NCBI GenBank assembly: GCA_013041925.1
Contig: JABDRB010000006.1
Span: 1 to 64,000, forward strand
Source of the DNA: Akkermansiaceae bacterium
GTDB taxonomy: Bacteria > Verrucomicrobiota > Verrucomicrobiia > Verrucomicrobiales > Akkermansiaceae
Direction of reading: 5' to 3'
DNA length: 64,000 nucleotides
Shown here: piece by piece, positions 1 to 64,000 of the stretch
Position numbering within the stretch: position 1 is the first letter of the stretch
How the letters are laid out: each line of letters starts with the position of its first letter
Notes under the pieces: generated by a model
Told to the model about the DNA's origin: nothing
Databases searched by the model: none
The model's input: only the letters and a program-made list of their open reading frames with translations
Translations under genes and position numbers: made by a program

Positions 1-199
1 TGTGAACTTGGCTGTTTCCAGCTCTGTCCGCGGTCGACTTAGTGTCTCTTGCGTGCCCTCCGTTGGAGCGGCGGGCGGAACCTACTCGAAATCTCATTCA
101 GGTCAACACCTTTCGACATTAAATTTCGATCTTTTTCCAACCCCACCCGCAACCCCTTGATTTCCAAGGGGAAGCACGACGAAGTTTTTTGCATCAAAA

Positions 200-2041
200 T
201 CAATGAAGAGCCGGCGGAGGGGTTCCCTTTTCGTCATCTGGGTCATCTGGTAGACGAATCGACTCCACCATATCCTGAACTTCTTGTGGTGGTGGGGGGG
301 TAAATGCGCTTACGATGAAGGCAATGGCGAAATTGAGAAGCATACCGATGCAGCCGATGCCCTCGGGGGATATACCCAGGAAGTAATCTTCTACCCTACC
401 ACCGAGGAACTGAAAATAGACAATGTAGCCGAAGGTGAAGCTGATCCCGACGATCATCCCGGAGATAGCCCCCTCCCTGTTGACACGTTTGGAAAAGACG
501 CCCATGAGCAGGGTTGGGAAGAATGATGATGCCGCCATACCAAAGGCAAAGGCCACCGTTTTAGCAATGAATGTGGATGGCGGATTGATCCCAAAATAAG
601 CCGCCACACCCAGCGCGACAAAGGAGGCCATGCGTGCGTAGCGAACCTCCTCTTTATCTGACAGGTCGGGCTTGATGATTTTTTTCATCAAGTCATGGGA
701 GATAGAAGTGGAAAGAACCAGCAATAGGCCTGCGGCCGTTGATAGCGCGGCAGCGATACAACCCGCCATGAGAAGGGCGATCACCCATGGGGGGAGCCCT
801 GCCATATGCGGATTCGCCATCACCATGATGTCATTACCAAACCAGAGTTCGTTCGGGTTTGTCTTATCCGCCTTACTCACAAGTAAGCGCTCACCAGATT
901 GACCAATACGCTGTGACTCTGGTGCATTGTATTCGGGGTAAATCGGCTTCTTCCCTTGGAATGGCGAAAACGTCCCGGCGTCCGATTTCCCTGGGCCAAA
1001 GTATTGGATTTTCCCGTCTCCATTTTTATCAACCCATGCCATTTGACCCGTTTCCTCAAAGTCCTTGAACCAATCTGGAGCCTCCGAGTAACTCGTATTG
1101 TTGAGCTTCTCAATGAGATTGACACGAGAAAATGCCCCGATCGTTGGAGCGGTGAGATAGATCACTGCAATAAACAAGAGTGTCCAGCAAGCCGAACTTC
1201 GCACTGCGTGCACGTTTTTCACCGTAAAGAATCGCACAATCACGTGAGGCAGCCCAGCTGTGCCGCACATCAAGGCAACCGTGACACAAAACATGTTCAC
1301 CGTGGACATCTTTCCCGATGTATACTCGCTGAAACCCAGCTCCGTATTAATGTTATTCAGCTTGGTTAAAAACGGAACCACCTCTCCTTTCCCAGCGGTA
1401 AAATCACCGATCAAACCAAGTTGAGGAATGAAATTATTGGTTAAGGCAATGGCAATAAAAATGGCTGGGATCGTGTAGGCAAAGGCCATCACACAGTATT
1501 GTGCCACCTGAGTGTAGGTAATCCCCTTCATTCCGCCCATGCCGGCGTAAACAAAAACAATGGCAGCACCAATGACGACACCTGCGGGGATGCCGATACC
1601 AAACAACTGTGAGAAAACAACGCCCACCCCGCGCATTTGCCCCATGATATAGGTCATACAAATGAAGATGGCACAAAGAACGGCCACAGCCCGAGCTACC
1701 TTGGAGTAATACCGGTCACCCACGAAGTCCGGCACGGTTGCTTTGCCAAATTTACGCAGGAAAGGCACCATCAGGATGGTCAGAAGGACAAACCCACCGG
1801 TCCAGCCCATGAGAAAGCGTGATGCGTCATAGCCACTGATGGCAATCGTCCCCGCCATCGAGATGAAGGTGGCTGCGCTCATCCAGTCGGCCGCGGTGGC
1901 CATCCCATTCGCCACGGGTGACACCCCACCTCCTGCGGTGTAGTATTCCTTGGTCGAACCCGCCCGAGACCGCACCGCGATCACGATATAGAGAACGAAT
2001 GAAATCCCAATAAAGATGTAGTTCCAGTAATCTTGTTGCAT
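200..2041 (-). CDS. Sodium:solute symporter, VC_2705 / acetate-permease-like
   Basis: Inner-membrane Na+-coupled transporter of the SSS family, about 13 hydrophobic segments over 613 residues. The partner DUF4212 gene just upstream marks the VC_2705 subfamily, usually linked to small organic acids such as acetate; the actual substrate cannot be read from sequence. Residues about 308-410 form a hydrophilic insertion between membrane segments that contains an EF-hand-like loop, DKNGDGKI at 338-345, which could bind Ca2+. The C-terminal tail is polar with a proline run. The ATG at 2041 lies 6 nt after the DUF4212 stop, so the two genes are an operon. Family assignment is firm; substrate is open. 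Confidence 0.92.
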
Positions 2042-2047
2042 AGCTAA

Positions 2048-2326
2048 TTATTTTTTAGATGTGAAACCCTCTTCCCCCTCGAGTCGATTCATCAGGATTT
2101 TGTAAACAAAGAGAAGAAGAACAAAACAGATAATCGACCCTTGCTGCGCCATCCAAAACCCGAAAGGAGCATTCCCGACAGGCGAAAAATTCTCATCTAA
2201 CCAATCACGAAAAAGGATCCCGGCTCCGAGGCTGACGGTGAACCACACGGCCAGAAGCACGGTGACGAGAATAATATTTTTGTGCCAGTATCTGGAACAA
2301 TGATCGGGTGATGGTTGATTAGTCAT
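2048..2326 (-). CDS. DUF4212 symporter small subunit
   Basis: A 92-residue membrane protein with two transmembrane segments. The pattern YWHKNI near the N-terminus, followed by a hydrophobic helix, a short loop (RDWLDENF) and a second helix beginning FGFWMAQQGS, is typical of DUF4212, the small partner encoded with VC_2705-type sodium/solute symporters. The ATG at 2326 was chosen because longer in-frame starts add about 38 residues without similarity to the family. It is the first gene of a two-gene operon with the symporter (6-nt gap). It probably helps assemble or regulate the symporter, but this is inferred from linkage. Confidence 0.85.
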   Translation of the reverse strand: MTNQPSPDHCSRYWHKNIILVTVLLAVWFTVSLGAGILFRDWLDENFSPVGNAPFGFWMAQQGSIICFVLLLFVYKILMNRLEGEEGFTSKK

Positions 2327-2459
2327 AGTCGAATGTAAAAGGTGGTTATAAGCACCGCATACCAGAATGCAACCCGAGAATTGAAAAACACCGAGCACGT
2401 TGCAGGTGCCAAACATGCCTTGAGTTGACAAATCCCCCAACCCATGTGATCAATCCGCC

Positions 2460-3008
2460 ATGCAAACCGAGATCATCACCAACCGTGAAGTCAACGCCGT
2501 ACAAATCCCCAGCGGCGACCCCTTTTTACTCCCTGCCGGCACTGCCGTGATTATCACCCAGACGCTGGGAGGATCCTACACCGTGGCCACGCAGTCGGGT
2601 CTTGCTCGCATTTCATCTGAAGACGCAGACGCGTTGGGCATCGACCCGCTTGCAGAAGCGTCCGCCCCTGCGGGCACCGACGATCTCCCTGATGACGCCA
2701 GCCTTGAAGATCGTGTCTGGAACCAGTTGAAGCAAGTGTTTGACCCTGAGATCCCCGTTGATATCGTCAACCTCGGCCTTGTTTATGACTGCTCTCTGGA
2801 GGAGGATGAGGGGAAAACCACCGCCAATATCAAAATGACCCTGACTGCCCCCGGCTGTGGCATGGGACCCGTGATTGCGGCTGACGCTCAGGCACGGATC
2901 ATGACACTCGGCGGCATCGATGACGCCCACGTCGACCTCGTCTGGGACCCCGCTTGGAATCAGGACATGATTTCCGAGGAGGGCAGGATGAAACTTGGGA
3001 TGGTTTAA
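2460..3008 (+). CDS. sufT: Fe-S cluster assembly protein SufT (DUF59/MIP18 family)
   Basis: Cytoplasmic accessory factor for iron-sulfur cluster maturation. The 182-residue length and two-part layout fit SufT: an N-terminal beta-rich segment (1-60) with the pattern PSGDPFLLPAGT, then a DUF59 domain (80-182) with DPEIPVDIVNLGLVYD and the conserved cysteine C133 in TAPGCGMGP. DUF59 proteins act in Fe-S delivery in bacteria and in the eukaryotic CIA pathway. No other suf gene is nearby, so it is transcribed alone, divergent from the symporter operon. ATG at 2460, with no clear Shine-Dalgarno sequence. Confidence 0.9.
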   Translation: MQTEIITNREVNAVQIPSGDPFLLPAGTAVIITQTLGGSYTVATQSGLARISSEDADALGIDPLAEASAPAGTDDLPDDASLEDRVWNQLKQVFDPEIPVDIVNLGLVYDCSLEEDEGKTTANIKMTLTAPGCGMGPVIAADAQARIMTLGGIDDAHVDLVWDPAWNQDMISEEGRMKLGMV

Positions 3009-3033
3009 CTCCAAAAAAGAGAGAGAGTTCGGG

Positions 3034-3837
3034 CTAATCCCATTCGATGGGATCGACTTGGTAGTAGAGGCTCAGCTGCTGGTAAACTTGCGGGTAGTGT
3101 TTTCGGAGCTGGGCGGGTTTTTCATAAAACGTCTCGGTCGCTACGGCAAAAAATTCAGCTGGGTTGGTGGCACCATAGGGATCGATCACCGTGCGCCGAC
3201 CTCGATCCAGCTTATGCTGAAAACGCTCGAAGGCCTTACCAAAAGCCATTGACCACTCGCGGTAGGAACCCTGGCCAGAGAGCTCTGGCACACCATCGGC
3301 CACGCCATCAACCTGATCCAATTGATGTGCAAACTCGTGCAAGGTCACATGGTGCCCATCCTCGTCGTTGCGACCGTTTGAGATCACGCTTTCCCAAGCA
3401 AGGATCACACTGCCCGAGTTCCAGCTTTCACCGAGGCGCACATCCTCGCCGCCGTGTTCATTTTTTGCCTTATAGGCAGATGGGTAAAGAAGGATACTGC
3501 GCAGCTTCCGGTAAAAGTCATGTTTGCGATTCACTAACAAAAGGCATGCCTGTGCAGAAATCACCCTCTGCATATGACCGGACACAAACTCAAGCCCGCC
3601 ACAAGCCTCGAATGACTTCTCCGCCATAAAAACGTGCATCAACCCCTCCAACTCGTCCCGAATACCTTCAGGCAAACGAGCGAAAAGTCGGAAGTCCTCA
3701 GCGAGTGCATGGCGTTGTTCCTCATTCAGACGAAGCGTCATCGAATGGCGACGCCGAGAGCGGGTAATCATCGTCTGAGCGACCAAGCCCAACGTGATCA
3801 ACACAACGACCGCGACAACAAGAACCATACCATTCAT
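3034..3837 (-). CDS. mtfA: MtfA-type zinc peptidase (M90)
   Basis: Zinc metallopeptidase of the MtfA/M90 family, 267 residues. The active-site motif HEFAHQLD lies at 167-174, with H167, H171 and E168 as predicted zinc ligands and general base, and a downstream FAVATE segment supplying a further conserved Glu as in E. coli MtfA. Unlike the E. coli protein, it has an N-terminal transmembrane helix (about 4-22) and so is probably membrane-anchored. In E. coli MtfA interacts with the glucose-PTS repressor Mlc; that link is not evident here. Its start overlaps the hisA stop by 4 nt, indicating translational coupling. Confidence 0.88.
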   Translation of the reverse strand: MNGMVLVVAVVVLITLGLVAQTMITRSRRRHSMTLRLNEEQRHALAEDFRLFARLPEGIRDELEGLMHVFMAEKSFEACGGLEFVSGHMQRVISAQACLLLVNRKHDFYRKLRSILLYPSAYKAKNEHGGEDVRLGESWNSGSVILAWESVISNGRNDEDGHHVTLHEFAHQLDQVDGVADGVPELSGQGSYREWSMAFGKAFERFQHKLDRGRRTVIDPYGATNPAEFFAVATETFYEKPAQLRKHYPQVYQQLSLYYQVDPIEWD

Positions 3838-4604
3838 ACCGAACTAGAATTCCAAGCTAACAGATCATCGTAAGCCACCCCCTTTCCTCCAAAAATATCA
3901 AGTGCGCTACCCACCGTGACATCCACGTTACCGCCACTGCGTTCATTCACCAATCGCAAGTCATCCATCTCGGCGACACCTCCCGCGTAGGTCATTGGCA
4001 CACCAGCCCACGACCCCAACAACTCAACCAATTCAACATCAACCCCCTGACAGAGGCCTTCCACATCAGCTGCGTGGACGAGATACTCCGCACACCACTC
4101 TGCCAGAGCATCCAAGGTGGCGTGTGTAACATCAACGCGGGTGAGTGTCTGCCAACGGTTCATCGCTACAGACCACCCCGCTTCGGTGCGGCGACAACTC
4201 AGGTCGACCACGATATTTTCACGTCCAATCTCGGACGCGAGTTCACGGAGGCGATCCTCACGAAACCCACCATCAGCGTCAAAAAGCCACGAGGTGACAA
4301 TCACCTGAGATGCCCCAGCTTCCAACCACTCTGCGGCATTGTGGATACTAACGCCGCCCCCCAGCTGCATACCACCGGGCCATGCTGAGAGCGCAGCGCG
4401 GGCGGCCTCGGTATTGCCAGCCCCAAGCTGGATAACGTGCCCGCCTGTCAACGTCGACTTCCGGTAGAGTTCAGCATACCACGCGGGTGATTGGTCAGAG
4501 ACAAAGTTTTCCTTGGGTCCGGCACCGGAATCCCGCAGGGTGCCGCCGACAATTTGTTTGACCTGGCCGTGGTGGAGATCGATGCAGGGGCGAAATTGAG
4601 TCAT
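3834..4604 (-). CDS. hisA: Eukaryotic-type HisA isomerase (histidine biosynthesis)
   Basis: Phosphoribosylformimino-5-aminoimidazole carboxamide ribotide isomerase, a (beta/alpha)8-barrel enzyme and the fourth step of histidine synthesis. The N-terminus RPCIDLHHGQVKQIVGGTL, the segments GGHVIQLG and LGGGV, and the C-terminal phosphate-binding VTVGSALDIFGG match the eukaryotic/plant HisA subfamily rather than the usual bacterial type. Length 256 is normal. It sits in a minus-strand run aat-hisA-mtfA, overlapping mtfA by 4 nt, with no other his gene in view. The catalytic role is confident; the subfamily call rests on recognised sequence style. Confidence 0.9.
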   Translation of the reverse strand: MTQFRPCIDLHHGQVKQIVGGTLRDSGAGPKENFVSDQSPAWYAELYRKSTLTGGHVIQLGAGNTEAARAALSAWPGGMQLGGGVSIHNAAEWLEAGASQVIVTSWLFDADGGFREDRLRELASEIGRENIVVDLSCRRTEAGWSVAMNRWQTLTRVDVTHATLDALAEWCAEYLVHAADVEGLCQGVDVELVELLGSWAGVPMTYAGGVAEMDDLRLVNERSGGNVDVTVGSALDIFGGKGVAYDDLLAWNSSSV

Positions 4605-4646
4605 GATGGTAAATAAAATAATGGGCTAGCGTGCGGAACTCATCTA

Positions 4647-5261
4647 CTAACCCGCCTTATCGTCTTCTGCAAGCGCCTCTGCAAGCAACTTCAAATACTC
4701 TACGCGTGGAACCTCGATCCCGCCGAACTGACGCAAGTGGTCCGTCATCCACTGCGTATCGAGTAGGGTATAGCGGTTCAAGCGCAGCCACTCAACAAGA
4801 TAGACCAGCGCGATCTTACTGGCATCCGATTCGCGCGAGAACATACTTTCGCCAAAAAACGCCCCACCGATCGCGACCCCATACAGGCCACCTTGCAGGC
4901 CCACGTCGTCCCAGCATTCAAAAGAAAAGGCAAACCCCATCCGGTGAAGCTCGCAATAGCTGTCGACGATAACGGGATCGATCCATGTTTCTTCTCGCTC
5001 GCCACAGGCATCGATCACCTCGCGAAAGGCGGTGTTCATACTCACCCTATAAAGGGATTTTTTCAGGCGTTTCCTGAGTCCGTGGGGAATATGAAATCGA
5101 TCATCCAGCGGAATAATCCCACGCATCTGAGGGGAATACCAACTGATCTCATCATTCTCGGCCATGGGGAAGACACCTTCCGTGTAGGCTCCGAGTAATA
5201 TGTGAGGAGGGATACGCTCCATGAGTCGATCGGGTAGACTTTCGCGGAAAAAGCGGGCCAT
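4647..5261 (-). CDS. aat: Leucyl/phenylalanyl-tRNA--protein transferase
   Basis: Transfers Leu or Phe from aminoacyl-tRNA to N-terminal Arg or Lys of proteins, creating N-degrons for ClpS/ClpAP. At 204 residues it has the family landmarks: LGAYTEGVFPMA near the N-terminus, ISWYSPQMRGIIPLDD, the central GGLYGVAIGGAFFGESMFS, and DTQWMTDHLRQFGG near the C-terminus. The ATG at 5261 gives the expected short leader region. It is followed 42 nt later by hisA on the same strand. No unusual feature was found. Confidence 0.93.
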   Translation of the reverse strand: MARFFRESLPDRLMERIPPHILLGAYTEGVFPMAENDEISWYSPQMRGIIPLDDRFHIPHGLRKRLKKSLYRVSMNTAFREVIDACGEREETWIDPVIVDSYCELHRMGFAFSFECWDDVGLQGGLYGVAIGGAFFGESMFSRESDASKIALVYLVEWLRLNRYTLLDTQWMTDHLRQFGGIEVPRVEYLKLLAEALAEDDKAG

Positions 5262-5329
5262 CCATAACCCAGCAAGACTTACAAAGCCGACGGGGTCATG
5301 AAGTTAGGCTGATCACAGGCTACGTCACA

Positions 5330-6100
5330 TTACTTACGCCCGATCCCTACAACGGTGTCTATGGGCACCGTCACCTTCTGAACACCCACCCAAAGATCCA
5401 TTTCAATCTTGAGAACCTTGGATTTCTTTTTGAGTGCATAAGATTTGGTCACGGTATATTTTTTAAACATCCCCATCGAGCTTGAACCATTTCCAGAAGA
5501 CTTGATCTCCTTGCCTGCCTCGTCATAGAAACGCACAGCCGCAAGTTCTGGGACTTTTCTCTGCCACTTCAACGTGAGGGCGAGTGGATCATCTCCCCAT
5601 TTCGGCTTGCCGATGGAATCAATTTCGAATTGAAAATCATCGCTGAGGCTCACTTTATCCCCTTTTTTAAACTCGCGAGATTGGCTTGCCTTGGTCTCTG
5701 TTTTCGTCGCCATGATCAGCTTTATTTCACCTGTCAGCTTCAATTGCCGAGCATCGGCGGCGGGAAGCTTTTCAGACGACACCTCGACGCGCATCACCTT
5801 GCCGTCTTTGCTTATTTTATTCCACATGCCGAATTTGCCACCTAGGTCGTTGGTTCCATCAGAGATCGCCAGCTTTGATTCCTCCTGATCAAAGTCGATG
5901 ATGCCCTTATCGTCAGTAAACAAAGCGAGACTCATGTAGGCGCCCTCTTTGGAATTGTAGGTTTGGAAACCGTCGAATTCTTTTTGCAGTGCTTTCCATA
6001 CAATTTTCATGCCAACAGGCTCAACGGTGACATCCGCTGAACAGGTTCCAGAACATGCAACGGCGCAGGAAAAAATCATGGTCCAAAGTCTCTTTTTCAT
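5330..6100 (-). CDS. Secreted hypothetical protein
   Basis: No family recognised. From the ATG at 6100 it is 256 residues with a signal peptide (MKKRLW, then a hydrophobic stretch ending near CSA), so it is likely periplasmic. The mature part is beta-rich and lysine-rich. The layout 'property of mineral/label plus difference terms' seen in several Verrucomicrobiota proteins (KKYTVTKSYALKKKSKVLKIEMDLW) suggests a beta-sandwich, but I cannot assign a function. An upstream in-frame TTG at 6136 would add 12 residues in front of the signal peptide and was rejected. It is divergent from rplI. Confidence 0.7.
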   Translation of the reverse strand: MKKRLWTMIFSCAVACSGTCSADVTVEPVGMKIVWKALQKEFDGFQTYNSKEGAYMSLALFTDDKGIIDFDQEESKLAISDGTNDLGGKFGMWNKISKDGKVMRVEVSSEKLPAADARQLKLTGEIKLIMATKTETKASQSREFKKGDKVSLSDDFQFEIDSIGKPKWGDDPLALTLKWQRKVPELAAVRFYDEAGKEIKSSGNGSSSMGMFKKYTVTKSYALKKKSKVLKIEMDLWVGVQKVTVPIDTVVGIGRK

Positions 6101-6174
6101 AGCAATCAGCCTAATCAGACCCCTTATTTCAGGCAATCCTTAAATGCGTATGGTAAAACTATGGGAAATCCTGC

Positions 6175-6203
6175 TTGACTCGCCGCCTCTACGACACTAT
6201 CTC
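6175..6203 (+). promoter_or_regulatory. Probable promoter of rplI
   Basis: TTGACT (6175-6180), a 17-bp spacer and TATCTC (6198-6203) lie 34 nt upstream of the rplI ATG. This is a reasonable sigma-70-type match by eye. It would give rplI its own transcript. Confidence 0.4.
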
Positions 6204-6236
6204 CTGCCCCCCGCATTAAACGTAATCCTTTTTCCC

Positions 6237-6716
6237 ATGGCCACTACAGAAGTTATTCTCCGCGAAAAAATCACCAATCTCGGTGCCGAAGCAGACGTTG
6301 TCACCGTTAAGGCTGGCTTCGCACGCAATTTCCTCATCCCTCAAGGCAAAGCCTACGAGGCCAACAAAGCGAACCTCAAGCACCTTGAATCCCTCAATGC
6401 CCAGCGTGTCAAGCGTGAGGCTGAAGAGAGCCAAGCAGCTCAGGACACCGCCGCCAAGATCAAGAAACTCAAGCTTGAGTTCACCCTTGAATCAGGTCAA
6501 GGAGGCAAGGCCTTTGGTTCCATCACGACCATCGACATCCACAAGGAGCTCTCCGAGAAGGGTGTTGAGATCGACCGTCATGCCATCCAACTTGACTCCC
6601 CCATCAAGACCTCTGGCAAGCAAGATATCAGCATCAAGCTTCATGCCGATGTAACTGCCTCGCTTAAGATCAACGTCAAGGTTGCAGGCGACGACGATGC
6701 AGCCAAGGCGGAGTAA
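6237..6716 (+). CDS. rplI: 50S ribosomal protein bL9
   Basis: Large-subunit ribosomal protein L9, 159 residues. The N-terminal domain begins TEVILREKITNLGAEADVVTVKAGFARNFL with the signature G-x2-V-x2-V-x4-G-x-A-R-N-[FY]-L-I-P-x-G, followed by the long connecting helix rich in K/E/A (about 45-80) and the C-terminal RNA-binding domain beginning LEFTLESGQGGKAFGSIT. The ATG at 6237 is preferred over upstream codons because MATTEV matches the family start. It stands alone between its own promoter and terminator, away from rpsF, ssb and rpsR, with which it is clustered in many bacteria. Confidence 0.97.
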   Translation: MATTEVILREKITNLGAEADVVTVKAGFARNFLIPQGKAYEANKANLKHLESLNAQRVKREAEESQAAQDTAAKIKKLKLEFTLESGQGGKAFGSITTIDIHKELSEKGVEIDRHAIQLDSPIKTSGKQDISIKLHADVTASLKINVKVAGDDDAAKAE

Positions 6717-6741
6717 GCCCGACCAACCCAACCTTTTCCAA

Positions 6742-6777
6742 ACCCTTTTCCGTTTTACGGGAAAGGGTCTTTTTTTT
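6742..6777 (+). terminator. Rho-independent terminator after rplI
   Basis: A 10-bp stem (6742-6751 with 6759-6768, one G-U pair) and 7-nt loop are followed by a run of eight T. It sits 26 nt after the rplI stop and separates it from the convergent hydrolase gene. Confidence 0.85.
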
Positions 6778-6798
6778 GCCGTCCAGTCGGAGCTCCCA

Positions 6799-7665
6799 TC
6801 AACAGTGACCGTCGAGCCAATCATTTAACACCATGAACAACCTCTCGCTGCCATCACCGCGGAATGGCTCATGAAGAACATCTTCAAGCTCATGGTATTG
6901 CTTATCATTGCTCGGCAAACGTTCAAAAACGCCCCGAGCGAGTTCGGGCAAACAAATAGGATCCTCCGCCCCTTGAGTATAGAGCAACGGAACATCTTGC
7001 GGAATTTGTCCTAATGAATGCCCCACAAGTTTTTCAAAATCCAACAATGCAGTCCCCCAACCCATCGAGACACGGTCATGCCAGAGCTGGTGTTTCGGCT
7101 CGACTTCAGGGGGGGATTTTTTCTCAGTAACCGATTCGACTTGGCACATTTGTGCGGTCACTCCTGTCGAAACGGTAAGCGAGGGAAAGATGCGGGCCAG
7201 CCATCGAATCAGCATGAGGTAAACAGGCGACCGGCGATGCCCCGGCCTCACCAACGGCGAGGAAAGCCAAACAAAATTGGGTATTGGCCACTCCCCCATG
7301 CCCGACTGGACAAGGTGCCGAGCCGCTAACAGCCCCCCCATTGAATGCCCCATAATACCATAGGGCATCCCCTCCATCACAGCCATCGACGACAATGTAT
7401 CATGGATGACCGCATCGAGTAATTCAGTATCTCCGCAGTGCCCACGTCGGCCAGGGCTAAGTCCATGACCAGGAAGATCGGTCACAACGCAGCGGATACC
7501 TCGGTCAGTGAAAGGCCCAAGCACCTCGATGTAACGCTCTGCATAGTCACCCTGCCCGTGGTAAAACATGGCGACTGCCTTCACAGGAACGGTTTCCTCA
7601 GGATGCATTACCAAGCGATGAAGCCGATGCCCTTCGATCCTGACGCGTTGAGATTCCGTAATCAT
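6799..7665 (-). CDS. Alpha/beta hydrolase, monoacylglycerol-lipase-like
   Basis: Serine hydrolase of the Hydrolase_4 (serine aminopeptidase S33-like) group, 288 residues. The oxyanion strand YHGQGDYAERY (35-45), the DLPGHGLSPGRRG segment and the nucleophile elbow GHSMGG with S108 are characteristic of monoacylglycerol lipase and lysophospholipase homologues. The catalytic Asp is probably in QGAEDPI and the His near the C-terminus in LHEPF. No signal peptide, so it is cytoplasmic. Its start overlaps the stop of the transglutaminase-like gene by 4 nt, so the two are co-translated. Substrate is unknown. Confidence 0.85.
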   Translation of the reverse strand: MITESQRVRIEGHRLHRLVMHPEETVPVKAVAMFYHGQGDYAERYIEVLGPFTDRGIRCVVTDLPGHGLSPGRRGHCGDTELLDAVIHDTLSSMAVMEGMPYGIMGHSMGGLLAARHLVQSGMGEWPIPNFVWLSSPLVRPGHRRSPVYLMLIRWLARIFPSLTVSTGVTAQMCQVESVTEKKSPPEVEPKHQLWHDRVSMGWGTALLDFEKLVGHSLGQIPQDVPLLYTQGAEDPICLPELARGVFERLPSNDKQYHELEDVLHEPFRGDGSERLFMVLNDWLDGHC

Positions 7666-8504
7666 CCCAGTTGTAAGGTGGTTGCTAGCTCCTTAAAGAG
7701 CGCTGCGTCTTCAGCTCGATTTTCAGCCGCCAGACTACGCTGAATTTCCGTAACACAGCCCAGGAGAACCACCCCGAGGTGACTTGATGCGTAGACGGAG
7801 GCCCGTGCCCTTTCTGAAATTTCGGGGTGGGCATCAAGCAAGGCATCGACGTCGAAACACCGCCCACCATGAAAACAATCAACCAATTGCACCCTGCCAT
7901 CAACCTGAATGCGTGCGAGGAAATGGCCTGGGTAATTACAGCCATCAACTTGAGCTCCTAGCCTACGGCCCATCAACATCAATAAGCAGCCTAGGCTCGT
8001 AGGGTTTCCTCTGTGCGTATCCATCACGCGGCAGAGATCGTAATGTTGACTGGCATCGGCACTCTTTCGGGCGCCCTTAAATGGCCCGCGAACAAACATC
8101 CAGCGCCGTAAATCGTTTGCGGTGGGACAGACGTCACCTTCCCGGATTTCATCCGCCAGCAGGTCCAGACGATCGGGAAGCGATGGCCGCAGAGTGATCC
8201 CATCATGTAGAAAATCGGATATTTGACGTAGGATGTTTTCGAAGCTTTCCCAATCGTCCTCGAGTGCCATAGCCCCCCCAGATGGAATCAACCACTCGTC
8301 ACGCAAGGTTTCTCTCCGTCCCGGTGCCAGCAGCTTGGATAGGCGTTGTTTACTTGGTAGATTGATATCGACCCCCAAGGCGGCAAGGTCATGACTAATG
8401 TCACCGCCAAACTTGGAGATCTGCGCACGCACCACGGGGCGCACGGCAGGATCCTGATCATCAAGAAGACGAATCAAGTAAGGAAGGTCGCTCACCGTGG
8501 CCAT
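7662..8504 (-). CDS. SirB1-type transglutaminase-like protein
   Basis: 280 residues matching the SirB1/Transglut_core2 group. The hallmark segment is HRGNPTSLGCLLMLMGRRLG, followed by YPGHFLARIQVDGRVQLVDCFHGG, which corresponds to the usual NFPGHFLLR...DPFxGG. In place of the family's typical Asp before the second motif it has DCFHGG. SirB1 proteins are widespread, cytoplasmic and mostly uncharacterised; some carry TPR repeats, absent here. The N-terminus resembles a HEAT-like helix (PYLIRLLDDQDPAVRPVV). It overlaps the downstream hydrolase by 4 nt. Confidence 0.8.
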   Translation of the reverse strand: MATVSDLPYLIRLLDDQDPAVRPVVRAQISKFGGDISHDLAALGVDINLPSKQRLSKLLAPGRRETLRDEWLIPSGGAMALEDDWESFENILRQISDFLHDGITLRPSLPDRLDLLADEIREGDVCPTANDLRRWMFVRGPFKGARKSADASQHYDLCRVMDTHRGNPTSLGCLLMLMGRRLGAQVDGCNYPGHFLARIQVDGRVQLVDCFHGGRCFDVDALLDAHPEISERARASVYASSHLGVVLLGCVTEIQRSLAAENRAEDAALFKELATTLQLG

Positions 8505-8616
8505 AGACCATCATTAACCACATCCCATCTAAGAGCAAATACCAATCGCTTCAAAAAAGCAGCTCGCAACGCCTCAATACGCCGATTGACGTGATGCGTC
8601 ATGGCTCACAGGGCAG

Positions 8617-9627
8617 TTATTCATTCGCCTCATCCTCGGGTGCTCCTGGAGGCGGGACATCCCCATGATGGATGCCTCCTGGTTCGACGTTGAGGCGAAG
8701 AATGCCATCCTTACCGCCACGCATCAGGTCGAGCCTCCTCAGTCGATGACGAATATCATCCGGCACGGCAGCCTTGTCCTGATCGGTCTGATAAGGGCCT
8801 TCAAAGACGACTTCACCTTCTTTATCCTTCACGATGACCTCTTTGTGGCCATCGATGGTCTTCAGCGTGACAGAGCCATCTCCATCCCTCATGGTAACCG
8901 ACGCGGCGGAACCAAACTTGAACGCCATTCCTCCTTCTACGGCTTTATCATTTGGAGCACCATCCATTAGTTGTTGCAGATCAAGTCGCATCCCGCCGGC
9001 GTTACCCAACTGTTTTTGAAATTGCTGTCTCTGTTTTTGCATGAGGTTTTCGATACGTTCGCGCTCGGCTTTGGGAAAATGGCGAAGGGCTCCATCCATT
9101 TCATGCCGATGGCCTCTGGGGGCGCGCAGCACGCGTGGCTGATCGCTACGTGCACCGAGCACCACGTTCTTATTTTTCATTTCCCCTTTGTGAAAATATT
9201 TGACGGTGATTTGGTCGCCCGGTTTACAGGCGAGCACCGCATCACGCAGCTCTTGCTGGCTCCCAATTTTTTGTCCTTGGACTTCCGTGATGACATCGTG
9301 AGCTTCAATCTCGGCCTTCTCAGCGGCAGATCCAGGGACGACATGATAAATGGTAAGACCATGATCCAGCCCGAGGTGATGGGAGAGCGCTTCGGAAGCA
9401 GGGAAGCCACCGAGCCCGAGCAGGGCTCTTTTCTTTTCCGCTTTCTCCCCCCCGGCCGGATGATCATGAAGCCTTTCCTGCTCAGCGGCTTCTTTTTGAT
9501 TTCCGGCCTCCTTGGGAGCTCCCTCAACCCATGGATTTTCGATCGCTGAAACGGGAAAAACAAGTGCCAAGGACGCAAGGCTAATGACCCCCATAAGGCG
9601 GTTGTGTTGGTGGATACTGGCTTTCAT
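8617..9627 (-). CDS. Secreted PDZ-domain protein
   Basis: 336 residues with a signal peptide (hydrophobic core about 14-28, cleavage near VSAIE). A PDZ domain spans about 70-160 with GLGGF, the carboxylate-binding loop, VVPGSAAEKAEIEAHDVI and the closing strand DQITVKYFHKG, as in HtrA-type PDZ domains, but there is no protease domain. The C-terminal part is polar, with a Q/K/R-rich helix (about 190-215) and a beta segment VTMRDGDGSVTLKTIDG. Downstream of an anti-sigma-like gene and an ECF sigma factor, it is probably part of their envelope-stress regulon, possibly binding exposed C-termini. Confidence 0.8.
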   Translation of the reverse strand: MKASIHQHNRLMGVISLASLALVFPVSAIENPWVEGAPKEAGNQKEAAEQERLHDHPAGGEKAEKKRALLGLGGFPASEALSHHLGLDHGLTIYHVVPGSAAEKAEIEAHDVITEVQGQKIGSQQELRDAVLACKPGDQITVKYFHKGEMKNKNVVLGARSDQPRVLRAPRGHRHEMDGALRHFPKAERERIENLMQKQRQQFQKQLGNAGGMRLDLQQLMDGAPNDKAVEGGMAFKFGSAASVTMRDGDGSVTLKTIDGHKEVIVKDKEGEVVFEGPYQTDQDKAAVPDDIRHRLRRLDLMRGGKDGILRLNVEPGGIHHGDVPPPGAPEDEANE

Positions 9628-9775
9628 AGCTGTCGGTATTTGAATCTCTCGGGGTGTTAAAAATATGAAAAATGATACGGGGAGTCGTTGAACGTGAATC
9701 GATTAAGCTATCTCATCTCGTCCTAAAAACCTTCACCCATGCAGCGGACTGCGCAACATTTTTTGTCTGAAAAAA

Positions 9776-10471
9776 TTAATATGTTTCCACGGGAAGCAAC
9801 ATGATATCGACACTGGGACGTATGATTTCAATCTCTCGGCCCTGCTCGTCCTGAACGACCATACGATCGACGTAATCAACACGGATACAGCGGTGGGGAG
9901 TATTATCGTGAGTCATGACGACACCACGGTCGGTCGTATTAACCACTTTGTGACTCAGGGAGTCAGGAAGTAACCAGGCATCACGTGGCTCCACCACGCT
10001 GGTGATCGAAAAATCGGGAGTCATGGCAGGGGCGTCGTTGAGCACCACACCTTCAGCATGCGCTGGGTTCACGAAGCGGGGCAACACCAGAGCGGATACC
10101 GCCCCAAGCATCGCCACTGCGGCAGCAGCAGCCAACAGGCTTCTATCCCATTTCCTCCGAACCGGAGTTGATTTCTCAACGCCAAAGGAGACGACCTTTT
10201 CCTCCACTGGCACATGCTCGTGCCACCGATCCATGGCTCGGGTCATGCGACCAACCATATCCATCGGCATACTTGAAGGAGCCAATTGCCCAAGATGCTC
10301 CTCGAGCGCATCGAGGTCACTTTCAGGAGGCATCGATTGCGGGTCATGGTTTACTGGTTGGCCGATACGGGCAAACAGGTCATCAGGCACGGCGTTGGGC
10401 ACGAGGTTGGCAAGCTGATTTTCGAGCTCTTGCAGCTCTGCGCTTAGATCCGATTCGGTTGTAAATGACAT
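9776..10471 (-). CDS. Anti-sigma-factor-like membrane protein
   Basis: 231 residues with one transmembrane segment (about 111-131) between a cytoplasmic N-terminal part and a periplasmic C-terminal part. The N-terminal part holds two copies of a helical motif with the pattern LxxLExxLxxLxPxxxPxD, at 13-36 and 53-76. The arrangement, small cytosolic helical region, one membrane helix and extracytoplasmic tail, directly after an ECF sigma gene (47-nt gap), fits an anti-sigma factor. No ZAS zinc motif (HxxxCxxC) is present, so the identification rests on topology and position. Confidence 0.65.
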   Translation of the reverse strand: MSFTTESDLSAELQELENQLANLVPNAVPDDLFARIGQPVNHDPQSMPPESDLDALEEHLGQLAPSSMPMDMVGRMTRAMDRWHEHVPVEEKVVSFGVEKSTPVRRKWDRSLLAAAAAVAMLGAVSALVLPRFVNPAHAEGVVLNDAPAMTPDFSITSVVEPRDAWLLPDSLSHKVVNTTDRGVVMTHDNTPHRCIRVDYVDRMVVQDEQGREIEIIRPSVDIMLLPVETY

Positions 10472-10518
10472 GGATGGGATGGTGGTTGGAAATGGGGAAA
10501 GAGTTGATCGTGTTGATT

Positions 10519-11208
10519 CTATATATCATCGTGGCGACGGGAGACTTCAAGCGCTTTACGCAGGCGCTCAAGGCCGTAGCGATAACGGGAGGCGACGGTG
10601 TTCAGAGAAACACCGAGATGCTCCCCGATTTCGGCAAAAGTGCGCTCGCCCCATATTTTCATGACAATGACTTCGGCAAATTTTGACGGCAGTTTTTTGA
10701 GGCTATTTTCGAGCAGCACACGGGTTTCATCGTTTGATGAGCCGCTTTCAAACCAAGGGTCAGACATGCCACCGTTTTCCCCATGCCGATCTCCTTCTGA
10801 TTTAACTTCACGCTTGGATCGCCGGTCATTTTTTCGACCAAGATCAATAGCAAGTCGGCGGATGGCGGTGTAGAGATATGGCTTCCAAGATTCTTGACCA
10901 CCATCGAAGCTCCCCTCATCGACTTTTCGAGCAAGCTTAACGAGGGCGTCTTGAAAAACATCCTCAGCATCTTCCGCCGTGCGTGTCTGCTGACGGGCGA
11001 AAAGTAACATCCGAGAACCATTCTCCGCCAGCCAATCATGCCACGCGTGACGAGAAAGGACGGTCGAGTGACCCGTGCTACCATGAACACGGCCAGCCTG
11101 CATACTGATGGTATTCGCCATGTCACTGGCTTCCTGGCTATGGGATCTGTTATGAGATCTGATACTGGGTTGTGCGCTATTCACAGAGTCTTTGTTATTA
11201 TCTTTCAT
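10519..11208 (-). CDS. ECF-type RNA polymerase sigma factor
   Basis: 229-residue sigma-70 family protein. Region 2 contains ARQQTRTAEDAEDVFQDALVKLA and the following KPYLYTAIRRLAIDLGRKNDRR; region 4 contains LPSKFAEVIVMKIWGERTF and the helix-turn-helix EIGEHLGVSLNTVASRYRYGLERLRKAL. There is no region 1.1 or 3, as expected of an ECF factor. A low-complexity N-terminal extension of about 40 residues precedes region 2. The acidic/Gly-rich linker between regions 2 and 4 (about 140-165) is longer than usual. It heads the probable operon sigma - anti-sigma-like - PDZ protein. Confidence 0.9.
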   Translation of the reverse strand: MKDNNKDSVNSAQPSIRSHNRSHSQEASDMANTISMQAGRVHGSTGHSTVLSRHAWHDWLAENGSRMLLFARQQTRTAEDAEDVFQDALVKLARKVDEGSFDGGQESWKPYLYTAIRRLAIDLGRKNDRRSKREVKSEGDRHGENGGMSDPWFESGSSNDETRVLLENSLKKLPSKFAEVIVMKIWGERTFAEIGEHLGVSLNTVASRYRYGLERLRKALEVSRRHDDI

Positions 11209-11419
11209 AGCGTCGCACCGATTTGTATTTGTTCAAGTAGATCGCTAAAAAAACTAGCATGGGCCACCACCGATGTAACGAGAATTCTGTCGGATGATTG
11301 GTTCACAGAGAGTCATCGTGACGGACGGCATCGTGGCCGACCAGACGTTGGGTCATCGTATGATGATCGCCGATGGTCCTAAGATTTCTTTGATGCCGAC
11401 CATCTGATTTCAGTCGGGT

Positions 11420-12886
11420 CTATTTCTTTTTCCTGTGCCTTTTCTTCTCTTTTTCGACCACGACAGGGACATCATTTTCTTGAGCCGCGCCAAGAGTGCT
11501 CCGGCCGTTTCTGATTTGAGTGTCGAGGAGGTTTCGCAAGCGCTGGGTAATTTCAGGCATGATGCTGGCGAGGTTGTTTTGTTCGGCGATGTCGGTTTCC
11601 ATGTTGTAGAGTTGAACCGGAGTGTGAGCCTCTCCCCGCTTTGCGGTATCAGAAGCACGCGATTTCGACCACCCACCAGAGCCAGCACAAGCGATCATCT
11701 TCCATTTCCCCTGACGGATGGCAAAGTTACCATGGATGGAATGGTGGATAACGTCGGTCCGTGGCTTCGGGTTTTCACCGAGCAGCGCAGGGAGGAAACT
11801 CAGGCTATCCACGGCATCGCTTTCACCCAGTTTGTATCCAGTGATGTCAGCAACGGTGGCCATCAAGTCGGTCAAGCAGACAAGGTCGTCACACGAGCTA
11901 TTCGGTTTGATATACCCTGGCCAGGAAACGAGGAAGGGCACACGGTGGCCACCGTCCCAGATATCGGATTTCATCCCGCGAAGTTTACCGCTCGAAAAGT
12001 GGCCGGCTTCCCTGAGCTGTTGCACACCTGAGGAATGGGGTGAGGTTCCGTTGTCTGAACTGCAAATGATGAGTGTGTTGTTAATCAACCCGTGATCCTT
12101 GAGTGCTTTCACGACCTGACCGTAGCTGTCATCGGTTTGCATCACAAAATCCGCGTGTCCGTTGATGCCGCTTTTCCCCTTCCAATCCTTGGAGGGAACC
12201 ACAGGACTGTGTGGTGCATTCCATGGGATATACAAGAAAAACGGTTGAGCCTCCCGCTTGCGGCCTGCGATATACTCAACCGCTTGAGCCGTGAGTGCGG
12301 GAAGCATCTCGACAGGCTCAATATTCCGAGTGACTCTGTCGTTATCAATCCATAAATCCATCTGGCGAGCGTAGTGGAAACCGTGAAAAACATCGAAGCC
12401 GCCAAAATCGATCGGACCGTGGGTAACCACAGCACCCGGTTTTACGGCACCTCTGTGATGGTTCTCAATGCCATCAAATTTCATCCCCAAGTGCCATTTA
12501 CCGATCATGGCGGTATGGTAGCCCTTGGATTTAAGCATTTCGGCGATGGTTCGTGTTTCCTGAGCGATCAATGATTCCCCTCCCCTCATTACGCCGCTCT
12601 GCAAGCGTGTGCGCCAAGCGTAGCGGCCTGTCATCAGGCCATAACGGGTCGGAGTGCACACAGAGGACCCGCTGTGGGCATCGGTAAAAATCATGCCTGA
12701 CTTTGCCATGCTATCGAGTTGAGGCGTAAGAATTTTCCCCTGATCCGAGTTCAGGCACTGTAGTTCGCCAAAGCCCATATCGTCGGCCAGCATCACCACA
12801 ATATTTGGCCGAGTTTCCTTGGCGCGAAGGCAGGGAGTCACTAGAGAGATGGAGCAGAGGATCAGAAGAGGTATTGATTGTTTCAT
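11420..12886 (-). CDS. Secreted arylsulfatase (S1 family, CTPTR)
   Basis: 488-residue sulfatase with a signal peptide (1-22). It hydrolyses sulfate esters, presumably on polysaccharide. Metal-binding ADDMGFGE (34-41) and the formylglycine motif C77-T-P-T-R81 followed by GLMTGRY are intact, as is GKWHLG, which supplies active-site Lys and His, and SSDNGT near 278. The C-terminal end is a Lys/Arg-rich tail. The motif starts with Cys, so it needs conversion to formylglycine by a maturase not found in this window. First in order of a run of sulfatases on the minus strand; glycan substrate unknown. Confidence 0.93.
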   Translation of the reverse strand: MKQSIPLLILCSISLVTPCLRAKETRPNIVVMLADDMGFGELQCLNSDQGKILTPQLDSMAKSGMIFTDAHSGSSVCTPTRYGLMTGRYAWRTRLQSGVMRGGESLIAQETRTIAEMLKSKGYHTAMIGKWHLGMKFDGIENHHRGAVKPGAVVTHGPIDFGGFDVFHGFHYARQMDLWIDNDRVTRNIEPVEMLPALTAQAVEYIAGRKREAQPFFLYIPWNAPHSPVVPSKDWKGKSGINGHADFVMQTDDSYGQVVKALKDHGLINNTLIICSSDNGTSPHSSGVQQLREAGHFSSGKLRGMKSDIWDGGHRVPFLVSWPGYIKPNSSCDDLVCLTDLMATVADITGYKLGESDAVDSLSFLPALLGENPKPRTDVIHHSIHGNFAIRQGKWKMIACAGSGGWSKSRASDTAKRGEAHTPVQLYNMETDIAEQNNLASIMPEITQRLRNLLDTQIRNGRSTLGAAQENDVPVVVEKEKKRHRKKK

Positions 12887-12925
12887 TGGGAAATCTGGGT
12901 TGCGGACGGGTGGAATGCATCAGTG

Positions 12926-14443
12926 TTATTTCTTTCGGGTTTGCTTGGGTGCATCTAGCATTCGCTCCTTTTCCGACCAAGGCGTGTTGCGATCAAAGAG
13001 TGTGCCGTAGCGTTGATAATCGTTATAGGTAACCGCTTGTTTTTTCCATTCCTCCAGCTCGGCATCGTAGTTCTGGCGCATGCGTTTCAGCATGGTGTTG
13101 TATTCCGGATCTTTGACTCGGTTTTTTAGTTCCAGAGGATCATTCAACGTATCAAAAAGCTCCTCAACGGGCGTCATCCCGTCGCCACCATACCACCAAT
13201 AGGTGTATTTTAATCTTTGGGTGAGTGTCGTTAAGCAATGAGTTGCCTTCTCACCCCAGACGTTGATCAAAACCATCCGCTCGCGGACGTTTGCTGCTGG
13301 GTTTGAGAGAATCGGCAACAGGCTTTTGCCATCCATGTTTTCCGGCACCGCTAGACCTGCCAGCTCGAGTAGGGTCGGCGCAAAATCGATGTTCCCAGTC
13401 AGCGCCTGACTGCGCAGCCTCTTTCCGGATGTCTTGCTGCGCGGGTCAAAAATCATCAACGGAACACGCGAGGATTCTTCCAGTGGGAGGACCTTAGAAC
13501 CGTAGCCATGGGAGCCGCACAAAAAACCATTGTCGCTGCTATAAATGATGACGGTGTTACCAGCGAGCCCCTGCCTGTCAAGTTCATCACGGATCATACC
13601 GACCGAGACATCAATGGCAAAAATCTGCTGATGATACTTGGCCATTACGCCACCGTAGTCCGTGTCGTATTGCCACTCATTGAAGCGCTTGTACTGTCGG
13701 CCCTGCTTACTCTGTGCGGTAAGGTGACCAGCAAATTTTCTGCCGTAGTTGGCGGGCTTGGCAAATGTTCGCCCCATGTAAACGTGATCAAATTGAGGGT
13801 CGGGCGTAACTGGGCGGTGCGGTGCTTTAAAGCTAATCGACAGGCAGAAGGGTCTCCCGTCTTTTGCTGCTCGTTTGATCACGTCTTGGCCAAAGGCACC
13901 GTAGGCGCGGGTCGAGTGCGGGTAAGCTTCGGCGTAACGGACCATCGATTTATTTTTGATGGTCTGGTAATGCGTCTGGCCCGGTCCTCCACCCCACGCA
14001 TCAAAATCCTTTTCGCAAAGACCATGGCCCTCGACGACAAACCCAAACTTACCAGCAAAGGCGGTGAGATATCCGCTTTCGCGCAAGAGAACGGGGTAAG
14101 CCTTTTTCCAAATTCCGGCTTTCATATTGCCGTGGCTGAAATTAGTGCCTGTTTTATATTCATACATCCCAGTCATGATGCTGGCTCGACTGGCCATACA
14201 GATGGCAGTCGTGTTGTAGTGTTTATCGAAAATAATCCCGTCGCGCCCGAGGCGATCCATCTGTGGTGTCTTGACATCCTTATTGCCGTAACACCCCAAC
14301 GAATAGGTGCATTGGTCATCGGCGAGTAGAAATACAATATTTGGCCGCGTATCCGTATTAGGCCGCGTATCCGCCGGCAATGAGGCCGCAGTAATCCACA
14401 AAAATAAAAACCATATTAAGAGGTGCTCAGGCAGAACATTCAT
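12926..14443 (-). CDS. Secreted sulfatase (S1 family, CMASR)
   Basis: 505 residues from the ATG at 14443, which places a signal peptide at the N-terminus; an upstream TTG at 14464 is less likely. It has the metal site [14 protein letters not shown] and a formylglycine motif of the C-x-A-x-R type, C82-M-A-S-R, followed by [29 protein letters not shown] carries the second metal Asp-Asn pair. A 6-residue tandem duplication ([10 protein letters not shown]) follows the signal peptide and reflects an 18-bp repeat. The gap to the next sulfatase is 39 nt, so they may be cotranscribed. Confidence 0.92.
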
Positions 14444-14574
14444 AGATTTAGGATCATATTTCAAAAGGCGAACGTGACGAGTTTGCGTGTATGATACTCA
14501 GCTTGGAATGGCGCGTATCAAGCCTGGATGGCTAGCATGGGTAATTTCAAGAAACGACTAAACCGTTAAAGGGG

Positions 14575-16074
14575 TCATGCATCGTCGGGAACTTGATAAT
14601 AGGTTCGCAGTCGCTGCATTTCTTTTTTAAGTCGCCTAATCTCTCCCTCATATTCAGGGTTGAGGTATTCGCTTTTCATCTCGGAAGGATCCTTCTGAAG
14701 ATCGTAGAACTCCCACTCCTCTCCATCAATGACGTCCTTTCCGTAAAAGCGGATGAGCTTAAATCGTTTTTCTGAAACACCTTCGTGGCGTTTAACGCTG
14801 TGCCAAAATCCAGGGTATGCATAGTAGTGGTAGTAGATGGATTTCCGCCAGTCGGCAGGTGTCTTCCCCTTCATCAGAGGGACGATACTCTCGCCCTGCA
14901 TGTCCTCAGGGGGATCGACACCCGCTAAATCGAGAAAGGTTTCTGCGAAGTCGATATTCTGGACCATGTCGGTGTTGACTGAGCCAGGTTTGATCTTGCC
15001 TGGCCAGCGGACTAGCAAAGGAGTGCGGAACGATTCCTCATACATGAAACGTTTATCGAACCACCCGTGTTCTCCCATGTAAAACCCTTGGTCTGAGCAA
15101 TACATAACAATCGTGTCTTCCTCGAGTCCCGATTCTTTGAGGTAATCGAGTATTCTTCCGACACCTTCATCGACCGCCCAGATACAGCGCAAGTAATCTT
15201 TCAGGTAGAGTTGATACTTCCATCTTACCAGGTCCTTGCCCGTGGGTTTATGTTTTTGGTAGTAGGCGTTGCGTTTAGCGTATTGCAGGTTTTTGCTCCC
15301 CTTTTTATTGACCTTGAGGTCGCCGAGCAGGTGCATGGATTTCTCAATACTCATGTCCTGAGTGCGGGCTGGACTTCCGCGACCTTGGTAGTCGTCAAAA
15401 AGGTTCGGTGGTTCTGGTATTGTGATATCTTCATACTTGTTCATGTGGCGCTTTGCGGGTGCCCAATGACGGTGTGGTGCCTTATGATGGATCATCAGCA
15501 TAAAGGGTTTATCCTTATTGTGCTGACTCTTGAGCCAGGTGAGGGATTTATCCGTGATCACGTCGGTCACGTATCCGGTGTGTGCCGTGGTCCCTTTTTC
15601 AGAAATGAAGTCCGGATTGTTATACTTACCTTGACCGGGTAACACATCCCAGTAATCAAACCCCTGCATCTTTCCCTTGAGGTGAATTTTACCAATCATC
15701 GCGGTTTCGTATCCCTTTGTTTGCAGGATCTTAGCAAAGTTCATCTGATCTTGATCAAAGGTGTCATGGTTGGTACGTTTTCCATTGAGGTGGCTGTGTT
15801 TACCCGTCAACAAGACCGCCCGACTCGGTGCGCAGATCGAGTTCGTCACGTAGCAGCGATCGAAGCGCATCCCCTCGTTGGCAATGCGATCGATATGGGG
15901 GGTGGGATTCAGTTTCTGATACCTACCACCGTAAGCACCGATGGTTTGAAACGAGTGATCGTCTGAAAAGATCCATATAATATTAGGCTTACTACTGGCG
16001 GCGCTGACAAGTTGGCAACAGACAACAAGGGCGAGTAAGCCACGGACAGCAGAGGATGGCCGATTAATTTTCAT
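14575..16074 (-). CDS. Secreted sulfatase (S1 family, CAPSR)
   Basis: 499 residues from the ATG at 16074; this start gives a clean signal peptide (to about residue 26), whereas the longer reading frame from 16113 does not. Metal site FSDDHSFQTIGAYGG, formylglycine motif C81-A-P-S-R85 with AVLLTGKHSHLNG, and MYCSDQGFYMGEHGWFDKR. The sequence style, including GKIHLKG and KAPHRHWAPA, recalls sulfatases acting on N-acetylglucosamine-6-sulfate and related exo-acting groups, but the exact substrate is not established. Belongs to the same minus-strand sulfatase run. Confidence 0.92.
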   Translation of the reverse strand: MKINRPSSAVRGLLALVVCCQLVSAASSKPNIIWIFSDDHSFQTIGAYGGRYQKLNPTPHIDRIANEGMRFDRCYVTNSICAPSRAVLLTGKHSHLNGKRTNHDTFDQDQMNFAKILQTKGYETAMIGKIHLKGKMQGFDYWDVLPGQGKYNNPDFISEKGTTAHTGYVTDVITDKSLTWLKSQHNKDKPFMLMIHHKAPHRHWAPAKRHMNKYEDITIPEPPNLFDDYQGRGSPARTQDMSIEKSMHLLGDLKVNKKGSKNLQYAKRNAYYQKHKPTGKDLVRWKYQLYLKDYLRCIWAVDEGVGRILDYLKESGLEEDTIVMYCSDQGFYMGEHGWFDKRFMYEESFRTPLLVRWPGKIKPGSVNTDMVQNIDFAETFLDLAGVDPPEDMQGESIVPLMKGKTPADWRKSIYYHYYAYPGFWHSVKRHEGVSEKRFKLIRFYGKDVIDGEEWEFYDLQKDPSEMKSEYLNPEYEGEIRRLKKEMQRLRTYYQVPDDA

Positions 16075-16302
16075 AGACGAATAATGGGTTTGGATGAATG
16101 GCATGTAGTGCATAGGACTTCGGATAATGGGATCTAACTCAGCTTACTTCCCGACAACCGAGCGCATTTCAAGATGAGTGACTCAATTTAGTCGTAAACG
16201 ATAGCGATCATACTGTATGCCACCAGCCAGTCCAGCCTGATAGTATCGACCCCATCAGGCCGAACAAACAGTTTATCGGTCGAGCCCCATCACGGTCATT
16301 TT

Positions 16303-17268
16303 CTAGAGTTCTGATTTGTTCCCCTTAGCTGATTCCTCACTCCATACGCGCCATTGTTTCTCGGCGAATCTAGCGTCAACAGCCGTTGGACAAACCACTA
16401 GCCGGTATTGCAGACTGAGTGACTTTCCGGCCTTGATGGTGTGGGGGGCATCGTGAATGACTGCAGGGCTGAAATAGGGCATATTCTCCGCCACGTACCA
16501 TTTTGCAGGGTAGCGGAGATTAGTCCGGTGGTCCATCAAAAGCAGGCTCCCCCCAGCGATACTGGAGTAGATCATCCAGCGGGCGGGTTGGCGGTGGGCG
16601 CTGTTACCAGTCAGCCCTTTGCTGGAGAGAAAGGTCCCGCCCCGCACGTCCTTGTTCATCCGCACGGAATAACCCGCATAGCCTCCGTAATCCTTCCCTT
16701 CCGACTGCTCAGGCAACGGGGTTCGGTCGAGCACAACATCTTTATCCAAGGCCCGAAATTCAGATAGCCAGTCGATCGTGTATGCCCCTTTTTTATCCGG
16801 TGGAGAGATAATGACCGTTCGATTTTCCTGCATGACGTGCTTGATTTCCATCACTGGAGCATAGGCCAAGGCCATCTGAATACTTACTTTTTTATCTTGG
16901 GATATGTTGCGTTCGACCGATAGCAGCAGCGTCTGGCCCCTTGATTTTCCGGTGGCCGGATTTTCCTCCCAGTAGTTGACACCATTGATGTATTTCCATG
17001 AAAACCAGAGAGCTCGGTGCCAAGGGTGGTCTTTAGGTCGGAGATCAGAAAACACCTGACCCGTCGTTGTTGCCAGCGGGTGAACATAGGGTTTCCCCTC
17101 CTCAGCACGATGATTGAACGTCCATAGCGGCTTGCCATTTAGCCGCATAGTTATGGTATCCTTTGACTCTTGGATTCCATCTTGATCTGCCGCCTGTATC
17201 AGCCCCATCATGGCAATGATGGCTAACGCCACCATGCTCGCCGTCATCTTCCCGCTTTCGATGTTCAT
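16303..17268 (-). CDS. PmoA-like protein (DUF6807)
   Basis: 321 residues from the ATG at 17268 with a signal peptide (hydrophobic about 9-26). Matches the DUF6807 'methane oxygenase PmoA' family: FNHRAEEGKPYVHPL, the diagnostic RPKDHPWHRALWFSWKYINGVNYWE, GGYAGYSVRMNKD, and the C-terminal SLQYRLVV. The family name is a misnomer; these are secreted proteins found in planctomycete and verrucomicrobial glycan loci, where the HPWHRALW segment is likely functional. It follows the sulfatase run on the same strand and may act on a released sugar. Function not demonstrated. Confidence 0.82.
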   Translation of the reverse strand: MNIESGKMTASMVALAIIAMMGLIQAADQDGIQESKDTITMRLNGKPLWTFNHRAEEGKPYVHPLATTTGQVFSDLRPKDHPWHRALWFSWKYINGVNYWEENPATGKSRGQTLLLSVERNISQDKKVSIQMALAYAPVMEIKHVMQENRTVIISPPDKKGAYTIDWLSEFRALDKDVVLDRTPLPEQSEGKDYGGYAGYSVRMNKDVRGGTFLSSKGLTGNSAHRQPARWMIYSSIAGGSLLLMDHRTNLRYPAKWYVAENMPYFSPAVIHDAPHTIKAGKSLSLQYRLVVCPTAVDARFAEKQWRVWSEESAKGNKSEL

Positions 17269-17472
17269 CGTTATCTTTCTTACGAAAAATAACGTGATTC
17301 TTTTCAAAATAAAACAAATAGAGTGCGCATCACTCACACAAAACTAACAGGAAAAACAATTAATCCTAAAGCTTTTTCCCTCCCCCCTTTGGTGAGTCAC
17401 CCGCTTCGCTGCTTCATAGGGAATGATTGCGCAGCAGATGGTCGGCACCCAGCCCGACCCGATATCAGCAAA

Positions 17473-18552
17473 CTACTTCTTCTTATCCTTTTTCTTTATC
17501 TGCTTATATTCTTCCTTTTCGCCATTCTCGTTGATCAACGAAAAGGCGCCCCCAGTGGGTTTTGCGAGACTCGCCATGTCCGTAGCGGCTTTGGGCTCCA
17601 TCAATGCAATGGTGTTGATCAATACTCCCTTTTCTTTAGCCAGCTTGGAATACTTCTCCGCTGTAGGTAGAGACTTCTTACCAGCGTGGCCGTCTGTCAT
17701 GAAAATAATCACCTGAGGCAGAGGGTCCATGGTAAAGGCCATCTCAAGCGGATTACTCCAATCCGTCCCCCACACCAACTTCTCCTCTTCAATGATTTTC
17801 AAACTTTTCTTGACCACAGAATCCGTTGCATCCAACCACTTCGGTTGTGGCAAATCGTCTTTGCATTTAAAATCCATAGCCCCTTTACCAGCCCATTGAA
17901 CTTTCTTGCCTCCTGCAGTTTTCACTTCGACATTTTCCCTTCCCTTACCCAACTCATCTCCAGCGACCCATGCAGGCCCAGCAAAAAAGATCAACTGAAA
18001 CTGCTTCCCGGCGGGAAGCTTCATCACTGAGTCAGCCAACTCAGCCCGCATCAACTCGTCTTTTTTGCCGGCCATCGACAGTGAATAGTCAATAATATAG
18101 AGAATCCTCTCACCAGCAACCGTCTGACCAAAAAAGGACGTACCACTGCCTGACCCCCAGTCCTCCTCTCCCCATCCGCTACCAAAATCACTCCCGCTTC
18201 CATAATCCACAGAATCAATCGACACCAAGTTATCTGGCACAGGAATGGCGATATTCGAGACCGAATTACTCGCAATCACCTTGGCCATTGAGGATGATGG
18301 TGAGGACGGCTTTTTCTCCACGGAGCGGTTGATCTTTCGCTTCTCCACTTTTTTATCCTCCTCCACACCCGATTGATAAGAGACAATCTCAGGCGTATAG
18401 TTGTCGGTCACAGGAAGCAGAATAAATAGCAGCACCAGTCCCACTAAGACGACTACGAGGAAGGAGATGACCAAACTCGTGATGGTCGAGTTTCTTTGCT
18501 GGGCGTGGAGGCGGGCCTTTGCTTCTGTCGATAATTGGGCGTGTAAGCTCAT
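17473..18552 (-). CDS. Membrane-anchored VWA-domain protein
   Basis: 359 residues. An N-terminal cytosolic stretch is followed by one transmembrane helix (about 25-47), then a Lys/Ser/Pro-rich spacer, a Gly/Ser/Asp/Trp-rich linker (about 116-138) and a von Willebrand A domain (about 148-335). The MIDAS motif is DYSLS (D155, S157, S159), with TDG near residue 288, so metal coordination is plausible. The protein ends in a lysine-rich tail (KKKDKKK). The N-terminal pattern MSLHAQLS...QQRNSTITS recurs in Verrucomicrobiota VWA proteins. Partner unknown; no ExbB/ExbD genes are adjacent. Confidence 0.82.
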   Translation of the reverse strand: MSLHAQLSTEAKARLHAQQRNSTITSLVISFLVVVLVGLVLLFILLPVTDNYTPEIVSYQSGVEEDKKVEKRKINRSVEKKPSSPSSSMAKVIASNSVSNIAIPVPDNLVSIDSVDYGSGSDFGSGWGEEDWGSGSGTSFFGQTVAGERILYIIDYSLSMAGKKDELMRAELADSVMKLPAGKQFQLIFFAGPAWVAGDELGKGRENVEVKTAGGKKVQWAGKGAMDFKCKDDLPQPKWLDATDSVVKKSLKIIEEEKLVWGTDWSNPLEMAFTMDPLPQVIIFMTDGHAGKKSLPTAEKYSKLAKEKGVLINTIALMEPKAATDMASLAKPTGGAFSLINENGEKEEYKQIKKKDKKK

Positions 18553-19207
18553 GGTGGTGTGTCAAGTAGGTATTAAATAAGTCCAAATCCGCTCAGACTA
18601 AGCGGATAGGTTGAAGAATGGTTGCGACGACTTGTCAGGGGGGGCGACATACACCTAGACAAAAACTCTGAAGTTCAGGCGTGTTTTATTTTTCAACGTC
18701 ATTATTATGATCTTTTTTTTAGGCTGAACCGTAGGATTCACCCCCATCGCTGAGAAAACATCGCGTCATCACTACTCTGATATCCAAAATAAAATCGGAA
18801 CGTTACTAAGTTTTTTATCCTTTATTCGCACAACGCGATACTCATGGGGTGCGGATGGATTGATCGAGTCAGCGAATGGAATCTCGGAATTTTGCGGCAG
18901 GGTCATTCGGCAGGATGAGGTGGTCGGTTTTCGTGAAGGACATCGTGCATTTTTATATACAAAATGCTTAAACACACTGTGTATTCAGATCTCCTCTTCA
19001 CAAACGAAAATACACCTGAAACAGTTCAAACTACGACCCATAGCCCCCATCGGGACTGAATGAACCGCCGAGGGGGAGCTTCATTGTGCCGAATGCTTAC
19101 TTTTTAATCACCGCGATGGAGTTAATCAGCAGAGCTTTCTGTCACCTGAAAGGTCAATCTCGCAACGGCATCAAGCAGGCAATCGCTATGCGGTCTTGAT
19201 GGAAGGC
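18553..19207. other. Gene-poor stretch, possible decayed fragment
   Basis: 655 bases between the VWA gene and the GH2 gene with no confident coding sequence. One minus-strand GTG-initiated frame at 18772-18975 ends in PHEYRVVRIK, resembling the C-terminal motif (FYRVV-like) of secreted Verrucomicrobiota proteins; it may be the last piece of a degraded gene. AT-rich poly-T runs at 18710-18719 suggest regulatory or termination signals, but no clear hairpin was found. No tRNA, repeats or riboswitch seen. Confidence 0.4.
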
Positions 19208-21730
19208 CTACTTTGAGGCATGCGCGGTAAGCTTGACCTCCACAGGGTTCGCCCATCGCATGTTCGACCAGTGGGCGCTCACCACAATCTCACCTTCCTC
19301 GCCCGTTGGCGCCACAATGGCCAAGGCCATACCATTGAATGCTTTCACTGAGACACCCTGAAAACTTTCATGACTGACTGGGTCCCCATTGGCAACGGCT
19401 ACCAGACGCCCTGGCCCCTCGACCTCAAAGGAAACCCATCGGTCTCCCTTCGGCGCAAAGTTCCCCTCCTTATCCTCCATGCGCACAGTGACGTAGGACA
19501 GGTCACGCCGACCTATATCGAGCTTTGTCTGATCGGCTTGCAAGGTAAATTTCGCCACCGGTCCAGCGGTGCGTTTGACGGTAGTAGCGACCACTTTGCC
19601 GTTTTTGCTCGCCACGGCCTTCAGCTCACCCGCCGCGTAGGGAACCATCCACTCAAGGTGCATGTCCGTTTTGGCCGTGAATTTTTGAACACCGAGCGAC
19701 TCGCCATTGAGAAAGAGCTCGACGCTGTCGCCATTGGTATAACACCAGACAGGCACGAGTATCCCCTCTTTTCCTGGCATCGTCCAGTGCGGTAGAAGAT
19801 GCACCATCGGCTCCTCCGTCCATTGACTCTGGTAGAAATAGTAGGTGTCTTTCGGGAAATGACAGAGATCGATGATCCCAAAGTTACCTATGACACGCGG
19901 CCACCCACCAGACTCACCAATGTAGTCAAACCCCGTCCAACGAAACTCACCCGCGACAAATGGAAGCGTCTTGGTCAGGCGCCAAGAATCACGCGCGGTG
20001 ATCCTTACCCCAGCATTGTCGTAGGACGATTCATACCATGGGCTGGTCTCAGGGAAGACCTCCATTTGTGTCAATGGCGCCGGCTGGTATTTCTTAATCC
20101 GAAATTTTCCATTGGTCCGGTATTCACCTCGAGTTTGCAGGGTGTGAGGGACCTCTGAGGCATAGATACGTCTCTCAGGATAAGCGATGTGATCCGCCTC
20201 ATACTGGTAGCAGGATTCCCCCCCGCCATTGTAGCCAACGATGTCCATAAACTCTGGGAAACCCGTTTTGTTCGCTCCCGCCATGAAATTACAACCCACC
20301 GTGACCAGTCGGGACGGGTCAAGCTTGTGACTGATCTCACGCAGTTGCTTGATGGTCTCCAGCTCACCGTATTTTTGGGCCTCTGGCACCTCGTTGCCCA
20401 CACTCCACATAATGACACACGGGTGATTGCGGTCGCGACGTATGTGATCCGTGAGGTCCTTGACTGCCCACTCATCGAAATGAAGGTGATATCCCTGCTT
20501 GGCCTTTCCCTTGTTTGTCTTACTGGCGACCAAGGTTTTGGTGCTTTGTTCAAAAAACCACCCCCTGCGCCACTCGTCAAATGTCTCGTTGATCACAAGA
20601 AATCCAAGCCGATTACAAAAATCCAATAACTCAGGTGACGGCGGGTTGTGCGCGGTGCGGATGGCATTACAGCCCATTTCCTTCAACATGATCAATCGAC
20701 GTTCGAGCGCCCGATCCCACATCGCAGCACCTAAAGGACCAAGATCATGGTGATTGCACATCCCTTTCATAATCACGCTCTCGCCATTAAGTAACATCCC
20801 GCGCTTAGCATCAAAAACCACCTCGCGCACACCGAGTGGGGTCTCATAGCGATCGACCAACAACGTACCATCACGCAGCTCGGTGCGCACGGTGTAGAGG
20901 TTGGGCGACTTCGGTGACCAGAGTGCCGGATGGGAAATATGCATTTTCTGCTCAAGCACGGAGGCTTTCCCTGCCGCCAGATCGATTTCCTTGGATGAGG
21001 AAACGACCGCCTCGCCCATGGCATCCACGACGGTCTGCGTCACCTTGACCTTTTTCGCCTTGTCATACCCGTTTTCTATCGTGGTTTTGACCAACACCTC
21101 CGCATGCTTGTCGGTAATTTTTGGCGTGCTGATCTGAGTCCCCCAATGTGCTACGCGCAGTTTATCCGTGAACTTCAACCACACATGCCGGTAGATCCCA
21201 GAGCCCGTATACCAGCGTGATGATGGCTGCAATGAGTTATCCACCCTGACCGCGAGTACATTCTCCCCCTTGAGATTCAAATAGGGAGTGAGATCATATT
21301 CGAAGCCGATATATCCATACGGCCGCTTCCCGAGGCGGTGCCCATTGATCCAGACCTCCCCATTCATATAAACACCATCAAACTCAACAAACGCCATCTT
21401 TCCTGCCGCATCAACCGGGATCTGAAATGACTTCCGATACCACCCAGTCCCGCATGGTAAATAGCCCCCTTTGGCTCCGCTCGGGTGACTCTCAAGAAAT
21501 GGCCCTTCGATACTCCAGTCATGCGGCAGGTCAAGTTGGCGCCACTCCGAGTGATCAAAGGCTTGTGTGTCAGCCCCCTTGGGATCCCCCTTGATAAAGG
21601 ACCAGCCCGCATCAAAATTGAGGCGTGACCGAGCAGCATCGGCAAACACCGACTGCTGACCAGCACTGGCCAGTAATAAAAAGGAGAAGACGGCAACGGC
21701 GGAATGGAATTTCTGTAAATGTTTCATCAT
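19208..21730 (-). CDS. Secreted GH2 beta-galactosidase-like glycosidase
   Basis: 840 residues from the paired ATGs at 21730/21727. Signal peptide (to about 31), then the GH2 order: sugar-binding domain (LPHDWSIEGPF, WYRKSF), Ig-like domain, TIM barrel. The predicted acid/base is E447 in MWSVGNEV and the predicted nucleophile E526 in YASEVP. The C-terminal region has extra domains beyond the barrel, including a DUF4982-like part (VPVWCYTNGDSVELFLNG) and a beta-domain. Exo-acting beta-galactosidase is likely, but beta-glucuronidase or beta-mannosidase is possible. Its leader is pyrimidine-rich. Monocistronic, downstream of the sulfatase block. Confidence 0.9.
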   Translation of the reverse strand: MMKHLQKFHSAVAVFSFLLLASAGQQSVFADAARSRLNFDAGWSFIKGDPKGADTQAFDHSEWRQLDLPHDWSIEGPFLESHPSGAKGGYLPCGTGWYRKSFQIPVDAAGKMAFVEFDGVYMNGEVWINGHRLGKRPYGYIGFEYDLTPYLNLKGENVLAVRVDNSLQPSSRWYTGSGIYRHVWLKFTDKLRVAHWGTQISTPKITDKHAEVLVKTTIENGYDKAKKVKVTQTVVDAMGEAVVSSSKEIDLAAGKASVLEQKMHISHPALWSPKSPNLYTVRTELRDGTLLVDRYETPLGVREVVFDAKRGMLLNGESVIMKGMCNHHDLGPLGAAMWDRALERRLIMLKEMGCNAIRTAHNPPSPELLDFCNRLGFLVINETFDEWRRGWFFEQSTKTLVASKTNKGKAKQGYHLHFDEWAVKDLTDHIRRDRNHPCVIMWSVGNEVPEAQKYGELETIKQLREISHKLDPSRLVTVGCNFMAGANKTGFPEFMDIVGYNGGGESCYQYEADHIAYPERRIYASEVPHTLQTRGEYRTNGKFRIKKYQPAPLTQMEVFPETSPWYESSYDNAGVRITARDSWRLTKTLPFVAGEFRWTGFDYIGESGGWPRVIGNFGIIDLCHFPKDTYYFYQSQWTEEPMVHLLPHWTMPGKEGILVPVWCYTNGDSVELFLNGESLGVQKFTAKTDMHLEWMVPYAAGELKAVASKNGKVVATTVKRTAGPVAKFTLQADQTKLDIGRRDLSYVTVRMEDKEGNFAPKGDRWVSFEVEGPGRLVAVANGDPVSHESFQGVSVKAFNGMALAIVAPTGEEGEIVVSAHWSNMRWANPVEVKLTAHASK

Positions 21731-21919
21731 AAAAGAGGAGGTATCTGAACGTGTCTCATTAAAGGCATCAGGTAACGGCACTGCGAATACTCCCAAGAAT
21801 CACCCGCCATCTCGTGAAATAGCTGATAAAATCGTAGAGCGGACGAACGGCCATTCATTGCCCGCGCATTTATTCGCCTTTTGCAGCGATCCTTGCCACA
21901 AAAAAAACAAAAAAACATC

Positions 21920-22573
21920 TTACCCCAACGTGCTGATCAAGTAAACCGTGCACTTCACCCCCTGACTCCCCTTCCGCTCGGATCGATCCACACGGGTACC
22001 CAAGGTCTGCTCAATCATCCTTGTCTCCATCACTACAAGCCCTGGATAAAGTTTAAATATCTGGTGCAGTGGATGATGGTATTCCTCGATCACGAAACCT
22101 TCCGCGGCCGAGTAATGGCAGTGACAAAAATGACCGGACTTGCCGCGTGCATCAGCAAATCGAGTCGCTTTCTCCACCAGCGACTTTCCCGGGCGCACTG
22201 CCTTGAGCCAATCATCACGCTCATTTTCAAAGTAATGATAGAGAAGCTTCTCCGGAGCCGTCTCCCCAAAGGCCACCTTCACCCCAGCCAGCAAATCCAA
22301 CACAAGCCCACTCCCACCGGTAGGGAAAAGCGGATCACACTTCCGTGTCAGTTGATAGAGCTTCTGCGGTCGACCCACCTGCACCCGAGGCACACGCCAC
22401 ACCTTGAGATACCCCATCTCCTCGAGCTTAACACAGTGCTGTTTCACACCCATGTAGCTCATTTCCAACAACTTCGCGAGTTCAGGAATCGCCAACCCTC
22501 CAGAGCGTTTCAACTCCCCAATGATCCCTAGGTAACTCGGCCGGGAAATATCGCAGAGGACTTGAGGAAACAT
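21920..22573 (-). CDS. HTH transcriptional regulator, SufR/ArsR-like
   Basis: 217 residues from the ATG at 22573. Winged helix-turn-helix domain at the N-terminus: RPSYLGIIGELKRSG, then the recognition region GLAIPELAKLLEMSYMGVKQ and the wing EEMGYLKVWRV. The C-terminal half contains HFCHCHYS, a CxCH cluster, and one more Cys near the C-terminus; similar regulators of the DeoR/SufR kind bind metal or Fe-S through C-terminal cysteines, but the SufR spacing is not reproduced. It is divergent from the aminomutase gene (97 nt between the start codons), so it likely regulates it. A longer start at 22633 adds a hydrophobic stretch and was not preferred. Confidence 0.75.
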   Translation of the reverse strand: MFPQVLCDISRPSYLGIIGELKRSGGLAIPELAKLLEMSYMGVKQHCVKLEEMGYLKVWRVPRVQVGRPQKLYQLTRKCDPLFPTGGSGLVLDLLAGVKVAFGETAPEKLLYHYFENERDDWLKAVRPGKSLVEKATRFADARGKSGHFCHCHYSAAEGFVIEEYHHPLHQIFKLYPGLVVMETRMIEQTLGTRVDRSERKGSQGVKCTVYLISTLG

Positions 22574-22670
22574 GACCCCAACTCTATGTAGGTAGAACGC
22601 AAACGCCAAACCCCAAATCACAAAAATCCTCATTTTGACAAATCACGATTTATCCTTAAACTCCACGAAG

Positions 22671-23810
22671 ATGTCCGACGTCACCTTTCAATCCCACACG
22701 CCAGGATACTGGCCCGCCGATGCCATGGAGCATTGGAACGATCACACTTGGCAGTTAAAAAATAGAATCACCTCGCTGGCCGCAATCGAAAAACACCTCG
22801 TGCTCACCGAGGAGGAGCGCGCCGGCATCCTGCTATCTGGAAAAAAATTGGCCATGGCCATCACGCCTCATTTTTTCAACCTCATCGACCGCAACGACCC
22901 ACATTGCCCGATCCGCCGACAGATGATTCCACGCATCGAAGAAACCCTCACGGATCCCGCCGAGATGAGCGACCCCTGCGGCGAGGACAGCCACATGCCC
23001 GTCCCAGGACTCGTGCACCGATACCCCGACCGCGTCCTCTTTCTCGTCACCGACCGCTGTGCCGCCTATTGCCGATACTGCACCCGCAGCCGCGTGGTCT
23101 CCGGCGTATCCGACCAAAAACTTGAAACCCAGTGGGAAGCCGCCTTTGAATACTTGGAAAACACCCCACAGGTCCGTGACGTCTTGATCTCAGGCGGTGA
23201 CGCCCTGCTCTTCTCTGATGCCCGACTCGAGAAAATCCTCTCCCGGCTCCACGCCATCCCACACATCCAGTTCATCCGCATCGGCTCGCGTATCCCCCTT
23301 TTCCTCCCCCAACGCATCACCGACGACCTCTGCGCGATGTTAAAAAAATACCACCCCCTCTTTATCTCCATTCACGCCAACCACCCACGTGAGTTGACCA
23401 ACGAGGTCCGGGACGCCCTCGGTCGACTCGCCGACGCAGGCATCCCCATGGGCAACCAAAGTGTCTTACTCAACGGCGTCAACGATAGCATCGACGTGCA
23501 AAAAGAACTCGTGCACAAACTCCTGATGTGCCGCGTCAGACCCTATTACCTCTATCAGTGCGACCTCATCCAAGGCTCTGCCCACCTCAGGACCAGCATC
23601 GACAAAGGAATCAGCATCATCGAGGGCCTCCGCGGCCACACCAGCGGCTACGCCATCCCCCAGTATGTCATCGACGGCCCCGGTGGCGGTGGCAAAATAC
23701 CCATCAACCCCGACTACGTCGTCCGCCACGACAACGGTGGCATCGTGCTCCGCAACTACGAAGGTAAACAGTTCGAATACCCCGCCCCAGATCCATTAAA
23801 AACACCGTAA
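22671..23810 (+). CDS. kamA: Lysine 2,3-aminomutase (radical SAM/PLP)
   Basis: Radical SAM enzyme converting L-lysine to beta-lysine, using a 4Fe-4S cluster, SAM and PLP. From the ATG at 22671 it has 379 residues. Cluster motif CAAYCRYC with C130, C134 and C137. Substrate carboxylate/amine-binding segments YQCDLIQGSAHLRT and VIDGPGGGGK, the latter holding the PLP-binding Lys, match clostridial KamA. DPCGEDSH upstream of the cluster is also typical. Beta-lysine is an osmolyte precursor, fermentation intermediate or NRPS building block; which applies here is open. Assignment as an EpmB paralogue is less likely given these motifs. Confidence 0.85.
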   Translation: MSDVTFQSHTPGYWPADAMEHWNDHTWQLKNRITSLAAIEKHLVLTEEERAGILLSGKKLAMAITPHFFNLIDRNDPHCPIRRQMIPRIEETLTDPAEMSDPCGEDSHMPVPGLVHRYPDRVLFLVTDRCAAYCRYCTRSRVVSGVSDQKLETQWEAAFEYLENTPQVRDVLISGGDALLFSDARLEKILSRLHAIPHIQFIRIGSRIPLFLPQRITDDLCAMLKKYHPLFISIHANHPRELTNEVRDALGRLADAGIPMGNQSVLLNGVNDSIDVQKELVHKLLMCRVRPYYLYQCDLIQGSAHLRTSIDKGISIIEGLRGHTSGYAIPQYVIDGPGGGGKIPINPDYVVRHDNGGIVLRNYEGKQFEYPAPDPLKTP

Positions 23811-23870
23811 ACCCAGCCCACCAAGACAATCCCCCCCCTGAAATAGAAAAAAAGCATCTTTTTGCACGCG

Positions 23871-23899
23871 TTGACTTGACGTATCCGTCCATTTATGGC
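23871..23899 (+). promoter_or_regulatory. Probable promoter of tRNA-Arg
   Basis: TTGACT (23871-23876), 17-bp spacer and TATGGC (23894-23899) lie 33 nt before the tRNA. A second TTGACG overlaps the first at 23876-23881. The -10 match is weak, so this is tentative. Confidence 0.35.
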
Positions 23900-23932
23900 T
23901 TTTTCCGCGCACGCCATTAGGCAACTTATAGT

Positions 23933-24009
<77 letters not shown>

Positions 24010-24018
24010 TTCATTTTC

Positions 24019-24053
24019 AAAGACTTGCAGAGAAATCTGCAAGTCTTTCTTTT
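24019..24053 (+). terminator. Rho-independent terminator after tRNA-Arg
   Basis: Perfect 13-bp stem (24019-24031 with 24036-24048) closed by a GAAA tetraloop (24032-24035), followed by C and a T run. It lies 10 nt after the tRNA and just before the convergent NRPS stop at 24062. Confidence 0.9.
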
Positions 24054-24061
24054 TCGCCCCT

Positions 24062-27000
24062 TCAGTTTGCTGACCTTTTGTCATTTCCCATCCCCTGTGC
24101 TTGATCTAGCACGCCTCTCAAAGACTGAGTCAACACCGGTAGATGCTCTGGAAGCATGATTTCATTATGTCTGCCGGGAATTCGATGGATGTTGAATTTA
24201 CCGCGCGCAAAGTGTTTCCAGAATGATATTGCATGCGGATCCATACAATCTGAGGCAAAGAGGTCGACGCGGCCTGAATACTGATCCATCTGATAACTGG
24301 ATGCGACAGCATGATAGTAATCAATAAACCCGTCCACTTTTGGCGGCCGGTTATCTTGTTGTGGCCGATCTGTCACCACTACCGGCTGCGCACGGTTTTC
24401 AGCTAGCGCACGCAGAAACGCCTTCCCGCGTCCCAGTATATAATTACAGCGCTCTTGGTTGGGCATTTTCCACCAGCGCGTCAGATGGATCCCAATACGG
24501 CGGCAATAATGGGGGGCCTTGATCTGCAAGAATTTAGCCCAAGGAACCACGCCGATCGAGCTGCTGTCAAAGAGAGCAAGAACCGCAACTCGTTGGCCAA
24601 GGCTGTCAAGCTGTTGAGCCACTTCATAAGCGAGCCACCCCCCCATGGAATAACCACCTAAATAGTAAGGACCCTCAGGCTGAAATGATCGGATTTCTTC
24701 AACGTAATGAGCCGCCATCTCCTCAACGCTGATGTGGCGGTTCGAGTCCCCATCCAATCCAACGGCCTGAATTCCATATACCGGCTGATCAGGAGCCAAA
24801 CCCTTTGCCAGCTCGATAAACCCATAAACATTCCCACCCACACCATGAACTAGAAAAAGGGCCTCCTTTGAACCCTTCGGCTGCAATGGAACCAGAGAAC
24901 TCCATGACGGTGCCTCTTTGCCGTCAGCTTCATTCGCAACACCTTCAGCAATCGCCGCTATTGTCTTGGAACCATAGACGAGCGAAAGCGGCAAAGATCT
25001 TCCGACCGCAGCTTCCAGCTTTAATTGTAATCCCATAGCGGCCAAAGAATCACCGCCAAGTTCAAAAAAAGACTCTGATGGCTCTGCACTCGGTCGGGCA
25101 AGAAAATTACGTATGAATTGCAGCACGGATTCGGTATCTCTGGGGTCGATCGGTTCCGCGCGATCGGACTGCTGTGACGCAGAACTGAAACGGCTGGCAA
25201 GCTCCACGCGATTGACTTTGCCTGTTGCCGTTCTCGACCACTCAGTAACAAGCAGCCATCGTCGGGGAACCGCATAACGAGGAAGTTGCTTTTCAAGCTG
25301 ATTTTGGAGACCCATTGTCCAATCCTGATCCGAGATGCCCAAGTTGGCTCGACTGTTCTCATCGACACCCAGACAGCTCTCGGCCATACGTATCACAACA
25401 GCTCCCAGCTCTTTCGAGGCCTTTGTTTCAAAAGCCATTACTTCAGCATCTTTGACACCCGAAAGATTTCGAATAGCCCGGCATATTTCCTCCGGCTCCA
25501 CGCGATACCCATGGATCTTGAGCTGCTCATCAGCTCTACCGTGGAACAACAATTCACCGTTGTCCGTCCACGATCCCAGATCACCGCTGCGGTACCACCA
25601 GCCTTCATCATCAGTAAACTTCACAAATTGTGCCAATGTCTCCTCTGGATCATCCAAATAACCATCTGCCACCCCCAAGCCACCAATGACAATTTCGCCT
25701 ACTATACCCGGAGCGACCCTGCGGCCTTGCTCGTCAAGCACTCGAATCATCGCTCCCTTGTTAGGGGCGCCGATCGGAATCGACGGAAAGGAAAGTGACT
25801 CGCGCCCTATATCGTAATGTGTGCATATAACGGTAGCCTCAGTCGGGCCATATCCGTTGCAGAGCCGTATCGACTGAACGGCTAACGACTGCCACTGTTT
25901 AACTAATTCAGGAGAGAGCACCCCACCACCGACATCAACAGCGCGCAAAGAAGAGGGTATCGGATTCGCCACATGCTGGGCATCGCGCATCCATACAGAC
26001 CAAAGGGCCGTCGCCATGCCTAAGTAGGTAATATTGTAGAATGAAAGCGACTCCACTAAACCACGAACACTCCACACCGACTCAGGACGCGGGATCACAA
26101 CGCAACCTCCCGCAGCAAGGGGAGTCATTACTTCCGCCAATGTCGAGTCGAAGGCCACAGAAGAGGTCCAAAGCGATCTCTGAAACGACTCTCGCCCAAA
26201 GTATCTCGTCGAGTCTTCAATATAAGCATCAAGTCCACGATGGGTGATCTTGACACCTTTGGGTCGACCCGTACTGCCCGAAGTAAAAAATACACATGCA
26301 ATCCCTCCTACGAGAGACGCATCAGGCTCGCATGGCAATTCAAAATCAGGGTCATCATGATCACAACGGGGCTGAAGCCAGATCGTAGCACTCGTTTCCT
26401 TCAGAGCCTGACCAATGGCCACTCGTGCGCATGTCCGCTCCAAGACATCCAGAACCCGCAGATCGGGATCTTCCTCAGAAATGGGGACAAATGCGCACCC
26501 CAACCCCATAACAGCCAACTGAGCAGCAATCAACTCAGGAGACCGCCCAAGCCTTACGGGCACCATGTCGCCTTGCTCTACCCCAGCTTCCCCCAACCTC
26601 GCCATTAACCATGCGACTTCTCGTCCTAGATTGCCATAGGTCCAGATCTGTCCAACAGCGGTTTCGATAGCCTTAGAGCTTTGACGGCGTGTAAAATCGC
26701 TGAAGATTGATGCCAGAAATGATCTTGGCGCAGAATCAAAGCATCCCCCGTTCTCCCACTCACGGACTAAAAGCTCTGTAGCTGGTGCCAGCCGTGGAAG
26801 ATCAGATATCCTCGTAGCGGGTTGATCAATGATCAACTCACGAAGTCGTTTTGCAAGATTTCCAACGTGAGTCATGTCTGAGGCACCACGGGCCAACCAC
26901 CGTCCGTTCTCCCGCTGGATTTGCCATGAGGAGACGCCCACGGATACGGCCCCAACGTCTTCAGGAAACAGTTGGATTGGCCGTGATGCCGGGTCAGGCA

Positions 27001-28378
27001 TTGGAGCTTCTCCCCTTCCCCCACGCTCCAATAGATCAGCAAAGAACGGCCCACGCCGCTGTGCTCCCATCACCAACTCAAGCCACTTTTCTACGAACGC
27101 TAGTATCGACAGACCCTCATCAACCTCGACTACGATCGGGGCAACGCGATTGAGCAACGCTATCACAGCCGGATCACCGGCTGAGCCCACAACATCATTC
27201 AACTCCTTCTCAGTCCACCAACGACCCACCTCGATGTGCGCTTCACCCAAAGACAACGCCCAAGCGAGTAAACCACAGGCCAGATCATGGTCAGTCGTGC
27301 CAAGATCAACGGTCGAGCTTCCCCGTGATAACACAGCCGTGGATTTGGTGTCCTCAGGATCTTCAGAACATTTTTGTATCTGACGGCGCCAGCCCCATTC
27401 AAATCTGAAAACCCCCTCTTCCCATCTTGCAATTTGCGCAAGCTCATCAGGTTGCTTGAGCTCCGCATGCCTCGTCTGGCTCGAAGCCTCAGGAACTATG
27501 CTGGGCGCAAGGCTGGTAGCAACGAGGCAATCCTTTGATGTTGCGATGTGAACCCGAGCGTCTGATGCTATTGATATGGTTCCTGGTTGTGCGTTCTGGC
27601 TCGGGCATTGCTGATCACAGCATACCTCAGCGTTGATCAACCGATACCACTCCCTATCAAGGCGGAACCGCGCACAGCCCACATAGTTCGGGAAAGGTCC
27701 AAAATCAAGTGCCCGCACGACCCGCTGAATTCTATGGGCTGGCCATTGCCAATTGATCTCCATCCCCCCCCGTGGCCAATCTGAATTGCCAAAGTAGGTC
27801 CTTTCACTCAACTCTTGCTGCCGTAGAGGCATTGGCCCTCGGCCTAGCTTGAGAACGATCATGTCAAACCCTCGTGCTCCAGCCTCGAGGCAACGCAAGT
27901 TCAACGATTGACTTGTGTCATCATCATGAATGGGCACAGGTGTTTGAATGATGATCCCACCTGTATCAATTCCTTCTTCAACCATATGCCAAGTAACAGC
28001 ATACTCAGTTTCACCATCGAGCAGGGCTCGTGTTGGAGCATACAGACCCGCATACCTCGGCAGCGGTGCATCATGAAAATTGATGCTTCCCTTTACTGGA
28101 TGCCGAAGAATCTCAGCTGGTATCAGGCGAACATTATACGCACTTACTATCCAATCGCACGGTATCTTGGTGATAACGGCAAGGGGTGTTCCCGGATCAT
28201 AGGTCATGACCCCTTCGCGGCGCGCCGACGCGGCAAAGGACTTACCGTTCGCGAGACAAGCGACCACCTCATGTCCTGCCGTTCGTAATGAGCGAAGACA
28301 GTGCATTCCTATGGAAGCATCACCGATCAGGACAACGCGACACCTCTCATCTTCAGGCAAAATAGTATGGCTTCTCAT
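24062..28378 (-). CDS. One-module NRPS with formyltransferase and thioesterase
   Basis: 1438 residues. 1-180: formyl_trans_N domain with N100-F-H102 and D138 (GIDTG), the Asn/His/Asp catalytic set of formyl-THF transferases; 190-290: formyl_trans_C-like. 310-540: resembles only the C-terminal lobe of a condensation domain, ending RISDLPRLAP; no HHxxxDG. 550-1065: adenylation domain with A3 FFTSGSTGRPKG (697-708), A5 NGYGPTEAT (841-849), A7 YRSGDLG, K1054. 1080-1145: PCP, S1111 in GGDS. 1170-1425: thioesterase, S1244 in GYSMGG, D1271, H1404. By hand the A-domain pocket reads D-S-A-G-D-G-G-V-I-K, with D235-equivalent D744 favouring an alpha-amino acid; the substrate is unknown. Purine-rich leader, palindromic promoter. 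No PPTase gene in view. Confidence 0.88.
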   Translation of the reverse strand: MRSHTILPEDERCRVVLIGDASIGMHCLRSLRTAGHEVVACLANGKSFAASARREGVMTYDPGTPLAVITKIPCDWIVSAYNVRLIPAEILRHPVKGSINFHDAPLPRYAGLYAPTRALLDGETEYAVTWHMVEEGIDTGGIIIQTPVPIHDDDTSQSLNLRCLEAGARGFDMIVLKLGRGPMPLRQQELSERTYFGNSDWPRGGMEINWQWPAHRIQRVVRALDFGPFPNYVGCARFRLDREWYRLINAEVCCDQQCPSQNAQPGTISIASDARVHIATSKDCLVATSLAPSIVPEASSQTRHAELKQPDELAQIARWEEGVFRFEWGWRRQIQKCSEDPEDTKSTAVLSRGSSTVDLGTTDHDLACGLLAWALSLGEAHIEVGRWWTEKELNDVVGSAGDPAVIALLNRVAPIVVEVDEGLSILAFVEKWLELVMGAQRRGPFFADLLERGGRGEAPMPDPASRPIQLFPEDVGAVSVGVSSWQIQRENGRWLARGASDMTHVGNLAKRLRELIIDQPATRISDLPRLAPATELLVREWENGGCFDSAPRSFLASIFSDFTRRQSSKAIETAVGQIWTYGNLGREVAWLMARLGEAGVEQGDMVPVRLGRSPELIAAQLAVMGLGCAFVPISEEDPDLRVLDVLERTCARVAIGQALKETSATIWLQPRCDHDDPDFELPCEPDASLVGGIACVFFTSGSTGRPKGVKITHRGLDAYIEDSTRYFGRESFQRSLWTSSVAFDSTLAEVMTPLAAGGCVVIPRPESVWSVRGLVESLSFYNITYLGMATALWSVWMRDAQHVANPIPSSLRAVDVGGGVLSPELVKQWQSLAVQSIRLCNGYGPTEATVICTHYDIGRESLSFPSIPIGAPNKGAMIRVLDEQGRRVAPGIVGEIVIGGLGVADGYLDDPEETLAQFVKFTDDEGWWYRSGDLGSWTDNGELLFHGRADEQLKIHGYRVEPEEICRAIRNLSGVKDAEVMAFETKASKELGAVVIRMAESCLGVDENSRANLGISDQDWTMGLQNQLEKQLPRYAVPRRWLLVTEWSRTATGKVNRVELASRFSSASQQSDRAEPIDPRDTESVLQFIRNFLARPSAEPSESFFELGGDSLAAMGLQLKLEAAVGRSLPLSLVYGSKTIAAIAEGVANEADGKEAPSWSSLVPLQPKGSKEALFLVHGVGGNVYGFIELAKGLAPDQPVYGIQAVGLDGDSNRHISVEEMAAHYVEEIRSFQPEGPYYLGGYSMGGWLAYEVAQQLDSLGQRVAVLALFDSSSIGVVPWAKFLQIKAPHYCRRIGIHLTRWWKMPNQERCNYILGRGKAFLRALAENRAQPVVVTDRPQQDNRPPKVDGFIDYYHAVASSYQMDQYSGRVDLFASDCMDPHAISFWKHFARGKFNIHRIPGRHNEIMLPEHLPVLTQSLRGVLDQAQGMGNDKRSAN

Positions 28379-28424
28379 CTTTCCCTCTCAAAGTTCCAGC
28401 CTCCTCAAAAACTAACAATCACGA

Positions 28425-28453
28425 TATATATCGTCATGACGCGTATTGGACAA
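28425..28453 (-). promoter_or_regulatory. Probable promoter of NRPS gene, with palindrome
   Basis: On the minus strand TTGTCC (28448-28453), a 17-bp spacer and TATATA (28425-28430) lie 47 nt upstream of the NRPS ATG. The -10 box is inside a perfect 14-nt palindrome, ACGATATATATCGT (28421-28434), a plausible operator. The leader then reads GAGAGGGAAAG just before ATG, an unusual purine-rich ribosome binding site for this window. Confidence 0.45.
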
Positions 28454-28577
28454 CTGAAGTGAGTTCAATTTTCCACATTCATTACCAAAACCAATTTCTC
28501 GAAATTTGCTTTGGGGGTGATATTGGAATGCCATACATTTCTCGATGATGATACCCGAGATAGGCGGGAAAGTTAGG

Positions 28578-28604
28578 CGGGCATGACGACGTCCGTCATG
28601 CCCG
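28578..28604 (-). terminator. Hairpin after rhaT, probable terminator
   Basis: Perfect inverted repeat of 11 bp (28578-28588 with 28594-28604) with a 5-nt loop lies 30 nt downstream of the rhaT stop. It lacks a T-run on the minus strand, so it may be a termination/stability hairpin rather than a classic terminator. Confidence 0.45.
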
Positions 28605-28633
28605 TGGGGCCTTAGAAAAATACGCGTGGGGGG

Positions 28634-29830
28634 CTAGTGACCACCACCGCTGCCCTTGATCCATGTCCCCCATCCAATGATGATGGTGGAAAGAACGAGC
28701 GTGCCGATCCCTGTAATGATCAGCTTCCGTGCCTTCGGGCTGACACCTTTCCACTCCTTGAAGATCACCCCCCACATGGTGCTGAAAATAATGATACTTG
28801 CCATATGCAGCGTCCAACTTGCGAAGCCGTATTTCCCCATCTGGGTTTCACCCATGGTGTAGAAGAAAAACTGCAGATACCAAAGCGTGCCTGCGATACA
28901 CGAGAGCAGGTAGTTCCTGACCAGAGGAATACGTTTCCCGAGACCGTGGGCACCGATTTCAGCCTGGACGGCGACCTCTTCGCCTGGCGCATCGGTGACA
29001 TTCTCAATAATGGTTTCATTCTCCCGATCATTAGGCTGACTCTTCTGATGGGATGCTAGGTATTCATATCCCGATTTATTTTTAATACTCAGATACACAC
29101 ACCAGATGAAGTTGGAGGTAAAACCGCCAGCTAAAATCACTGGCAAAATCGGAAGCCCTGTCCAGATATTATCGGTTCCTGCGAGGCCGGATGCCACCCC
29201 AATGGGTTTACCGGCGGTTAATGCAAAAGCGAAGCAGGCGCTCATGATACCAGAGAACGTCGCCACAATAATTCCTTTCTTAAAATTGAACTCCACGACA
29301 GACTTCTTTTTTTCATCTTCGGGCATTTCTTTCTCTTTGGCAAACCCCGCCATGGCTGCAATCGCGATACCGATCAAACAGACCACCACACCCGTCAGAG
29401 TAACAAGACCCGCTGTGCTGGTGGCGATCTCGATGATGTTTTCATCGGCTGGAATCTGCTTAATCCACACCTTAAAGATCGGAGGTAACAGTGTGCCAAA
29501 AGCCGCCGTATAACCCAAAGCAACCCCCATGCCCAGAGACATCCCCAAATAGCGCATGGAGAGACCAAAGGTCAAACCTCCCAATCCCCACATAGCGCCA
29601 AAGAAATACGTCCAACCAAGCGTGGAAACGGCTTGTGAAGTGAGCACCTCACCAAGGTCGCTGGTCATAAAATAAGCCGCCAACCATGGGCAGATGATCC
29701 AAGAGAAAAAACCACCCGTGAGCCAATAGGTTTCCCACGACCAATTTCTAACACCCTTATAGGGGACATAAAAAGAACCGGAGGCAAGGCCGCCAGTCCA
29801 GTGGAATAAAACACCGAGGAATGGATTCAT
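28634..29830 (-). CDS. rhaT: L-rhamnose/proton symporter
   Basis: 398 residues with about 10 membrane segments, RhaT family (L-rhamnose-H+ symporter). The N-terminus NPFLGVLFHWTGGLASGSFYVPYKGVRNWSWE followed by YWLTGGFFSWIICPWLAAYF matches RhaT, and LAGGFTSNFIWCVYLSIKNKSG and LSCIAGTLWYLQFFFYTMG are also family-like. A hydrophilic loop (about 165-185) and an acidic loop (about 265-295) lengthen it beyond the 344-residue E. coli form. It is divergent from rhaA, with a shared 314-bp intergenic region. Ends in Gly-rich/His residues. Consistent with rhamnose uptake feeding RhaA/RhaB. Confidence 0.9.
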   Translation of the reverse strand: MNPFLGVLFHWTGGLASGSFYVPYKGVRNWSWETYWLTGGFFSWIICPWLAAYFMTSDLGEVLTSQAVSTLGWTYFFGAMWGLGGLTFGLSMRYLGMSLGMGVALGYTAAFGTLLPPIFKVWIKQIPADENIIEIATSTAGLVTLTGVVVCLIGIAIAAMAGFAKEKEMPEDEKKKSVVEFNFKKGIIVATFSGIMSACFAFALTAGKPIGVASGLAGTDNIWTGLPILPVILAGGFTSNFIWCVYLSIKNKSGYEYLASHQKSQPNDRENETIIENVTDAPGEEVAVQAEIGAHGLGKRIPLVRNYLLSCIAGTLWYLQFFFYTMGETQMGKYGFASWTLHMASIIIFSTMWGVIFKEWKGVSPKARKLIITGIGTLVLSTIIIGWGTWIKGSGGGH

Positions 29831-30144
29831 AATGGGATGTGGATAAGTGTGTTGTGAATAATTCTAACCATCGAAGATGGCGTAAGGAAACGCAACGACC
29901 CTATGGGTCATATTTCACGCGTTTAATATCATCGGTGGGCACCATGTAAATGATTAATTTTCCTGCCAAAGCCTTAGCCGTCGAGATAACTCATAAAATC
30001 CACCTTACTCTATTCTTACCCTTGACTTGGCACTGTCAGCCAACCAACTTATCAATCAATAAACAGAGCTTCTATACTGGTTCATCGGCTCCGCCTAAAA
30101 TCATTTTTCTTCACTCCTCAATTTCTCATCACCCATAACAAACC
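29831..30144. other. rhaT-rhaA divergent intergenic region
   Basis: 314 bases with no gene. It contains a plus-strand promoter for rhaA (see 30027-30055) and a weaker minus-strand candidate for rhaT: TAGAAT (29861-29866) and TTCCTT (29884-29889) spaced 17 bp. AT-rich stretches around 29940-30060 may hold an operator, but no perfect palindrome was seen and no RhaR/RhaS-like regulator is present nearby. Confidence 0.5.
30027..30055 (+). promoter_or_regulatory. Probable promoter of rhaA-rhaB
   Basis: TTGGCA (30027-30032), a 17-bp spacer and TATCAA (30050-30055) stand 90 nt before the rhaA ATG. The first box lies within a 12-mer CTTGACTTGGCA (30021-30032) that also occurs upstream of yqgE. Confidence 0.42.
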
Positions 30145-31389
30145 ATGTCATCATCCTACGAACTCGCACGCGAACAATACGCCGCACTTGGCGTCGATAC
30201 GGAAGCCGCCATCGATCGGCTCAAAAACATCCCAATCTCCATCCATTGCTGGCAAGGTGATGATGTCGCAGGATTTGAAAACTCTGACGGGGCACTGGGA
30301 TCAGGGCTTGCCGTCACGGGTAACTTCCTAGGCCGTGCCCGCACCGCCAATGAACTCCGGCAGGACCTTGAACAAGCGACCTCCCTCATCCCTGGCAACC
30401 ACCGACTGAACCTTCACGCAATCTACTTGGAATCCGACACGCCGGTCGCACGCGACCAAATCGAAACGAAGCATTTCCAAGGGTGGATCGATTGGTGTAA
30501 ATCACAGAACCTAGGGCTTGATTTCAACCCCTCCTGCTTCTCACACCCACTTGCTGACGACGGCTTCACGCTGTCATCACCCGACGCGGGAAAACGCCAA
30601 TTCTGGATCGACCACTGCAAGGCGTCTCGCCTCATCGCCAATGACATGGGCGAGCAACTGGGAACGCCTGCGGTCACCAACATCTGGGTTCCCGATGGCT
30701 ATAAAGACACCCCTGCCGATCGACTCGCCCCACGCCAGCGGCTCAAAGACTCCCTCGACGAGATCCTCGCTCAACCCACCCCCCACAACATCGACGCCGT
30801 TGAGTCCAAACTCTTCGGAATTGGATCCGAAGCCTATGTCACAGGATCACACGAATTCTATCTAGGATACGCTACGCAGAAGCAAATCGCACTCTGTCTC
30901 GACGCCGGTCATTTCCACCCAACGGAGATGATTTCTGAGAAAATCTCCTCCTGCCTCCTCTACGTCCCCGAGCTCCTCCTGCACGTCTCACGTGGTGTCC
31001 GCTGGGATTCCGATCACGTTGTTACCTTCAGCGACGAACTCCAGGCGATTACTCGTGAAATCGTTGCCAACAACATTGAAGACCGCGTCCACATCGGGCT
31101 TGATTTCTTTGATGCCTCCATCAACCGAGTTGCCGCTTGGACCATTGGAGTGCGCAACACGCTCCGCGCCCTTCTCTTAGGGCTTCTCGAGCCCACCGCC
31201 ACCCTCCGCCAGGCTGAACTTGAAGGCGACTACACAACGCGACTCGCCCTACAAGAAGAGCTTAAAACCTACCCGCTCGGCGCAGTCTGGGACGAATACT
31301 GTCGTCGCCAAGACACACCCGTCGGCCCCGATTGGCTTACAGACATCAAGACATACGAAGCAAACGTCCTGTCAAAACGCACATCCTAA
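30145..31389 (+). CDS. rhaA: L-rhamnose isomerase
   Basis: Converts L-rhamnose to L-rhamnulose. 414 residues, co-linear with E. coli RhaA (419): [19 protein letters not shown] near the start, then [65 protein letters not shown] and [18 protein letters not shown]. The Glu, Asp and His metal ligands in [14 protein letters not shown] and GLDFFDAS are all kept. Ends 12 nt before rhaB, so it is the first gene of a rhaA-rhaB operon. ATG at 30145 without Shine-Dalgarno sequence. Confidence 0.97.
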
Positions 31390-31401
31390 GCACACCAAGC
31401 G

Positions 31402-32928
31402 ATGAAAGTATACCTAGCCGTTGATCTCGGCGCTGGCTCAGGACGGGTCATCGCGGGGAAAACCCATATTAGTGACGACAGTTCAAAGCAAGAAAGCGAT
31501 TTCTTTGAGCTCGAGGAGCTGCACCGATTCGAGAACACGAGCACCGAGCTCCCTGGTGGCTATTTCTGGAACATCATCGGCCTCTACCGCGATATCATCA
31601 AAGGGATTCGCCTAGGGTGTGACAAATACGGCGATCAGATTCAATCCATCGGGATTGATTCTTGGGGCTGTGACTATGCGCTTATCAGCGAGAATGGCAA
31701 CTTACTCGACCTCCCCCATCAGTATCGGGACCCCCGGTCTCAAGGGATGGGGGAACTGGCTGACGAGCTGATCGGACAAAAAAAAATCTATGCCTCCACC
31801 GGCATCATGTCCGCCTTTTACAACACCAGCGAGCACCTACTCTCTCAGGTCCAATCGAAATCGACGGCACTCAGAGAAGCCGAGCACATCCTCTTCATCC
31901 CTGACCTGCTGGCCTACTGGTTGACGGGTGAAATCGTCAACGAACTCACGATTGCCTCAACCAGTCAGCTGTTAAACCCGCAAACCAAAGACTGGGCGTG
32001 GGATATCATCGAGGGATTGGGACTCCCCCGCCGCATCTTTGGAAAAATCGTCAAGCCCAGCACGGTTATCGGCAACGTCCGGCCCGAGCTTGATCAACAA
32101 ATCGGCCAGTCAAACCTCCAAGTCGTCGCCACCCCATCCCATGACACAGCGTCTGCGGTTGCAGGCATCCCATTGGGATCATCACCGGATGGATCCGTGC
32201 GCCAAGACGTCTGGATCAGCTCCGGCACCTGGTCGATTATGGGAGCCGAAATCAAGGATCCGATCCTAGGAGGAAAAGCCCCCGAATTTGGATTTGCCAA
32301 CGAACTCGGTGTCGAAAACACCGTGCGCTTCCTCAAAAACATCTCCGGGCTCTGGGTGATTCAGGAATGTCAGCGACAGTGGGAATCCGAGGGCAACCAA
32401 TACAATTATGCCGCGCTGGCCGAACTGGCTGAGGAGGCGGAACCCTTCTCCGCCTTTATCGACCCAGACGATCCCCTTTTTGCCTCACCCGGTCAGATGC
32501 CTCAGAAAATCCAAGATTTCTGTAAACAAACAGGTCAGAAAATCCCGGAAAGCAAGGGCACCATCCTCCGCATTGCCAGCGAGAGTATCGCACTGAAATA
32601 CCGAGTCGTCTTCGACCAACTCGCCGAGGTCTTGGGGTGTGAGTTAGGAAAAGTCTACATGGGTGGAGGTGGAATCCAAAACATCTTCCTCACGCAAAAT
32701 TCTGCCAACGCGATGAACCGCGAGGTCATTGCTAGCCCGATCGAGGCGACCTCATGCGGAAACATCATTTCCCAAATGGTAGCTACCGGTGAGCTCCCAG
32801 ACATTGCCGCTGGCAGGTCCCTCATTCAGCGCAGCCAAAAGACAACAATCTATCAACCGGAGCACGCCTTAAGCTGGCAAGCACAACTCGATCGATTCAA
32901 GTCGATTCTGACCACCCTCAAGGAGTAA
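31402..32928 (+). CDS. rhaB: Rhamnulokinase
   Basis: FGGY-family sugar kinase phosphorylating L-rhamnulose at O-1, 508 residues. The start VYLAVDLGAGSGRVIAG is the first phosphate loop; IQSIGIDSWGCDYALIS, LPHQYRDPRSQGM, VVATPSHDTASAVAGIP (catalytic Asp region) and ISSGTWSIMGAE match RhaB. The FGGY-C half carries YMGGGGIQN. It lies 12 nt after rhaA. The aldolase that splits rhamnulose-1-phosphate is not present in the window, so the pathway must be completed elsewhere. ATG at 31402. Confidence 0.94.
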   Translation: MKVYLAVDLGAGSGRVIAGKTHISDDSSKQESDFFELEELHRFENTSTELPGGYFWNIIGLYRDIIKGIRLGCDKYGDQIQSIGIDSWGCDYALISENGNLLDLPHQYRDPRSQGMGELADELIGQKKIYASTGIMSAFYNTSEHLLSQVQSKSTALREAEHILFIPDLLAYWLTGEIVNELTIASTSQLLNPQTKDWAWDIIEGLGLPRRIFGKIVKPSTVIGNVRPELDQQIGQSNLQVVATPSHDTASAVAGIPLGSSPDGSVRQDVWISSGTWSIMGAEIKDPILGGKAPEFGFANELGVENTVRFLKNISGLWVIQECQRQWESEGNQYNYAALAELAEEAEPFSAFIDPDDPLFASPGQMPQKIQDFCKQTGQKIPESKGTILRIASESIALKYRVVFDQLAEVLGCELGKVYMGGGGIQNIFLTQNSANAMNREVIASPIEATSCGNIISQMVATGELPDIAAGRSLIQRSQKTTIYQPEHALSWQAQLDRFKSILTTLKE

Positions 32929-32989
32929 GACAAATCACGACGCCCCCGACGGCGGCGGGCGCGTTTAAGCTCCCCCCCCCTCAGCCGCC

Positions 32990-34288
32990 CTACTCCATGC
33001 TGCGGTAGAGGCTATCAAGCAAAACGGGCTCGCCTCCTTTCAGGCGCGACTCTTCGGCGGCAAACCCCATCAGGTGACCTTCGATCGCATGCTCAATCAA
33101 TGAGTCCTCGGATCCAGCACCACGGAAGATAGCATCCATTGCATTGACCAAGCCATAGTCGCCGCCGCCGTGTCCTTTATAGCCATCGTCGTCAGCGGTC
33201 TCGAGCTGAATCAATTCCGTTTCGCCGCTGGCGTGATCGCGGATGGCCATACTGGCATTGGAAAACCCCTCGTAGGCATCACCACCTCGCAAACTCGCCT
33301 TCGTTCCGTAAATTTCCAGACCCCGACCACAATCAAATGCCGTCATCGTAAGGCTGGCCGTGCCCCCATTTTCAAACTCCATATTGACCACCTGATGGTC
33401 AACGGCGTCGTTGTCGCATTTCCATACGCAACGTCCCCACGGGGAAACTTCAAGCCACTTCAACACCTCCTCATCCGTGCGCTCCGTCGGGTGCGGGTAA
33501 ATCATCCTCAGCCAGCTCGACTGCTTCCCGAGGTAGTGGTGCGCGTCATACATACAACTTCCACCTTGGGGTGAAGCATGGGGACACCCGGAGGTGCATC
33601 GATCAGTGGCACCAGCCGGCGCATTCTTCTCGGTAAAATAGGATAGCCTCCCGTAGGAGCTCACCGAGCTACACCGACTTCCCATCAGCCAGCTAATATA
33701 GTCGGTATCATGGCTACATTTCGCGATAATCATCGGCGAACTTTCACCTGTGTTCGCCCAGTGTCCTCGCACGTAGGAATGTGATTGATGCCAAGCATCG
33801 ACGCCCTCAGCGGCATGAATTGAGATCACCTCACCGAGCCGACCAGAGTTCACAATTTCATGCACCTTCGAATAAAAATCCGTGTAACGAAGCACGAAGC
33901 AGAGCAGGATTTTACGGTCGTATTTTTTGGCGAGTCGAGCCAATTCGAGCGTCTCATCCATCGTCTGAGAGGCGGGTTTTTCCAATAAGAGATGGTAACC
34001 TTTTTCCAACGCCTTCTTGGCGGGTTCAAAGTGGTAATTATCCTGGGTGCCGATGATCAGCACATCGGCCAACCGGTCCTCTTCGAGCAACTCATCAGCT
34101 GTCTCAAAGGCTTTAAAATCGGGGTTGGCTGAGATCGTCTGCATTGCCTCGCGTCTCTCTGCAACGGGGTCCGCGCCAGCCGTCACTTGGTAGCGACCGG
34201 TCAAGGACATGGCAATCGTTGTATAAGTCCGGGCACGGGAGCCGCATCCGACAGCGGCGATCGTCAATGGTTCTGATGATGTTGTCAT
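32990..34288 (-). CDS. Gfo/Idh/MocA family oxidoreductase with Cys cluster
   Basis: NAD(P)-dependent sugar oxidoreductase fold, 432 residues. N-terminal Rossmann domain begins TIAAVGCGSRAR; the catalytic EKP signature is at 103-105 (LLEKPAS). The C-terminal domain includes an inserted loop with three cysteines, C231, C235 and C245 (CTSGCPHASPQGGSC), followed by MYDAHHYLG. This three-Cys loop, also seen in other Verrucomicrobiota members, might bind zinc or be structural. A second Cys group is WGRCVWKC. It is convergent with rhaB and adjacent to a sulfatase, so it may handle a modified sugar. Substrate not predictable. Confidence 0.88.
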   Translation of the reverse strand: MTTSSEPLTIAAVGCGSRARTYTTIAMSLTGRYQVTAGADPVAERREAMQTISANPDFKAFETADELLEEDRLADVLIIGTQDNYHFEPAKKALEKGYHLLLEKPASQTMDETLELARLAKKYDRKILLCFVLRYTDFYSKVHEIVNSGRLGEVISIHAAEGVDAWHQSHSYVRGHWANTGESSPMIIAKCSHDTDYISWLMGSRCSSVSSYGRLSYFTEKNAPAGATDRCTSGCPHASPQGGSCMYDAHHYLGKQSSWLRMIYPHPTERTDEEVLKWLEVSPWGRCVWKCDNDAVDHQVVNMEFENGGTASLTMTAFDCGRGLEIYGTKASLRGGDAYEGFSNASMAIRDHASGETELIQLETADDDGYKGHGGGDYGLVNAMDAIFRGAGSEDSLIEHAIEGHLMGFAAEESRLKGGEPVLLDSLYRSME

Positions 34289-34357
34289 TTTGATTAAAAT
34301 TGTTGTGGGTGAACACAGTTAAAAAACATTCAGCACTCCTTGGATAGGATTTATATG

Positions 34358-35758
34358 TTAGTGCTTGAGGAGAGTTTTGATCGCGCGACAGCGACGTCGC
34401 ATCTCGATGAGTTTCCTTTGATACTCTGGATTTTTGGCGAGGTTGCTCAGTTGATCGGGATCGGCTTTAAGGTCATGAAGAAACTCATAGCTGGGGTTCT
34501 GATCGAAGTAGTGGGCATAAACAAACCTCTCCCCCCTGACACCTTCCCACTTTGGGATCGATTCGTTTTCCATCAGGTGCTCACAGAAAAAATCCTTCCG
34601 CCAGTCGGACGGGTCCGCCCCATGGAGCAGTGGAACGTAACTGCTCCCCTGGTATTGTCGAGGTTGGCTGATCCCTGCGAGTTCGATGAGAGTGGGTGCC
34701 AAATCAATATTTAAGGTCGGCTGATTCACCACAGCCCCTCTTCTTTCCTTGGCCGCACGTGGGTCAAAAACAATGAGCGGCACTCTGAGTGACTGCTCGT
34801 AGTGCGACCACTTCCCCGCGAACCCACGGTCCCCCATGAAATACCCATTATCCGCCATATAAATGATAATGGTATTTGCGGCCAGCCCGGTCTCCTCCAG
34901 AGAATGACGGACACGACCGATCGCGTGGTCGACCCCGCTGATCATGCGGAAATAGGCCTTCATGTTTTTCTGATACTTTTCCGGTGTATCCCATCGCCAG
35001 TGAAAACGCTTTCGGGCCATCGATGACCCCTTAAAAAAATCAGGATGGTTCTCGTAAATGGATGCATCCCCCAGCCGAGGTGATGGGATTTCAATCTCTT
35101 CATACATTCCATCCACCGCCTTGGACCAGGGGAAATGATTTTTTAAATCTCCATCGTTGGCGTGGGATGCCTTAAAACTAACCGACAAACAAAATGGCTT
35201 CCCATCGGCACTGGCCTTCAAAAACGTGATTGCCTTGTCCGCCGCCACCTCAGACTCGTGCCTGAGGGTGCCGTCCTTTTGTTTCATCAAAAAGGGAAGT
35301 CGATCGTGAGGCTCAAACAAATCAAACATCTCAGACTCCGGCTCCCCCTCGGTCTTCACACCGTATTTACCAATGAAACCCGTGCGGTATCCTGCTTTAC
35401 GCAGCAGCATCGGGTAGCTCTTTTCCATATGGCCCTTTTTCAACGGCGGCTCACCAAAAGTAAAACCATGTGACGTCTCATGCAGACCCGTAAAGATGGA
35501 CGCCCGACTCGCTGCACAAATCGGCGTTGTCACAAAGGCATTTTCAAAGCGCACCCCCTCAGCGGCGAGTCGATCGATCACGGGAGTTTGAATGATCGGG
35601 TGCCCAGCACAACCGAGCGTGTCATTACGCTGGTCGTCGATCAGAAAAAATAAAATGTTTGGCTTCGTGACATCTGCGGCGCTCGCCACACTCGAAACAG
35701 GATTGAGCAAAACCAGAACACCTACCAGAAAGTATAACAGAGAACGTATCATCATCAT
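34358..35758 (-). CDS. Secreted sulfatase (S1 family, CAASR)
   Basis: 466 residues with a signal peptide (1-27). Metal-binding LIDDQRNDTLGCAGH, formylglycine motif C81-A-A-S-R85 followed by ASIFTGLHETSHGF. GKYGVKTEG takes the place of the GKWHLG lysine region. Further on, YMADNGYFMGDRGFAGKWS provides the second metal pair. The C-terminal LHDLKADPDQLSNLAKNPEY is typical. It lies 69 nt upstream of the Gfo/Idh/MocA gene on the same strand. Substrate unknown; overall close in style to the CMASR sulfatase at 12926. Maturase not in view. Confidence 0.92.
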   Translation of the reverse strand: MMMIRSLLYFLVGVLVLLNPVSSVASAADVTKPNILFFLIDDQRNDTLGCAGHPIIQTPVIDRLAAEGVRFENAFVTTPICAASRASIFTGLHETSHGFTFGEPPLKKGHMEKSYPMLLRKAGYRTGFIGKYGVKTEGEPESEMFDLFEPHDRLPFLMKQKDGTLRHESEVAADKAITFLKASADGKPFCLSVSFKASHANDGDLKNHFPWSKAVDGMYEEIEIPSPRLGDASIYENHPDFFKGSSMARKRFHWRWDTPEKYQKNMKAYFRMISGVDHAIGRVRHSLEETGLAANTIIIYMADNGYFMGDRGFAGKWSHYEQSLRVPLIVFDPRAAKERRGAVVNQPTLNIDLAPTLIELAGISQPRQYQGSSYVPLLHGADPSDWRKDFFCEHLMENESIPKWEGVRGERFVYAHYFDQNPSYEFLHDLKADPDQLSNLAKNPEYQRKLIEMRRRCRAIKTLLKH

Positions 35759-35893
35759 TGAGTTGGGAAAAAGGAAGTTAAGGAGAGAAAGCTATGAAAA
35801 GCAAATGGGAGCGATTGTATCGGCCACCACGATCACCGATATCATGATCGGGTCACCGGTCGTTTCTTCGTGTATTTCAGGGTTTGCATCAAG

Positions 35894-37795
35894 CTATTTC
35901 GGGGTGACACGGCGGATTTGAAGCAGTCCGGACGGTGGAACGTTCCACACTTCGGCACCTACCCCGATCGTTTGTTGTCTCTGACTGATTCGCTCGCCTT
36001 GGGTATTGTAGATACTGACCTCCGCTTTGCCAAAGGCCTCGGAAAAACGGACGACGACACCGCCGCCCCCTGGCTTACCATTGACCACATCGATCTGTGC
36101 GGGCGCGTTGGCACCAGGCGAAACGACCAAGTCCTGATAAACGGCCGCAATGCATTTTTCGGCTGTCCTCCCGATCACCATCGGGTAATTCTGCGCTGGC
36201 GCAACAGGCTGAAACTCGCCATCCAACAACACAGCACGGTTCTCCTTCCAGTAGTGCATCCAGAAACCAACCATCTTCCGGTGATCTTCTGAGATCTCTG
36301 GCAACCTCACCGAGATTTGAGGCACACTAAAAAGAATGTTGAGAATCTGGAGGGCGGCGCTCTCCACGGGCTCGTCTGGGTGCCACATAATCATGTCACT
36401 ATGCACCGCGGTATCATCTGCAATCAGGCGCAAATCAACGATATGTTTGCGATTCACAGGACCACAGTTTGGGCAATCTACCGCCCGAAGCATATTCCCA
36501 TACTTCCGCATTAAAGGCCCGTTATAGGGCTGACGAAACTCGATGGCAATATCTGGCTTCAGAACGCGTAGCCGCGCCATAACATCGGTCATCAGACGAT
36601 CCACCGCTTGGTCAACAGAAGCATAATCACGCCCGTCTTCCGCCGTCAGAATGGTTTTTGCATCGGGGGCAAACATCCCGATAAAATCGAGCTTTAACCC
36701 GTCGAGCCCCCAGTCACGCACGGCACTTTCGTAGACACCGATCAAATACTCACGCACTTCGGGGTAACGAGGGTCGAGAATGTAGGCTTGAAATCCGTTG
36801 TGGTAGGACAGCGTTTTCCCTTTAAATCGCTTCATGATCTTGGAGTGTTCGCCAGCCATCGGCACGGAATACCAAATCATAAATTTCTGACCCAGCGCAT
36901 GAATGCGGTCAACAAACCCCTTCATATCTGGGATCCGCTCAGGTTTCCAGTCGCCCGTATAAGCATAGCCACGGCTAGCGTCGAGCGTCTGCCAACCGTC
37001 ATCGATGATAACGCCGCCGAGTCCGAGCTGACCACCGATGCGGCACTCCTCGACAATTTGATCTGGGTCAAGGTTCTGGTGATAGCTATACCAAGTGGAA
37101 TAAACGGGGACACGCGCGCTCTCAGGCACGGGGGCCGGCTTGTAGTTTTCTTGGGCCGCCCACCATTGGGCGGTATCACGTAAAATCGAGTAGTAGGGGG
37201 CTGGGCGAGTGTCAAAGCGCAGGGTGACCTGATACTTTTTCAACATCGGATGCTTTTCCTTAAAGAGGTGCAGCGTCATGTAAAGGCAGGCATCCTCTTC
37301 TTTAATCCCACCCCGCAGCATCACCGGACGCAATGCATCGGACAAGGCTACGGTGAATCGGTTTCGGTCGCCTTGGCTCAAATACATCAACAAAGGCGCC
37401 CGCTGCACGGCACGCGATTCGATACGGGTCCGTTCGTGATCAAGCTTCGCCTTGCCGTAATCCGACACCCAAGCACCGGCAATATCAATGGCGGGAACTT
37501 TCCACTTCACATCCAAGGCTGGTGGCGTAGACGCCTCGGGCGATTCAATCGTCAGCGTGGCCAGCATCAGGTTTGGCTTGGGGTGCTTAACATCCCAAGT
37601 CGCTTTAAACGAACCTAAATCCCCTTCGATACGCAAGTCCTCGGGGGTAATCTTTAAGGGAGCAGCCTCAGCGGCGGTGGTTTGATCGATACAAAGGAAA
37701 ACCATCCCGCCACTCAGAATCGCGAATCGAGATGCTTTTTTCCAGACGGACATCCAACAAGCCGAGGACATCTCCATAGAGGATTTCTTGGTCAT
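35894..37795 (-). CDS. Secreted alpha-galactosidase-like GH36 enzyme
   Basis: 633 residues; the N-terminal signal anchor (about 20-42) suggests export. N-terminal beta-sandwich, then TIM barrel with STWYSYHQNLDPDQIVEECR, LGGVIIDDGWQT, GLKLDF (predicted nucleophile D370) and a second conserved Asp, D440, in LRAVDCPNCG as candidate acid/base. The order fits GH36 melibiases. The C-terminal domain is a short beta-sandwich. An alpha-galactosidase or alpha-N-acetylgalactosaminidase role is possible. It is followed by a sulfatase and oxidoreductase on the same strand, forming a sugar-processing block. Leader lacks Shine-Dalgarno. Confidence 0.86.
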   Translation of the reverse strand: MTKKSSMEMSSACWMSVWKKASRFAILSGGMVFLCIDQTTAAEAAPLKITPEDLRIEGDLGSFKATWDVKHPKPNLMLATLTIESPEASTPPALDVKWKVPAIDIAGAWVSDYGKAKLDHERTRIESRAVQRAPLLMYLSQGDRNRFTVALSDALRPVMLRGGIKEEDACLYMTLHLFKEKHPMLKKYQVTLRFDTRPAPYYSILRDTAQWWAAQENYKPAPVPESARVPVYSTWYSYHQNLDPDQIVEECRIGGQLGLGGVIIDDGWQTLDASRGYAYTGDWKPERIPDMKGFVDRIHALGQKFMIWYSVPMAGEHSKIMKRFKGKTLSYHNGFQAYILDPRYPEVREYLIGVYESAVRDWGLDGLKLDFIGMFAPDAKTILTAEDGRDYASVDQAVDRLMTDVMARLRVLKPDIAIEFRQPYNGPLMRKYGNMLRAVDCPNCGPVNRKHIVDLRLIADDTAVHSDMIMWHPDEPVESAALQILNILFSVPQISVRLPEISEDHRKMVGFWMHYWKENRAVLLDGEFQPVAPAQNYPMVIGRTAEKCIAAVYQDLVVSPGANAPAQIDVVNGKPGGGGVVVRFSEAFGKAEVSIYNTQGERISQRQQTIGVGAEVWNVPPSGLLQIRRVTPK

Positions 37796-38062
37796 ATTTT
37801 ATTTTGGCAATGTTTTGAGCGTGATCATGGCAATCGACTCTAAGCCATTGACGAAGCAACTCGCAGGAGTGGCATACTTTCATCAGTTGGCCATCATGTG
37901 CAACATCGCCAATGATTCACAGGGAACGAACCAGATTCTAAATGATCCGAGTGGGCGAGTAAAGGGCCAAGCGTGGCATCAAAATCGGCCCGTGGCCACG
38001 CCCCATCATTATCGATATTTCTGGATCGACTCACGCGTCTCATTGAGTCATGATCCCTAACG

Positions 38063-38803
38063 ATGGCATCCGATACTGTAATATGGACATTTCTTCCAGG
38101 CCTCGACGGCACGGCTCAGCTCTCTGACGGCATCAAGGAGGTGTTACCTTCCGAAACCCACGCGGAATTCATTGAACTCCCCTCTTCCGGCAAGCAGGAC
38201 TACGACTCACTGACCGATTGGCTCGACAAAAAAATCGCACACGGAAAGAAGCGCCTGCTCATTGCCGAGTCATTCTCTGGCCCGCTCGTATTGCGATGGG
38301 CCGAACAACGACCCCATGAGGTCGTGGGTATCGTCCTCGTGACCTCGTTCTGCGACGCCCCATTGAATCCTGGCATTGCCCTCCTGCCTCTCCGGCCTCT
38401 CTTTATGGTTAAAACGCCGCGTCACACACTGCGCCACTTTCTCATTGGCGAAGATGCCAGCGAGGCCGAAGTTAGCCAGGTAAGCTCCGTGGTCCAAGCC
38501 ATCCCCTCAGCCACCCTGACCAAGAGGGTGCGTGCCATTCTCGAATTAATAGAAAATGACAGTCCAGTGCTGGATCAGGTCCCCATGATGATCCTCCAGG
38601 CTCAAAGCGACAACCTGATCCCGTGGGAAGCTCAACGCAAGCTGGAAGCTTGTTATCCGAACGCGCGCACGCACTGGATCGAATCACCCCACCTCATGCT
38701 TTATCGTTTCCCAGAGCAATGCATCCAGCGCATTGCCGAGTTTGCTTCAGAACTTGGTCAGGGGCAGAAAAAAGACGGCTCCATCTCATCGCCCCCCCAT
38801 TAA
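38063..38803 (+). CDS. Alpha/beta hydrolase
   Basis: 246-residue alpha/beta hydrolase without a signal peptide. Oxyanion segment FLPGLDGTAQLSDG (10-23), nucleophile elbow AESFSG with S70, Asp in LQAQSDNLIPW and His in ESPHLMLYRFP. The elbow has Ser at the second glycine position (small-x-S-x-S-G) as in several small bacterial esterases. Monocistronic, convergent with an OsmC-family gene. Substrate cannot be inferred; cytoplasmic. Confidence 0.82.
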   Translation: MASDTVIWTFLPGLDGTAQLSDGIKEVLPSETHAEFIELPSSGKQDYDSLTDWLDKKIAHGKKRLLIAESFSGPLVLRWAEQRPHEVVGIVLVTSFCDAPLNPGIALLPLRPLFMVKTPRHTLRHFLIGEDASEAEVSQVSSVVQAIPSATLTKRVRAILELIENDSPVLDQVPMMILQAQSDNLIPWEAQRKLEACYPNARTHWIESPHLMLYRFPEQCIQRIAEFASELGQGQKKDGSISSPPH

Positions 38804-38828
38804 GTCGGAGGCTCACGCAGACGCGACT

Positions 38829-39257
38829 TCAGCTGGACGCAGGGGCTCGCCAGCGCCAGTCGATCGGCACCTCGATCTCGGGATGTAAACTCAGGCTCAC
38901 AGGACAGCTCAACGCAGCATGTTCAAGCGCTCCTCTCTCGGGGTGGTCGGCAGGGAGCGGCACATCGATACGCACGTTCAATCGAGCCACCCTCCGTGGC
39001 AGATCATCTGACATGTGCTTTTCCACCTTGATTTGCATCCCCTCAAGGTTGACTCCCAGTTTCTGAGCAACGATCCCCATAATGGTCGCCATACAGCTTC
39101 CCTGCGCGGTAGCCAGAAGATCTGTCGGGGAAAACGTTTCCCCGCGACCGTTGTTATCCAATGGTGCATCTGTGGAGAAATGACTCCCGGTCGGTTCATG
39201 CGTATTGTGACAGTGCAACGCCCCTTCATATTTTGTGTTAATTTCAACCATGGTCAT
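38829..39257 (-). CDS. OsmC-family peroxidase-like protein
   Basis: 142 residues from the ATG at 39257. OsmC fold with the two redox cysteines C55 (AQGSCMATI) and C118 (ALSCPVSLS) and the GETFSPTDLLATA segment. OsmC/Ohr proteins reduce organic hydroperoxides using these Cys residues. The layout is the short general-OsmC (YhfA-like) form. The upstream extension from 39311 reads into the end of the kinase gene and was not taken. It follows the kinase on the same strand with 4 nt between. Confidence 0.86.
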   Translation of the reverse strand: MTMVEINTKYEGALHCHNTHEPTGSHFSTDAPLDNNGRGETFSPTDLLATAQGSCMATIMGIVAQKLGVNLEGMQIKVEKHMSDDLPRRVARLNVRIDVPLPADHPERGALEHAALSCPVSLSLHPEIEVPIDWRWRAPASS

Positions 39258-39261
39258 TTTT

Positions 39262-41850
39262 TTAGGGATTGGAAAATGGGTCATCCTCTGGCGGCTCTGG
39301 GATGGGGGCATTCATTGTTTTGGCAAGGGCGACTCGGAAACCATATAAGTTACTTGTATTGGACGATCTGACCGCATTCCGATTGGTCACATACAGATGT
39401 TCCTTCAAGTAACTACCCCAGCACCCGCCACGCAACACACCATACATCCCCTGCTCGGCATAATCGTCCGCAACCCACTCATAGGCATTACCCGCAAGAT
39501 CATATATACCCAATTCATTCGGCGGATAAGAACCCACAGGAGCTGTTTTTTCATAACCATCATTATAATTAATGAGCGTTCGGTTACGGCGAATATCCGT
39601 GGCTTGTGCCGCCGTTTGATCCGCTAAGTTACCGACCTTAAATCCGGCATCCTCTGGTGGCCAGACAAGCCCCCATGGAAATATTTTTTCCATCCTGAAT
39701 TCCCTCCGCGCCGGGGAACGATCAGGATCGTCTACGAGCCCTGCGATACGGCTCCACTCCAAATCCGTTAGGAGACGATAAGACACATCCTCGGAGATCC
39801 GTTCCTTTCTATGTTCTTGCTCCGTAAGCCACTTGCAGAAGGCTTCAGCATCATCACGGGAAACCTGCAACACCGGATGATCCGGACCTTGCGCAAACCC
39901 AGGATCCGCGGGAGATTGTGCCTTCGCTTCCTTGACATACGCGTTGTAGTCCGACACCCGCGTTTCCCATGCGGAGACCAACACCTCCTCGTTCACTGGT
40001 ACAAAGCGCATCCCGAGGCTATTCTCCCATTTTTTACCAAAAACCACACTATTGTCTCGCTGGAGATTGATACTCACTTTTTCTCTGGCGAGATCTTTGA
40101 CATTCAACGCGCGGGTATTGCGCCGGTAGCCTTCCAAAGTCAGACTGAGTTCGATCGACCCTGGTTTGACACGCCCTAGGTAGAGGGGTGTTGTCCCCCG
40201 ATATTCACCATCGATCTGTACCATTGCTCCCTCGGGAGAACTCTGAATCTCGAGATTAGCAAAGGGGATATTTTTCACCAGACTCTGAAAAGGCAACAAC
40301 TTCTTTTTTCTCACCGTAGAGGTCATCCTCGGAGATTTAAAACCTACGGCAAACAGAGGGGCAATATGCTGCACCTCGTTCAAATACCCCTCGGATAGCG
40401 CAACTTGGGTCTGCCACTCACAGTAAGCATCCGCCTGCTCGGGAGTTGCACAAACGATCAAACGTTTTACCCCACTCTCACTGTGCTCAATAAATTCTGC
40501 AGGCACCTTTTCACCTAAAGACCTCTCATAGCGTTTCCATTGATACTTCCTCACATATCCCGCACTGACATGATACTCATCCACTGGTTGATAGTGGACA
40601 CCAAAATTATCCACCCATTCCTGCCCAGCGACAGGTGGGGCATAAATCGCCATAATCTGCTCCACCATTTCCGTTTCGTTGGCCTTAACGATGCCCTCCT
40701 TGCGTTCCGTCCGGTAGCCTTCGAGGCGGAATTCAAATTCATAGTGTGACCCCGCCGCCATCCGGATGTTTTTCATCGGTGTGATATCTAGAAAATGACC
40801 TTTCCGGTCATAGACCTCAGCGCCTTCTGGGTCACTGAGCACTTTGACAAATCCATACTGAGTCCGAACGATCGGCGGCTTGATATTGCCCGGGCCAGCC
40901 ACTGCCACCTGAGGCCAGGGGATAAATTCGCGAAACCCCCAAACCAACAAACATAACAAGCCTGTCAGTAGGATCAGCGCGTTCACCAGACTACGCCGCC
41001 GACGCTTCACCCGCTTGCCACTCTGTAGCTGCCTCAAGCCATCAGCTAATATCTCTGCCGTGGTAATGGTCCGCCTCGACACGCGCGGTTCACAAATATC
41101 ACAAATGACGTGATTGAGCCTGAGCCAGCGTTTTTTTTGCGTCTCATCAGGAAGTTCATCCGGGAGTTCGGGAAACTCCATACGGTCTTTGCCTGTCGCC
41201 ATCTCATAGAGCACCTTGCCTAGGCCATAAACATCCGCCTGAGCCGAGCCAGGGCCTTCCGGCGGCACAAACCCCTCGGTTCCAACAAAGGTCCTCTGCC
41301 CACGGGCCGCGACCAGCCCGATATCAGCCAACTCCGCCTTACCATCGACAAAAATAATGTTGGCAGGTTTAATATCGCGGTGCGCAAGCCCCTTCCCGTG
41401 AAGATGCGCAAGGGCCTCGGCAAGACGAAGCCCCACATCGATAACGATATCAGTATCGATCGGCTTACCATCGGCCTTTTTTAAATCTGTTCGTAAATTG
41501 CGCGGTTCATACTCCACGGGATTGATGTCGTCGCCCGAGTTGATGTCGTCGCCAAGCTCCATGACGTAATAATAGAACTCGCCCTCATCCTTATCCTTAC
41601 TGCGACCGACGTGAAGAATATTCACCAAGCCCGGATGATCTCGCGAAATGGGCTCATACTTGAGAATCCCCTCGAACTCGCGCTCGAATCCACGCTCGTC
41701 CTCAAAGTCTTCACGACGCACCAATTTCACGGCACGCATCGCGCCCGTGACAGCGCGCGCCAACCACACTTCCCCATACGAGCCACCACCAATTTTGCGC
41801 AGCACCTCATGATCCGGAATCACCGGCTCTGGTCGCGTCCTACCCCGCAT
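39262..41850 (-). CDS. Ser/Thr kinase with PEGA and FGE-fold domains
   Basis: 862 residues. Kinase domain (12-275): glycine loop IGGGSYGEV, K42, catalytic HRDIKPAN (D159), D176-I-G in place of DFG. Transmembrane helix about 288-308. Outside: PEGA 1 (332-400, LSDPEGAEV), a degenerate FGE-like segment (about 415-500, FGVHYQPVDEYHVSAGYV), PEGA 2 (532-596, SSPEGAMV), and a C-terminal FGE-sulfatase/C-type-lectin-like domain (605-843). The C-terminal domain lacks the CxxxxC pair of true formylglycine enzymes (GGCWGSYLKE), so it is not a sulfatase maturase and probably senses a ligand. Its start overlaps the sigma factor's stop by 11 nt. Confidence 0.9.
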   Translation of the reverse strand: MRGRTRPEPVIPDHEVLRKIGGGSYGEVWLARAVTGAMRAVKLVRREDFEDERGFEREFEGILKYEPISRDHPGLVNILHVGRSKDKDEGEFYYYVMELGDDINSGDDINPVEYEPRNLRTDLKKADGKPIDTDIVIDVGLRLAEALAHLHGKGLAHRDIKPANIIFVDGKAELADIGLVAARGQRTFVGTEGFVPPEGPGSAQADVYGLGKVLYEMATGKDRMEFPELPDELPDETQKKRWLRLNHVICDICEPRVSRRTITTAEILADGLRQLQSGKRVKRRRRSLVNALILLTGLLCLLVWGFREFIPWPQVAVAGPGNIKPPIVRTQYGFVKVLSDPEGAEVYDRKGHFLDITPMKNIRMAAGSHYEFEFRLEGYRTERKEGIVKANETEMVEQIMAIYAPPVAGQEWVDNFGVHYQPVDEYHVSAGYVRKYQWKRYERSLGEKVPAEFIEHSESGVKRLIVCATPEQADAYCEWQTQVALSEGYLNEVQHIAPLFAVGFKSPRMTSTVRKKKLLPFQSLVKNIPFANLEIQSSPEGAMVQIDGEYRGTTPLYLGRVKPGSIELSLTLEGYRRNTRALNVKDLAREKVSINLQRDNSVVFGKKWENSLGMRFVPVNEEVLVSAWETRVSDYNAYVKEAKAQSPADPGFAQGPDHPVLQVSRDDAEAFCKWLTEQEHRKERISEDVSYRLLTDLEWSRIAGLVDDPDRSPARREFRMEKIFPWGLVWPPEDAGFKVGNLADQTAAQATDIRRNRTLINYNDGYEKTAPVGSYPPNELGIYDLAGNAYEWVADDYAEQGMYGVLRGGCWGSYLKEHLYVTNRNAVRSSNTSNLYGFRVALAKTMNAPIPEPPEDDPFSNP

Positions 41851-42487
41851 CTTCCTCTAATTTTGCCAGTTCCTTTTTTAAGATTTTACCCACACGGTGC
41901 TTTGCCAGATAAACCTGCGACATACTCACCCCTAGCCGTGACTGCACCTTGCTCGCATTCCACTCACGGATGACATAACAATCAAAGATCTGATACTGCT
42001 TCGGAGACACCTGTGATTTGACTTTTGCCAAGGCCGCATCCGCTAAGTTATTTTTCCACTCGATATCCCAAAGACGCTCAAGTGCACCACTCTGTGGATC
42101 CTCCACGCGCTCAACCGCCGAGGTCTTCTGCCCCTCATCATCCCACTCCCCGATACTCATCGCCGTATCTTTTTTGCGCTTGCGAAACTGATCGTTAATC
42201 CGCCAGCGGGTCATATTCATCAACCACGACTTAAACGACCCTTTCTCTGGGTCATACATCTTTTTTTTACTCTGCTTAGCGATCGAGAGGATGGTCTCCT
42301 GGACCACGTCAAATGCCTCGTCAGAGCGCAGGCCCGCCTTCAACCCCACGGCATAGATGAGCTTCCAGTATGTTTTGTAAAAATCATCCCATGTCCGCTG
42401 GTCCTCCCAGTTGTCGAGTTTTGCGATCAGACTCTTCCGCGTATGTGCATACGCCGATTCTATTTTTGCATCCTCTTTGTCTGCCAT
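41840..42487 (-). CDS. ECF sigma factor paired with Ser/Thr kinase
   Basis: 215 residues from the ATG at 42487. Region 2: WKLIYAVGLKAGLRSDEAFDVVQETILSIAKQ, then KGSFKSWLMNMTRWRINDQFRKR. Region 4: QVSPKQYQIFDCYVIREWNASKVQSRLGVSMSQVYLAKHRVG. The shape is that of ECF factors linked to membrane kinases in planctomycetes and Verrucomicrobiota. It overlaps the kinase start by 11 nt, so they are translationally coupled and the kinase probably controls the sigma factor, by phosphorylation of Ser/Thr. No separate anti-sigma factor is present. Confidence 0.88.
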   Translation of the reverse strand: MADKEDAKIESAYAHTRKSLIAKLDNWEDQRTWDDFYKTYWKLIYAVGLKAGLRSDEAFDVVQETILSIAKQSKKKMYDPEKGSFKSWLMNMTRWRINDQFRKRKKDTAMSIGEWDDEGQKTSAVERVEDPQSGALERLWDIEWKNNLADAALAKVKSQVSPKQYQIFDCYVIREWNASKVQSRLGVSMSQVYLAKHRVGKILKKELAKLEEDAG

Positions 42488-42714
42488 CCTGCTGTTTCTA
42501 TAGCATAGGATTCCCGCCAATCCACCAGCAATTATCAGAAGTGCGATAGGATCGGGTGTTTTTCCCCTGATCCCGTCAGAATGATCAAAAAAATTCCACC
42601 TCCCACTACGGCGATGGGCACAATAGGGTCACATTTTCAAATAATTGCTCCAGTCGACTGAATACTCCCCGCATTAACCTTTACACAAGCAACTTATGCA
42701 TCTACTTCCGCTTC

Positions 42715-43923
42715 ATGTCTTTTGCCGATCTCGGACTCTCCGAAGCCGTTCTCACCTCCGTCACTGAATCCGGCTACGAGAAACCCACGCCCATTCAAGC
42801 CAAGGCCATCCCCCTCATTCTCGAGGGCAAGGATGTCATTGGCGCATCCCAGACAGGCACCGGCAAAACCGCCGCCTTCGCCCTGCCCTCACTTTCTAAG
42901 ATCAAACCACTGGGTAAACCCCAGATCCTTGTCCTAGAACCGACCCGCGAACTTGCCCACCAAGTCGCCGAGCAATTCGAACACTACGGCAAACACACCG
43001 GCTGCAAGGTCGCCCTGATCTACGGCGGGATGGGATACGGCAAACAGGACGAACAAATGGCCGTGGCCGATATCGTGGTCGCCACACCCGGTCGCCTCGT
43101 CGACCACTTCTACCGCGGCACCATGCGCTTCGGTCAGGTCCAAATCCTCATCCTTGATGAAGTCGACCGCATGCTCGACATGGGATTCCTCCCGATCGTG
43201 CGGAAAATTGTCAGCCTCTGCCCATGGAACACGGACGAGACATCACGCCAAACACTCTTTTTCTCCGCCACCATGCCACTGGCAATCCAAGGCTTCGCCC
43301 AATGGTGCCTGCACAAGCCTGAATCGGTCGAAATCGCACGGGCCGCCGTGCCTGATACCGTCAACCACGCGTTCTACCCAGTCTCCATGGACCAGCGTGA
43401 CGAACTCTTGCTCGCTCTCTTGGAAAAAACCGAGTTCCACTCGGTGATGATCTTCACCCGCACACGCAAAGAGGCAGACACCCTGACCGGGCTGATCAAA
43501 GGAACCGGCCACAAAGAAGTGGTCGCCATGCACTCAGATGTCAAACAGGCCGATCGATTGAAGGCTCTCGCAGGTTTCAAAGACGGCACCTACAATATCC
43601 TCGTCGCCACCGACGTCGCCGCCCGCGGTATCGATATCTCCACCGTCACTCACGTTATCAACTACCGTGTGCCTGAAAACTCCGAGGACTACGTGCACCG
43701 AATCGGCCGGACAGGTCGCGCCGAATCCGAAGGGGATGCCTACACCATCCTGACCGCCGACGAAATCGACTTCGCCAATTCGGTCGAAAACTTCATCAGC
43801 AAAAAGATCAAACGCCGCAAGCTCGACGGATTCGACTACACTTACACAGCGCTCCTTGACGACTCCCCTGCGCGTCCCGTTCGCAAAAAACGTCCACCGG
43901 CACCTCGCCGGCGCAGGCGCTAA
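42715..43923 (+). CDS. DEAD-box RNA helicase (RhlE-like)
   Basis: 402 residues. Q motif (F3, Q28), motif I ASQTGTGKT (K51), motif Ia PTREL, motif Ib TPGRL, motif II D148-E-V-D151 (DEVD instead of DEAD), motif III SAT, motif IV IFTRT, motif V ATDVAARGID and motif VI HRIGRTGRA. The order and spacing are those of the RhlE group, which acts in ribosome assembly and RNA turnover. The C-terminal tail is Arg/Lys/Pro-rich (VRKKRPPAPRRRRR), a likely RNA-binding extension. ruvC follows 45 nt later on the same strand. ATG at 42715. Confidence 0.93.
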   Translation: MSFADLGLSEAVLTSVTESGYEKPTPIQAKAIPLILEGKDVIGASQTGTGKTAAFALPSLSKIKPLGKPQILVLEPTRELAHQVAEQFEHYGKHTGCKVALIYGGMGYGKQDEQMAVADIVVATPGRLVDHFYRGTMRFGQVQILILDEVDRMLDMGFLPIVRKIVSLCPWNTDETSRQTLFFSATMPLAIQGFAQWCLHKPESVEIARAAVPDTVNHAFYPVSMDQRDELLLALLEKTEFHSVMIFTRTRKEADTLTGLIKGTGHKEVVAMHSDVKQADRLKALAGFKDGTYNILVATDVAARGIDISTVTHVINYRVPENSEDYVHRIGRTGRAESEGDAYTILTADEIDFANSVENFISKKIKRRKLDGFDYTYTALLDDSPARPVRKKRPPAPRRRRR

Positions 43924-43968
43924 CCAAGGGCCACTGATCACGGCCACGCCGAGCTGATCACTCCGCCC

Positions 43969-44472
43969 ATGAAAGTCATCGCCATCGACCCCGCCATCCG
44001 CAACACTGGCTACGCCGTGTTAGAAGGCGACCATCGCGAGCAGAAAGTTCACGACTACGGCGTCATCACCCTCCCCGCTAAGACCCCCCAGTCGGGTGCC
44101 TTGGCCGCTATCCACACCAGCGTTGCCAACCTCATCAAAAAGTGGCAACCCGATGAAGCCGCCGTCGAGGGCATCATCTACGTCCAGTCCCACCGCACGG
44201 CAATCACCATGGGGGCCGCCCGCGCCGCCAGCCTGATCGCCGCCGCCGAAACAGGCATCAAGATTTTTGAATACGCGCCCCGCAAGGTCAAGCAGGTCGT
44301 CACCGGTAATGGATCGGCCGACAAACAACAGGTTGCCTTCATGGTCCGCGCCCTACTCGGCCTCGCCGAAACTCCAGCACACGATGCCGCCGATGCCCTC
44401 GCCATCGCAATCGCCCACCTCACCGCCAGCGATCCGCTCAAGGCCGCCATCTTAAAACGTGAGCAGCTCTAA
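43969..44472 (+). CDS. ruvC: Holliday junction resolvase RuvC
   Basis: 167-residue endonuclease resolving Holliday junctions. The four acidic catalytic residues are in place: D7 (AIDPAI), E67 (VEGIIY), D139 and D142 (HDAADALA). The RNase-H-like fold also shows the RTAITMGAARA helix. Length is within the usual RuvC range. It is 45 nt downstream of the RNA helicase; ruvA and ruvB are not present here. An oxidoreductase follows. ATG at 43969 without a Shine-Dalgarno sequence. Confidence 0.93.
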   Translation: MKVIAIDPAIRNTGYAVLEGDHREQKVHDYGVITLPAKTPQSGALAAIHTSVANLIKKWQPDEAAVEGIIYVQSHRTAITMGAARAASLIAAAETGIKIFEYAPRKVKQVVTGNGSADKQQVAFMVRALLGLAETPAHDAADALAIAIAHLTASDPLKAAILKREQL

Positions 44473-44538
44473 AAACGCATCCCCCCGTGCATTTGATGGC
44501 TGGAAATACCACAGGATCCCTATAGCATCTCGACCATC

Positions 44539-45609
44539 ATGAGTAGAAAATACAAAATTGCTGGAATCAACTTTGACCACATGCACATGGGCGATTTGCT
44601 CCGCATGGCTCACGACCACCCGAACGTCGACATCGTTGGCATCTGTGATGAAGATCCAGCACGCATGCAGGATGCCATCCAAAACTTCGCCCTCCCCCCC
44701 GAGTGCGTATTTACCGACTACTCACGCTGTATCACAGAGACGCAACCGGACATCGTTATCCTCTGCCCCGCCACGGCCGACCATGCAGAGTGGACCGAAA
44801 AAGTCGCCCCGCTAGGCCCCCACATCCTCATGGAAAAACCCTTTGCCGCCTCCGTCGCCGATGCCGACAGGATGATCCGAGCCATGGAGCAAAGTGGCAA
44901 GCGACTCATGATCAACTGGCCACTCCGCTGGGTAGCCTCTCACGTCACCGCGTATCGACTGCTCGATGATGGGATGATTGGCGAACTCCTCAACATCCAT
45001 TACTACGATGGCAACCGTGGCCCGCTCCGGCACGGCGCCGACAAGGTGGAAAGCGCCCCCGGACCCAAATCGGAAAGTTGGTTCTATCAAAAAGCCTCCG
45101 GTGGCGGTTCTCTCCTCGATTACTTAGGCTACGGAACCACCCTCGGCACATGGTATTTCAAGGGTAAAAAACCCGTGGAAATAACCTCCGCCACCGACGA
45201 ACCCGCAGGCCTTGAGGTCGAGGAACACAGCATCACCATCGCCCGCTACGATACCGGCCTCGCTAAATTTGAAACCCAATGGGGAACATTCACCGACCCA
45301 TGGGTCCACCAACCCCAACCCAAATGTGGGTTTATCCTCAATGGAAGCAAAGGCACCATCAGCAGCTACGATTACGAGCCCAGCATCCGAGTGCAAAGCG
45401 AGAACTGCCCCGAGGGCCAAGACATCCCTGCCGATGCTCTCTTATCCCCAACGAGTAACCCCATTGAATACTTCATCCATTGCCTCGACGAAAACCTCCC
45501 CTTTGAAGGGCCACTGTCACTCGAGACCGCACGGATTGGACAGCAAATGGTCGACACCGCAGTCGCCAGCGCCGCCCAAAAAAGAACCCTCCCACTCATC
45601 GAGGCATAA
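44539..45609 (+). CDS. Gfo/Idh/MocA family oxidoreductase
   Basis: 356 residues. Rossmann domain starting KIAGINFDHMHMGD, the glycine-rich loop being replaced by a His/Met-rich GINFDHMHMG sequence, unusual for this family. The catalytic EKP motif is present (LMEKPFAA), followed by the C-terminal beta-sheet domain with SGGGSLLDYLGYGTTLG. The GG-S-L-LDYLGYG region is where family members bind substrate. Lies on the plus strand after ruvC (66-nt gap). Substrate is unknown, but the family typically oxidises or reduces sugars and inositols. Confidence 0.85.
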   Translation: MSRKYKIAGINFDHMHMGDLLRMAHDHPNVDIVGICDEDPARMQDAIQNFALPPECVFTDYSRCITETQPDIVILCPATADHAEWTEKVAPLGPHILMEKPFAASVADADRMIRAMEQSGKRLMINWPLRWVASHVTAYRLLDDGMIGELLNIHYYDGNRGPLRHGADKVESAPGPKSESWFYQKASGGGSLLDYLGYGTTLGTWYFKGKKPVEITSATDEPAGLEVEEHSITIARYDTGLAKFETQWGTFTDPWVHQPQPKCGFILNGSKGTISSYDYEPSIRVQSENCPEGQDIPADALLSPTSNPIEYFIHCLDENLPFEGPLSLETARIGQQMVDTAVASAAQKRTLPLIEA

Positions 45610-45671
45610 TACCAAAGAAGACCACACGGCCCGCTTTTCAGCTGAGACGCCATGTCCGACACCCCTCTGGA

Positions 45672-46322
45672 TCAGGGCGCAAGGCGGTCAACCGACCAAT
45701 CGTCACCGTCCCTTGTGTAGAGGAATCGATCGTGCACGCGGCCTTTGCCACCTTGCCAGAACTCGATCCGCTGAGGGCGCAATCGATACCCCCCCCAGAA
45801 GCTCGGCAAGGGGACCTCGCCCCCTTTAAATTTAGCTTTGATCTCCGCCATTTTATTCATCAGCAAGGCGCGAGAATCAATCACGCTGGATTGATCCGAC
45901 ACCCAGGCGCCAATCTGACTTTCCCGCGGACGCGAGGCAAAGTATTTGAGCGACTCCGCCGTGCTGACCTTTTCAACCGCCCCGTCGATACGCACCTGGC
46001 GCTCCAGCTGCAACCATGGGAAAAGCATCGACGCCGATGGATGCGCGGCCACCTCCATCGCCTTGGCACTTCCGTAGTTCGTGTAAAAAACAAAACCCGC
46101 GGCATCAAAAAATTTCATCAACACAGTGCGCGACGCCGGGCAGCCGTCGAGCCCCAAGGTCGAGAGCGTTAACGCATTCGGTTCGTGAAGCTCAACCTCA
46201 CGGGCCTCGGCAAACCATTGCTCAAACTGCATAATGGGACAGGAGGCCAGCTCAGCACGCCGCAGCACACGACTCCCATATTCTTCACGCATGGCTGCGA
46301 TTTCTTCACGACTCTTTGACAT
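45672..46322 (-). CDS. pdxH: Pyridoxine/pyridoxamine 5'-phosphate oxidase
   Basis: FMN-dependent enzyme making PLP, 216 residues. Family landmarks: EPNALTLSTLGLDGCPASRTVLMK, FVFYTNYGSAKA, FPWLQLERQVRIDGAVEKV, FASRPRESQIGAWVSDQSSVI and the C-terminal WGGYRLRPQRIEFWQGGKGRVHDRF. These cover the FMN- and PLP-binding residues. The enzyme supplies PLP for many proteins, including the aminomutase at 22671. It is convergent with the oxidoreductase gene. ATG at 46322. Confidence 0.94.
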   Translation of the reverse strand: MSKSREEIAAMREEYGSRVLRRAELASCPIMQFEQWFAEAREVELHEPNALTLSTLGLDGCPASRTVLMKFFDAAGFVFYTNYGSAKAMEVAAHPSASMLFPWLQLERQVRIDGAVEKVSTAESLKYFASRPRESQIGAWVSDQSSVIDSRALLMNKMAEIKAKFKGGEVPLPSFWGGYRLRPQRIEFWQGGKGRVHDRFLYTRDGDDWSVDRLAP

Positions 46323-46502
46323 GGCTTATTGTGAATCGCCGACCAAAAAATACCAACCACAAATACTCAATTTAATCCCCCCCGTTCGCCATGTTACACC
46401 GTGCCACACTGTGACCTGACCGTCCTCGTCATGACCTCCCCACATGGCCAACGCTATAATCACCTCCGCAGGTCAGCATAATCCCCTGTAAATCTTGGGA
46501 CA

Positions 46503-47789
46503 TTACCTCCCGCCCAGATTATCGATTGTCTGGAAGATGGCGGTGATCATGAGGTAGGCCATAGTTCCGATGAGCAGAGCCATGACCACCAGCACGACAG
46601 GCATGATGAGTTCCATGACACGTGCGAGGTTTTTATTGAGTTCAGAATCGTAGCGTTCGGCAGCACGTCGCAATGAGTTATCGAGTTTACCGGTTTTTTC
46701 TCCCACCGAGACCATGTCGATGAGTAGCGGCGGGAAGATTCCGGAGTTAATGAGTGAACGGGAGAATGACCGACCATCGCCAACCATTTCGATCACGCGG
46801 TCCATGTGGCTCCTGATGTGAAGGTTCTGAGTCGCATCACGGGACAACTCCAAGGACCGCAAAAGAGGCAGACCATTCCCGACGAGATTGGCGAGGGTTT
46901 CGAGAAACTGAACGTAAAATCGCGATTCAATCACCTTCCCTACCAGAGGAAGCTTGAGCTGCATTCGATCCCACGTCAGCTTGTTCGACTCAGCATCTTT
47001 CCATGCTTTAAAAACCAGTGCGCCACCTACGATGGTGAGTAAAAGCACCAGCCACCACTCCTGAAAAAAGTTACTGGTCCCGATCAAAATCCTTGCCCCC
47101 AGTGGAATTTTCCCACCTGGAGTGCTGGCAATGAGGTCGGTGAGCTGTGGGATCAACTTGGTGACAAAAATAACCCCCACACCGATACCGGCCAACACAA
47201 GAAAGGCGGGATAGATCAGGGCAAGAGTCACCTTGCTTTGTAGCTCTTGCAGGGTTTTGAGATAATGGGCTTGTCGCTTCAGGATCGTATCCAGCGCACC
47301 ACTCGCCTCACCAGCAGCGGTAAGACTGCAGTAGAGAGGACCAAAGCTATCACTGATCTTGCGCAACGAGGAAGAAAAACTCCCCCCATCTCGAACCAAC
47401 TGACGCACACTGCGGGAAACATCCTTGAGCGCCCCCAACTCCTCACGGTTTTCCATCGATTTCAGCGCAGGCTCGAGCTGAAGCCCAGCTCCCAACATCT
47501 CGCTCAGCTCCTCGGTAAAAAGAACCACCTCAGATCGTTTCAGTTTGAGTAGGCCATGGGCATCCTTCGATACGCCCTTACTAGCAACCGTGGATGACCC
47601 CTCTGCGCGTGATGATTTCCCCTTCGGCGTAGCCTTGGCATCGGTCGAGCCCGACACGGCGGTGAGCTTTACAGGCTGCAGGCCACGCTTTCCAAGCACC
47701 TTCAGCGCCTCGGACCGATCGTCCGCGGCAATCTCACCGCGGCTAACGGATCCATCTTGAGCTAATGCCTTGTAAGTAAAAACGGCCAT
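46503..47789 (-). CDS. gspF: Type II secretion / pilus inner membrane protein GspF
   Basis: 428 residues. N-terminal GspF-specific domain (FTYKALAQDGSVSRGEIAADD...LGKRGLQPVKL), a Ser/Ala/Lys-rich spacer of about 45 residues, then two copies of the T2SSF domain (about 85-205 and 285-410), each with a membrane helix, plus one more transmembrane segment. Patterns such as LYCSLTAAGEASGALDTILKRQAHYL and VSVGEKTGKLDNSLRRAAERYD are diagnostic. Works with the GspE ATPase, 52 nt upstream. It could belong to a type IV pilus (PilC) instead; no pilin or secretin gene is in the window. Confidence 0.9.
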   Translation of the reverse strand: MAVFTYKALAQDGSVSRGEIAADDRSEALKVLGKRGLQPVKLTAVSGSTDAKATPKGKSSRAEGSSTVASKGVSKDAHGLLKLKRSEVVLFTEELSEMLGAGLQLEPALKSMENREELGALKDVSRSVRQLVRDGGSFSSSLRKISDSFGPLYCSLTAAGEASGALDTILKRQAHYLKTLQELQSKVTLALIYPAFLVLAGIGVGVIFVTKLIPQLTDLIASTPGGKIPLGARILIGTSNFFQEWWLVLLLTIVGGALVFKAWKDAESNKLTWDRMQLKLPLVGKVIESRFYVQFLETLANLVGNGLPLLRSLELSRDATQNLHIRSHMDRVIEMVGDGRSFSRSLINSGIFPPLLIDMVSVGEKTGKLDNSLRRAAERYDSELNKNLARVMELIMPVVLVVMALLIGTMAYLMITAIFQTIDNLGGR

Positions 47790-47841
47790 GAATTAAAATG
47801 TTTATACGGGGTGATCGTTCATTGGAAACCCAACCAAAAAA

Positions 47842-49545
47842 CTAACAAAGTTCTGCGCTGGTGACGGAGATCACTTCTTCGAGGGTTGTTTGTCCCGCCA
47901 GACACTTATGCCACCCGTATTCACGCATCGGAACATAACCATCTTTATACGCCTGTTCGAGGAGTTTACGGCCATCTTCACCTTTGACGATGAGATCCTG
48001 CATTTCTTCCGTAAGAAGAACCACCTCATAGATGGCGACTCGGCCGCTGAAGCCGGTGTTACGGCAGCGATCACAACCTACGGCATCGTAGCATTGGCCC
48101 GTGATGTGATCGGGAATTTCGAGTTCCTCGCGTTGATGTGAGGTGAGTTCATGGGGTTTTTTACAATGCGGGCAGAGGCGGCGCACAAGCCGCTGGGCGA
48201 GGAAGGCACGGACCGAGGCGGAAAGAAGAAACGGCTCGACTCCCATATCGGTGAGTCGGCTAATCCCGCCCATGGCATCATTGGTATGCAGGGTGCTAAA
48301 CACGAGGTGACCGGTCAGAGACGCACGGATCGCAATCTCGGCTGTTTCAAGGTCACGGATCTCACCGATCATAACGATATTCGGGTCGGCACGGAGAATC
48401 GATCTCAGGCCGCTGGCAAAGGTCAGACCGATCTCGGACTTGACGGCGATCTGCATCACCCCCGGCAGTTTATTTTCCACGGGGTCCTCAATGGTCACGA
48501 TGCGGGTATCGGGGGCATTCACCTCACTGAGAAAGGAGTAGAGGCTGGTCGACTTACCCGACCCTGTCGGACCCGTGATCAGACAGATCCCGTTGGAAAG
48601 CTTGAGCAATTGCTCGATTTTATCCCGCACAAAGGGCTCCAACTGAAGCTTTTCAATGGTGAACTTTTCTTGGTTGAGGAGCCGCAAACTCACACTCTCG
48701 CCCTCGACCGTTGGCACGGTAGCCACCCGCACGTCGATTCCGCCCCCTTCGAATTGGAGGTTGATCCGACCGTCCTGCGGCAGTCGGCGCTCGGCAATAT
48801 CAAGGTGTGCCATGATTTTAAGACGGGCAATCACCGAGCTCTGCAGCGCCTTGATGTTATCGGGCACGGTGACATCAATAAGCAAACCATCGATGCGGTA
48901 GCGGATGCGTAAATTATCATGGAGTGGCTCGACGTGAATATCGGTGGCGCGCTGCTGGAGGGCCTCGCGGATGATCTGATTGACAAATTTCACCACACTT
49001 GCCTCCTCGTCCTCATCGGCATCAATGACATTGGCCTCATCGGCATTTTCAAGGTTATCGTAATCGAGGTCACGGCCTTCGAGGATCTGTTCAAAGGTAT
49101 CGGCCCCCACACCATAAAGTTTACGTAGTGCCTCGTGAATGCGCCTCCGGGACGCCATTTTCCATATAATGGGGTGGATGATCTGCTGTGTAGCGGCCTG
49201 ACGGGCAACCAGATTAAGTGGGTCGTAGGTCAGCAAAACAAGGCTCTGGTTTTCACTCTCACCGACGAGCTCCATGGGAAGAAGCCGATAAGCCAGAGCC
49301 ACCTTGGGGCCGCAGGCAGCGCGTAACGGCTCCACCTGCTCAAACTCCGGGATAGCGGATACCCATTCCATGCCTGTCTTTTTAGCAAGAGCCGCAAGAT
49401 ACAACTCCTGATCAATCGTCCCCGAGTCGAGGATATCATCGACAGGCGAGCGTTGCTGTTCGGCAGCCGCTTTCACGACACCGGCGAGGGCTTCGATGTC
49501 TTCACAGCCGCTTTCGCGGGCAGGAGCAATAAGTAGGTCAGTCAT
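47842..49545 (-). CDS. gspE: Secretion/pilus assembly ATPase GspE/PilB
   Basis: 567 residues. N1 domain, then the ATPase core: Walker A GPTGSGKST (325-333), Asp box (TIEDPVE), Walker B VMIGEIRD (391-398), His box STLHTND. A zinc-binding C-terminal insert has C458, C461, C491 and C494 (CPHC ... CDRC). GLTFASGLRSILRADPNIVMIGEIRD is typical of GspE/PulE. The downstream gene, gspF, is 52 nt away on the same strand. PilB remains possible as no other secretion gene is visible. Shine-Dalgarno sequence not obvious. Confidence 0.93.
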   Translation of the reverse strand: MTDLLIAPARESGCEDIEALAGVVKAAAEQQRSPVDDILDSGTIDQELYLAALAKKTGMEWVSAIPEFEQVEPLRAACGPKVALAYRLLPMELVGESENQSLVLLTYDPLNLVARQAATQQIIHPIIWKMASRRRIHEALRKLYGVGADTFEQILEGRDLDYDNLENADEANVIDADEDEEASVVKFVNQIIREALQQRATDIHVEPLHDNLRIRYRIDGLLIDVTVPDNIKALQSSVIARLKIMAHLDIAERRLPQDGRINLQFEGGGIDVRVATVPTVEGESVSLRLLNQEKFTIEKLQLEPFVRDKIEQLLKLSNGICLITGPTGSGKSTSLYSFLSEVNAPDTRIVTIEDPVENKLPGVMQIAVKSEIGLTFASGLRSILRADPNIVMIGEIRDLETAEIAIRASLTGHLVFSTLHTNDAMGGISRLTDMGVEPFLLSASVRAFLAQRLVRRLCPHCKKPHELTSHQREELEIPDHITGQCYDAVGCDRCRNTGFSGRVAIYEVVLLTEEMQDLIVKGEDGRKLLEQAYKDGYVPMREYGWHKCLAGQTTLEEVISVTSAELC

Positions 49546-49661
49546 GCGTGGTGATTACTATTCACTTAAACGCCGGAAAGGCAATCTTCTGTCTATAAAT
49601 ACCCAGGATGGCCGCACGTGTGATGGATCCGCACACACAACCCGCCGTGATAAAAAAACCT

Positions 49662-50081
49662 CTAGGCTTCGATTTCCTCCCCCCCGACGTAAAAACCAAT
49701 TTTGGGTCGCGGCTTTTCCTCTTCGATCTTCCGCGTGTAACACACCACCTGAAAACTTGATTGATGACTGATGAACATGCAAGGCGAGCCATTCAGACCG
49801 CCCTCCACCACCACACTGGAGTGGCCGTCTTCGCCGATCGTGTAGACCTCGACCGCGTCACCATTGGACATCAGGGCGTAAATCGCAGGCTCCTCATCAT
49901 CGGGTAACCCCTCACGCCACTTCGTAATCCGGAAGGCAAGACGGCGAATAAATTCTCCCGATGACTCAAACCGATGTTTTTGTTCATCGGGCATATGAGC
50001 AAGAATCTCGTGCACGTCCGGCATTCCGGTGACACCAGGAAGCGTGAGGTAAGGTCGGCGAAGGGATGAATCGTCAGACAT
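49662..50081 (-). CDS. Hypothetical protein
   Basis: 139 residues, no family recognised. No signal peptide or membrane segment, so it is cytoplasmic. A central beta-rich part includes YALMSNGDAVEVYTIGEDGHSSVVVEG and ends SFQVVCYTRK; the terminal part is Lys/Glu-rich (KIEEEKPRPKIGFYVGGEEIEA). The first 60 residues are predicted helical (MPDVHEILAHMPDEQKHRFES). It stands between gspE and folE2 with normal codon use. Nothing in context fixes a function. Confidence 0.65.
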   Translation of the reverse strand: MSDDSSLRRPYLTLPGVTGMPDVHEILAHMPDEQKHRFESSGEFIRRLAFRITKWREGLPDDEEPAIYALMSNGDAVEVYTIGEDGHSSVVVEGGLNGSPCMFISHQSSFQVVCYTRKIEEEKPRPKIGFYVGGEEIEA

Positions 50082-50177
50082 GCCTTTCTTTTACTGCATG
50101 ATTAGAAAATGGCACGCACGTTTTTTGATCGCGTAATCGATCAGGCTACGAGTGAGCGGAACGTCCCGCGGCATTTT

Positions 50178-50960
50178 CTACGTTGCCTTTTCCACCACCG
50201 CGTAGGCGTTGTGATTGTGGATCGACTCGTAATTCTCGGCCTCGACACGATACCAGAGGATATTATCCTGCGCATTGGAGCGGGCTGCGATATTACGAAC
50301 AAGATCCTCGACAAAAACGGGATGATCGTAAGCGCGCTCGGTGACGGCCTTTTCATCAGGGCGTTTTAATAAACTGTAAAGTTCACAACTCGCGCAGGAT
50401 TCCACGAGATCAATCAGGTCCTCGATCCAGATAGGATTCTTAAATCGGACAGAATAAGTGACGGTGCCGCGCTGGTTGTGGGCGCCGCGCTCACTGATCG
50501 CCTTGGAACAAGGGCAGAGTGTGGCCACGGGAACAATCACGGTGAGGATAAAGTCGTTTCCTCCATCGATGTCAGACTCCGATTCAAAAATGACCTCGTA
50601 GTCCATCACACCAGGCATTTGGGTGACAGGCGCGGGTTTCGTGCGAAAAAAGGGAAAACGGAATTCAACGTGCGCCTTCCCGGCATCGAGTCGCCCGAGC
50701 AGTTCGTTGGGAATGGCTGTCATTTCCCGCACATCCAGGCAGTTCCCATGCGAGTTGAGCACCTCCACGAATCGGCTCATGTGGGTGCCCTTGAAGTGAT
50801 GGGGAAGATCGACGGCCAGTGCGGTGGTGGCGACGGTTCGCTGTGTGCTACCATCTTTGTTGCGCACCTCGAGAGGAAAACGCAGGGCTTTGACGCCAAC
50901 CCGATCGATGGCGATTCTGCGATCATCAAACTCATTCTGTGTATCCTTAAGCTCCTTCAT
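50178..50960 (-). CDS. folE2: GTP cyclohydrolase FolE2 (type IB)
   Basis: Converts GTP to 7,8-dihydroneopterin triphosphate for folate or queuosine-type pathways. 260 residues from the ATG at 50960; a GTG at 50975 would add 5 residues. The signature Cys-Pro-Cys is at 149-151 (TLCPCSK) and H161 follows (GAHNQRG), as in GCYH-IB; both are candidate metal ligands. IDRVGVKALRFPL and CASCELYSLLKRPDEKAVTERAYDHPVFVEDLVR match the family. FolE2 is metal-promiscuous and is often used under zinc limitation. No zinc-uptake repressor gene is next to it. Confidence 0.93.
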   Translation of the reverse strand: MKELKDTQNEFDDRRIAIDRVGVKALRFPLEVRNKDGSTQRTVATTALAVDLPHHFKGTHMSRFVEVLNSHGNCLDVREMTAIPNELLGRLDAGKAHVEFRFPFFRTKPAPVTQMPGVMDYEVIFESESDIDGGNDFILTVIVPVATLCPCSKAISERGAHNQRGTVTYSVRFKNPIWIEDLIDLVESCASCELYSLLKRPDEKAVTERAYDHPVFVEDLVRNIAARSNAQDNILWYRVEAENYESIHNHNAYAVVEKAT

Positions 50961-51030
50961 GGTGGAATTGACCACGGGGCCGTGGTCGTCAGTGGATGAT
51001 TATGCGTGATGGGTGTGCGGGACCAAATCA

Positions 51031-51070
51031 GAAAAAGAAAAAAGCCTGCCCGGTTTCAGCGGACAGGCTT
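51031..51070 (-). terminator. Rho-independent terminator after rpsR
   Basis: On the minus strand a 10-bp stem (51061-51070 with 51042-51051, one U-G pair) and 9-nt loop are followed by a T-rich run (51031-51041). It is about 58 nt downstream of the rpsR stop. Confidence 0.85.
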
Positions 51071-51128
51071 GGAAATTCTCGAGGAATCTGATCACTGGAG
51101 GATCTCTTCCTGGCCACTCAGCAGTCGA

Positions 51129-51380
51129 TTATCCGAGCAGGTTACATGCACGGGCACGCTTGATCGAGCGAGTGATTTTGCGGTGCAGTTTGGCAGAAAC
51201 ACCCGTCACACGACGTGGGAGGATTTTACCCGTTTCTGTGGTGAACTTGGCAAGAAGCTCTACGTTTTTGTAGTCAACTTCGGCTTCAGGAATGTCATGC
51301 CGGCGGTGTGGCATAGGGCGGTTAGCCTTCCAGAATGAGATCCGGCGTTCCTTGTTCTTAGGAGTAGATATTGAGGACAT
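51129..51380 (-). CDS. rpsR: 30S ribosomal protein bS18
   Basis: 83 residues. The segment [48 protein letters not shown] is the S18 core. The N-terminal extension [29 protein letters not shown] is longer than in E. coli. It follows rpmG by 45 nt on the minus strand. The pair is away from rplI, which is on its own at 6237. The leader has no clear Shine-Dalgarno sequence. ATG at 51380. Confidence 0.97.
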
Positions 51381-51425
51381 AATAAAATTGGATGAGTGAG
51401 TGAACTGATGGACAATCGCAACAGG

Positions 51426-51599
51426 CTAGCGCATCTCACGGTGGAGGGTGCGACGTCGGAGAAACGGGTTATACTTCACCTTTTCCAGACGACCTGGAGT
51501 ATTAAGGCTCTTTTTGTTGCGCGTTGATGTGTAGCGGGAAGTAGGCTTTCCTTCAGCTTTTGCTTCCGTGCATTCGAGGATAATGATGTCGCGTGCCAT
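51426..51599 (-). CDS. rpmG: 50S ribosomal protein bL33
   Basis: 57 residues from ATG at 51599 to the stop at 51426. The start [17 protein letters not shown] and the middle [12 protein letters not shown]...[14 protein letters not shown] match bL33. Only one cysteine (C10) is present, so it is the zinc-free (C-minus) form. It precedes rpsR by 45 nt; together they may form an operon. Its leader lacks a Shine-Dalgarno sequence, as do most others here. Confidence 0.95.
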
Positions 51600-51743
51600 G
51601 GTCTAATTGGTGAAAATGTGTGGGAATGTGTCAATCTTGAGTCAGAACAGTCTCCTGCCCAAGCTGGGACGGGAGGCGCAAACTACGCATTTTCGCCCGT
51701 TGGTCAAGCAGAGAATCCCAAGATTGAGGATTTTTCTTCTTTT

Positions 51744-52571
51744 TTAGCGGGTATTGCCGTTGGAAAAACCAAAATCGCTGGATTCGTTGTAGTGGAGGTG
51801 CTTGTTTTCCTGCTCCCAGCGAGCTTGGCACTGCACGGTGTAACGCGCAAAGGGAACAGCCTCAAGACGTTCTTTGGGTATACGCTCCCCGGACATTTCA
51901 CAGACACCATAAACTCCAGTCTCAGCACGGGTGATCGCTTGTTCAATCTCACTCAGAGAATCCTGCTCCTTGGCGAGGAGATTGAGGGCAAAATCACGGT
52001 CGTAGGAGTCACTTCCAGCATCACCAGTATGCATTCCTCCCCCACCGGACTCCATCCCGTCCGTGTTTTTTAATTGGTCATGGGTCACACCATACATGGC
52101 ATCCAGAAGGCCGTCCCTCAGGTCGAGCAGCTTCTGGTGTTGTTTTTTAGCAAACCCCTTGAGCTTAACGGCCTTTCTCGGCATCGCTTTCCGAGCCGCC
52201 TTTTTCACGACTTTGCTTGCTTCTGTTTTTTGAGCAACCTTCTTCGTTGCCTTTTTGGCCACTTTTTTAGAGACCTTCTTCGCAGCTTTCTTGGTCACCT
52301 TCTTCGCAGCTTTCTTGGTCACCTTCTTGGCAACTTTCTTAGTCGCCTTCTTTGCGACTTTCTTGGTCACCTTCTTGGCAACTTTCTTAGTCACTTTCTT
52401 AGTCACTTTCTTAGTCACTTTCTTGGCGACTTTCTTGGCGACTTTCTTAGTCACTTTCTTAGGTGCCTTGCGCGGAGCTGCTTTCTTAGTGGCCTTTTTA
52501 GCGGCTTTTTTAGCGGTTTTTTTCACTACGCGCGGGGTAACTTTTCGGGTCGATTTCTTTTTCGGAGCCAT
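51744..52571 (-). CDS. Histone H1-like / DksA-TraR fusion protein
   Basis: 275 residues. Residues 1-135 are Lys/Ala/Val/Thr-rich, mostly built of KKVA and KKVT tetrapeptide repeats as in bacterial histone H1-like proteins, likely to bind DNA. Residues 138-275 are a DksA/TraR-type domain: a coiled-coil region (KKQHQKLLDLRDGLLDAMYG) and the zinc-finger region GVYGVCEMSGERIPKERLEAVPFARYTVQCQARWE. The finger is degenerate: C224-x2-S227 and C248-x2-R251, so only two of the four Cys remain. The protein may target RNA polymerase while binding DNA. It is located 144 nt upstream of rpmG. This fusion type occurs in Verrucomicrobiota. Confidence 0.87.
   Translation of the reverse strand: MAPKKKSTRKVTPRVVKKTAKKAAKKATKKAAPRKAPKKVTKKVAKKVAKKVTKKVTKKVTKKVAKKVTKKVAKKATKKVAKKVTKKAAKKVTKKAAKKVSKKVAKKATKKVAQKTEASKVVKKAARKAMPRKAVKLKGFAKKQHQKLLDLRDGLLDAMYGVTHDQLKNTDGMESGGGGMHTGDAGSDSYDRDFALNLLAKEQDSLSEIEQAITRAETGVYGVCEMSGERIPKERLEAVPFARYTVQCQARWEQENKHLHYNESSDFGFSNGNTR
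52233..52520 (-). repeat. Tandem KKVA/KKVT-coding repeats
   Basis: About two dozen 12-nt units coding KKV(T/A) or KKA(T/A) tetrapeptides form residues 18-113 of the H1-like/DksA protein. Sequence similarity among the units suggests slippage or recombination could change copy number. Confidence 0.8.
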
Positions 52572-52747
52572 GGGATATTAAGGAAAGGTAAGGAAATGAA
52601 TGAGGTTTTGTGGGCTGGTCGACCAGCCGGCTAGAGAAGAATTAGATTCAAGGGCGGGTATTGCTTATCGATTTTTCATTCTACTGCAAGCGAAAATTCC
52701 AAGATTTATCATACCTCATCACTGAGTCTCGCCTGCTCCGCCATGCG

Positions 52748-53686
52748 TCAACGCTCTTGGCGCGCATCATACTTTTTTTTCTGAAGTAGCAGCCATGCCT
52801 GGTCGGCATCAGACAACTTTCGGAACGATGTGCTGCCACGTTTACCCTCCGGATCGATTAATGTAATGCTTTCTGGTCGGTACCGGTAGAGTTTGGCAAA
52901 GGTTTTGCGCCCCCCTCTACTCGTCCAAAGCCGGTATCCTCGACGTTCAAGCTTCTCGCGCCATGATCCATAATCCTCTTCAGCCTTGATGACGGCCTGC
53001 TTGATTCTTGCCCAATAATAGTCGTCCGTTCCCTTTTTATAACCTCGGTAGCTGGCCACAGCGGCCCCACGTGGAGAGAGGATCAGCACGGTGGGGTGCC
53101 CGTGTATCGAGTATCGTTTCTTGAGGTTCTCTATAAATTGTCTCTTCCTCGCCCTTAGGTTTTGATCCCGTTCTTTGGCTGGCAGCGCGGTATCCACCCG
53201 CAGGCGAACCAAGCGCCCTGACGCCCATTGTTCGAATTCTAATTTGGAAAACAGCTCGTCACTGAGCTTTCGGCACAGCGGGCTATGCATGGAATCGGTA
53301 AACCAGATCATCATCGGCTTGCCTGATTGGTGGGACTGACGCCGTGCCTCGGTATGACTTGTTTGCCAGGATTTATTTTCTGGGCGTTTCCAAAGCTCCT
53401 CTAAACCTCCTCCCATCGGTTCATCGGGGTTTTCAGAAGCCCATACGATGTCCTCTTCCCGCGTGATTCCTGTGACAGCTGAAGCAGCCCCGAGCCGAGA
53501 GCCACCGGTCACGTTGACCATGGAAGCATCCATGCCCGAGACCCGCCCACCAGCCTGCTGATAAGCACCCAATCCGTAGGCATCTTTCACCGGACTCTTT
53601 GGGGTGACACCGACGATCTCCCCGATCTGGGCACAGGACATCAGAGATAGACTCGCAGCGGCACAGCTCCAACGTTTCCAATGCAT
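52748..53686 (-). CDS. Lipoprotein with thioredoxin-like fold
   Basis: 312 residues from the ATG at 53686, giving a lipoprotein signal peptide with lipobox LMSC (Cys at residue 18). A thioredoxin-like domain lies around 110-230 (KPMMIWFTDSMHSPLCRKLSDELF, GHPTVLILSPRGAAVASYRGY). The usual CxxC is reduced to one Cys (SPLC), so disulfide exchange is doubtful. The C-terminal region is Arg/Lys/Tyr-rich (YRYRPESITLIDPEGKRGSTSFRKL). Probably an envelope protein; role unknown. Its 5' end is next to the divergent yqgE gene. Confidence 0.75.
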   Translation of the reverse strand: MHWKRWSCAAASLSLMSCAQIGEIVGVTPKSPVKDAYGLGAYQQAGGRVSGMDASMVNVTGGSRLGAASAVTGITREEDIVWASENPDEPMGGGLEELWKRPENKSWQTSHTEARRQSHQSGKPMMIWFTDSMHSPLCRKLSDELFSKLEFEQWASGRLVRLRVDTALPAKERDQNLRARKRQFIENLKKRYSIHGHPTVLILSPRGAAVASYRGYKKGTDDYYWARIKQAVIKAEEDYGSWREKLERRGYRLWTSRGGRKTFAKLYRYRPESITLIDPEGKRGSTSFRKLSDADQAWLLLQKKKYDARQER

Positions 53687-53782
53687 ACGTCCATGCTTAA
53701 TGCGGACCGGTGGCTTGGCAACCCGCAAGTTGGAGAAGTTGAGACCGCCCAATAGAAAAAATAGCGCCATCTCCGTCTTGAC

Positions 53783-53810
53783 TTGGCAGAGTGGCTGGAT
53801 GAATTATGAT
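53783..53810 (+). promoter_or_regulatory. Probable promoter of yqgE
   Basis: TTGGCA (53783-53788), 16-bp spacer and TATGAT (53805-53810). The first box is part of CTTGACTTGGCA (53777-53788), identical to the element upstream of rhaA. If used, the transcript would start about 53817, favouring the ATG at 53823 with almost no leader. Confidence 0.4.
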
Positions 53811-53822
53811 GATTACCCACCC

Positions 53823-54380
53823 ATGCATGACTCCCCTGATTCCCCGATCCAGCTCGAAGGCCAACTCCTGATCGCTGATCCGTCACTACGTAGCGGACTC
53901 TTTAATAAAAGCGTCATTCTGCTCGCTGAGCACCAAAGCGACGAAGGGGCCTACGGACTCATCCTCAACCACCCCACCGGACAAACCGTGGGTGAACTCT
54001 TAAAAAACGATGAGTTTGACGCCTTGAAAAATATCCATGTTCACCTCGGTGGCCCCGTAGGCCAAGAACACCTCACCTTTGCCGCATTCTGGACGCAGGA
54101 CAATCAACAGCTTCGATTCGCCACCCGAATCTCGGCCGAAGACGCCACCACCCGAACCCAGCAACCTGGCACACTCATCCGTGCCTTTGCCGGCTACTCA
54201 GGGTGGACGCCAGGACAACTCGAGGGAGAGCTGCGTAAAAACTCATGGATCCCGACTCATCCCAGCACCGAACTTCTCGCCGGCGACCACGAGCAAGACT
54301 TATGGGCCCGTCTGTTACGCTCTATTTCCCCTTATCATCAAATCCTCGCCGAAGCGCCGGATGATATCTTTGTCAATTAA
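53823..54380 (+). CDS. YqgE/AlgH family protein (UPF0301)
   Basis: 185 residues from the ATG at 53823; a second ATG at 53799 is possible and would add 8 residues. UPF0301 hallmarks: LEGQLLIADPSLRSGLFNKSVILLAEHQSDEGAYGLILNHPTG, LGGPVGQEHLTF, FAGYSGWTPGQLEGELRKNSW. The family is cytoplasmic and conserved but of unknown biochemical function (AlgH is linked to alginate regulation in Pseudomonas). A promoter match just upstream supports the shorter start. A longer frame from 53604 overlaps the lipoprotein 5' end on the other strand and is rejected. Confidence 0.9.
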   Translation: MHDSPDSPIQLEGQLLIADPSLRSGLFNKSVILLAEHQSDEGAYGLILNHPTGQTVGELLKNDEFDALKNIHVHLGGPVGQEHLTFAAFWTQDNQQLRFATRISAEDATTRTQQPGTLIRAFAGYSGWTPGQLEGELRKNSWIPTHPSTELLAGDHEQDLWARLLRSISPYHQILAEAPDDIFVN

Positions 54381-54402
54381 CACCACCCCAGCCATGGATG
54401 GG

Positions 54403-55908
54403 TTAATATTTCCGCCAAACACTTGGCATGAATAGCACCAAAATCGCATACAGTTCCAATCGACCGAGGATCATCAGCAATGACAGAAATACCTTGGTCA
54501 CGGGCAACAGATGCGCAAAGTTACCGCTTGGCCCGACATCACCAAAACCTGGACCAATATTAGCCAGCGTCGCCACCACACAGCCGAAGGAGGTCAGCAT
54601 ATCCATCCCATTCCCAGCTTCCAGCAAGGCAACGACAAAGCAGGATGTCATTGCGATCAACACATAAAGGGCCACAAACACAACCGTCTGCGCCCGATCA
54701 CTGCTTCCCAGGGTATTCCCATTGACATGCATGTGGAACACCTGATTGGGCCGAAATGCCTTAACGATTTCAAATCGAGCCGTTTTCAAAAACACGATGA
54801 GTCGACTCACCTTCATCCCGCCCGCCGTCGATCCCGAACAGCCGCCTAAAAACATCATGGCCGCCAGAAGAATGAGCCCGTAACTCGGCCAATGAGTGTA
54901 ATCAACCGTCCCAAATCCAGTGGTCGAAGCAATGGATACCACCGTGAACCAGCTCTGTCTCAGTGCCGTTAAAACATCCAACCCCTGCGAGCTGGCCACC
55001 CCGAATGCGATCACCACGGCAGATCCAAGACACAGCACCATAAACAATCGACCCTCCTCCTCATCACGCAATCGCTTCCAACGTTTTCGCCGCAGCACGA
55101 CCCAGATCAAAAAGCTCATGCTACAGATCACCATAAAGAGGCTTAGCCAGAGCTCAATCAGCCAGCCATTCCCCCAGCTCGAGTAATACCCTATACTTTG
55201 GTTATGAGGGCTAAAGCCACCTGTCGATACGACGGTAAAGGCATGAGAAATGGCATTATACGTCGTTAACCCCATCGCCTTGAGCCCGATCATACAGACC
55301 ACGGTAATGATGACATAGACTTTCCAGAGGATCATCGCCGTATCTCGGATCCGAGCGGTGGTCGCCTCCCCCGTTTGGAACGATGATTCATTTCGAAACA
55401 ACGATTTCGATCCCATCCCAAGATAAGAAAGAATCGCCACGAAAAGCACCAGAATCCCCATGCCCCCAAGCCATTGGGTCACGGATCTCCACATCAAAAT
55501 CCCCCGTGGCCATGATGCTATATCAAGCCCCATGATAGGATCCGCCTCCATGATCGTGGACCCCGTGGTGGTAAATCCGGAAACCGACTCAAACAAGGCA
55601 TCGGAAAAATCAAGTTTCGGCTCACCGAGCACGTAAGGAAGACTCCCTACCAAACCACACAGCACCCAACCCAAACCCACCACCACAATCCCCTCGCGTC
55701 GCGGAACACGATCGATTTTCCCGAGCCCGCAAAGCATCATGGCGCCGCCCACCAAGGCAACAATGCCCGCCGATAAAAACAATGCGTTCATTGCACCGAC
55801 ATCACCAGGCACCGTGTCCATCCAAGCAAACACACCACATGCGGCCATCGCGATGCTTTCCAAGAGGAGCAAGGCGCCGAGAAATTGAGCGAGGATGCGA
55901 AAGTTCAT
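54403..55908 (-). CDS. trkH: Trk-type potassium channel subunit TrkH
   Basis: 501 residues, a K+ translocating membrane subunit of the SKT family. The four pore-loop regions with filter-like sequences are SGFTTTGSTI, VSTGGFSPHN, IASTTGFGTVDY and NIGPGFGDVGP. About ten membrane segments. The trkA gene is 46 nt upstream on the same strand, and together they form the Trk system. The leader of trkH lacks a Shine-Dalgarno sequence. Substrate K+ (or Na+/K+ symport) follows from the family. Confidence 0.94.
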   Translation of the reverse strand: MNFRILAQFLGALLLLESIAMAACGVFAWMDTVPGDVGAMNALFLSAGIVALVGGAMMLCGLGKIDRVPRREGIVVVGLGWVLCGLVGSLPYVLGEPKLDFSDALFESVSGFTTTGSTIMEADPIMGLDIASWPRGILMWRSVTQWLGGMGILVLFVAILSYLGMGSKSLFRNESSFQTGEATTARIRDTAMILWKVYVIITVVCMIGLKAMGLTTYNAISHAFTVVSTGGFSPHNQSIGYYSSWGNGWLIELWLSLFMVICSMSFLIWVVLRRKRWKRLRDEEEGRLFMVLCLGSAVVIAFGVASSQGLDVLTALRQSWFTVVSIASTTGFGTVDYTHWPSYGLILLAAMMFLGGCSGSTAGGMKVSRLIVFLKTARFEIVKAFRPNQVFHMHVNGNTLGSSDRAQTVVFVALYVLIAMTSCFVVALLEAGNGMDMLTSFGCVVATLANIGPGFGDVGPSGNFAHLLPVTKVFLSLLMILGRLELYAILVLFMPSVWRKY

Positions 55909-55954
55909 ATCAATGAGGGATGACGAGTCATCAGGTGGGATTCAGCACCGATCA

Positions 55955-57301
55955 TTACCGCAGCAGTTTGAGAAATTTTTTACGCACCTTCGGGGCCACC
56001 ATCGCATAGATGGTATCCCCCGGTTGCAGCACATCCTCAGGCCCCGGCACAATGGCATGCAATCCACGCATCCGTGCGACCAACACACACCCCTCAGGCC
56101 AATCAATCTCCGACACCGTATGCTCCGCTGCGATCGACGCCTTCGCCACCTCCGTCTCGATGACTTCCCCGGCACCCATTTTTTTCACGGTGTGGAATCG
56201 ATCCGATGTCAGGAATCGCTCCAACTCACGACGGGTCGCCTCCCGCGGGCTCACCGCTGCCAACACACCAAAGTGGCGACCACTCGCACTAATCGCATTT
56301 GCATAATCAGCACGATGAATCAAGGTCAGGCAATTTTTAGCCCCTAGGTTATTCGCCTGCAAACAGGTCATCACATTATCCTCGTCACTGCTGCTGGTGG
56401 AGACAAAAAAATCAGCATCACCCACCTGCTCTTCCTCAAGCTCAGCCAGCACGGTGCCATCGGTATTAATCACCGTGGTATCCGATAAAAGCCCTGTCAG
56501 CTCCTGGGCTCGGCTGGGGCTCTTCTCAATAATCCTCACCTTGCAGCGGAAACTCTCCAACATCTGCGCTAAGGAAAATCCATATTCACTGCCACTGAAA
56601 ATCACGACACGTAACTCCTCTTCCTTACCTCCCCCTTTTTGGAGTCGGGTCGCCAATTTCCGAAGTCGATTAGGATCACCAAAGATCGTCACCACATCCT
56701 CAGCCGCCAATGCGTCCTCGGCCGATGGCACAAAGTGCTCTCCACCGCGTGTGATCGATGCCACACGTGTGCGTTCGGGTGCCTTGAGGTCCATCAAACG
56801 TTTCCCCACGGCATCACTGCGTTCACTCACGCGCACCTGTTGAAGCTCGATTCTACCGCGCGCAATTTCCTCCACCATCAATGAATCTGGGTTCCGGATA
56901 AATTTGGAGAGCTCGATAGCACTCAGGCGCTCTGAGCTAAAAATATGGTCAATGCCGAAGTGTCCCCGGTAATCAAACAGCCACTCCTCACGCTGAATGC
57001 CCGGATGCACCCTAGCGATCACCTTGGCAGCATTCAGCTTCTTCGCCATCGACGTCGCCATCAGGTTCACCGTGCTATCACTGGTCAGGGCGAGAAACAA
57101 CTCACACTCGGCCACGCCGGCTTCCAACAAAGCATTCGCACTGGCTCCGCTTCCCGTTACCACACGTCCATCGATGTGCTGTTCAAGCTCTGCCGCCACT
57201 TGGGCATTTTTTTCAACGACAACGATACTGTGAGCCTCACGCGACAGCGACACTGCCAGATGGCGTCCAATTTCACCTGCTCCTACAATAATAATTTTCA
57301 T
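55955..57301 (-). CDS. trkA: Trk system NAD-binding subunit TrkA
   Basis: 448 residues from the ATG at 57301, where MKIIIVGAGEIGRHLAVSL is the start of the first RCK/Rossmann domain (GAGEIG at 6-11). A second RCK domain follows the first (VIFSGSEYGFSLAQML), each followed by a TrkA_C segment, as in full-length TrkA. It binds NAD(H) and controls gating of TrkH, whose gene is 46 nt downstream. The upstream extension from 57340 has no family similarity. It is divergent from trxB. Confidence 0.94.
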   Translation of the reverse strand: MKIIIVGAGEIGRHLAVSLSREAHSIVVVEKNAQVAAELEQHIDGRVVTGSGASANALLEAGVAECELFLALTSDSTVNLMATSMAKKLNAAKVIARVHPGIQREEWLFDYRGHFGIDHIFSSERLSAIELSKFIRNPDSLMVEEIARGRIELQQVRVSERSDAVGKRLMDLKAPERTRVASITRGGEHFVPSAEDALAAEDVVTIFGDPNRLRKLATRLQKGGGKEEELRVVIFSGSEYGFSLAQMLESFRCKVRIIEKSPSRAQELTGLLSDTTVINTDGTVLAELEEEQVGDADFFVSTSSSDEDNVMTCLQANNLGAKNCLTLIHRADYANAISASGRHFGVLAAVSPREATRRELERFLTSDRFHTVKKMGAGEVIETEVAKASIAAEHTVSEIDWPEGCVLVARMRGLHAIVPGPEDVLQPGDTIYAMVAPKVRKKFLKLLR

Positions 57302-57416
57302 AGTGACAGCCACGAGGCCGCGCGCACGTTCTGCCACCATCCCGACAAAGATGCAAGACCGGAACGAGGACCCCCCCCTCCCTGACCGTCATCGTTACCG
57401 AATCTGCTGAAACCAC

Positions 57417-57444
57417 TTGCCCATGTCACTTTTACGGGCATAAT
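57417..57444 (+). promoter_or_regulatory. Possible promoter of trxB
   Basis: TTGCCC (57417-57422), 16-bp spacer and CATAAT (57439-57444) lie 25 nt before the trxB ATG. Plausible sigma-70-type sequence. Confidence 0.35.
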
Positions 57445-57469
57445 CCCGCCAGCAAACACTCTAATCATC

Positions 57470-58402
57470 ATGGAAAACGTCATCATCATAGGAACCGGCC
57501 CCGCTGGTTACACCGCCGCCATCTACGCCGCACGCGCCGACCTCAAGCCACTTATCCTCACAGGCACCCAGCCAGGTGGACAGCTCACCACAACCACTGA
57601 GGTGGAAAACTTCCCAGGCTTCCCCGAAGGCATCAGCGGACCCGATCTCATGGTCCAAATGCAACAACAGGCAGAAAAATTTGGCACCCGTGTCGAATTT
57701 GCCCACATCGATCGCCTGACCAAAGAGGACGACGGCACCTTCACACTCCATGCCGCGGATAAAGCCTACCATACGCGTGCCGTCATCATCTGCTCAGGGG
57801 CCTCCGCCCGCTACCTCGGACTTCCCGGTGAAGAAGAACTCACCAAGGGAGGACACGGCCTCACCGCCTGCGCTACTTGTGATGGTGCTTTCTACCGCGA
57901 TGTTCCCGTCTGTGTCATCGGTGGTGGTGACTCCGCCTGCGAGGAAGCCACATTCCTCACCAAGTTCGCCAGTAAAGTCTACCTCATCCACCGCCGCGAT
58001 GAGTTACGCGCCTCCAAGATCATGGCTCAGCGCGCACTCGATCATGAAAAAATCGAGCCTGTCTGGAACTCAGGCATCAAGGAATACCTCACCAATGACA
58101 AAGGCGACATCCGAGGTGTCTTACTGGAAAACCTGCAAGACGGCAGCACTTCCGAGCTTGCCGTTGAAGGCGTCTTCATGGCCATTGGCCACACCCCGAA
58201 CAGCGCATTCCTTAACGGATTGGTAGAAACAGATGACAATGGCTACATCCTCCAAAAACATGGCACACGCACCAGCGTCGAGGGGATTTATGCTGCAGGT
58301 GACATCTCCGACACCGAATACCGCCAAGCCATCACCGCCGCAGGCCAAGGATGCGCCGCCTCCATCGAGGTCGAACGCTGGCTTGCCACACAAGAAGGTT
58401 AA
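57470..58402 (+). CDS. trxB: Thioredoxin reductase
   Basis: FAD/NADPH enzyme reducing thioredoxin, 310 residues. FAD-binding GTGPAGYTAAIYAARADL at 8-25, redox-active C134-A-T-C137-D-G, NADPH-binding VIGGGDSACEEATFL, and the C-terminal IYAAGDISDTEYRQAITAAGQGCAASIEVERWL are all intact. Length is the usual low-molecular-weight type. Monocistronic and divergent from trkA. It follows that a thioredoxin gene exists elsewhere; the thioredoxin-fold lipoprotein at 52748 lacks a redox pair and is not a likely partner. Confidence 0.97.
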   Translation: MENVIIIGTGPAGYTAAIYAARADLKPLILTGTQPGGQLTTTTEVENFPGFPEGISGPDLMVQMQQQAEKFGTRVEFAHIDRLTKEDDGTFTLHAADKAYHTRAVIICSGASARYLGLPGEEELTKGGHGLTACATCDGAFYRDVPVCVIGGGDSACEEATFLTKFASKVYLIHRRDELRASKIMAQRALDHEKIEPVWNSGIKEYLTNDKGDIRGVLLENLQDGSTSELAVEGVFMAIGHTPNSAFLNGLVETDDNGYILQKHGTRTSVEGIYAAGDISDTEYRQAITAAGQGCAASIEVERWLATQEG

Positions 58403-58552
58403 CGCCCCCAACACGCTGCCCCATTGATCGAGGACGCCCGTCATTTTTCACAAAAAAAGACAAGACGGCCTACCTTGCTACGTTATCACCCTAAGAGAAA
58501 CATGAAGCGCCTCGACGCTCACCCCCGACACATCCCAACCCTTCATCCTATT

Positions 58553-59695
58553 ATGAAAATTCTGCTCTCGATCCTAGCACTCACCCTGCCACTCACCGCA
58601 CAAACAAAAATCACCCCCTATCTCTCCATCAAACTGGAGATGAAACGGGCGATCGAACGAGGCAACACCTACCTCAAAAACCAGCAAAACAAGGAGGGGT
58701 ATTGGCGTGACACCAAGTATCCCGCCTACACCGCACTGGCACTCACCGCCGCCATGCGTTCCCCATCGTATGAAAAATCAGCCTACATCGATCAAGCATA
58801 CCAGTGGCTCGTCAAGCAACAGAAAGACGACGGCGGCATCTACGGCAAAGGTCTCGGCACCTACAACACCGCCACCTCCATCGTCGCCCTCGTCGCCACG
58901 GGAGACAAGACCTACAATCCGGTCATCCTCAAGGCGCGCCGATTCCTCATCAATCAACAGACGGATTGGGATACCAAGGGAGAAGCCGATAATAAATACG
59001 ACGGCGGCATCGGCTACGGAGGATCATACAATCACTCCGACATGTCCAACACCTACCTCTCCATCGAGGCGCTCCGACTGTCACGCCACATCGCCCAAGA
59101 CGATGCCTCAGGCAAACAGCCAGAACTCGACTGGGAGGCCGCCATTCAGTTTATCTCCCGCACCCAGAACCTCAAGGAAACCAACGACCAACCTGGCATC
59201 AGTAACGATGGCTCGATGAACTACTTCCCTGGTGATTCAAAAGCCGGACACGACGTCAGGCCTGACGGAACCAAGGTCCTGCGCGGATACGGATCCATGT
59301 CCTACGCCGGCCTGCTCTCCATGATCTATGCGGAGCTGAATGAAAAAGACATCCGCGTCACCGCCGTCAAAAAGTGGCTCGCCGAGCACTACACGGTCCA
59401 AGAAAACCCTGGCCTCGCTACCAAGGAGAACCCCGCACTCGGACAACAAGGGCTCTACTACTATTACCATGTCATGGCCAAAGGCCTTGCCGCCGCCAAC
59501 ATCGACAAACTCACCCTCAAGGACGGCAAACAAGTCGATTGGCGTAATGACCTAGCTAACAAAATCCTCACCAACCAGCGCGAAGACGGATCATGGATCA
59601 ACAAAAACTCACGCTGGTGGGAAAGCGACCCTGTGCTGGTCACCGCCTACGGAGTGCTCACTCTCGAGCAAATCTATCACTCGATTCCCGAGTAA
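58553..59695 (+). CDS. Secreted prenyltransferase/squalene-oxidase-repeat protein
   Basis: 380 residues from the ATG at 58553, with a signal peptide (MKILLSILALTLPLTAQ). An (alpha/alpha)6-type fold with repeats of the form NQQNKEGYW, VKQQKDDGGIYG, NQQTDWDTK...GGIGYGG, TQNLKE and TNQREDGSW. These QW-like motifs are typical of the squalene-hopene-cyclase/prenyltransferase repeat, but secretion makes a true terpene cyclase unlikely; in planctomycetes and Verrucomicrobiota these are poorly understood. The DxDD catalytic motif of cyclases is absent. It is convergent with the downstream sulfatase. Confidence 0.82.
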   Translation: MKILLSILALTLPLTAQTKITPYLSIKLEMKRAIERGNTYLKNQQNKEGYWRDTKYPAYTALALTAAMRSPSYEKSAYIDQAYQWLVKQQKDDGGIYGKGLGTYNTATSIVALVATGDKTYNPVILKARRFLINQQTDWDTKGEADNKYDGGIGYGGSYNHSDMSNTYLSIEALRLSRHIAQDDASGKQPELDWEAAIQFISRTQNLKETNDQPGISNDGSMNYFPGDSKAGHDVRPDGTKVLRGYGSMSYAGLLSMIYAELNEKDIRVTAVKKWLAEHYTVQENPGLATKENPALGQQGLYYYYHVMAKGLAAANIDKLTLKDGKQVDWRNDLANKILTNQREDGSWINKNSRWWESDPVLVTAYGVLTLEQIYHSIPE

Positions 59696-59706
59696 GCTCG
59701 GGCGAT

Positions 59707-61092
59707 TTACTCACCGGGATGATTCCCGGGCTCCCCCCCGAGAGGCAGGGCGTTTTCCTTGATGTCAGCGATGCGCTTTTGGGCGAGGGCCTGCATCTCG
59801 TGGACTTTCTCCGGGTGTTGACGGCTGAGATCAATGAGCTCCTCGTCATCGTTGGCAAGATGAAATAGCACAGGTCCGGAGCCGTCGTCGTCAGCAAACT
59901 CCGCACCTTCACGATTGAGGAAGAGTTTCCAGTCGCCAACACGGATGGCGTGAAAACCTGTTTTACCGTGCCAGTAGAGAAGATCCTTGCGCTGGTGGGT
60001 CGCACCTTCTTTACCAGTGAGTGTATCGAGCACATTGACACCATCGATCACTGGGCTATTCTTTCCGATGGTCTTCAGGTCGATACCGCAGGCATGGCTT
60101 AGTGTAGGGAGAAGATCGATGGCGGCGATGAGTTGCCTGCAGTCTTTCCCCGCAGGGATGACGCCTGGCCAGCGGATGATACAAGGTACGCGCGTCCCCC
60201 CTTCGAGGGTGCCCCATTTTTTCCCACGGTAAGGGTTGGCTCGGGCTATCTGGTTCCCCTGCGGTCCGTTATCGGACAAAAAGATGACGATCGTGTTTTG
60301 ATCGATTTTTTCGGTTTTCAAGGTGTTGAGAATATCGCCGATGCGATGATCCAACTCCTCAACAACATCTCCATAGTCACGGATTTTTTCCTTCACCCCC
60401 TCCCCACCAAACGCTGATTTCCCTTTCCAATCGGGGTGCGCCTGCACGGGGAAATGCGGGGCCGTGTAGGGAAGATAGAGAAAGAAGGGGGTCTTTTTGT
60501 TGGCTCGAATAAAACGAATCGCTTCGTTGCTGAACTTCTCAGTCAGCAAGCAGTTCTCGAAAGGCTCCTCGACCAAGTCATCACCCCGCCAAACCTTCTT
60601 AGTCTGGTTGTTGCTTTTATTGATGTAGTAGGTGAAATCAAACCCTTGACGGTGCGGGCGAAGCGGCTCGCTGTCGCCGAGATGCCATTTGCCAATGAGT
60701 CCGGTCGTGTAGCTTTTTGCCTTAAAGACCTCAGCGATAGTCAGAGCCTTGGGGGTGAGTCCTTGTTGAGTGCTCATCAAGTACCCCACCACACCTTGGG
60801 TCCAGCCGAGACGACTCGGGTAGGATCCCGTCAGCAAGGCCATACGCGAGGGCGTGCAAACGGTGGCTCCAGAATAAAAACTGGTTAATCGAATACCGTC
60901 CTTGGCGAGTTGATCGAGAACTGGGGTCTTGATTTCAGGGTGACCGTAACACCCCAAATCGTTGTATCCCAAGTCGTCGGCCATGATCAGAATCACATTA
61001 GGCGGCTGAGTCTCTGCGGAGGCAGGTGATACCACCACAGAATGAAGGATCAACATGAGAGAAAAGGTGAGTAATGAAGTTCGGTTTTTCAT
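59707..61092 (-). CDS. Secreted sulfatase (S1 family, CTPSR)
   Basis: 461 residues, with signal peptide (to about 27). Metal site MADDLGYNDLGCYGHPE, formylglycine motif C79-T-P-S-R83 followed by MALLTGSYPSRLGW, GKWHLGD for the active-site Lys/His, and LSDNGPQGNQIARANPYRGKKW. The style (NYPYRGKKW... GGTRVPCIIRWPG) is that of arylsulfatase A-like S1_16/S1_19-type enzymes; exact substrate unknown. It precedes a sialate esterase and an SGNH hydrolase on the same strand with a 52-nt gap, so these may be one operon. Confidence 0.93.
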   Translation of the reverse strand: MKNRTSLLTFSLMLILHSVVVSPASAETQPPNVILIMADDLGYNDLGCYGHPEIKTPVLDQLAKDGIRLTSFYSGATVCTPSRMALLTGSYPSRLGWTQGVVGYLMSTQQGLTPKALTIAEVFKAKSYTTGLIGKWHLGDSEPLRPHRQGFDFTYYINKSNNQTKKVWRGDDLVEEPFENCLLTEKFSNEAIRFIRANKKTPFFLYLPYTAPHFPVQAHPDWKGKSAFGGEGVKEKIRDYGDVVEELDHRIGDILNTLKTEKIDQNTIVIFLSDNGPQGNQIARANPYRGKKWGTLEGGTRVPCIIRWPGVIPAGKDCRQLIAAIDLLPTLSHACGIDLKTIGKNSPVIDGVNVLDTLTGKEGATHQRKDLLYWHGKTGFHAIRVGDWKLFLNREGAEFADDDGSGPVLFHLANDDEELIDLSRQHPEKVHEMQALAQKRIADIKENALPLGGEPGNHPGE

Positions 61093-61144
61093 GGCTGGTG
61101 TCTTTGATCGGTAAGGATTTTTTTCGATGGTTTCTTGCGTCAGG

Positions 61145-62578
61145 CTACTCCCAGTCGTCCGTCCGGAATGGAGATGCGGGCAGTCCGTCTTTATTCATCA
61201 GAGAGCCCCGTGATTGACTGGAAAAGGCATAACGCACGGCGACAGGTCGCTTCACGCTGGGTGATTCTACAACGACTTGACTACCCTCGATAACGGCAGT
61301 GGCTTTCACAAATTTTCGGTCGACTCCGGCGATTTCAAAGTCCTTTAATGCGCCGCCACCGTAGGCGACCAACCCCATGCCAACGTGGTCGAAATACAGA
61401 GTAACGGAGCCACCGTTCCTTTTCATCTTTTGATACCGTGGGCCAGCGTAGGTGATTTTTCTCCCGTAGTCATTGGCCAGCGCTTTGAGTGCGAGGCGGC
61501 GTCCGACTTCCTGTTTGTTTTTTGGGTGGATATCTTTGAGGTTACCAATATCCGCCGTCACCACCATCCCCGACTTCCTGATCGACAGGGCCTGAAGTTG
61601 TTGTTCCCGCAGGTAAGCGGCATTCTGTTTGTATTTGAAGGGAGCAATCTGCACGTAATAAAACGAAAAATCACTCTTGAAGCCGTGTCGCCAGCCGGCG
61701 ACAAGCGCCTGCATCAACCGCTTGTAAGTTTTCGGTCTGCCATGGTTGCTTTCACCCTGATACCAGATCACACCTTTCAGGCGAAATGGCATCAATGGGG
61801 CTATCATGCCGTTATAGAGTCGGGTGGGGACGCCCATGGCCCTCGGTTGGTCCGGTTGATCATCACCCCTTTTGGCCATCGCCTCGAAGCCGGCTTGGGC
61901 CAGCTGTTTTTTGCCGATCCATGGTTCAATGGCAGAACCACCCCATGAGGCATCGATCACCCCGACGGGCACCCCAAGCTCTCGGTGAAGTTTTCGGGCG
62001 AAAAAATATGCGGTCGAACTGAAGTGCTTGACGGTGCTTGATTGACACGACTGCCACTTGCTCGGTGGGACATTGACACCATAGACAAACACCCCTGGCT
62101 GAACGTCCTTCTGCGGTTCCTTGCTTGCGATATTACCTACTTGGAAAAAGCGTATTTGCGGGTGATTGGCTGCGGCCAACTCGGCCTCCCAGTCGTTGAC
62201 CCCCGTGTAGGCATTGGATACTGGCGCGACAGGCATCTCCATATTTGACTGCCCAGAACCAAGCCACACCTCACCAAACAAGACATCCTCCAACGTCACC
62301 GTATGAGAAGCCACCAAGGTGATGCTATGGGGTCCCCCAGCCTGCCCCGTCGTAAGATTGACCGTCCATTCGCCGTCCGCATTCGCTTTGATGCTGATGG
62401 TTTTTTTGATCCAGCTGCATGTGATGCTGATATCCTCTCCTGGATCAGCCAGCCCCCAGATCGGAACCTCCGATTCCCGCTGAAGAACCATACCTGAGCC
62501 AATCAGCTTCGGTAGCGTAATCTCAGCCTGGAGCGTGCCTGCTATCAGCACCAGTGCGAGCAATGATCTTTTTGTCAT
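61145..62578 (-). CDS. Secreted sialate O-acetylesterase-like protein
   Basis: 477 residues, signal peptide (to about 18). N-terminal beta-domain, then the SGNH/SASA domain with nucleophile S111 in GSGQSNMEMPV, GVIDASWGGSAIEPWIG and YQGESNHGRP, and a C-terminal beta-domain (VRYAFSSQSRGSLMNKDGLPASPFRTDDW). These match sialic-acid-specific 9-O-acetylesterases (Lse-like/CE20-related), which remove acetyl groups from sialic acid or plant polysaccharides. In this setting it is most likely a polysaccharide deacetylase partner of the sulfatase. Divergent possibilities: xylan or pectin acetylesterase. Confidence 0.88.
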   Translation of the reverse strand: MTKRSLLALVLIAGTLQAEITLPKLIGSGMVLQRESEVPIWGLADPGEDISITCSWIKKTISIKANADGEWTVNLTTGQAGGPHSITLVASHTVTLEDVLFGEVWLGSGQSNMEMPVAPVSNAYTGVNDWEAELAAANHPQIRFFQVGNIASKEPQKDVQPGVFVYGVNVPPSKWQSCQSSTVKHFSSTAYFFARKLHRELGVPVGVIDASWGGSAIEPWIGKKQLAQAGFEAMAKRGDDQPDQPRAMGVPTRLYNGMIAPLMPFRLKGVIWYQGESNHGRPKTYKRLMQALVAGWRHGFKSDFSFYYVQIAPFKYKQNAAYLREQQLQALSIRKSGMVVTADIGNLKDIHPKNKQEVGRRLALKALANDYGRKITYAGPRYQKMKRNGGSVTLYFDHVGMGLVAYGGGALKDFEIAGVDRKFVKATAVIEGSQVVVESPSVKRPVAVRYAFSSQSRGSLMNKDGLPASPFRTDDWE

Positions 62579-62622
62579 GGTAATCTCCTGCTACGGGTAA
62601 AGGAAGGTATGCGGGTCGCGTG

Positions 62623-63900
62623 TTATTTCTTGCTCGATTCCCTGCTCTCAATGGCCCGAATGACAGCACCAGCCACGGCATCACCGAGGACGGATTGTAG
62701 CTCACTACTCCAGAAGTGGACGTCGCTCCCTTGCCTCCATTTCTCCATCGACTTGGATTCGGAGATGGTTTGGTGAAGCTTGTTCACCAGAATTTCTGGA
62801 TACTTACTGATGACCTCCATAGCGGCCTTATTATAGACAGCGGCCTCACCCTTACGCCGCGCATACGGCCCGCGACTATTGTTCGGAACGGGTGTGGTCT
62901 CACACCAGATCAACGTCGCCCCCGTCTTTTTCATAATTGCGATCTCCTTCTCCAAGTTGTTTTTGTAATCTTCAATGGCCACCTGATGTTTCCCCCACGA
63001 GTCGTTTTTCTCATCGTAGGCCTGCTTCAGATCGTGAAGGCCATGGTTAAACTGGATGACATCCCAGTGCAGGCCTTTCTCGGCATAGTCACCGAGCCAT
63101 AGTTCCATGGCGCTGACGCCACGATCCGATGGTCCGCCATTCCCTTGAACTCGGTAGTAATTGGCCATACCAGCCAGTGCTTTCTTGGCCGCCTGATGGT
63201 AATTCATACTAATCGAGTCGCCAACGACAAGGACACGGGGCAGCTTCGGGTCGTCCACGCTGCGAGGGTCGAGAAGCGGATGAATCTCAGCGCTGTCCAA
63301 GATAAATTTACCGTCAGACTCCCTGCCTTGAACGGTCGTTTTCCAAAAACCACTGCCAAGGTCGTTAGCGGTGGTGAGGGAATAAATACGGATCTGGTTT
63401 CTACGTCGTGAGAGCGACACCTTGACTGGCTTACCATTGATTTTGATGGTTCCGCTGCGGACTTGTTCGGGGTTGGGGTCGGGAGTGAACCATGCGATCA
63501 AATTACTGCGGTCCTTGGCCATGCCTGAGGCGGATTTTGCTTGGGTCAGCACCTTGGCCATTTTAAACACAAAGGGTTTCCCCTGCGCTGCGGCATCCGC
63601 CTGTGTCGCGTTGAGCATTTCAAACTGAACGACCACGGGCCCACTGAGCCCCTTAAAATCGTTCTGTAGATCAATCTTAGTAAACTGAGTTTGCTCCGTC
63701 CAATGCACGGTATGCCTCGACTTCCCCTCATTGGTTTGAGGATCCAAGACGGTTTCTTTCAACAGCTCAAAGCTCCTTGCCGGCAAATCCACCTTAAAGA
63801 TCTTCCCCCGTGCGCCGTTGAGGTCTTCAGCGGTGGCTAGCGGCCCGAAGGCCGTGATAAGCAGCATGGCCGCCAGTTTGCTTGTGATCCTAGACTTCAC
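62623..63900 (-). CDS. Secreted SGNH/GDSL hydrolase with beta-domain
   Basis: 425 residues, GTG start at 63900 giving a signal peptide (to about 24). An N-terminal beta-rich part (25-130) resembles the DUF5666 pattern (RGKIFKVDLPARSFEL, then VVVQFEML). Residues 145-210 are a further beta segment. The SGNH core begins LVVGDSISMNYH (S229), with FNHGLHDL supplying Asn and a GSDVHFWS with Asp-His near the C-terminus. It might be a carbohydrate esterase. Located 44 nt upstream of the acetylesterase in the same direction, forming part of a sulfatase-esterase locus. Confidence 0.82.
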   Translation of the reverse strand: MKSRITSKLAAMLLITAFGPLATAEDLNGARGKIFKVDLPARSFELLKETVLDPQTNEGKSRHTVHWTEQTQFTKIDLQNDFKGLSGPVVVQFEMLNATQADAAAQGKPFVFKMAKVLTQAKSASGMAKDRSNLIAWFTPDPNPEQVRSGTIKINGKPVKVSLSRRRNQIRIYSLTTANDLGSGFWKTTVQGRESDGKFILDSAEIHPLLDPRSVDDPKLPRVLVVGDSISMNYHQAAKKALAGMANYYRVQGNGGPSDRGVSAMELWLGDYAEKGLHWDVIQFNHGLHDLKQAYDEKNDSWGKHQVAIEDYKNNLEKEIAIMKKTGATLIWCETTPVPNNSRGPYARRKGEAAVYNKAAMEVISKYPEILVNKLHQTISESKSMEKWRQGSDVHFWSSELQSVLGDAVAGAVIRAIESRESSKK

Positions 63901-63919
63901 CGTTATCGTCTGACAAAAA

Positions 63920-64000
63920 TTATTTATTTAATGCCTCTGCGTGTTTCTCTTGGTATTTTTTGAACCACACACCGTAAACATAAATCATCATCGCTGAAAA
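63920..64000 (-). CDS. C-terminal end of a probable transporter (partial)
   Basis: The last 26 codons of a gene that continues beyond the window end. The readable part begins FSAMMIYVYGVWF (hydrophobic) and ends with a charged tail KKYQEKHAEALNK, typical of the last transmembrane helix and cytosolic tail of a sodium/sugar symporter or MFS transporter. The stop codon is at 63920. Its GTG-start neighbour begins 20 nt downstream. Family assignment is uncertain because only the end is visible. Confidence 0.5.
   Translation of the reverse strand, partial: FSAMMIYVYGVWFKKYQEKHAEALNK

Follow-up and report, generated by a model that had tools for sequence, protein, structure and literature searches.

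Formylation (F) domains of nonribosomal peptide synthetases (NRPSs) were described in a 2022 review as very scarce and always located in initiation modules (PMC8949500). In linear gramicidin synthase, according to work cited in PMC4504003, F formylates PCP-bound amino acids. The F domain of the LgrA initiation module is short and is joined straight to the adenylation (A) domain: the F match lies at chain residues 45–128 and A begins at ≈ 225. For three further modules, OzmO (oxazolomycin), CongA (conglobatin) and PtxE (phthoxazolin), published accounts give the order F-A-PCP, with N-formylglycyl-S-PCP as the proposed product. Their predicted specificity is for glycine; they carry no thioesterase (TE) and feed a PKS. 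In the MupA/Atu3671-type LLM NRPSs (TIGR04020), a luciferase-like monooxygenase (LLM) is inserted in A. No mention of a condensation half-domain was found in the published F-module descriptions that we compared. A literature search confined largely to journals open without subscription gave no paper on Atu3671, nor any on a truncated condensation domain accompanying a formyltransferase.

Here we describe an NRPS encoded in the window, i.e. the whole 64,000-nucleotide stretch of Akkermansiaceae DNA that was analysed. As in the LgrA initiation module, F precedes A. This part of the comparison with LgrA made in the preliminary description stands, but the likeness goes little further: in the window protein, a condensation C-lobe of ≈ 240 residues separates F from A and a TE is present, and the LgrA initiation module has neither. 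By sequence, its F domain is closer to WbkC, ArnA and Fmt than to that of LgrA (E ≈ 1e-16 to Fmt and ArnA versus ≈ 1e-5 to LgrA). With F not joined directly to A, the protein is not an LgrA-type initiation module. Like OzmO, CongA and PtxE, it is a single protein in which a formyltransferase, an A domain and a PCP act on one amino acid; unlike them, it has a TE. Its pocket, D-S-A..D-G-G-V-I, is not of the glycine type, no OzmP-like cyclodehydratase or KS-ACP partner lies beside the window gene, and the genome contains no modular KS; the protein is thus not an oxazole starter module. F, the C-lobe and the F-to-A spacing are shared with the LLM NRPSs; the window protein differs from these in having no monooxygenase insert in A, in possessing a TE, and in its pocket, the common LLM pocket being D-I-L..G-M-I-W.

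Domain organization of the window protein

The NRPS is encoded by a single open frame at 24062–28378 on the minus strand (1438 aa), a strand that the preliminary description had left unstated. The frame runs for 4.3 kb without an internal stop, and its ATG is preceded by a plausible ribosome site. Domain calls with Pfam and NCBIfam profiles, together with the analysis of the F-to-A segment given below, gave the order F-ΔC-A-PCP-TE, in which ΔC denotes a condensation C-terminal lobe without its N-lobe. The preliminary description had read this same order in one 1438-residue protein, and the Pfam, profile and model evidence bears it out. What had been observed was therefore confirmed; of the interpretation, the views that the architecture is exceptional and that the C-lobe is a relic peculiar to this gene found no support, as detailed below.

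The F domain comprises a catalytic (Rossmann) domain at residues ≈ 13–190 (27809..28342, minus strand, as for all domains) and a C-terminal domain at residues ≈ 200–306 (27461..27781). Formyl_trans_N (PF00551) matched residues 69–170 (E 2e-20) and Formyl_trans_C (PF02911) residues 207–290 (E 6e-6). In a model of residues 1–571 (pLDDT 83.1, pTM 0.82), residues 13–306 resembled ArnA, Fmt and the hydrolase domain of 10-formyl-THF dehydrogenase (Z ≈ 25–26 over 272–286 residues), the fold match reaching residue 306. The catalytic Asn, His and Asp, already read as N100, H102 and D138, were found at exactly these positions and were invariant across an alignment of 46 members. Several other, near-invariant residues have been lost in the window protein (e.g. 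W51, W117 and R201).

The A domain covers residues ≈ 564–1066 (25181..26689). It matched AMP-binding (PF00501) at residues 574–908 (E 5e-57) and TIGR01733 at residues 580–980 (over the cut-off), and motifs A3 to A10, including the A10 lysine, are present. The pocket was read by motif as D-S-A-L-D-G-G-V-I-K, with position 278 placed by eye. We know of no code that it matches, and the pocket gave no confident assignment of the substrate. The PCP (24938..25132) has Ser1111 in LGGDSL and matched PP-binding (PF00550) at residues 1085–1145 (E 3e-10). The C-terminal domain (24131..24877) matched Thioesterase (PF00975) at residues 1174–1413 (E 3e-27). Its triad is complete (Ser1244 in GYSMGG, Asp1271 and His1404) and shows the GxSxG, Asp and His of a type I NRPS thioesterase. 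All catalytic motifs tested in the window protein were thus intact. A phosphopantetheinyl transferase search of the bacterium's own genome gave one match; it lies in a frame of 158 aa, the size of AcpS, and whether the PCP becomes activated is therefore uncertain.

A condensation C-lobe separates F from A

HHxxxDG, the motif of condensation domains, normally sits in their N-lobe. The motif occurs nowhere in the window protein, as the preliminary description had stated, and nowhere in the F-to-A regions of the relatives that we fetched; it is present in the complete condensation domains of dimodular relatives. Searched with Pfam, the whole window protein gave no Condensation match at E < 1, nor did residues 290–571 alone. 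We aligned the F-to-A segment of the window protein with those of 54 fetched relatives (55 sequences). The resulting profile, compared with the PDB, matched condensation domains of solved structure in their C-terminal part, namely EntF (193–469), RzmA (184–434), TomBC, PvdL and TycC. Individually, 22 of the 55 segments reached PF00668, and two of them (L078 and L092) matched profile positions 191–456 above the curated cut-off.

A structure model of the window segment (m729280e3816f; mean pLDDT 78.5, pTM 0.73) gave a search result in which the top matches were all condensation-type proteins. It aligned over ≈ 204 residues with RzmA and EntF at their residues 175–434 (VIA Z 12.9–13.0). In both the profile and the model comparison, the match starts at the boundary between the N-lobe and the C-lobe of known condensation domains. 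Because the PDB profile search, Pfam in the relatives and the structure model agree, we consider the identity of the lobe to be real: residues ≈ 307–545 (26744..27460) are a condensation C-lobe, cut at the natural inter-lobe boundary. This agrees with the earlier reading of residues 300–545, in which only the C-terminal lobe had been visible. A full condensation domain hidden in this region was not found: there is no Pfam match and no HHxxxDG, and only the C-lobe fold and profile were recovered. The model and the profile search both contradict an unrelated fold. A functional-type condensation domain requires both lobes and HHxxxDG, and the window protein has none.

A large family with the same core

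To find relatives, we scanned GTDB species genomes with an F-ΔC alignment of the window protein and its nearest phylum relatives. The scan gave 474 relatives, a number that stands against the scarcity of F domains stated in PMC8949500; 80 of them were fetched. In all 77 fetched proteins in which A could be placed, it started 496–590 residues after F. The presence of ΔC in each architecture below was deduced from this spacing and from the alignment of F-to-A segments rather than scored by home-made profiles, and the counts cover proteins long enough to read. F-ΔC-A(LLM)-PCP, whose A domain holds a TIGR04020-type monooxygenase as an insert, accounted for 59 complete proteins and F-ΔC-A-PCP for six. 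Four complete and several partial proteins from the window's phylum (Verrucomicrobiota) were A-PCP-C-F-ΔC-A-PCP-TE. The order F-ΔC-A-PCP-TE was found in three, i.e. the window protein, a Pyrinomonadaceae MAG (L078) and a Gemmatimonadales MAG (L110); the latter two are identical to the window protein in order, low in identity to it and different in gene neighbourhood.

Judged from these sequences, a large family of formylating bacterial proteins from many phyla, most of it unstudied, has F-ΔC-A as its fixed core. The window protein, with the F triad ahead of A and ΔC between the two, belongs to it and is ordinary in kind. Thus, its architecture is neither unique nor, as had been proposed, exceptional, given this family with two further F-ΔC-A-PCP-TE proteins and a cassette of the oxazole-starter type (below). 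Likewise, its C-lobe is not a remnant peculiar to this gene, the same lobe being common to the family. Within the family the protein is an isolated and divergent member. Searches of GTDB with exact peptide patterns gave no close relatives, the closest homologue is only 29% identical over F-ΔC, and the end branch in the tree measures 2.64 changes per site. Due to this long branch, the tree gives no firm position for the protein, and any transfer of function from relatives is long-range. The protein may derive from the dimodular proteins of its phylum by loss of A-PCP-C.

The cassette of the oxazole-starter type was found in Streptomyces blattellae (L111). Here, an F-ΔC-A-PCP protein with a glycine-like pocket is followed by a 382-aa SGGKDS protein and an 881-aa KS-ACP protein. 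The gene order matches ozmO-ozmP-ozmQ, congA-congE-congB and ptxE(1154)-ptxD(362)-ptxC(877), and the sizes are close to those in these sets. From this cassette, rather than from their own sequences, we infer that the OzmO, CongA and PtxE modules probably carry the C-lobe as well. At its reported 1154 aa, PtxE is long enough for one, though it was described only as F-A-PCP.

Proposed reaction and genome context

The protein is quite likely a stand-alone NRPS that loads, formylates and releases a single residue, the release by the TE yielding an N-formyl amino acid or another product, with ΔC doing no chemistry. We infer its substrate, order of steps, product and C-lobe role as follows. The A domain would activate one amino acid with ATP and load it onto the PCP, whose arm would bring it to F. 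By homology to linear gramicidin synthase, F would then use 10-formyl-tetrahydrofolate to formylate the tethered residue on an amine, probably that of the alpha position. The TE would free the N-formyl amino acid or hand the residue to some nucleophile. The condensation C-lobe would itself be chemically silent. In this scheme the formyltransferase would have taken the place of the histidine-bearing N-lobe, and the remaining lobe would maintain the C-A platform under F, serving as its dock; a fixed arrangement of the two would be in keeping with the high pTM obtained for the F-ΔC model. There is one module with complete motifs, and no condensation domain that could act as its partner was detected; the simplest reading is therefore release after a single load, as the preliminary description had suggested from the terminal TE. 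The most likely product is an N-formyl amino acid or something derived from it. We found no precedent for a TE that releases a simple formyl amino acid.

The protein could also be a starter module that passes its formyl-aminoacyl residue in trans, as in the oxazolomycin, conglobatin and gramicidin systems, its TE being editing or vestigial. Most TE-less members of the family are starter-like F-ΔC-A-PCP proteins, with or without the monooxygenase insert, and the Streptomyces cassette is an oxazole starter in kind. However, PF00668 gave no match in the bacterium's own genome, which is 98% complete, and the three matches to the ketosynthase PF00109 all lie in frames of 423–444 aa, so that there is no modular PKS and no downstream module in sight. 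The TE triad is complete, and no biosynthetic neighbours of the NRPS are found in the window. We therefore regard transfer in trans as unlikely. The TE might instead couple the residue rather than hydrolyse it (ester, amide, sugar acylation or dimer), and the product could then be a conjugate, e.g. a formyl-aminoacylated amino sugar. The gene of the same architecture from the Pyrinomonadaceae MAG, an acidobacterium, adjoins NeuB, UDP-GlcNAc 2-epimerase, cytidylyltransferase and polysaccharide export genes. The window neighbourhood, in contrast, is catabolic (rhamnose, sulfatases and GH2) and not glycan-building, and the neighbours of the gemmatimonadote gene (L110) give no hint of glycan building; coupling thus appears improbable.

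No copy of the NRPS was detected in 13 congeners, and in our sample of the phylum the window's genome was the only one of its family to carry it. Its GC3 is 0.50, compared with 0.57–0.73 in neighbouring genes. This combination points to acquisition by transfer, the alternative being loss elsewhere. The absence from congeners, the low GC3, the long branch and the lost near-invariant residues would also suit a foreign gene that is being lost, free of selection and without a product. A 4.3-kb frame without a stop and with every tested catalytic motif intact speaks against decay, to which we give little credence.

Returning to the family as a whole, we tentatively propose that a single exchange of the condensation donor lobe for an Fmt-like formyltransferase founded most F modules outside gramicidin, the acceptor lobe being kept as a dock on A, and that the window enzyme is a stand-alone, TE-bearing N-formyl-amino-acid synthase in a genome without a condensation domain. 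The exchange has apparently been little noticed so far. Its general interest lies in the occurrence, across many phyla, of a formyltransferase in the position of the condensation N-lobe, and it offers a testable idea of the way in which a condensation domain can come to serve another enzyme as a dock. As one of the smaller versions that are complete in themselves (load, formylate, release), the window protein is convenient for testing it.

The preliminary description had inferred a small secreted or signalling metabolite; among the neighbours, no gene for export or regulation shows a visible tie to the NRPS. Two neighbouring genes were rejected as partners. RhaT, upstream, was considered as an operon partner; it lies at a distance of 255 bases and belongs to a rhamnose block that runs divergently. 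A kamA-like gene (lysine 2,3-aminomutase, 22635–23810) adjoins and converges with the NRPS gene. It was considered as a supplier of beta-lysine and rejected, since the aminomutase is family-wide (present in 54 of the 60 genomes of the family, with identities of 65–86% in nearly all), whereas sampling of the family and of the genus gave no second genome with the NRPS. The congeners examined keep the kamA-like gene, three of five with its regulator; in the congener pieces fetched, RhaT and the rhamnose genes do not lie beside it. Between the two converging genes, a consensus scan placed a hairpin of 13 pairs with a T tail (24019..24048, plus strand). Such sites are no more frequent in the region than in shuffled sequence; the hairpin is a possible shared terminator of the kamA-like gene and the NRPS.

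Dimodular and monooxygenase-bearing synthetases

Dimodular synthetases with the order A-PCP-C-F-ΔC-A-PCP-TE, some of them partial proteins, are encoded in the same phylum as the window but in other families (L027:6493-13533, L030:612-7871, L031:6151-13191, L037:3588-9446 and L028:1-6225). Here the formyltransferase lies in module 2, the terminal module, whereas a 2022 review (PMC8949500) places F domains always in the initiation module. The A-domain pocket is of the E239 type (D-G/L/I-E...). Possibly, a basic residue is formylated on its side chain.

Among the fetched relatives of the window NRPS (L051-L130), 59 complete loci encode F-ΔC-A-PCP proteins with a luciferase-like monooxygenase in the A domain. 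These are widespread (Rhodobacterales, Planctomycetota, Myxococcota, Chloroflexota and others), and their glycine-like pocket, D-I-L..x-G-M-I/V-W, is near-constant. A search of largely open-access literature found no paper on them.

Surroundings of an acidobacterial F-ΔC-A-PCP-TE gene

The acidobacterial gene (L078:813-8937) adjoins a nonulosonic acid/surface polysaccharide cluster with NeuB, UDP-GlcNAc 2-epimerase, cytidylyltransferase and methyltransferase genes as well as Wzz/Poly_export and ABC-2 genes.

Other genes of the window and its genome

The NRPS is perhaps surrounded by a region for using a sulfated, rhamnose-containing polysaccharide: close to genes of the GH2, DUF6807 and GFO/IDH families and to those for rhamnose isomerase/kinase there are four sulfatases (window 11420-16113 and 34358-35758). 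An 862-aa fusion (39262-41850) joins a Ser/Thr protein kinase, PEGA and an FGE-sulfatase domain of the formylglycine-generating type.

Several congeners retain the divergent pair of an HTH regulator and a lysine 2,3-aminomutase-like gene (21920-23810; 75-86% identity). The aminomutase-like gene was found in 54 of 60 genomes of the family and was absent from all five sampled genomes of one genus, g2.

Besides the window NRPS, the genome encodes a second small ligase-carrier-thioesterase enzyme, an 869-aa ligase-carrier-thioesterase-like protein (L036:2772-6566, on the 7.4-kb contig C33). An amidohydrolase-like gene immediately precedes it.

Follow-up and report, generated by a model that had tools for sequence, protein, structure and literature searches.

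Described members of the DksA family differ in their zinc site and in their connection to ppGpp. The DksA of Escherichia coli has a four-cysteine zinc finger. Its contacts with ppGpp are K98, R91, K139, R129, and L95, and the K98A or R129A substitution is reported to abolish ppGpp binding at site 2 (PMC7676912). DksA2 is reported to have two cysteines and to be functional without zinc (PMC9213440). The DksA ortholog of Chlamydia reportedly does not rescue an E. coli dksA mutant (Mandel et al., cited in PMC10995303), and the question of why bacteria without a ppGpp synthetase retain DksA has been raised for this organism (PMC10995303). The PVC superphylum has been described as lacking RSH (Atkinson et al. 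2011, PMC3153485).

A tailed relative of these proteins is encoded in the window, the whole stretch of 64,000 nucleotides from an Akkermansiaceae bacterium that was analysed. The open reading frame (51744-52571, minus strand) codes for 275 amino acids, and its coordinates are exact, as given by the ORF listing and the translation. The gene combines an N-terminal lysine-rich tail with a DksA/TraR-type domain. The tail covers residues 1-137 (52161-52571, minus strand) and contains 58 lysines, with a net charge of +62 and a pI of about 12. The DksA/TraR-type half runs from about residue 138 to residue 275, and the last 138 residues have a net charge of -7. The gene was assigned to the minus strand because of its conserved body and its codon-position pattern. 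The plus-strand open reading frames over the repeat array are a mirror of the repeat, and a gene on that strand was rejected.

Sequence and structure comparisons place the window protein firmly in the DksA/TraR family. PF01258 matches residues 220-251 (E 1e-9, 38.7 bits against a cut-off of 24.9), the match to the yteA subfamily is below its cut-off, and a Pfam search of the protein gave no match to DksA_N or to the CarD/CdnL domain. Among PDB sequences the best match is 6ptg, entered as "DnaK Suppressor" (E 2.8e-16), followed by 4ijj; the fold library titles give these as the RNA-polymerase-binding protein (DksA) of Chlamydia trachomatis L2 and DksA2 of P. aeruginosa. An AF2 model of residues 126-275, made from a 57-row alignment and of moderate confidence (pLDDT 71.5, pTM 0.54), has two long helices that form a coiled coil, a small finger, and a C-terminal helix. 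On the minus strand, the first predicted helix of the coiled coil comprises residues 140-171 (52059-52154), the predicted tip residues 172-184 (52020-52058), the second helix residues 185-218 (51918-52019), and the C-terminal helix residues 246-263 (51783-51836). The model aligns with 4ijj_B (Z 12.8, rmsd 2.3, 115 residues aligned), 1tjl_A (Z 11.9, rmsd 2.4, 120 aligned), and 6ptg_B (Z 10.5, rmsd 2.5, 86 aligned). The top five structural rows are all DksA, with Z from 12.8 to 10.5, and the best non-DksA row reaches 8.1, helical folds being able to reach middling Z values anyway. The PF01258 match and these five rows bear out the DksA-type fold proposed in a preliminary description of this DNA. 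In E. coli DksA the acidic residues at the coiled-coil tip are D71 and D74. The predicted tip of the window protein ends in H181-x2-D184, with H181 at the D71 place and D184 at the D74 place. Among the 55 relatives with an incomplete finger, the residue at the D184 place is D in 53 and E in the other two.

The distribution of zinc ligands suggests that the finger has been eroded several times within the family. In the window protein the degenerate finger covers residues 220-251 (51819-51914, minus strand), a segment that also holds V239 and Q249. The canonical DksA ligands align to C224, S227, T245, and C248, and the window protein therefore lacks the second and third ligands. This alignment agrees with the earlier claim that two of the four ligand cysteines are replaced. 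The register given for the second pair, C248-x2-R, was wrong; in the alignment T245 falls on the third ligand and C248 on the fourth. Among the long copies in the phylum, the ligand set is incomplete in 55 of 109 and complete in the other 54, and it is incomplete in 36 of the 37 copies of the window's class. On a 137-row tree built without the ligand columns, at least six changes of ligand state occur; long branches leave the deep joins of this tree unsure. The finger had been called half-lost, a term that suggests decay of a single gene; instead, the condition is a long-standing state of the family, with several losses on the tree. The window protein itself is likely to lack zinc, as judged from its residues. 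In three f8 copies (L101-L103) the finger has been lost differently: the first two ligand places are cysteines, the third is D or T, and the fourth is a gap.

The residues that contact ppGpp in E. coli DksA are largely replaced in the window protein. Contact places were set by distance from the first cysteine, in the E. coli DksA numbering of the cysteines and tip. The register was checked on a canonical gammaproteobacterial DksA (L083), which has R, K, R, and K at the R91, K98, R129, and K139 places. In the window protein the R91 place is K, the K98 place is E208 (in the second predicted helix), the R129 place is V239, and the K139 place is Q249. The replacements are general among copies with an incomplete finger: of these 55, 54 carry E at K98, 51 carry I, L, or V at R129, and 50 carry Q at K139. 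All 13 short four-cysteine paralogs of the tree carry K at the K98 place and also at the R129 place. A profile search for RelA_SpoT (PF04607) gave no match in the window's genome, which is 98% complete. The domain was found in 4 of the 115 phylum genomes, three of these over the cut-off, and in 11 of 14 controls. One of the few positives belongs to the window's own family (G018:C3:417410-417763), and this genome would offer a natural comparison for ppGpp input. The window protein is likely to be unresponsive to ppGpp, on the evidence of its contact places and its genome. The preliminary description had suggested looking for an effect on ppGpp-dependent genes; such a test finds no support here, and it would be unlikely to work because the contacts are lost and no RelA_SpoT was found.

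The tail of the window protein is unusually rich in lysine and is built largely from a short repeat. Its best 40-residue stretch is 50% lysine, compared with 25% for the next open reading frame among 50 non-overlapping ones of at least 100 amino acids in the window. Tandem Repeats Finder (TRF) reports an array at 52234-52462 with a 24-bp unit in 9.5 copies, which can also be read as a 12-bp unit. Counted by register, independently of amino acid content, the array consists of 19 consecutive 12-bp units of the KKVT/KKVA type (residues 38-113; 52233-52460, minus strand). Each unit encodes KK[VA][TAS], and as DNA the units fall into 11 distinct sequences. All 118 of the pairwise differences among the lysine codons of the units are at the third codon position; the repeats have thus diverged with lysine preserved. 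The 12-bp units of the earlier account are confirmed, and tail length differs among relatives. For example, the body of the window protein is 85% identical to that of one relative (L032) without gaps, while the tails are 63% identical with 23 gap positions and are 116 and 139 amino acids long. Among the relatives, the tail evolves faster than the DksA-type body.

In composition, the tail resembles histone H1. A Pfam search of the window protein gave no match to the HC2 or linker-histone profiles, and the tail of a relative (L043) is above the Pfam cut-off for HC2, "Histone H1-like nucleoprotein" (45.5 against 40 bits). With this match and the 58 lysines in 137 residues, the H1-like character claimed for the N-terminal half is upheld. 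A single-sequence fold of the full-length protein has a pLDDT of 57.9, and the helices predicted in its tail are unreliable. The genome encodes a second lysine-rich protein of 113 amino acids (L115, contig C25, 1543-1884), with a KKA/KKS-type stretch and a short C-terminal part. This part presumably resembles DUF2934, and Pfam gave no match to the protein at E 0.1.

Long DksA/TraR-type proteins are found in nearly all of the Verrucomicrobiota genomes searched, and most of them carry a tail. The search profile matches 111 of the 115 phylum genomes. One locus was taken from each of 110 of these, and G182, in which the gene is split over two contigs, was left out. Residue counts cover 109 copies, including one at a contig end (L195), and the tail count covers 108, without L195 and without L122, the finger of which was unread by the pattern. 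A tail was scored when a 40-residue stretch with at least 25% lysine lies ahead of the domain. By this measure 74 of the 108 readable copies are tailed. The tails range from about 40 to about 300 amino acids, with start codons set by rule of thumb, and their repeat words differ. In family f14, 18 of 20 copies are tail-less and two are tailed, and the tail is therefore dispensable in places. A simple coupling between the tail and zinc loss was rejected, as the four-cysteine copies of the phylum are tailed in 29 cases and tail-less in 24. Named relatives are mostly from Verrucomicrobiota, including Akkermansiaceae MAGs and Rubritalea profundi, with some from Planctomycetota.

None of the 13 short four-cysteine paralogs in the tree set has a lysine-rich tail. 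The window's genome has one such tail-less, DksA-like paralog of 116 amino acids (L001, contig C3, 1489-1839), which is a possible zinc-bound partner. The sole GreA/GreB match of the genome lies in a 616-aa open frame (L197, contig C23). This frame recalls the GreA of Chlamydia, which is described as unusually long (PMC10995303).

The genes beside the window gene are conserved among close relatives. The next gene downstream on the same strand is rpmG, for ribosomal protein L33 (51426-51599, minus strand), identified by profile match and locus comparison. In 35 of the 42 named Verrucomicrobiota loci (L032-L073, which include near-identical ones) it is downstream on the same strand, where it begins 87 to 402 bases past the end of the matched part. 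In the phylum draw, rpmG adjoins the gene in all 15 genomes of the window's family and in four others (one f4, one f10, and two f11). An rpmG operon as a phylum-wide trait was rejected, since the adjacency does not extend beyond the window's family and some nearby groups; for this one branch, the adjacency is a mere hint of a connection with ribosome synthesis. On the upstream side, the same strand carries a thioredoxin-like open reading frame (52748-53770, minus strand), found by the same two approaches. It is also beside the gene in L032, L033, L035, and L037, and it is absent at a more distant Rubritalea locus (L038). This frame is weakly DsbH-like, scoring 52.4 bits against a cut-off of 190.

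Tailed DksA proteins are also present in an order of Gammaproteobacteria, and there the ppGpp contacts are kept. The gene L083 belongs to a gammaproteobacterial MAG and encodes a canonical DksA (DksA_N 122.6 bits) with a lysine-rich tail. It is followed by open reading frames that are presumably gluQ and phaR, and its genome contains a RelA_SpoT domain. DksA_N matches were found in 75 of the 78 genomes of this order, and 68 of the 75 were read (60 loci and eight from the search; L203 is the same gene as L083). Among the 68 DksA genes, 47 have a tail by the measure used for the phylum, 61 have an incomplete finger, and 40 have both, while the D71, D74, K98, and R129 places are kept in all 68. 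The joining of tail and domain in this order is read as independent of that in the phylum because the window protein has no DksA_N match and its ppGpp places differ; the common descent of low-complexity tails cannot be judged from the tails themselves. A general rule that tails take the place of ppGpp was rejected, since this tailed order keeps K98 and R129 throughout and one of its genomes has RelA/SpoT. Another idea is that histone-like tails were joined to DksA-type factors more than once, in Verrucomicrobiota with their relatives and in this gammaproteobacterial order, and that every joining was accompanied by erosion of the finger. In the phylum with few ppGpp synthetases, the tail would then take over from ppGpp in making the factor act on promoters, and the input would be chromosome compaction and not an alarmone. 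This idea is speculative and unlikely. The available part of a paper on Xanthomonas DksA (PMC6804348) makes no mention of a tail.

Overall it is fairly probable that the window protein is a secondary-channel factor that works without zinc, does not sense ppGpp, and is tethered to DNA. From its fold and sequence we infer that it would bind RNA polymerase, lack zinc, bind DNA through its tail, and have an effect on promoters. As judged from the fold, the coiled coil would insert into the secondary channel of RNA polymerase, and transcription initiation would be adjusted. The factor would work without zinc because packing of the otherwise kept fold would hold the finger; with its contact residues lost and no synthetase detected in the genome, it would be blind to ppGpp. 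Points against this reading are the moderate confidence of the model, the H at the D71 place, the lack of an HC2 or linker-histone match for the window protein's own tail, and the tail-less copies of f14. It is conceivable that zinc is instead held by other ligands, either by C224 and C248 with a nearby D, E, or H or between two molecules. The retention of cysteines 1 and 4 in the window protein fits this arrangement. However, the fourth place is not kept among the 55 incomplete-finger copies (A in 27, C in 19, and a gap or another residue in the rest), no histidine was counted at the second, third, or fourth place in them, and alternative ligands are very improbable. It is less credible still that the protein is a conventional, ppGpp-dependent DksA of the stringent response, as the suggested test with ppGpp-dependent genes assumed. 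Its membership in the DksA/TraR family would fit, as would the four-cysteine paralog in the same genome, from a group with K at the K98 and R129 places. Against this are the E, V, and Q at the K98, R129, and K139 places and the lack of a RelA_SpoT match in a genome that is 98% complete.

The tail of this proposed factor would bind DNA electrostatically and without sequence preference, like histone H1 and HC2-type tails, and once bound it would anchor the factor to the nucleoid, close to promoters. It is reasonable to infer such a tether, and DNA, as opposed to another partner, is probably the main partner of the tail. The main rival reading keeps the DksA half as proposed and gives the tail polyphosphate, ribosomal RNA, or another polyanion as its partner, or has it drive condensates, so that the factor would be brought to stress granules or ribosome assembly sites. 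Lysine-rich stretches are reported to bind polyphosphate non-covalently (PMC12077175), and the H1-like KPAA tail of AlgP is described as DNA-binding and also as required for the spacing of polyphosphate granules (PMC9239181). The position of rpmG beside the gene in 35 of the 42 named loci also favors this rival, but that adjacency is not phylum-wide, and a polyanion partner is considered unlikely, if worth keeping in view. The tail might also be a functionless, slippage-prone repeat that is tolerated on a working DksA-type protein. In favor of this reading, the array is made of near-identical 12-bp units, relatives differ in the length and order of the tail, and some families are tail-less. 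Nevertheless, the lysine codons differ only in the third position, 74 of the 108 phylum copies retain a tail rich in lysine despite quite different repeat words, and tails recur in 47 of the 68 gammaproteobacterial genes; a functionless tail is improbable.

If the tail binds DNA, it would make a direct link between the state of the nucleoid and the secondary channel of the polymerase. The family of the window protein also provides relatives outside Chlamydia in which the retention of DksA without a ppGpp synthetase can be tested. The parts are separated naturally in this family, with tails that occur with or without zinc and with or without the ppGpp site, and the gammaproteobacterial set, in which both tail and ppGpp contacts are kept, is a natural comparison. 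Among titles and the beginnings of abstracts in the open-licence literature, no description of a tailed DksA was found, which is weak evidence that none has been published.

The known systems resemble the window protein in different parts. The closest solved relative by sequence is the DksA ortholog of Chlamydia trachomatis (6ptg). Its finger reads C, S, T, and S in the alignment and is eroded like that of the window protein, and its K98, R129, and K139 places, read by eye from the alignment, are Q, I, and Q, likewise non-basic. C. trachomatis is also reported to lack RelA/SpoT (PMC5811630). In contrast to the window protein, 6ptg has 132 amino acids as deposited, too short for a tail of this type. 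Because the Chlamydia ortholog reportedly fails to complement in E. coli, the promoter effect of the window protein may differ as well. The best fold match is P. aeruginosa DksA2 (4ijj, Z 12.8), with two cysteines and reportedly no zinc (PMC9213440), like the two-cysteine site of the window protein. DksA2 differs in being a tail-less chain of 136 amino acids, and its expression is limited to zinc starvation, when it stands in for a zinc-bound paralog, whereas the window-type long form is near-ubiquitous in its phylum. E. coli DksA (1tjl, 5vsw, and 7khi) shares the fold (Z 11.6-11.9) and the tip acid D74, and it differs in its four-cysteine zinc finger, in its ppGpp contacts K98, R129, and K139, and in having no tail. 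The lysine-rich tails of chlamydial HC2 (PF07382), AlgP, and PhaF have a basic repeat composition like that of the window tail, but they are not fused to a DksA domain. The proposed layout resembles that of CarD from Myxococcus xanthus, which is described as having an RNA-polymerase-binding domain and an intrinsically unfolded, basic, DNA-binding tail (PMC4182748). CarD has an unrelated polymerase-binding domain, of the CarD family, and its tail is C-terminal and HMGA-like, so the similarity is one of working and not of family membership. It shows that a polymerase-binding domain and a basic DNA-binding tail have been joined in evolution before.
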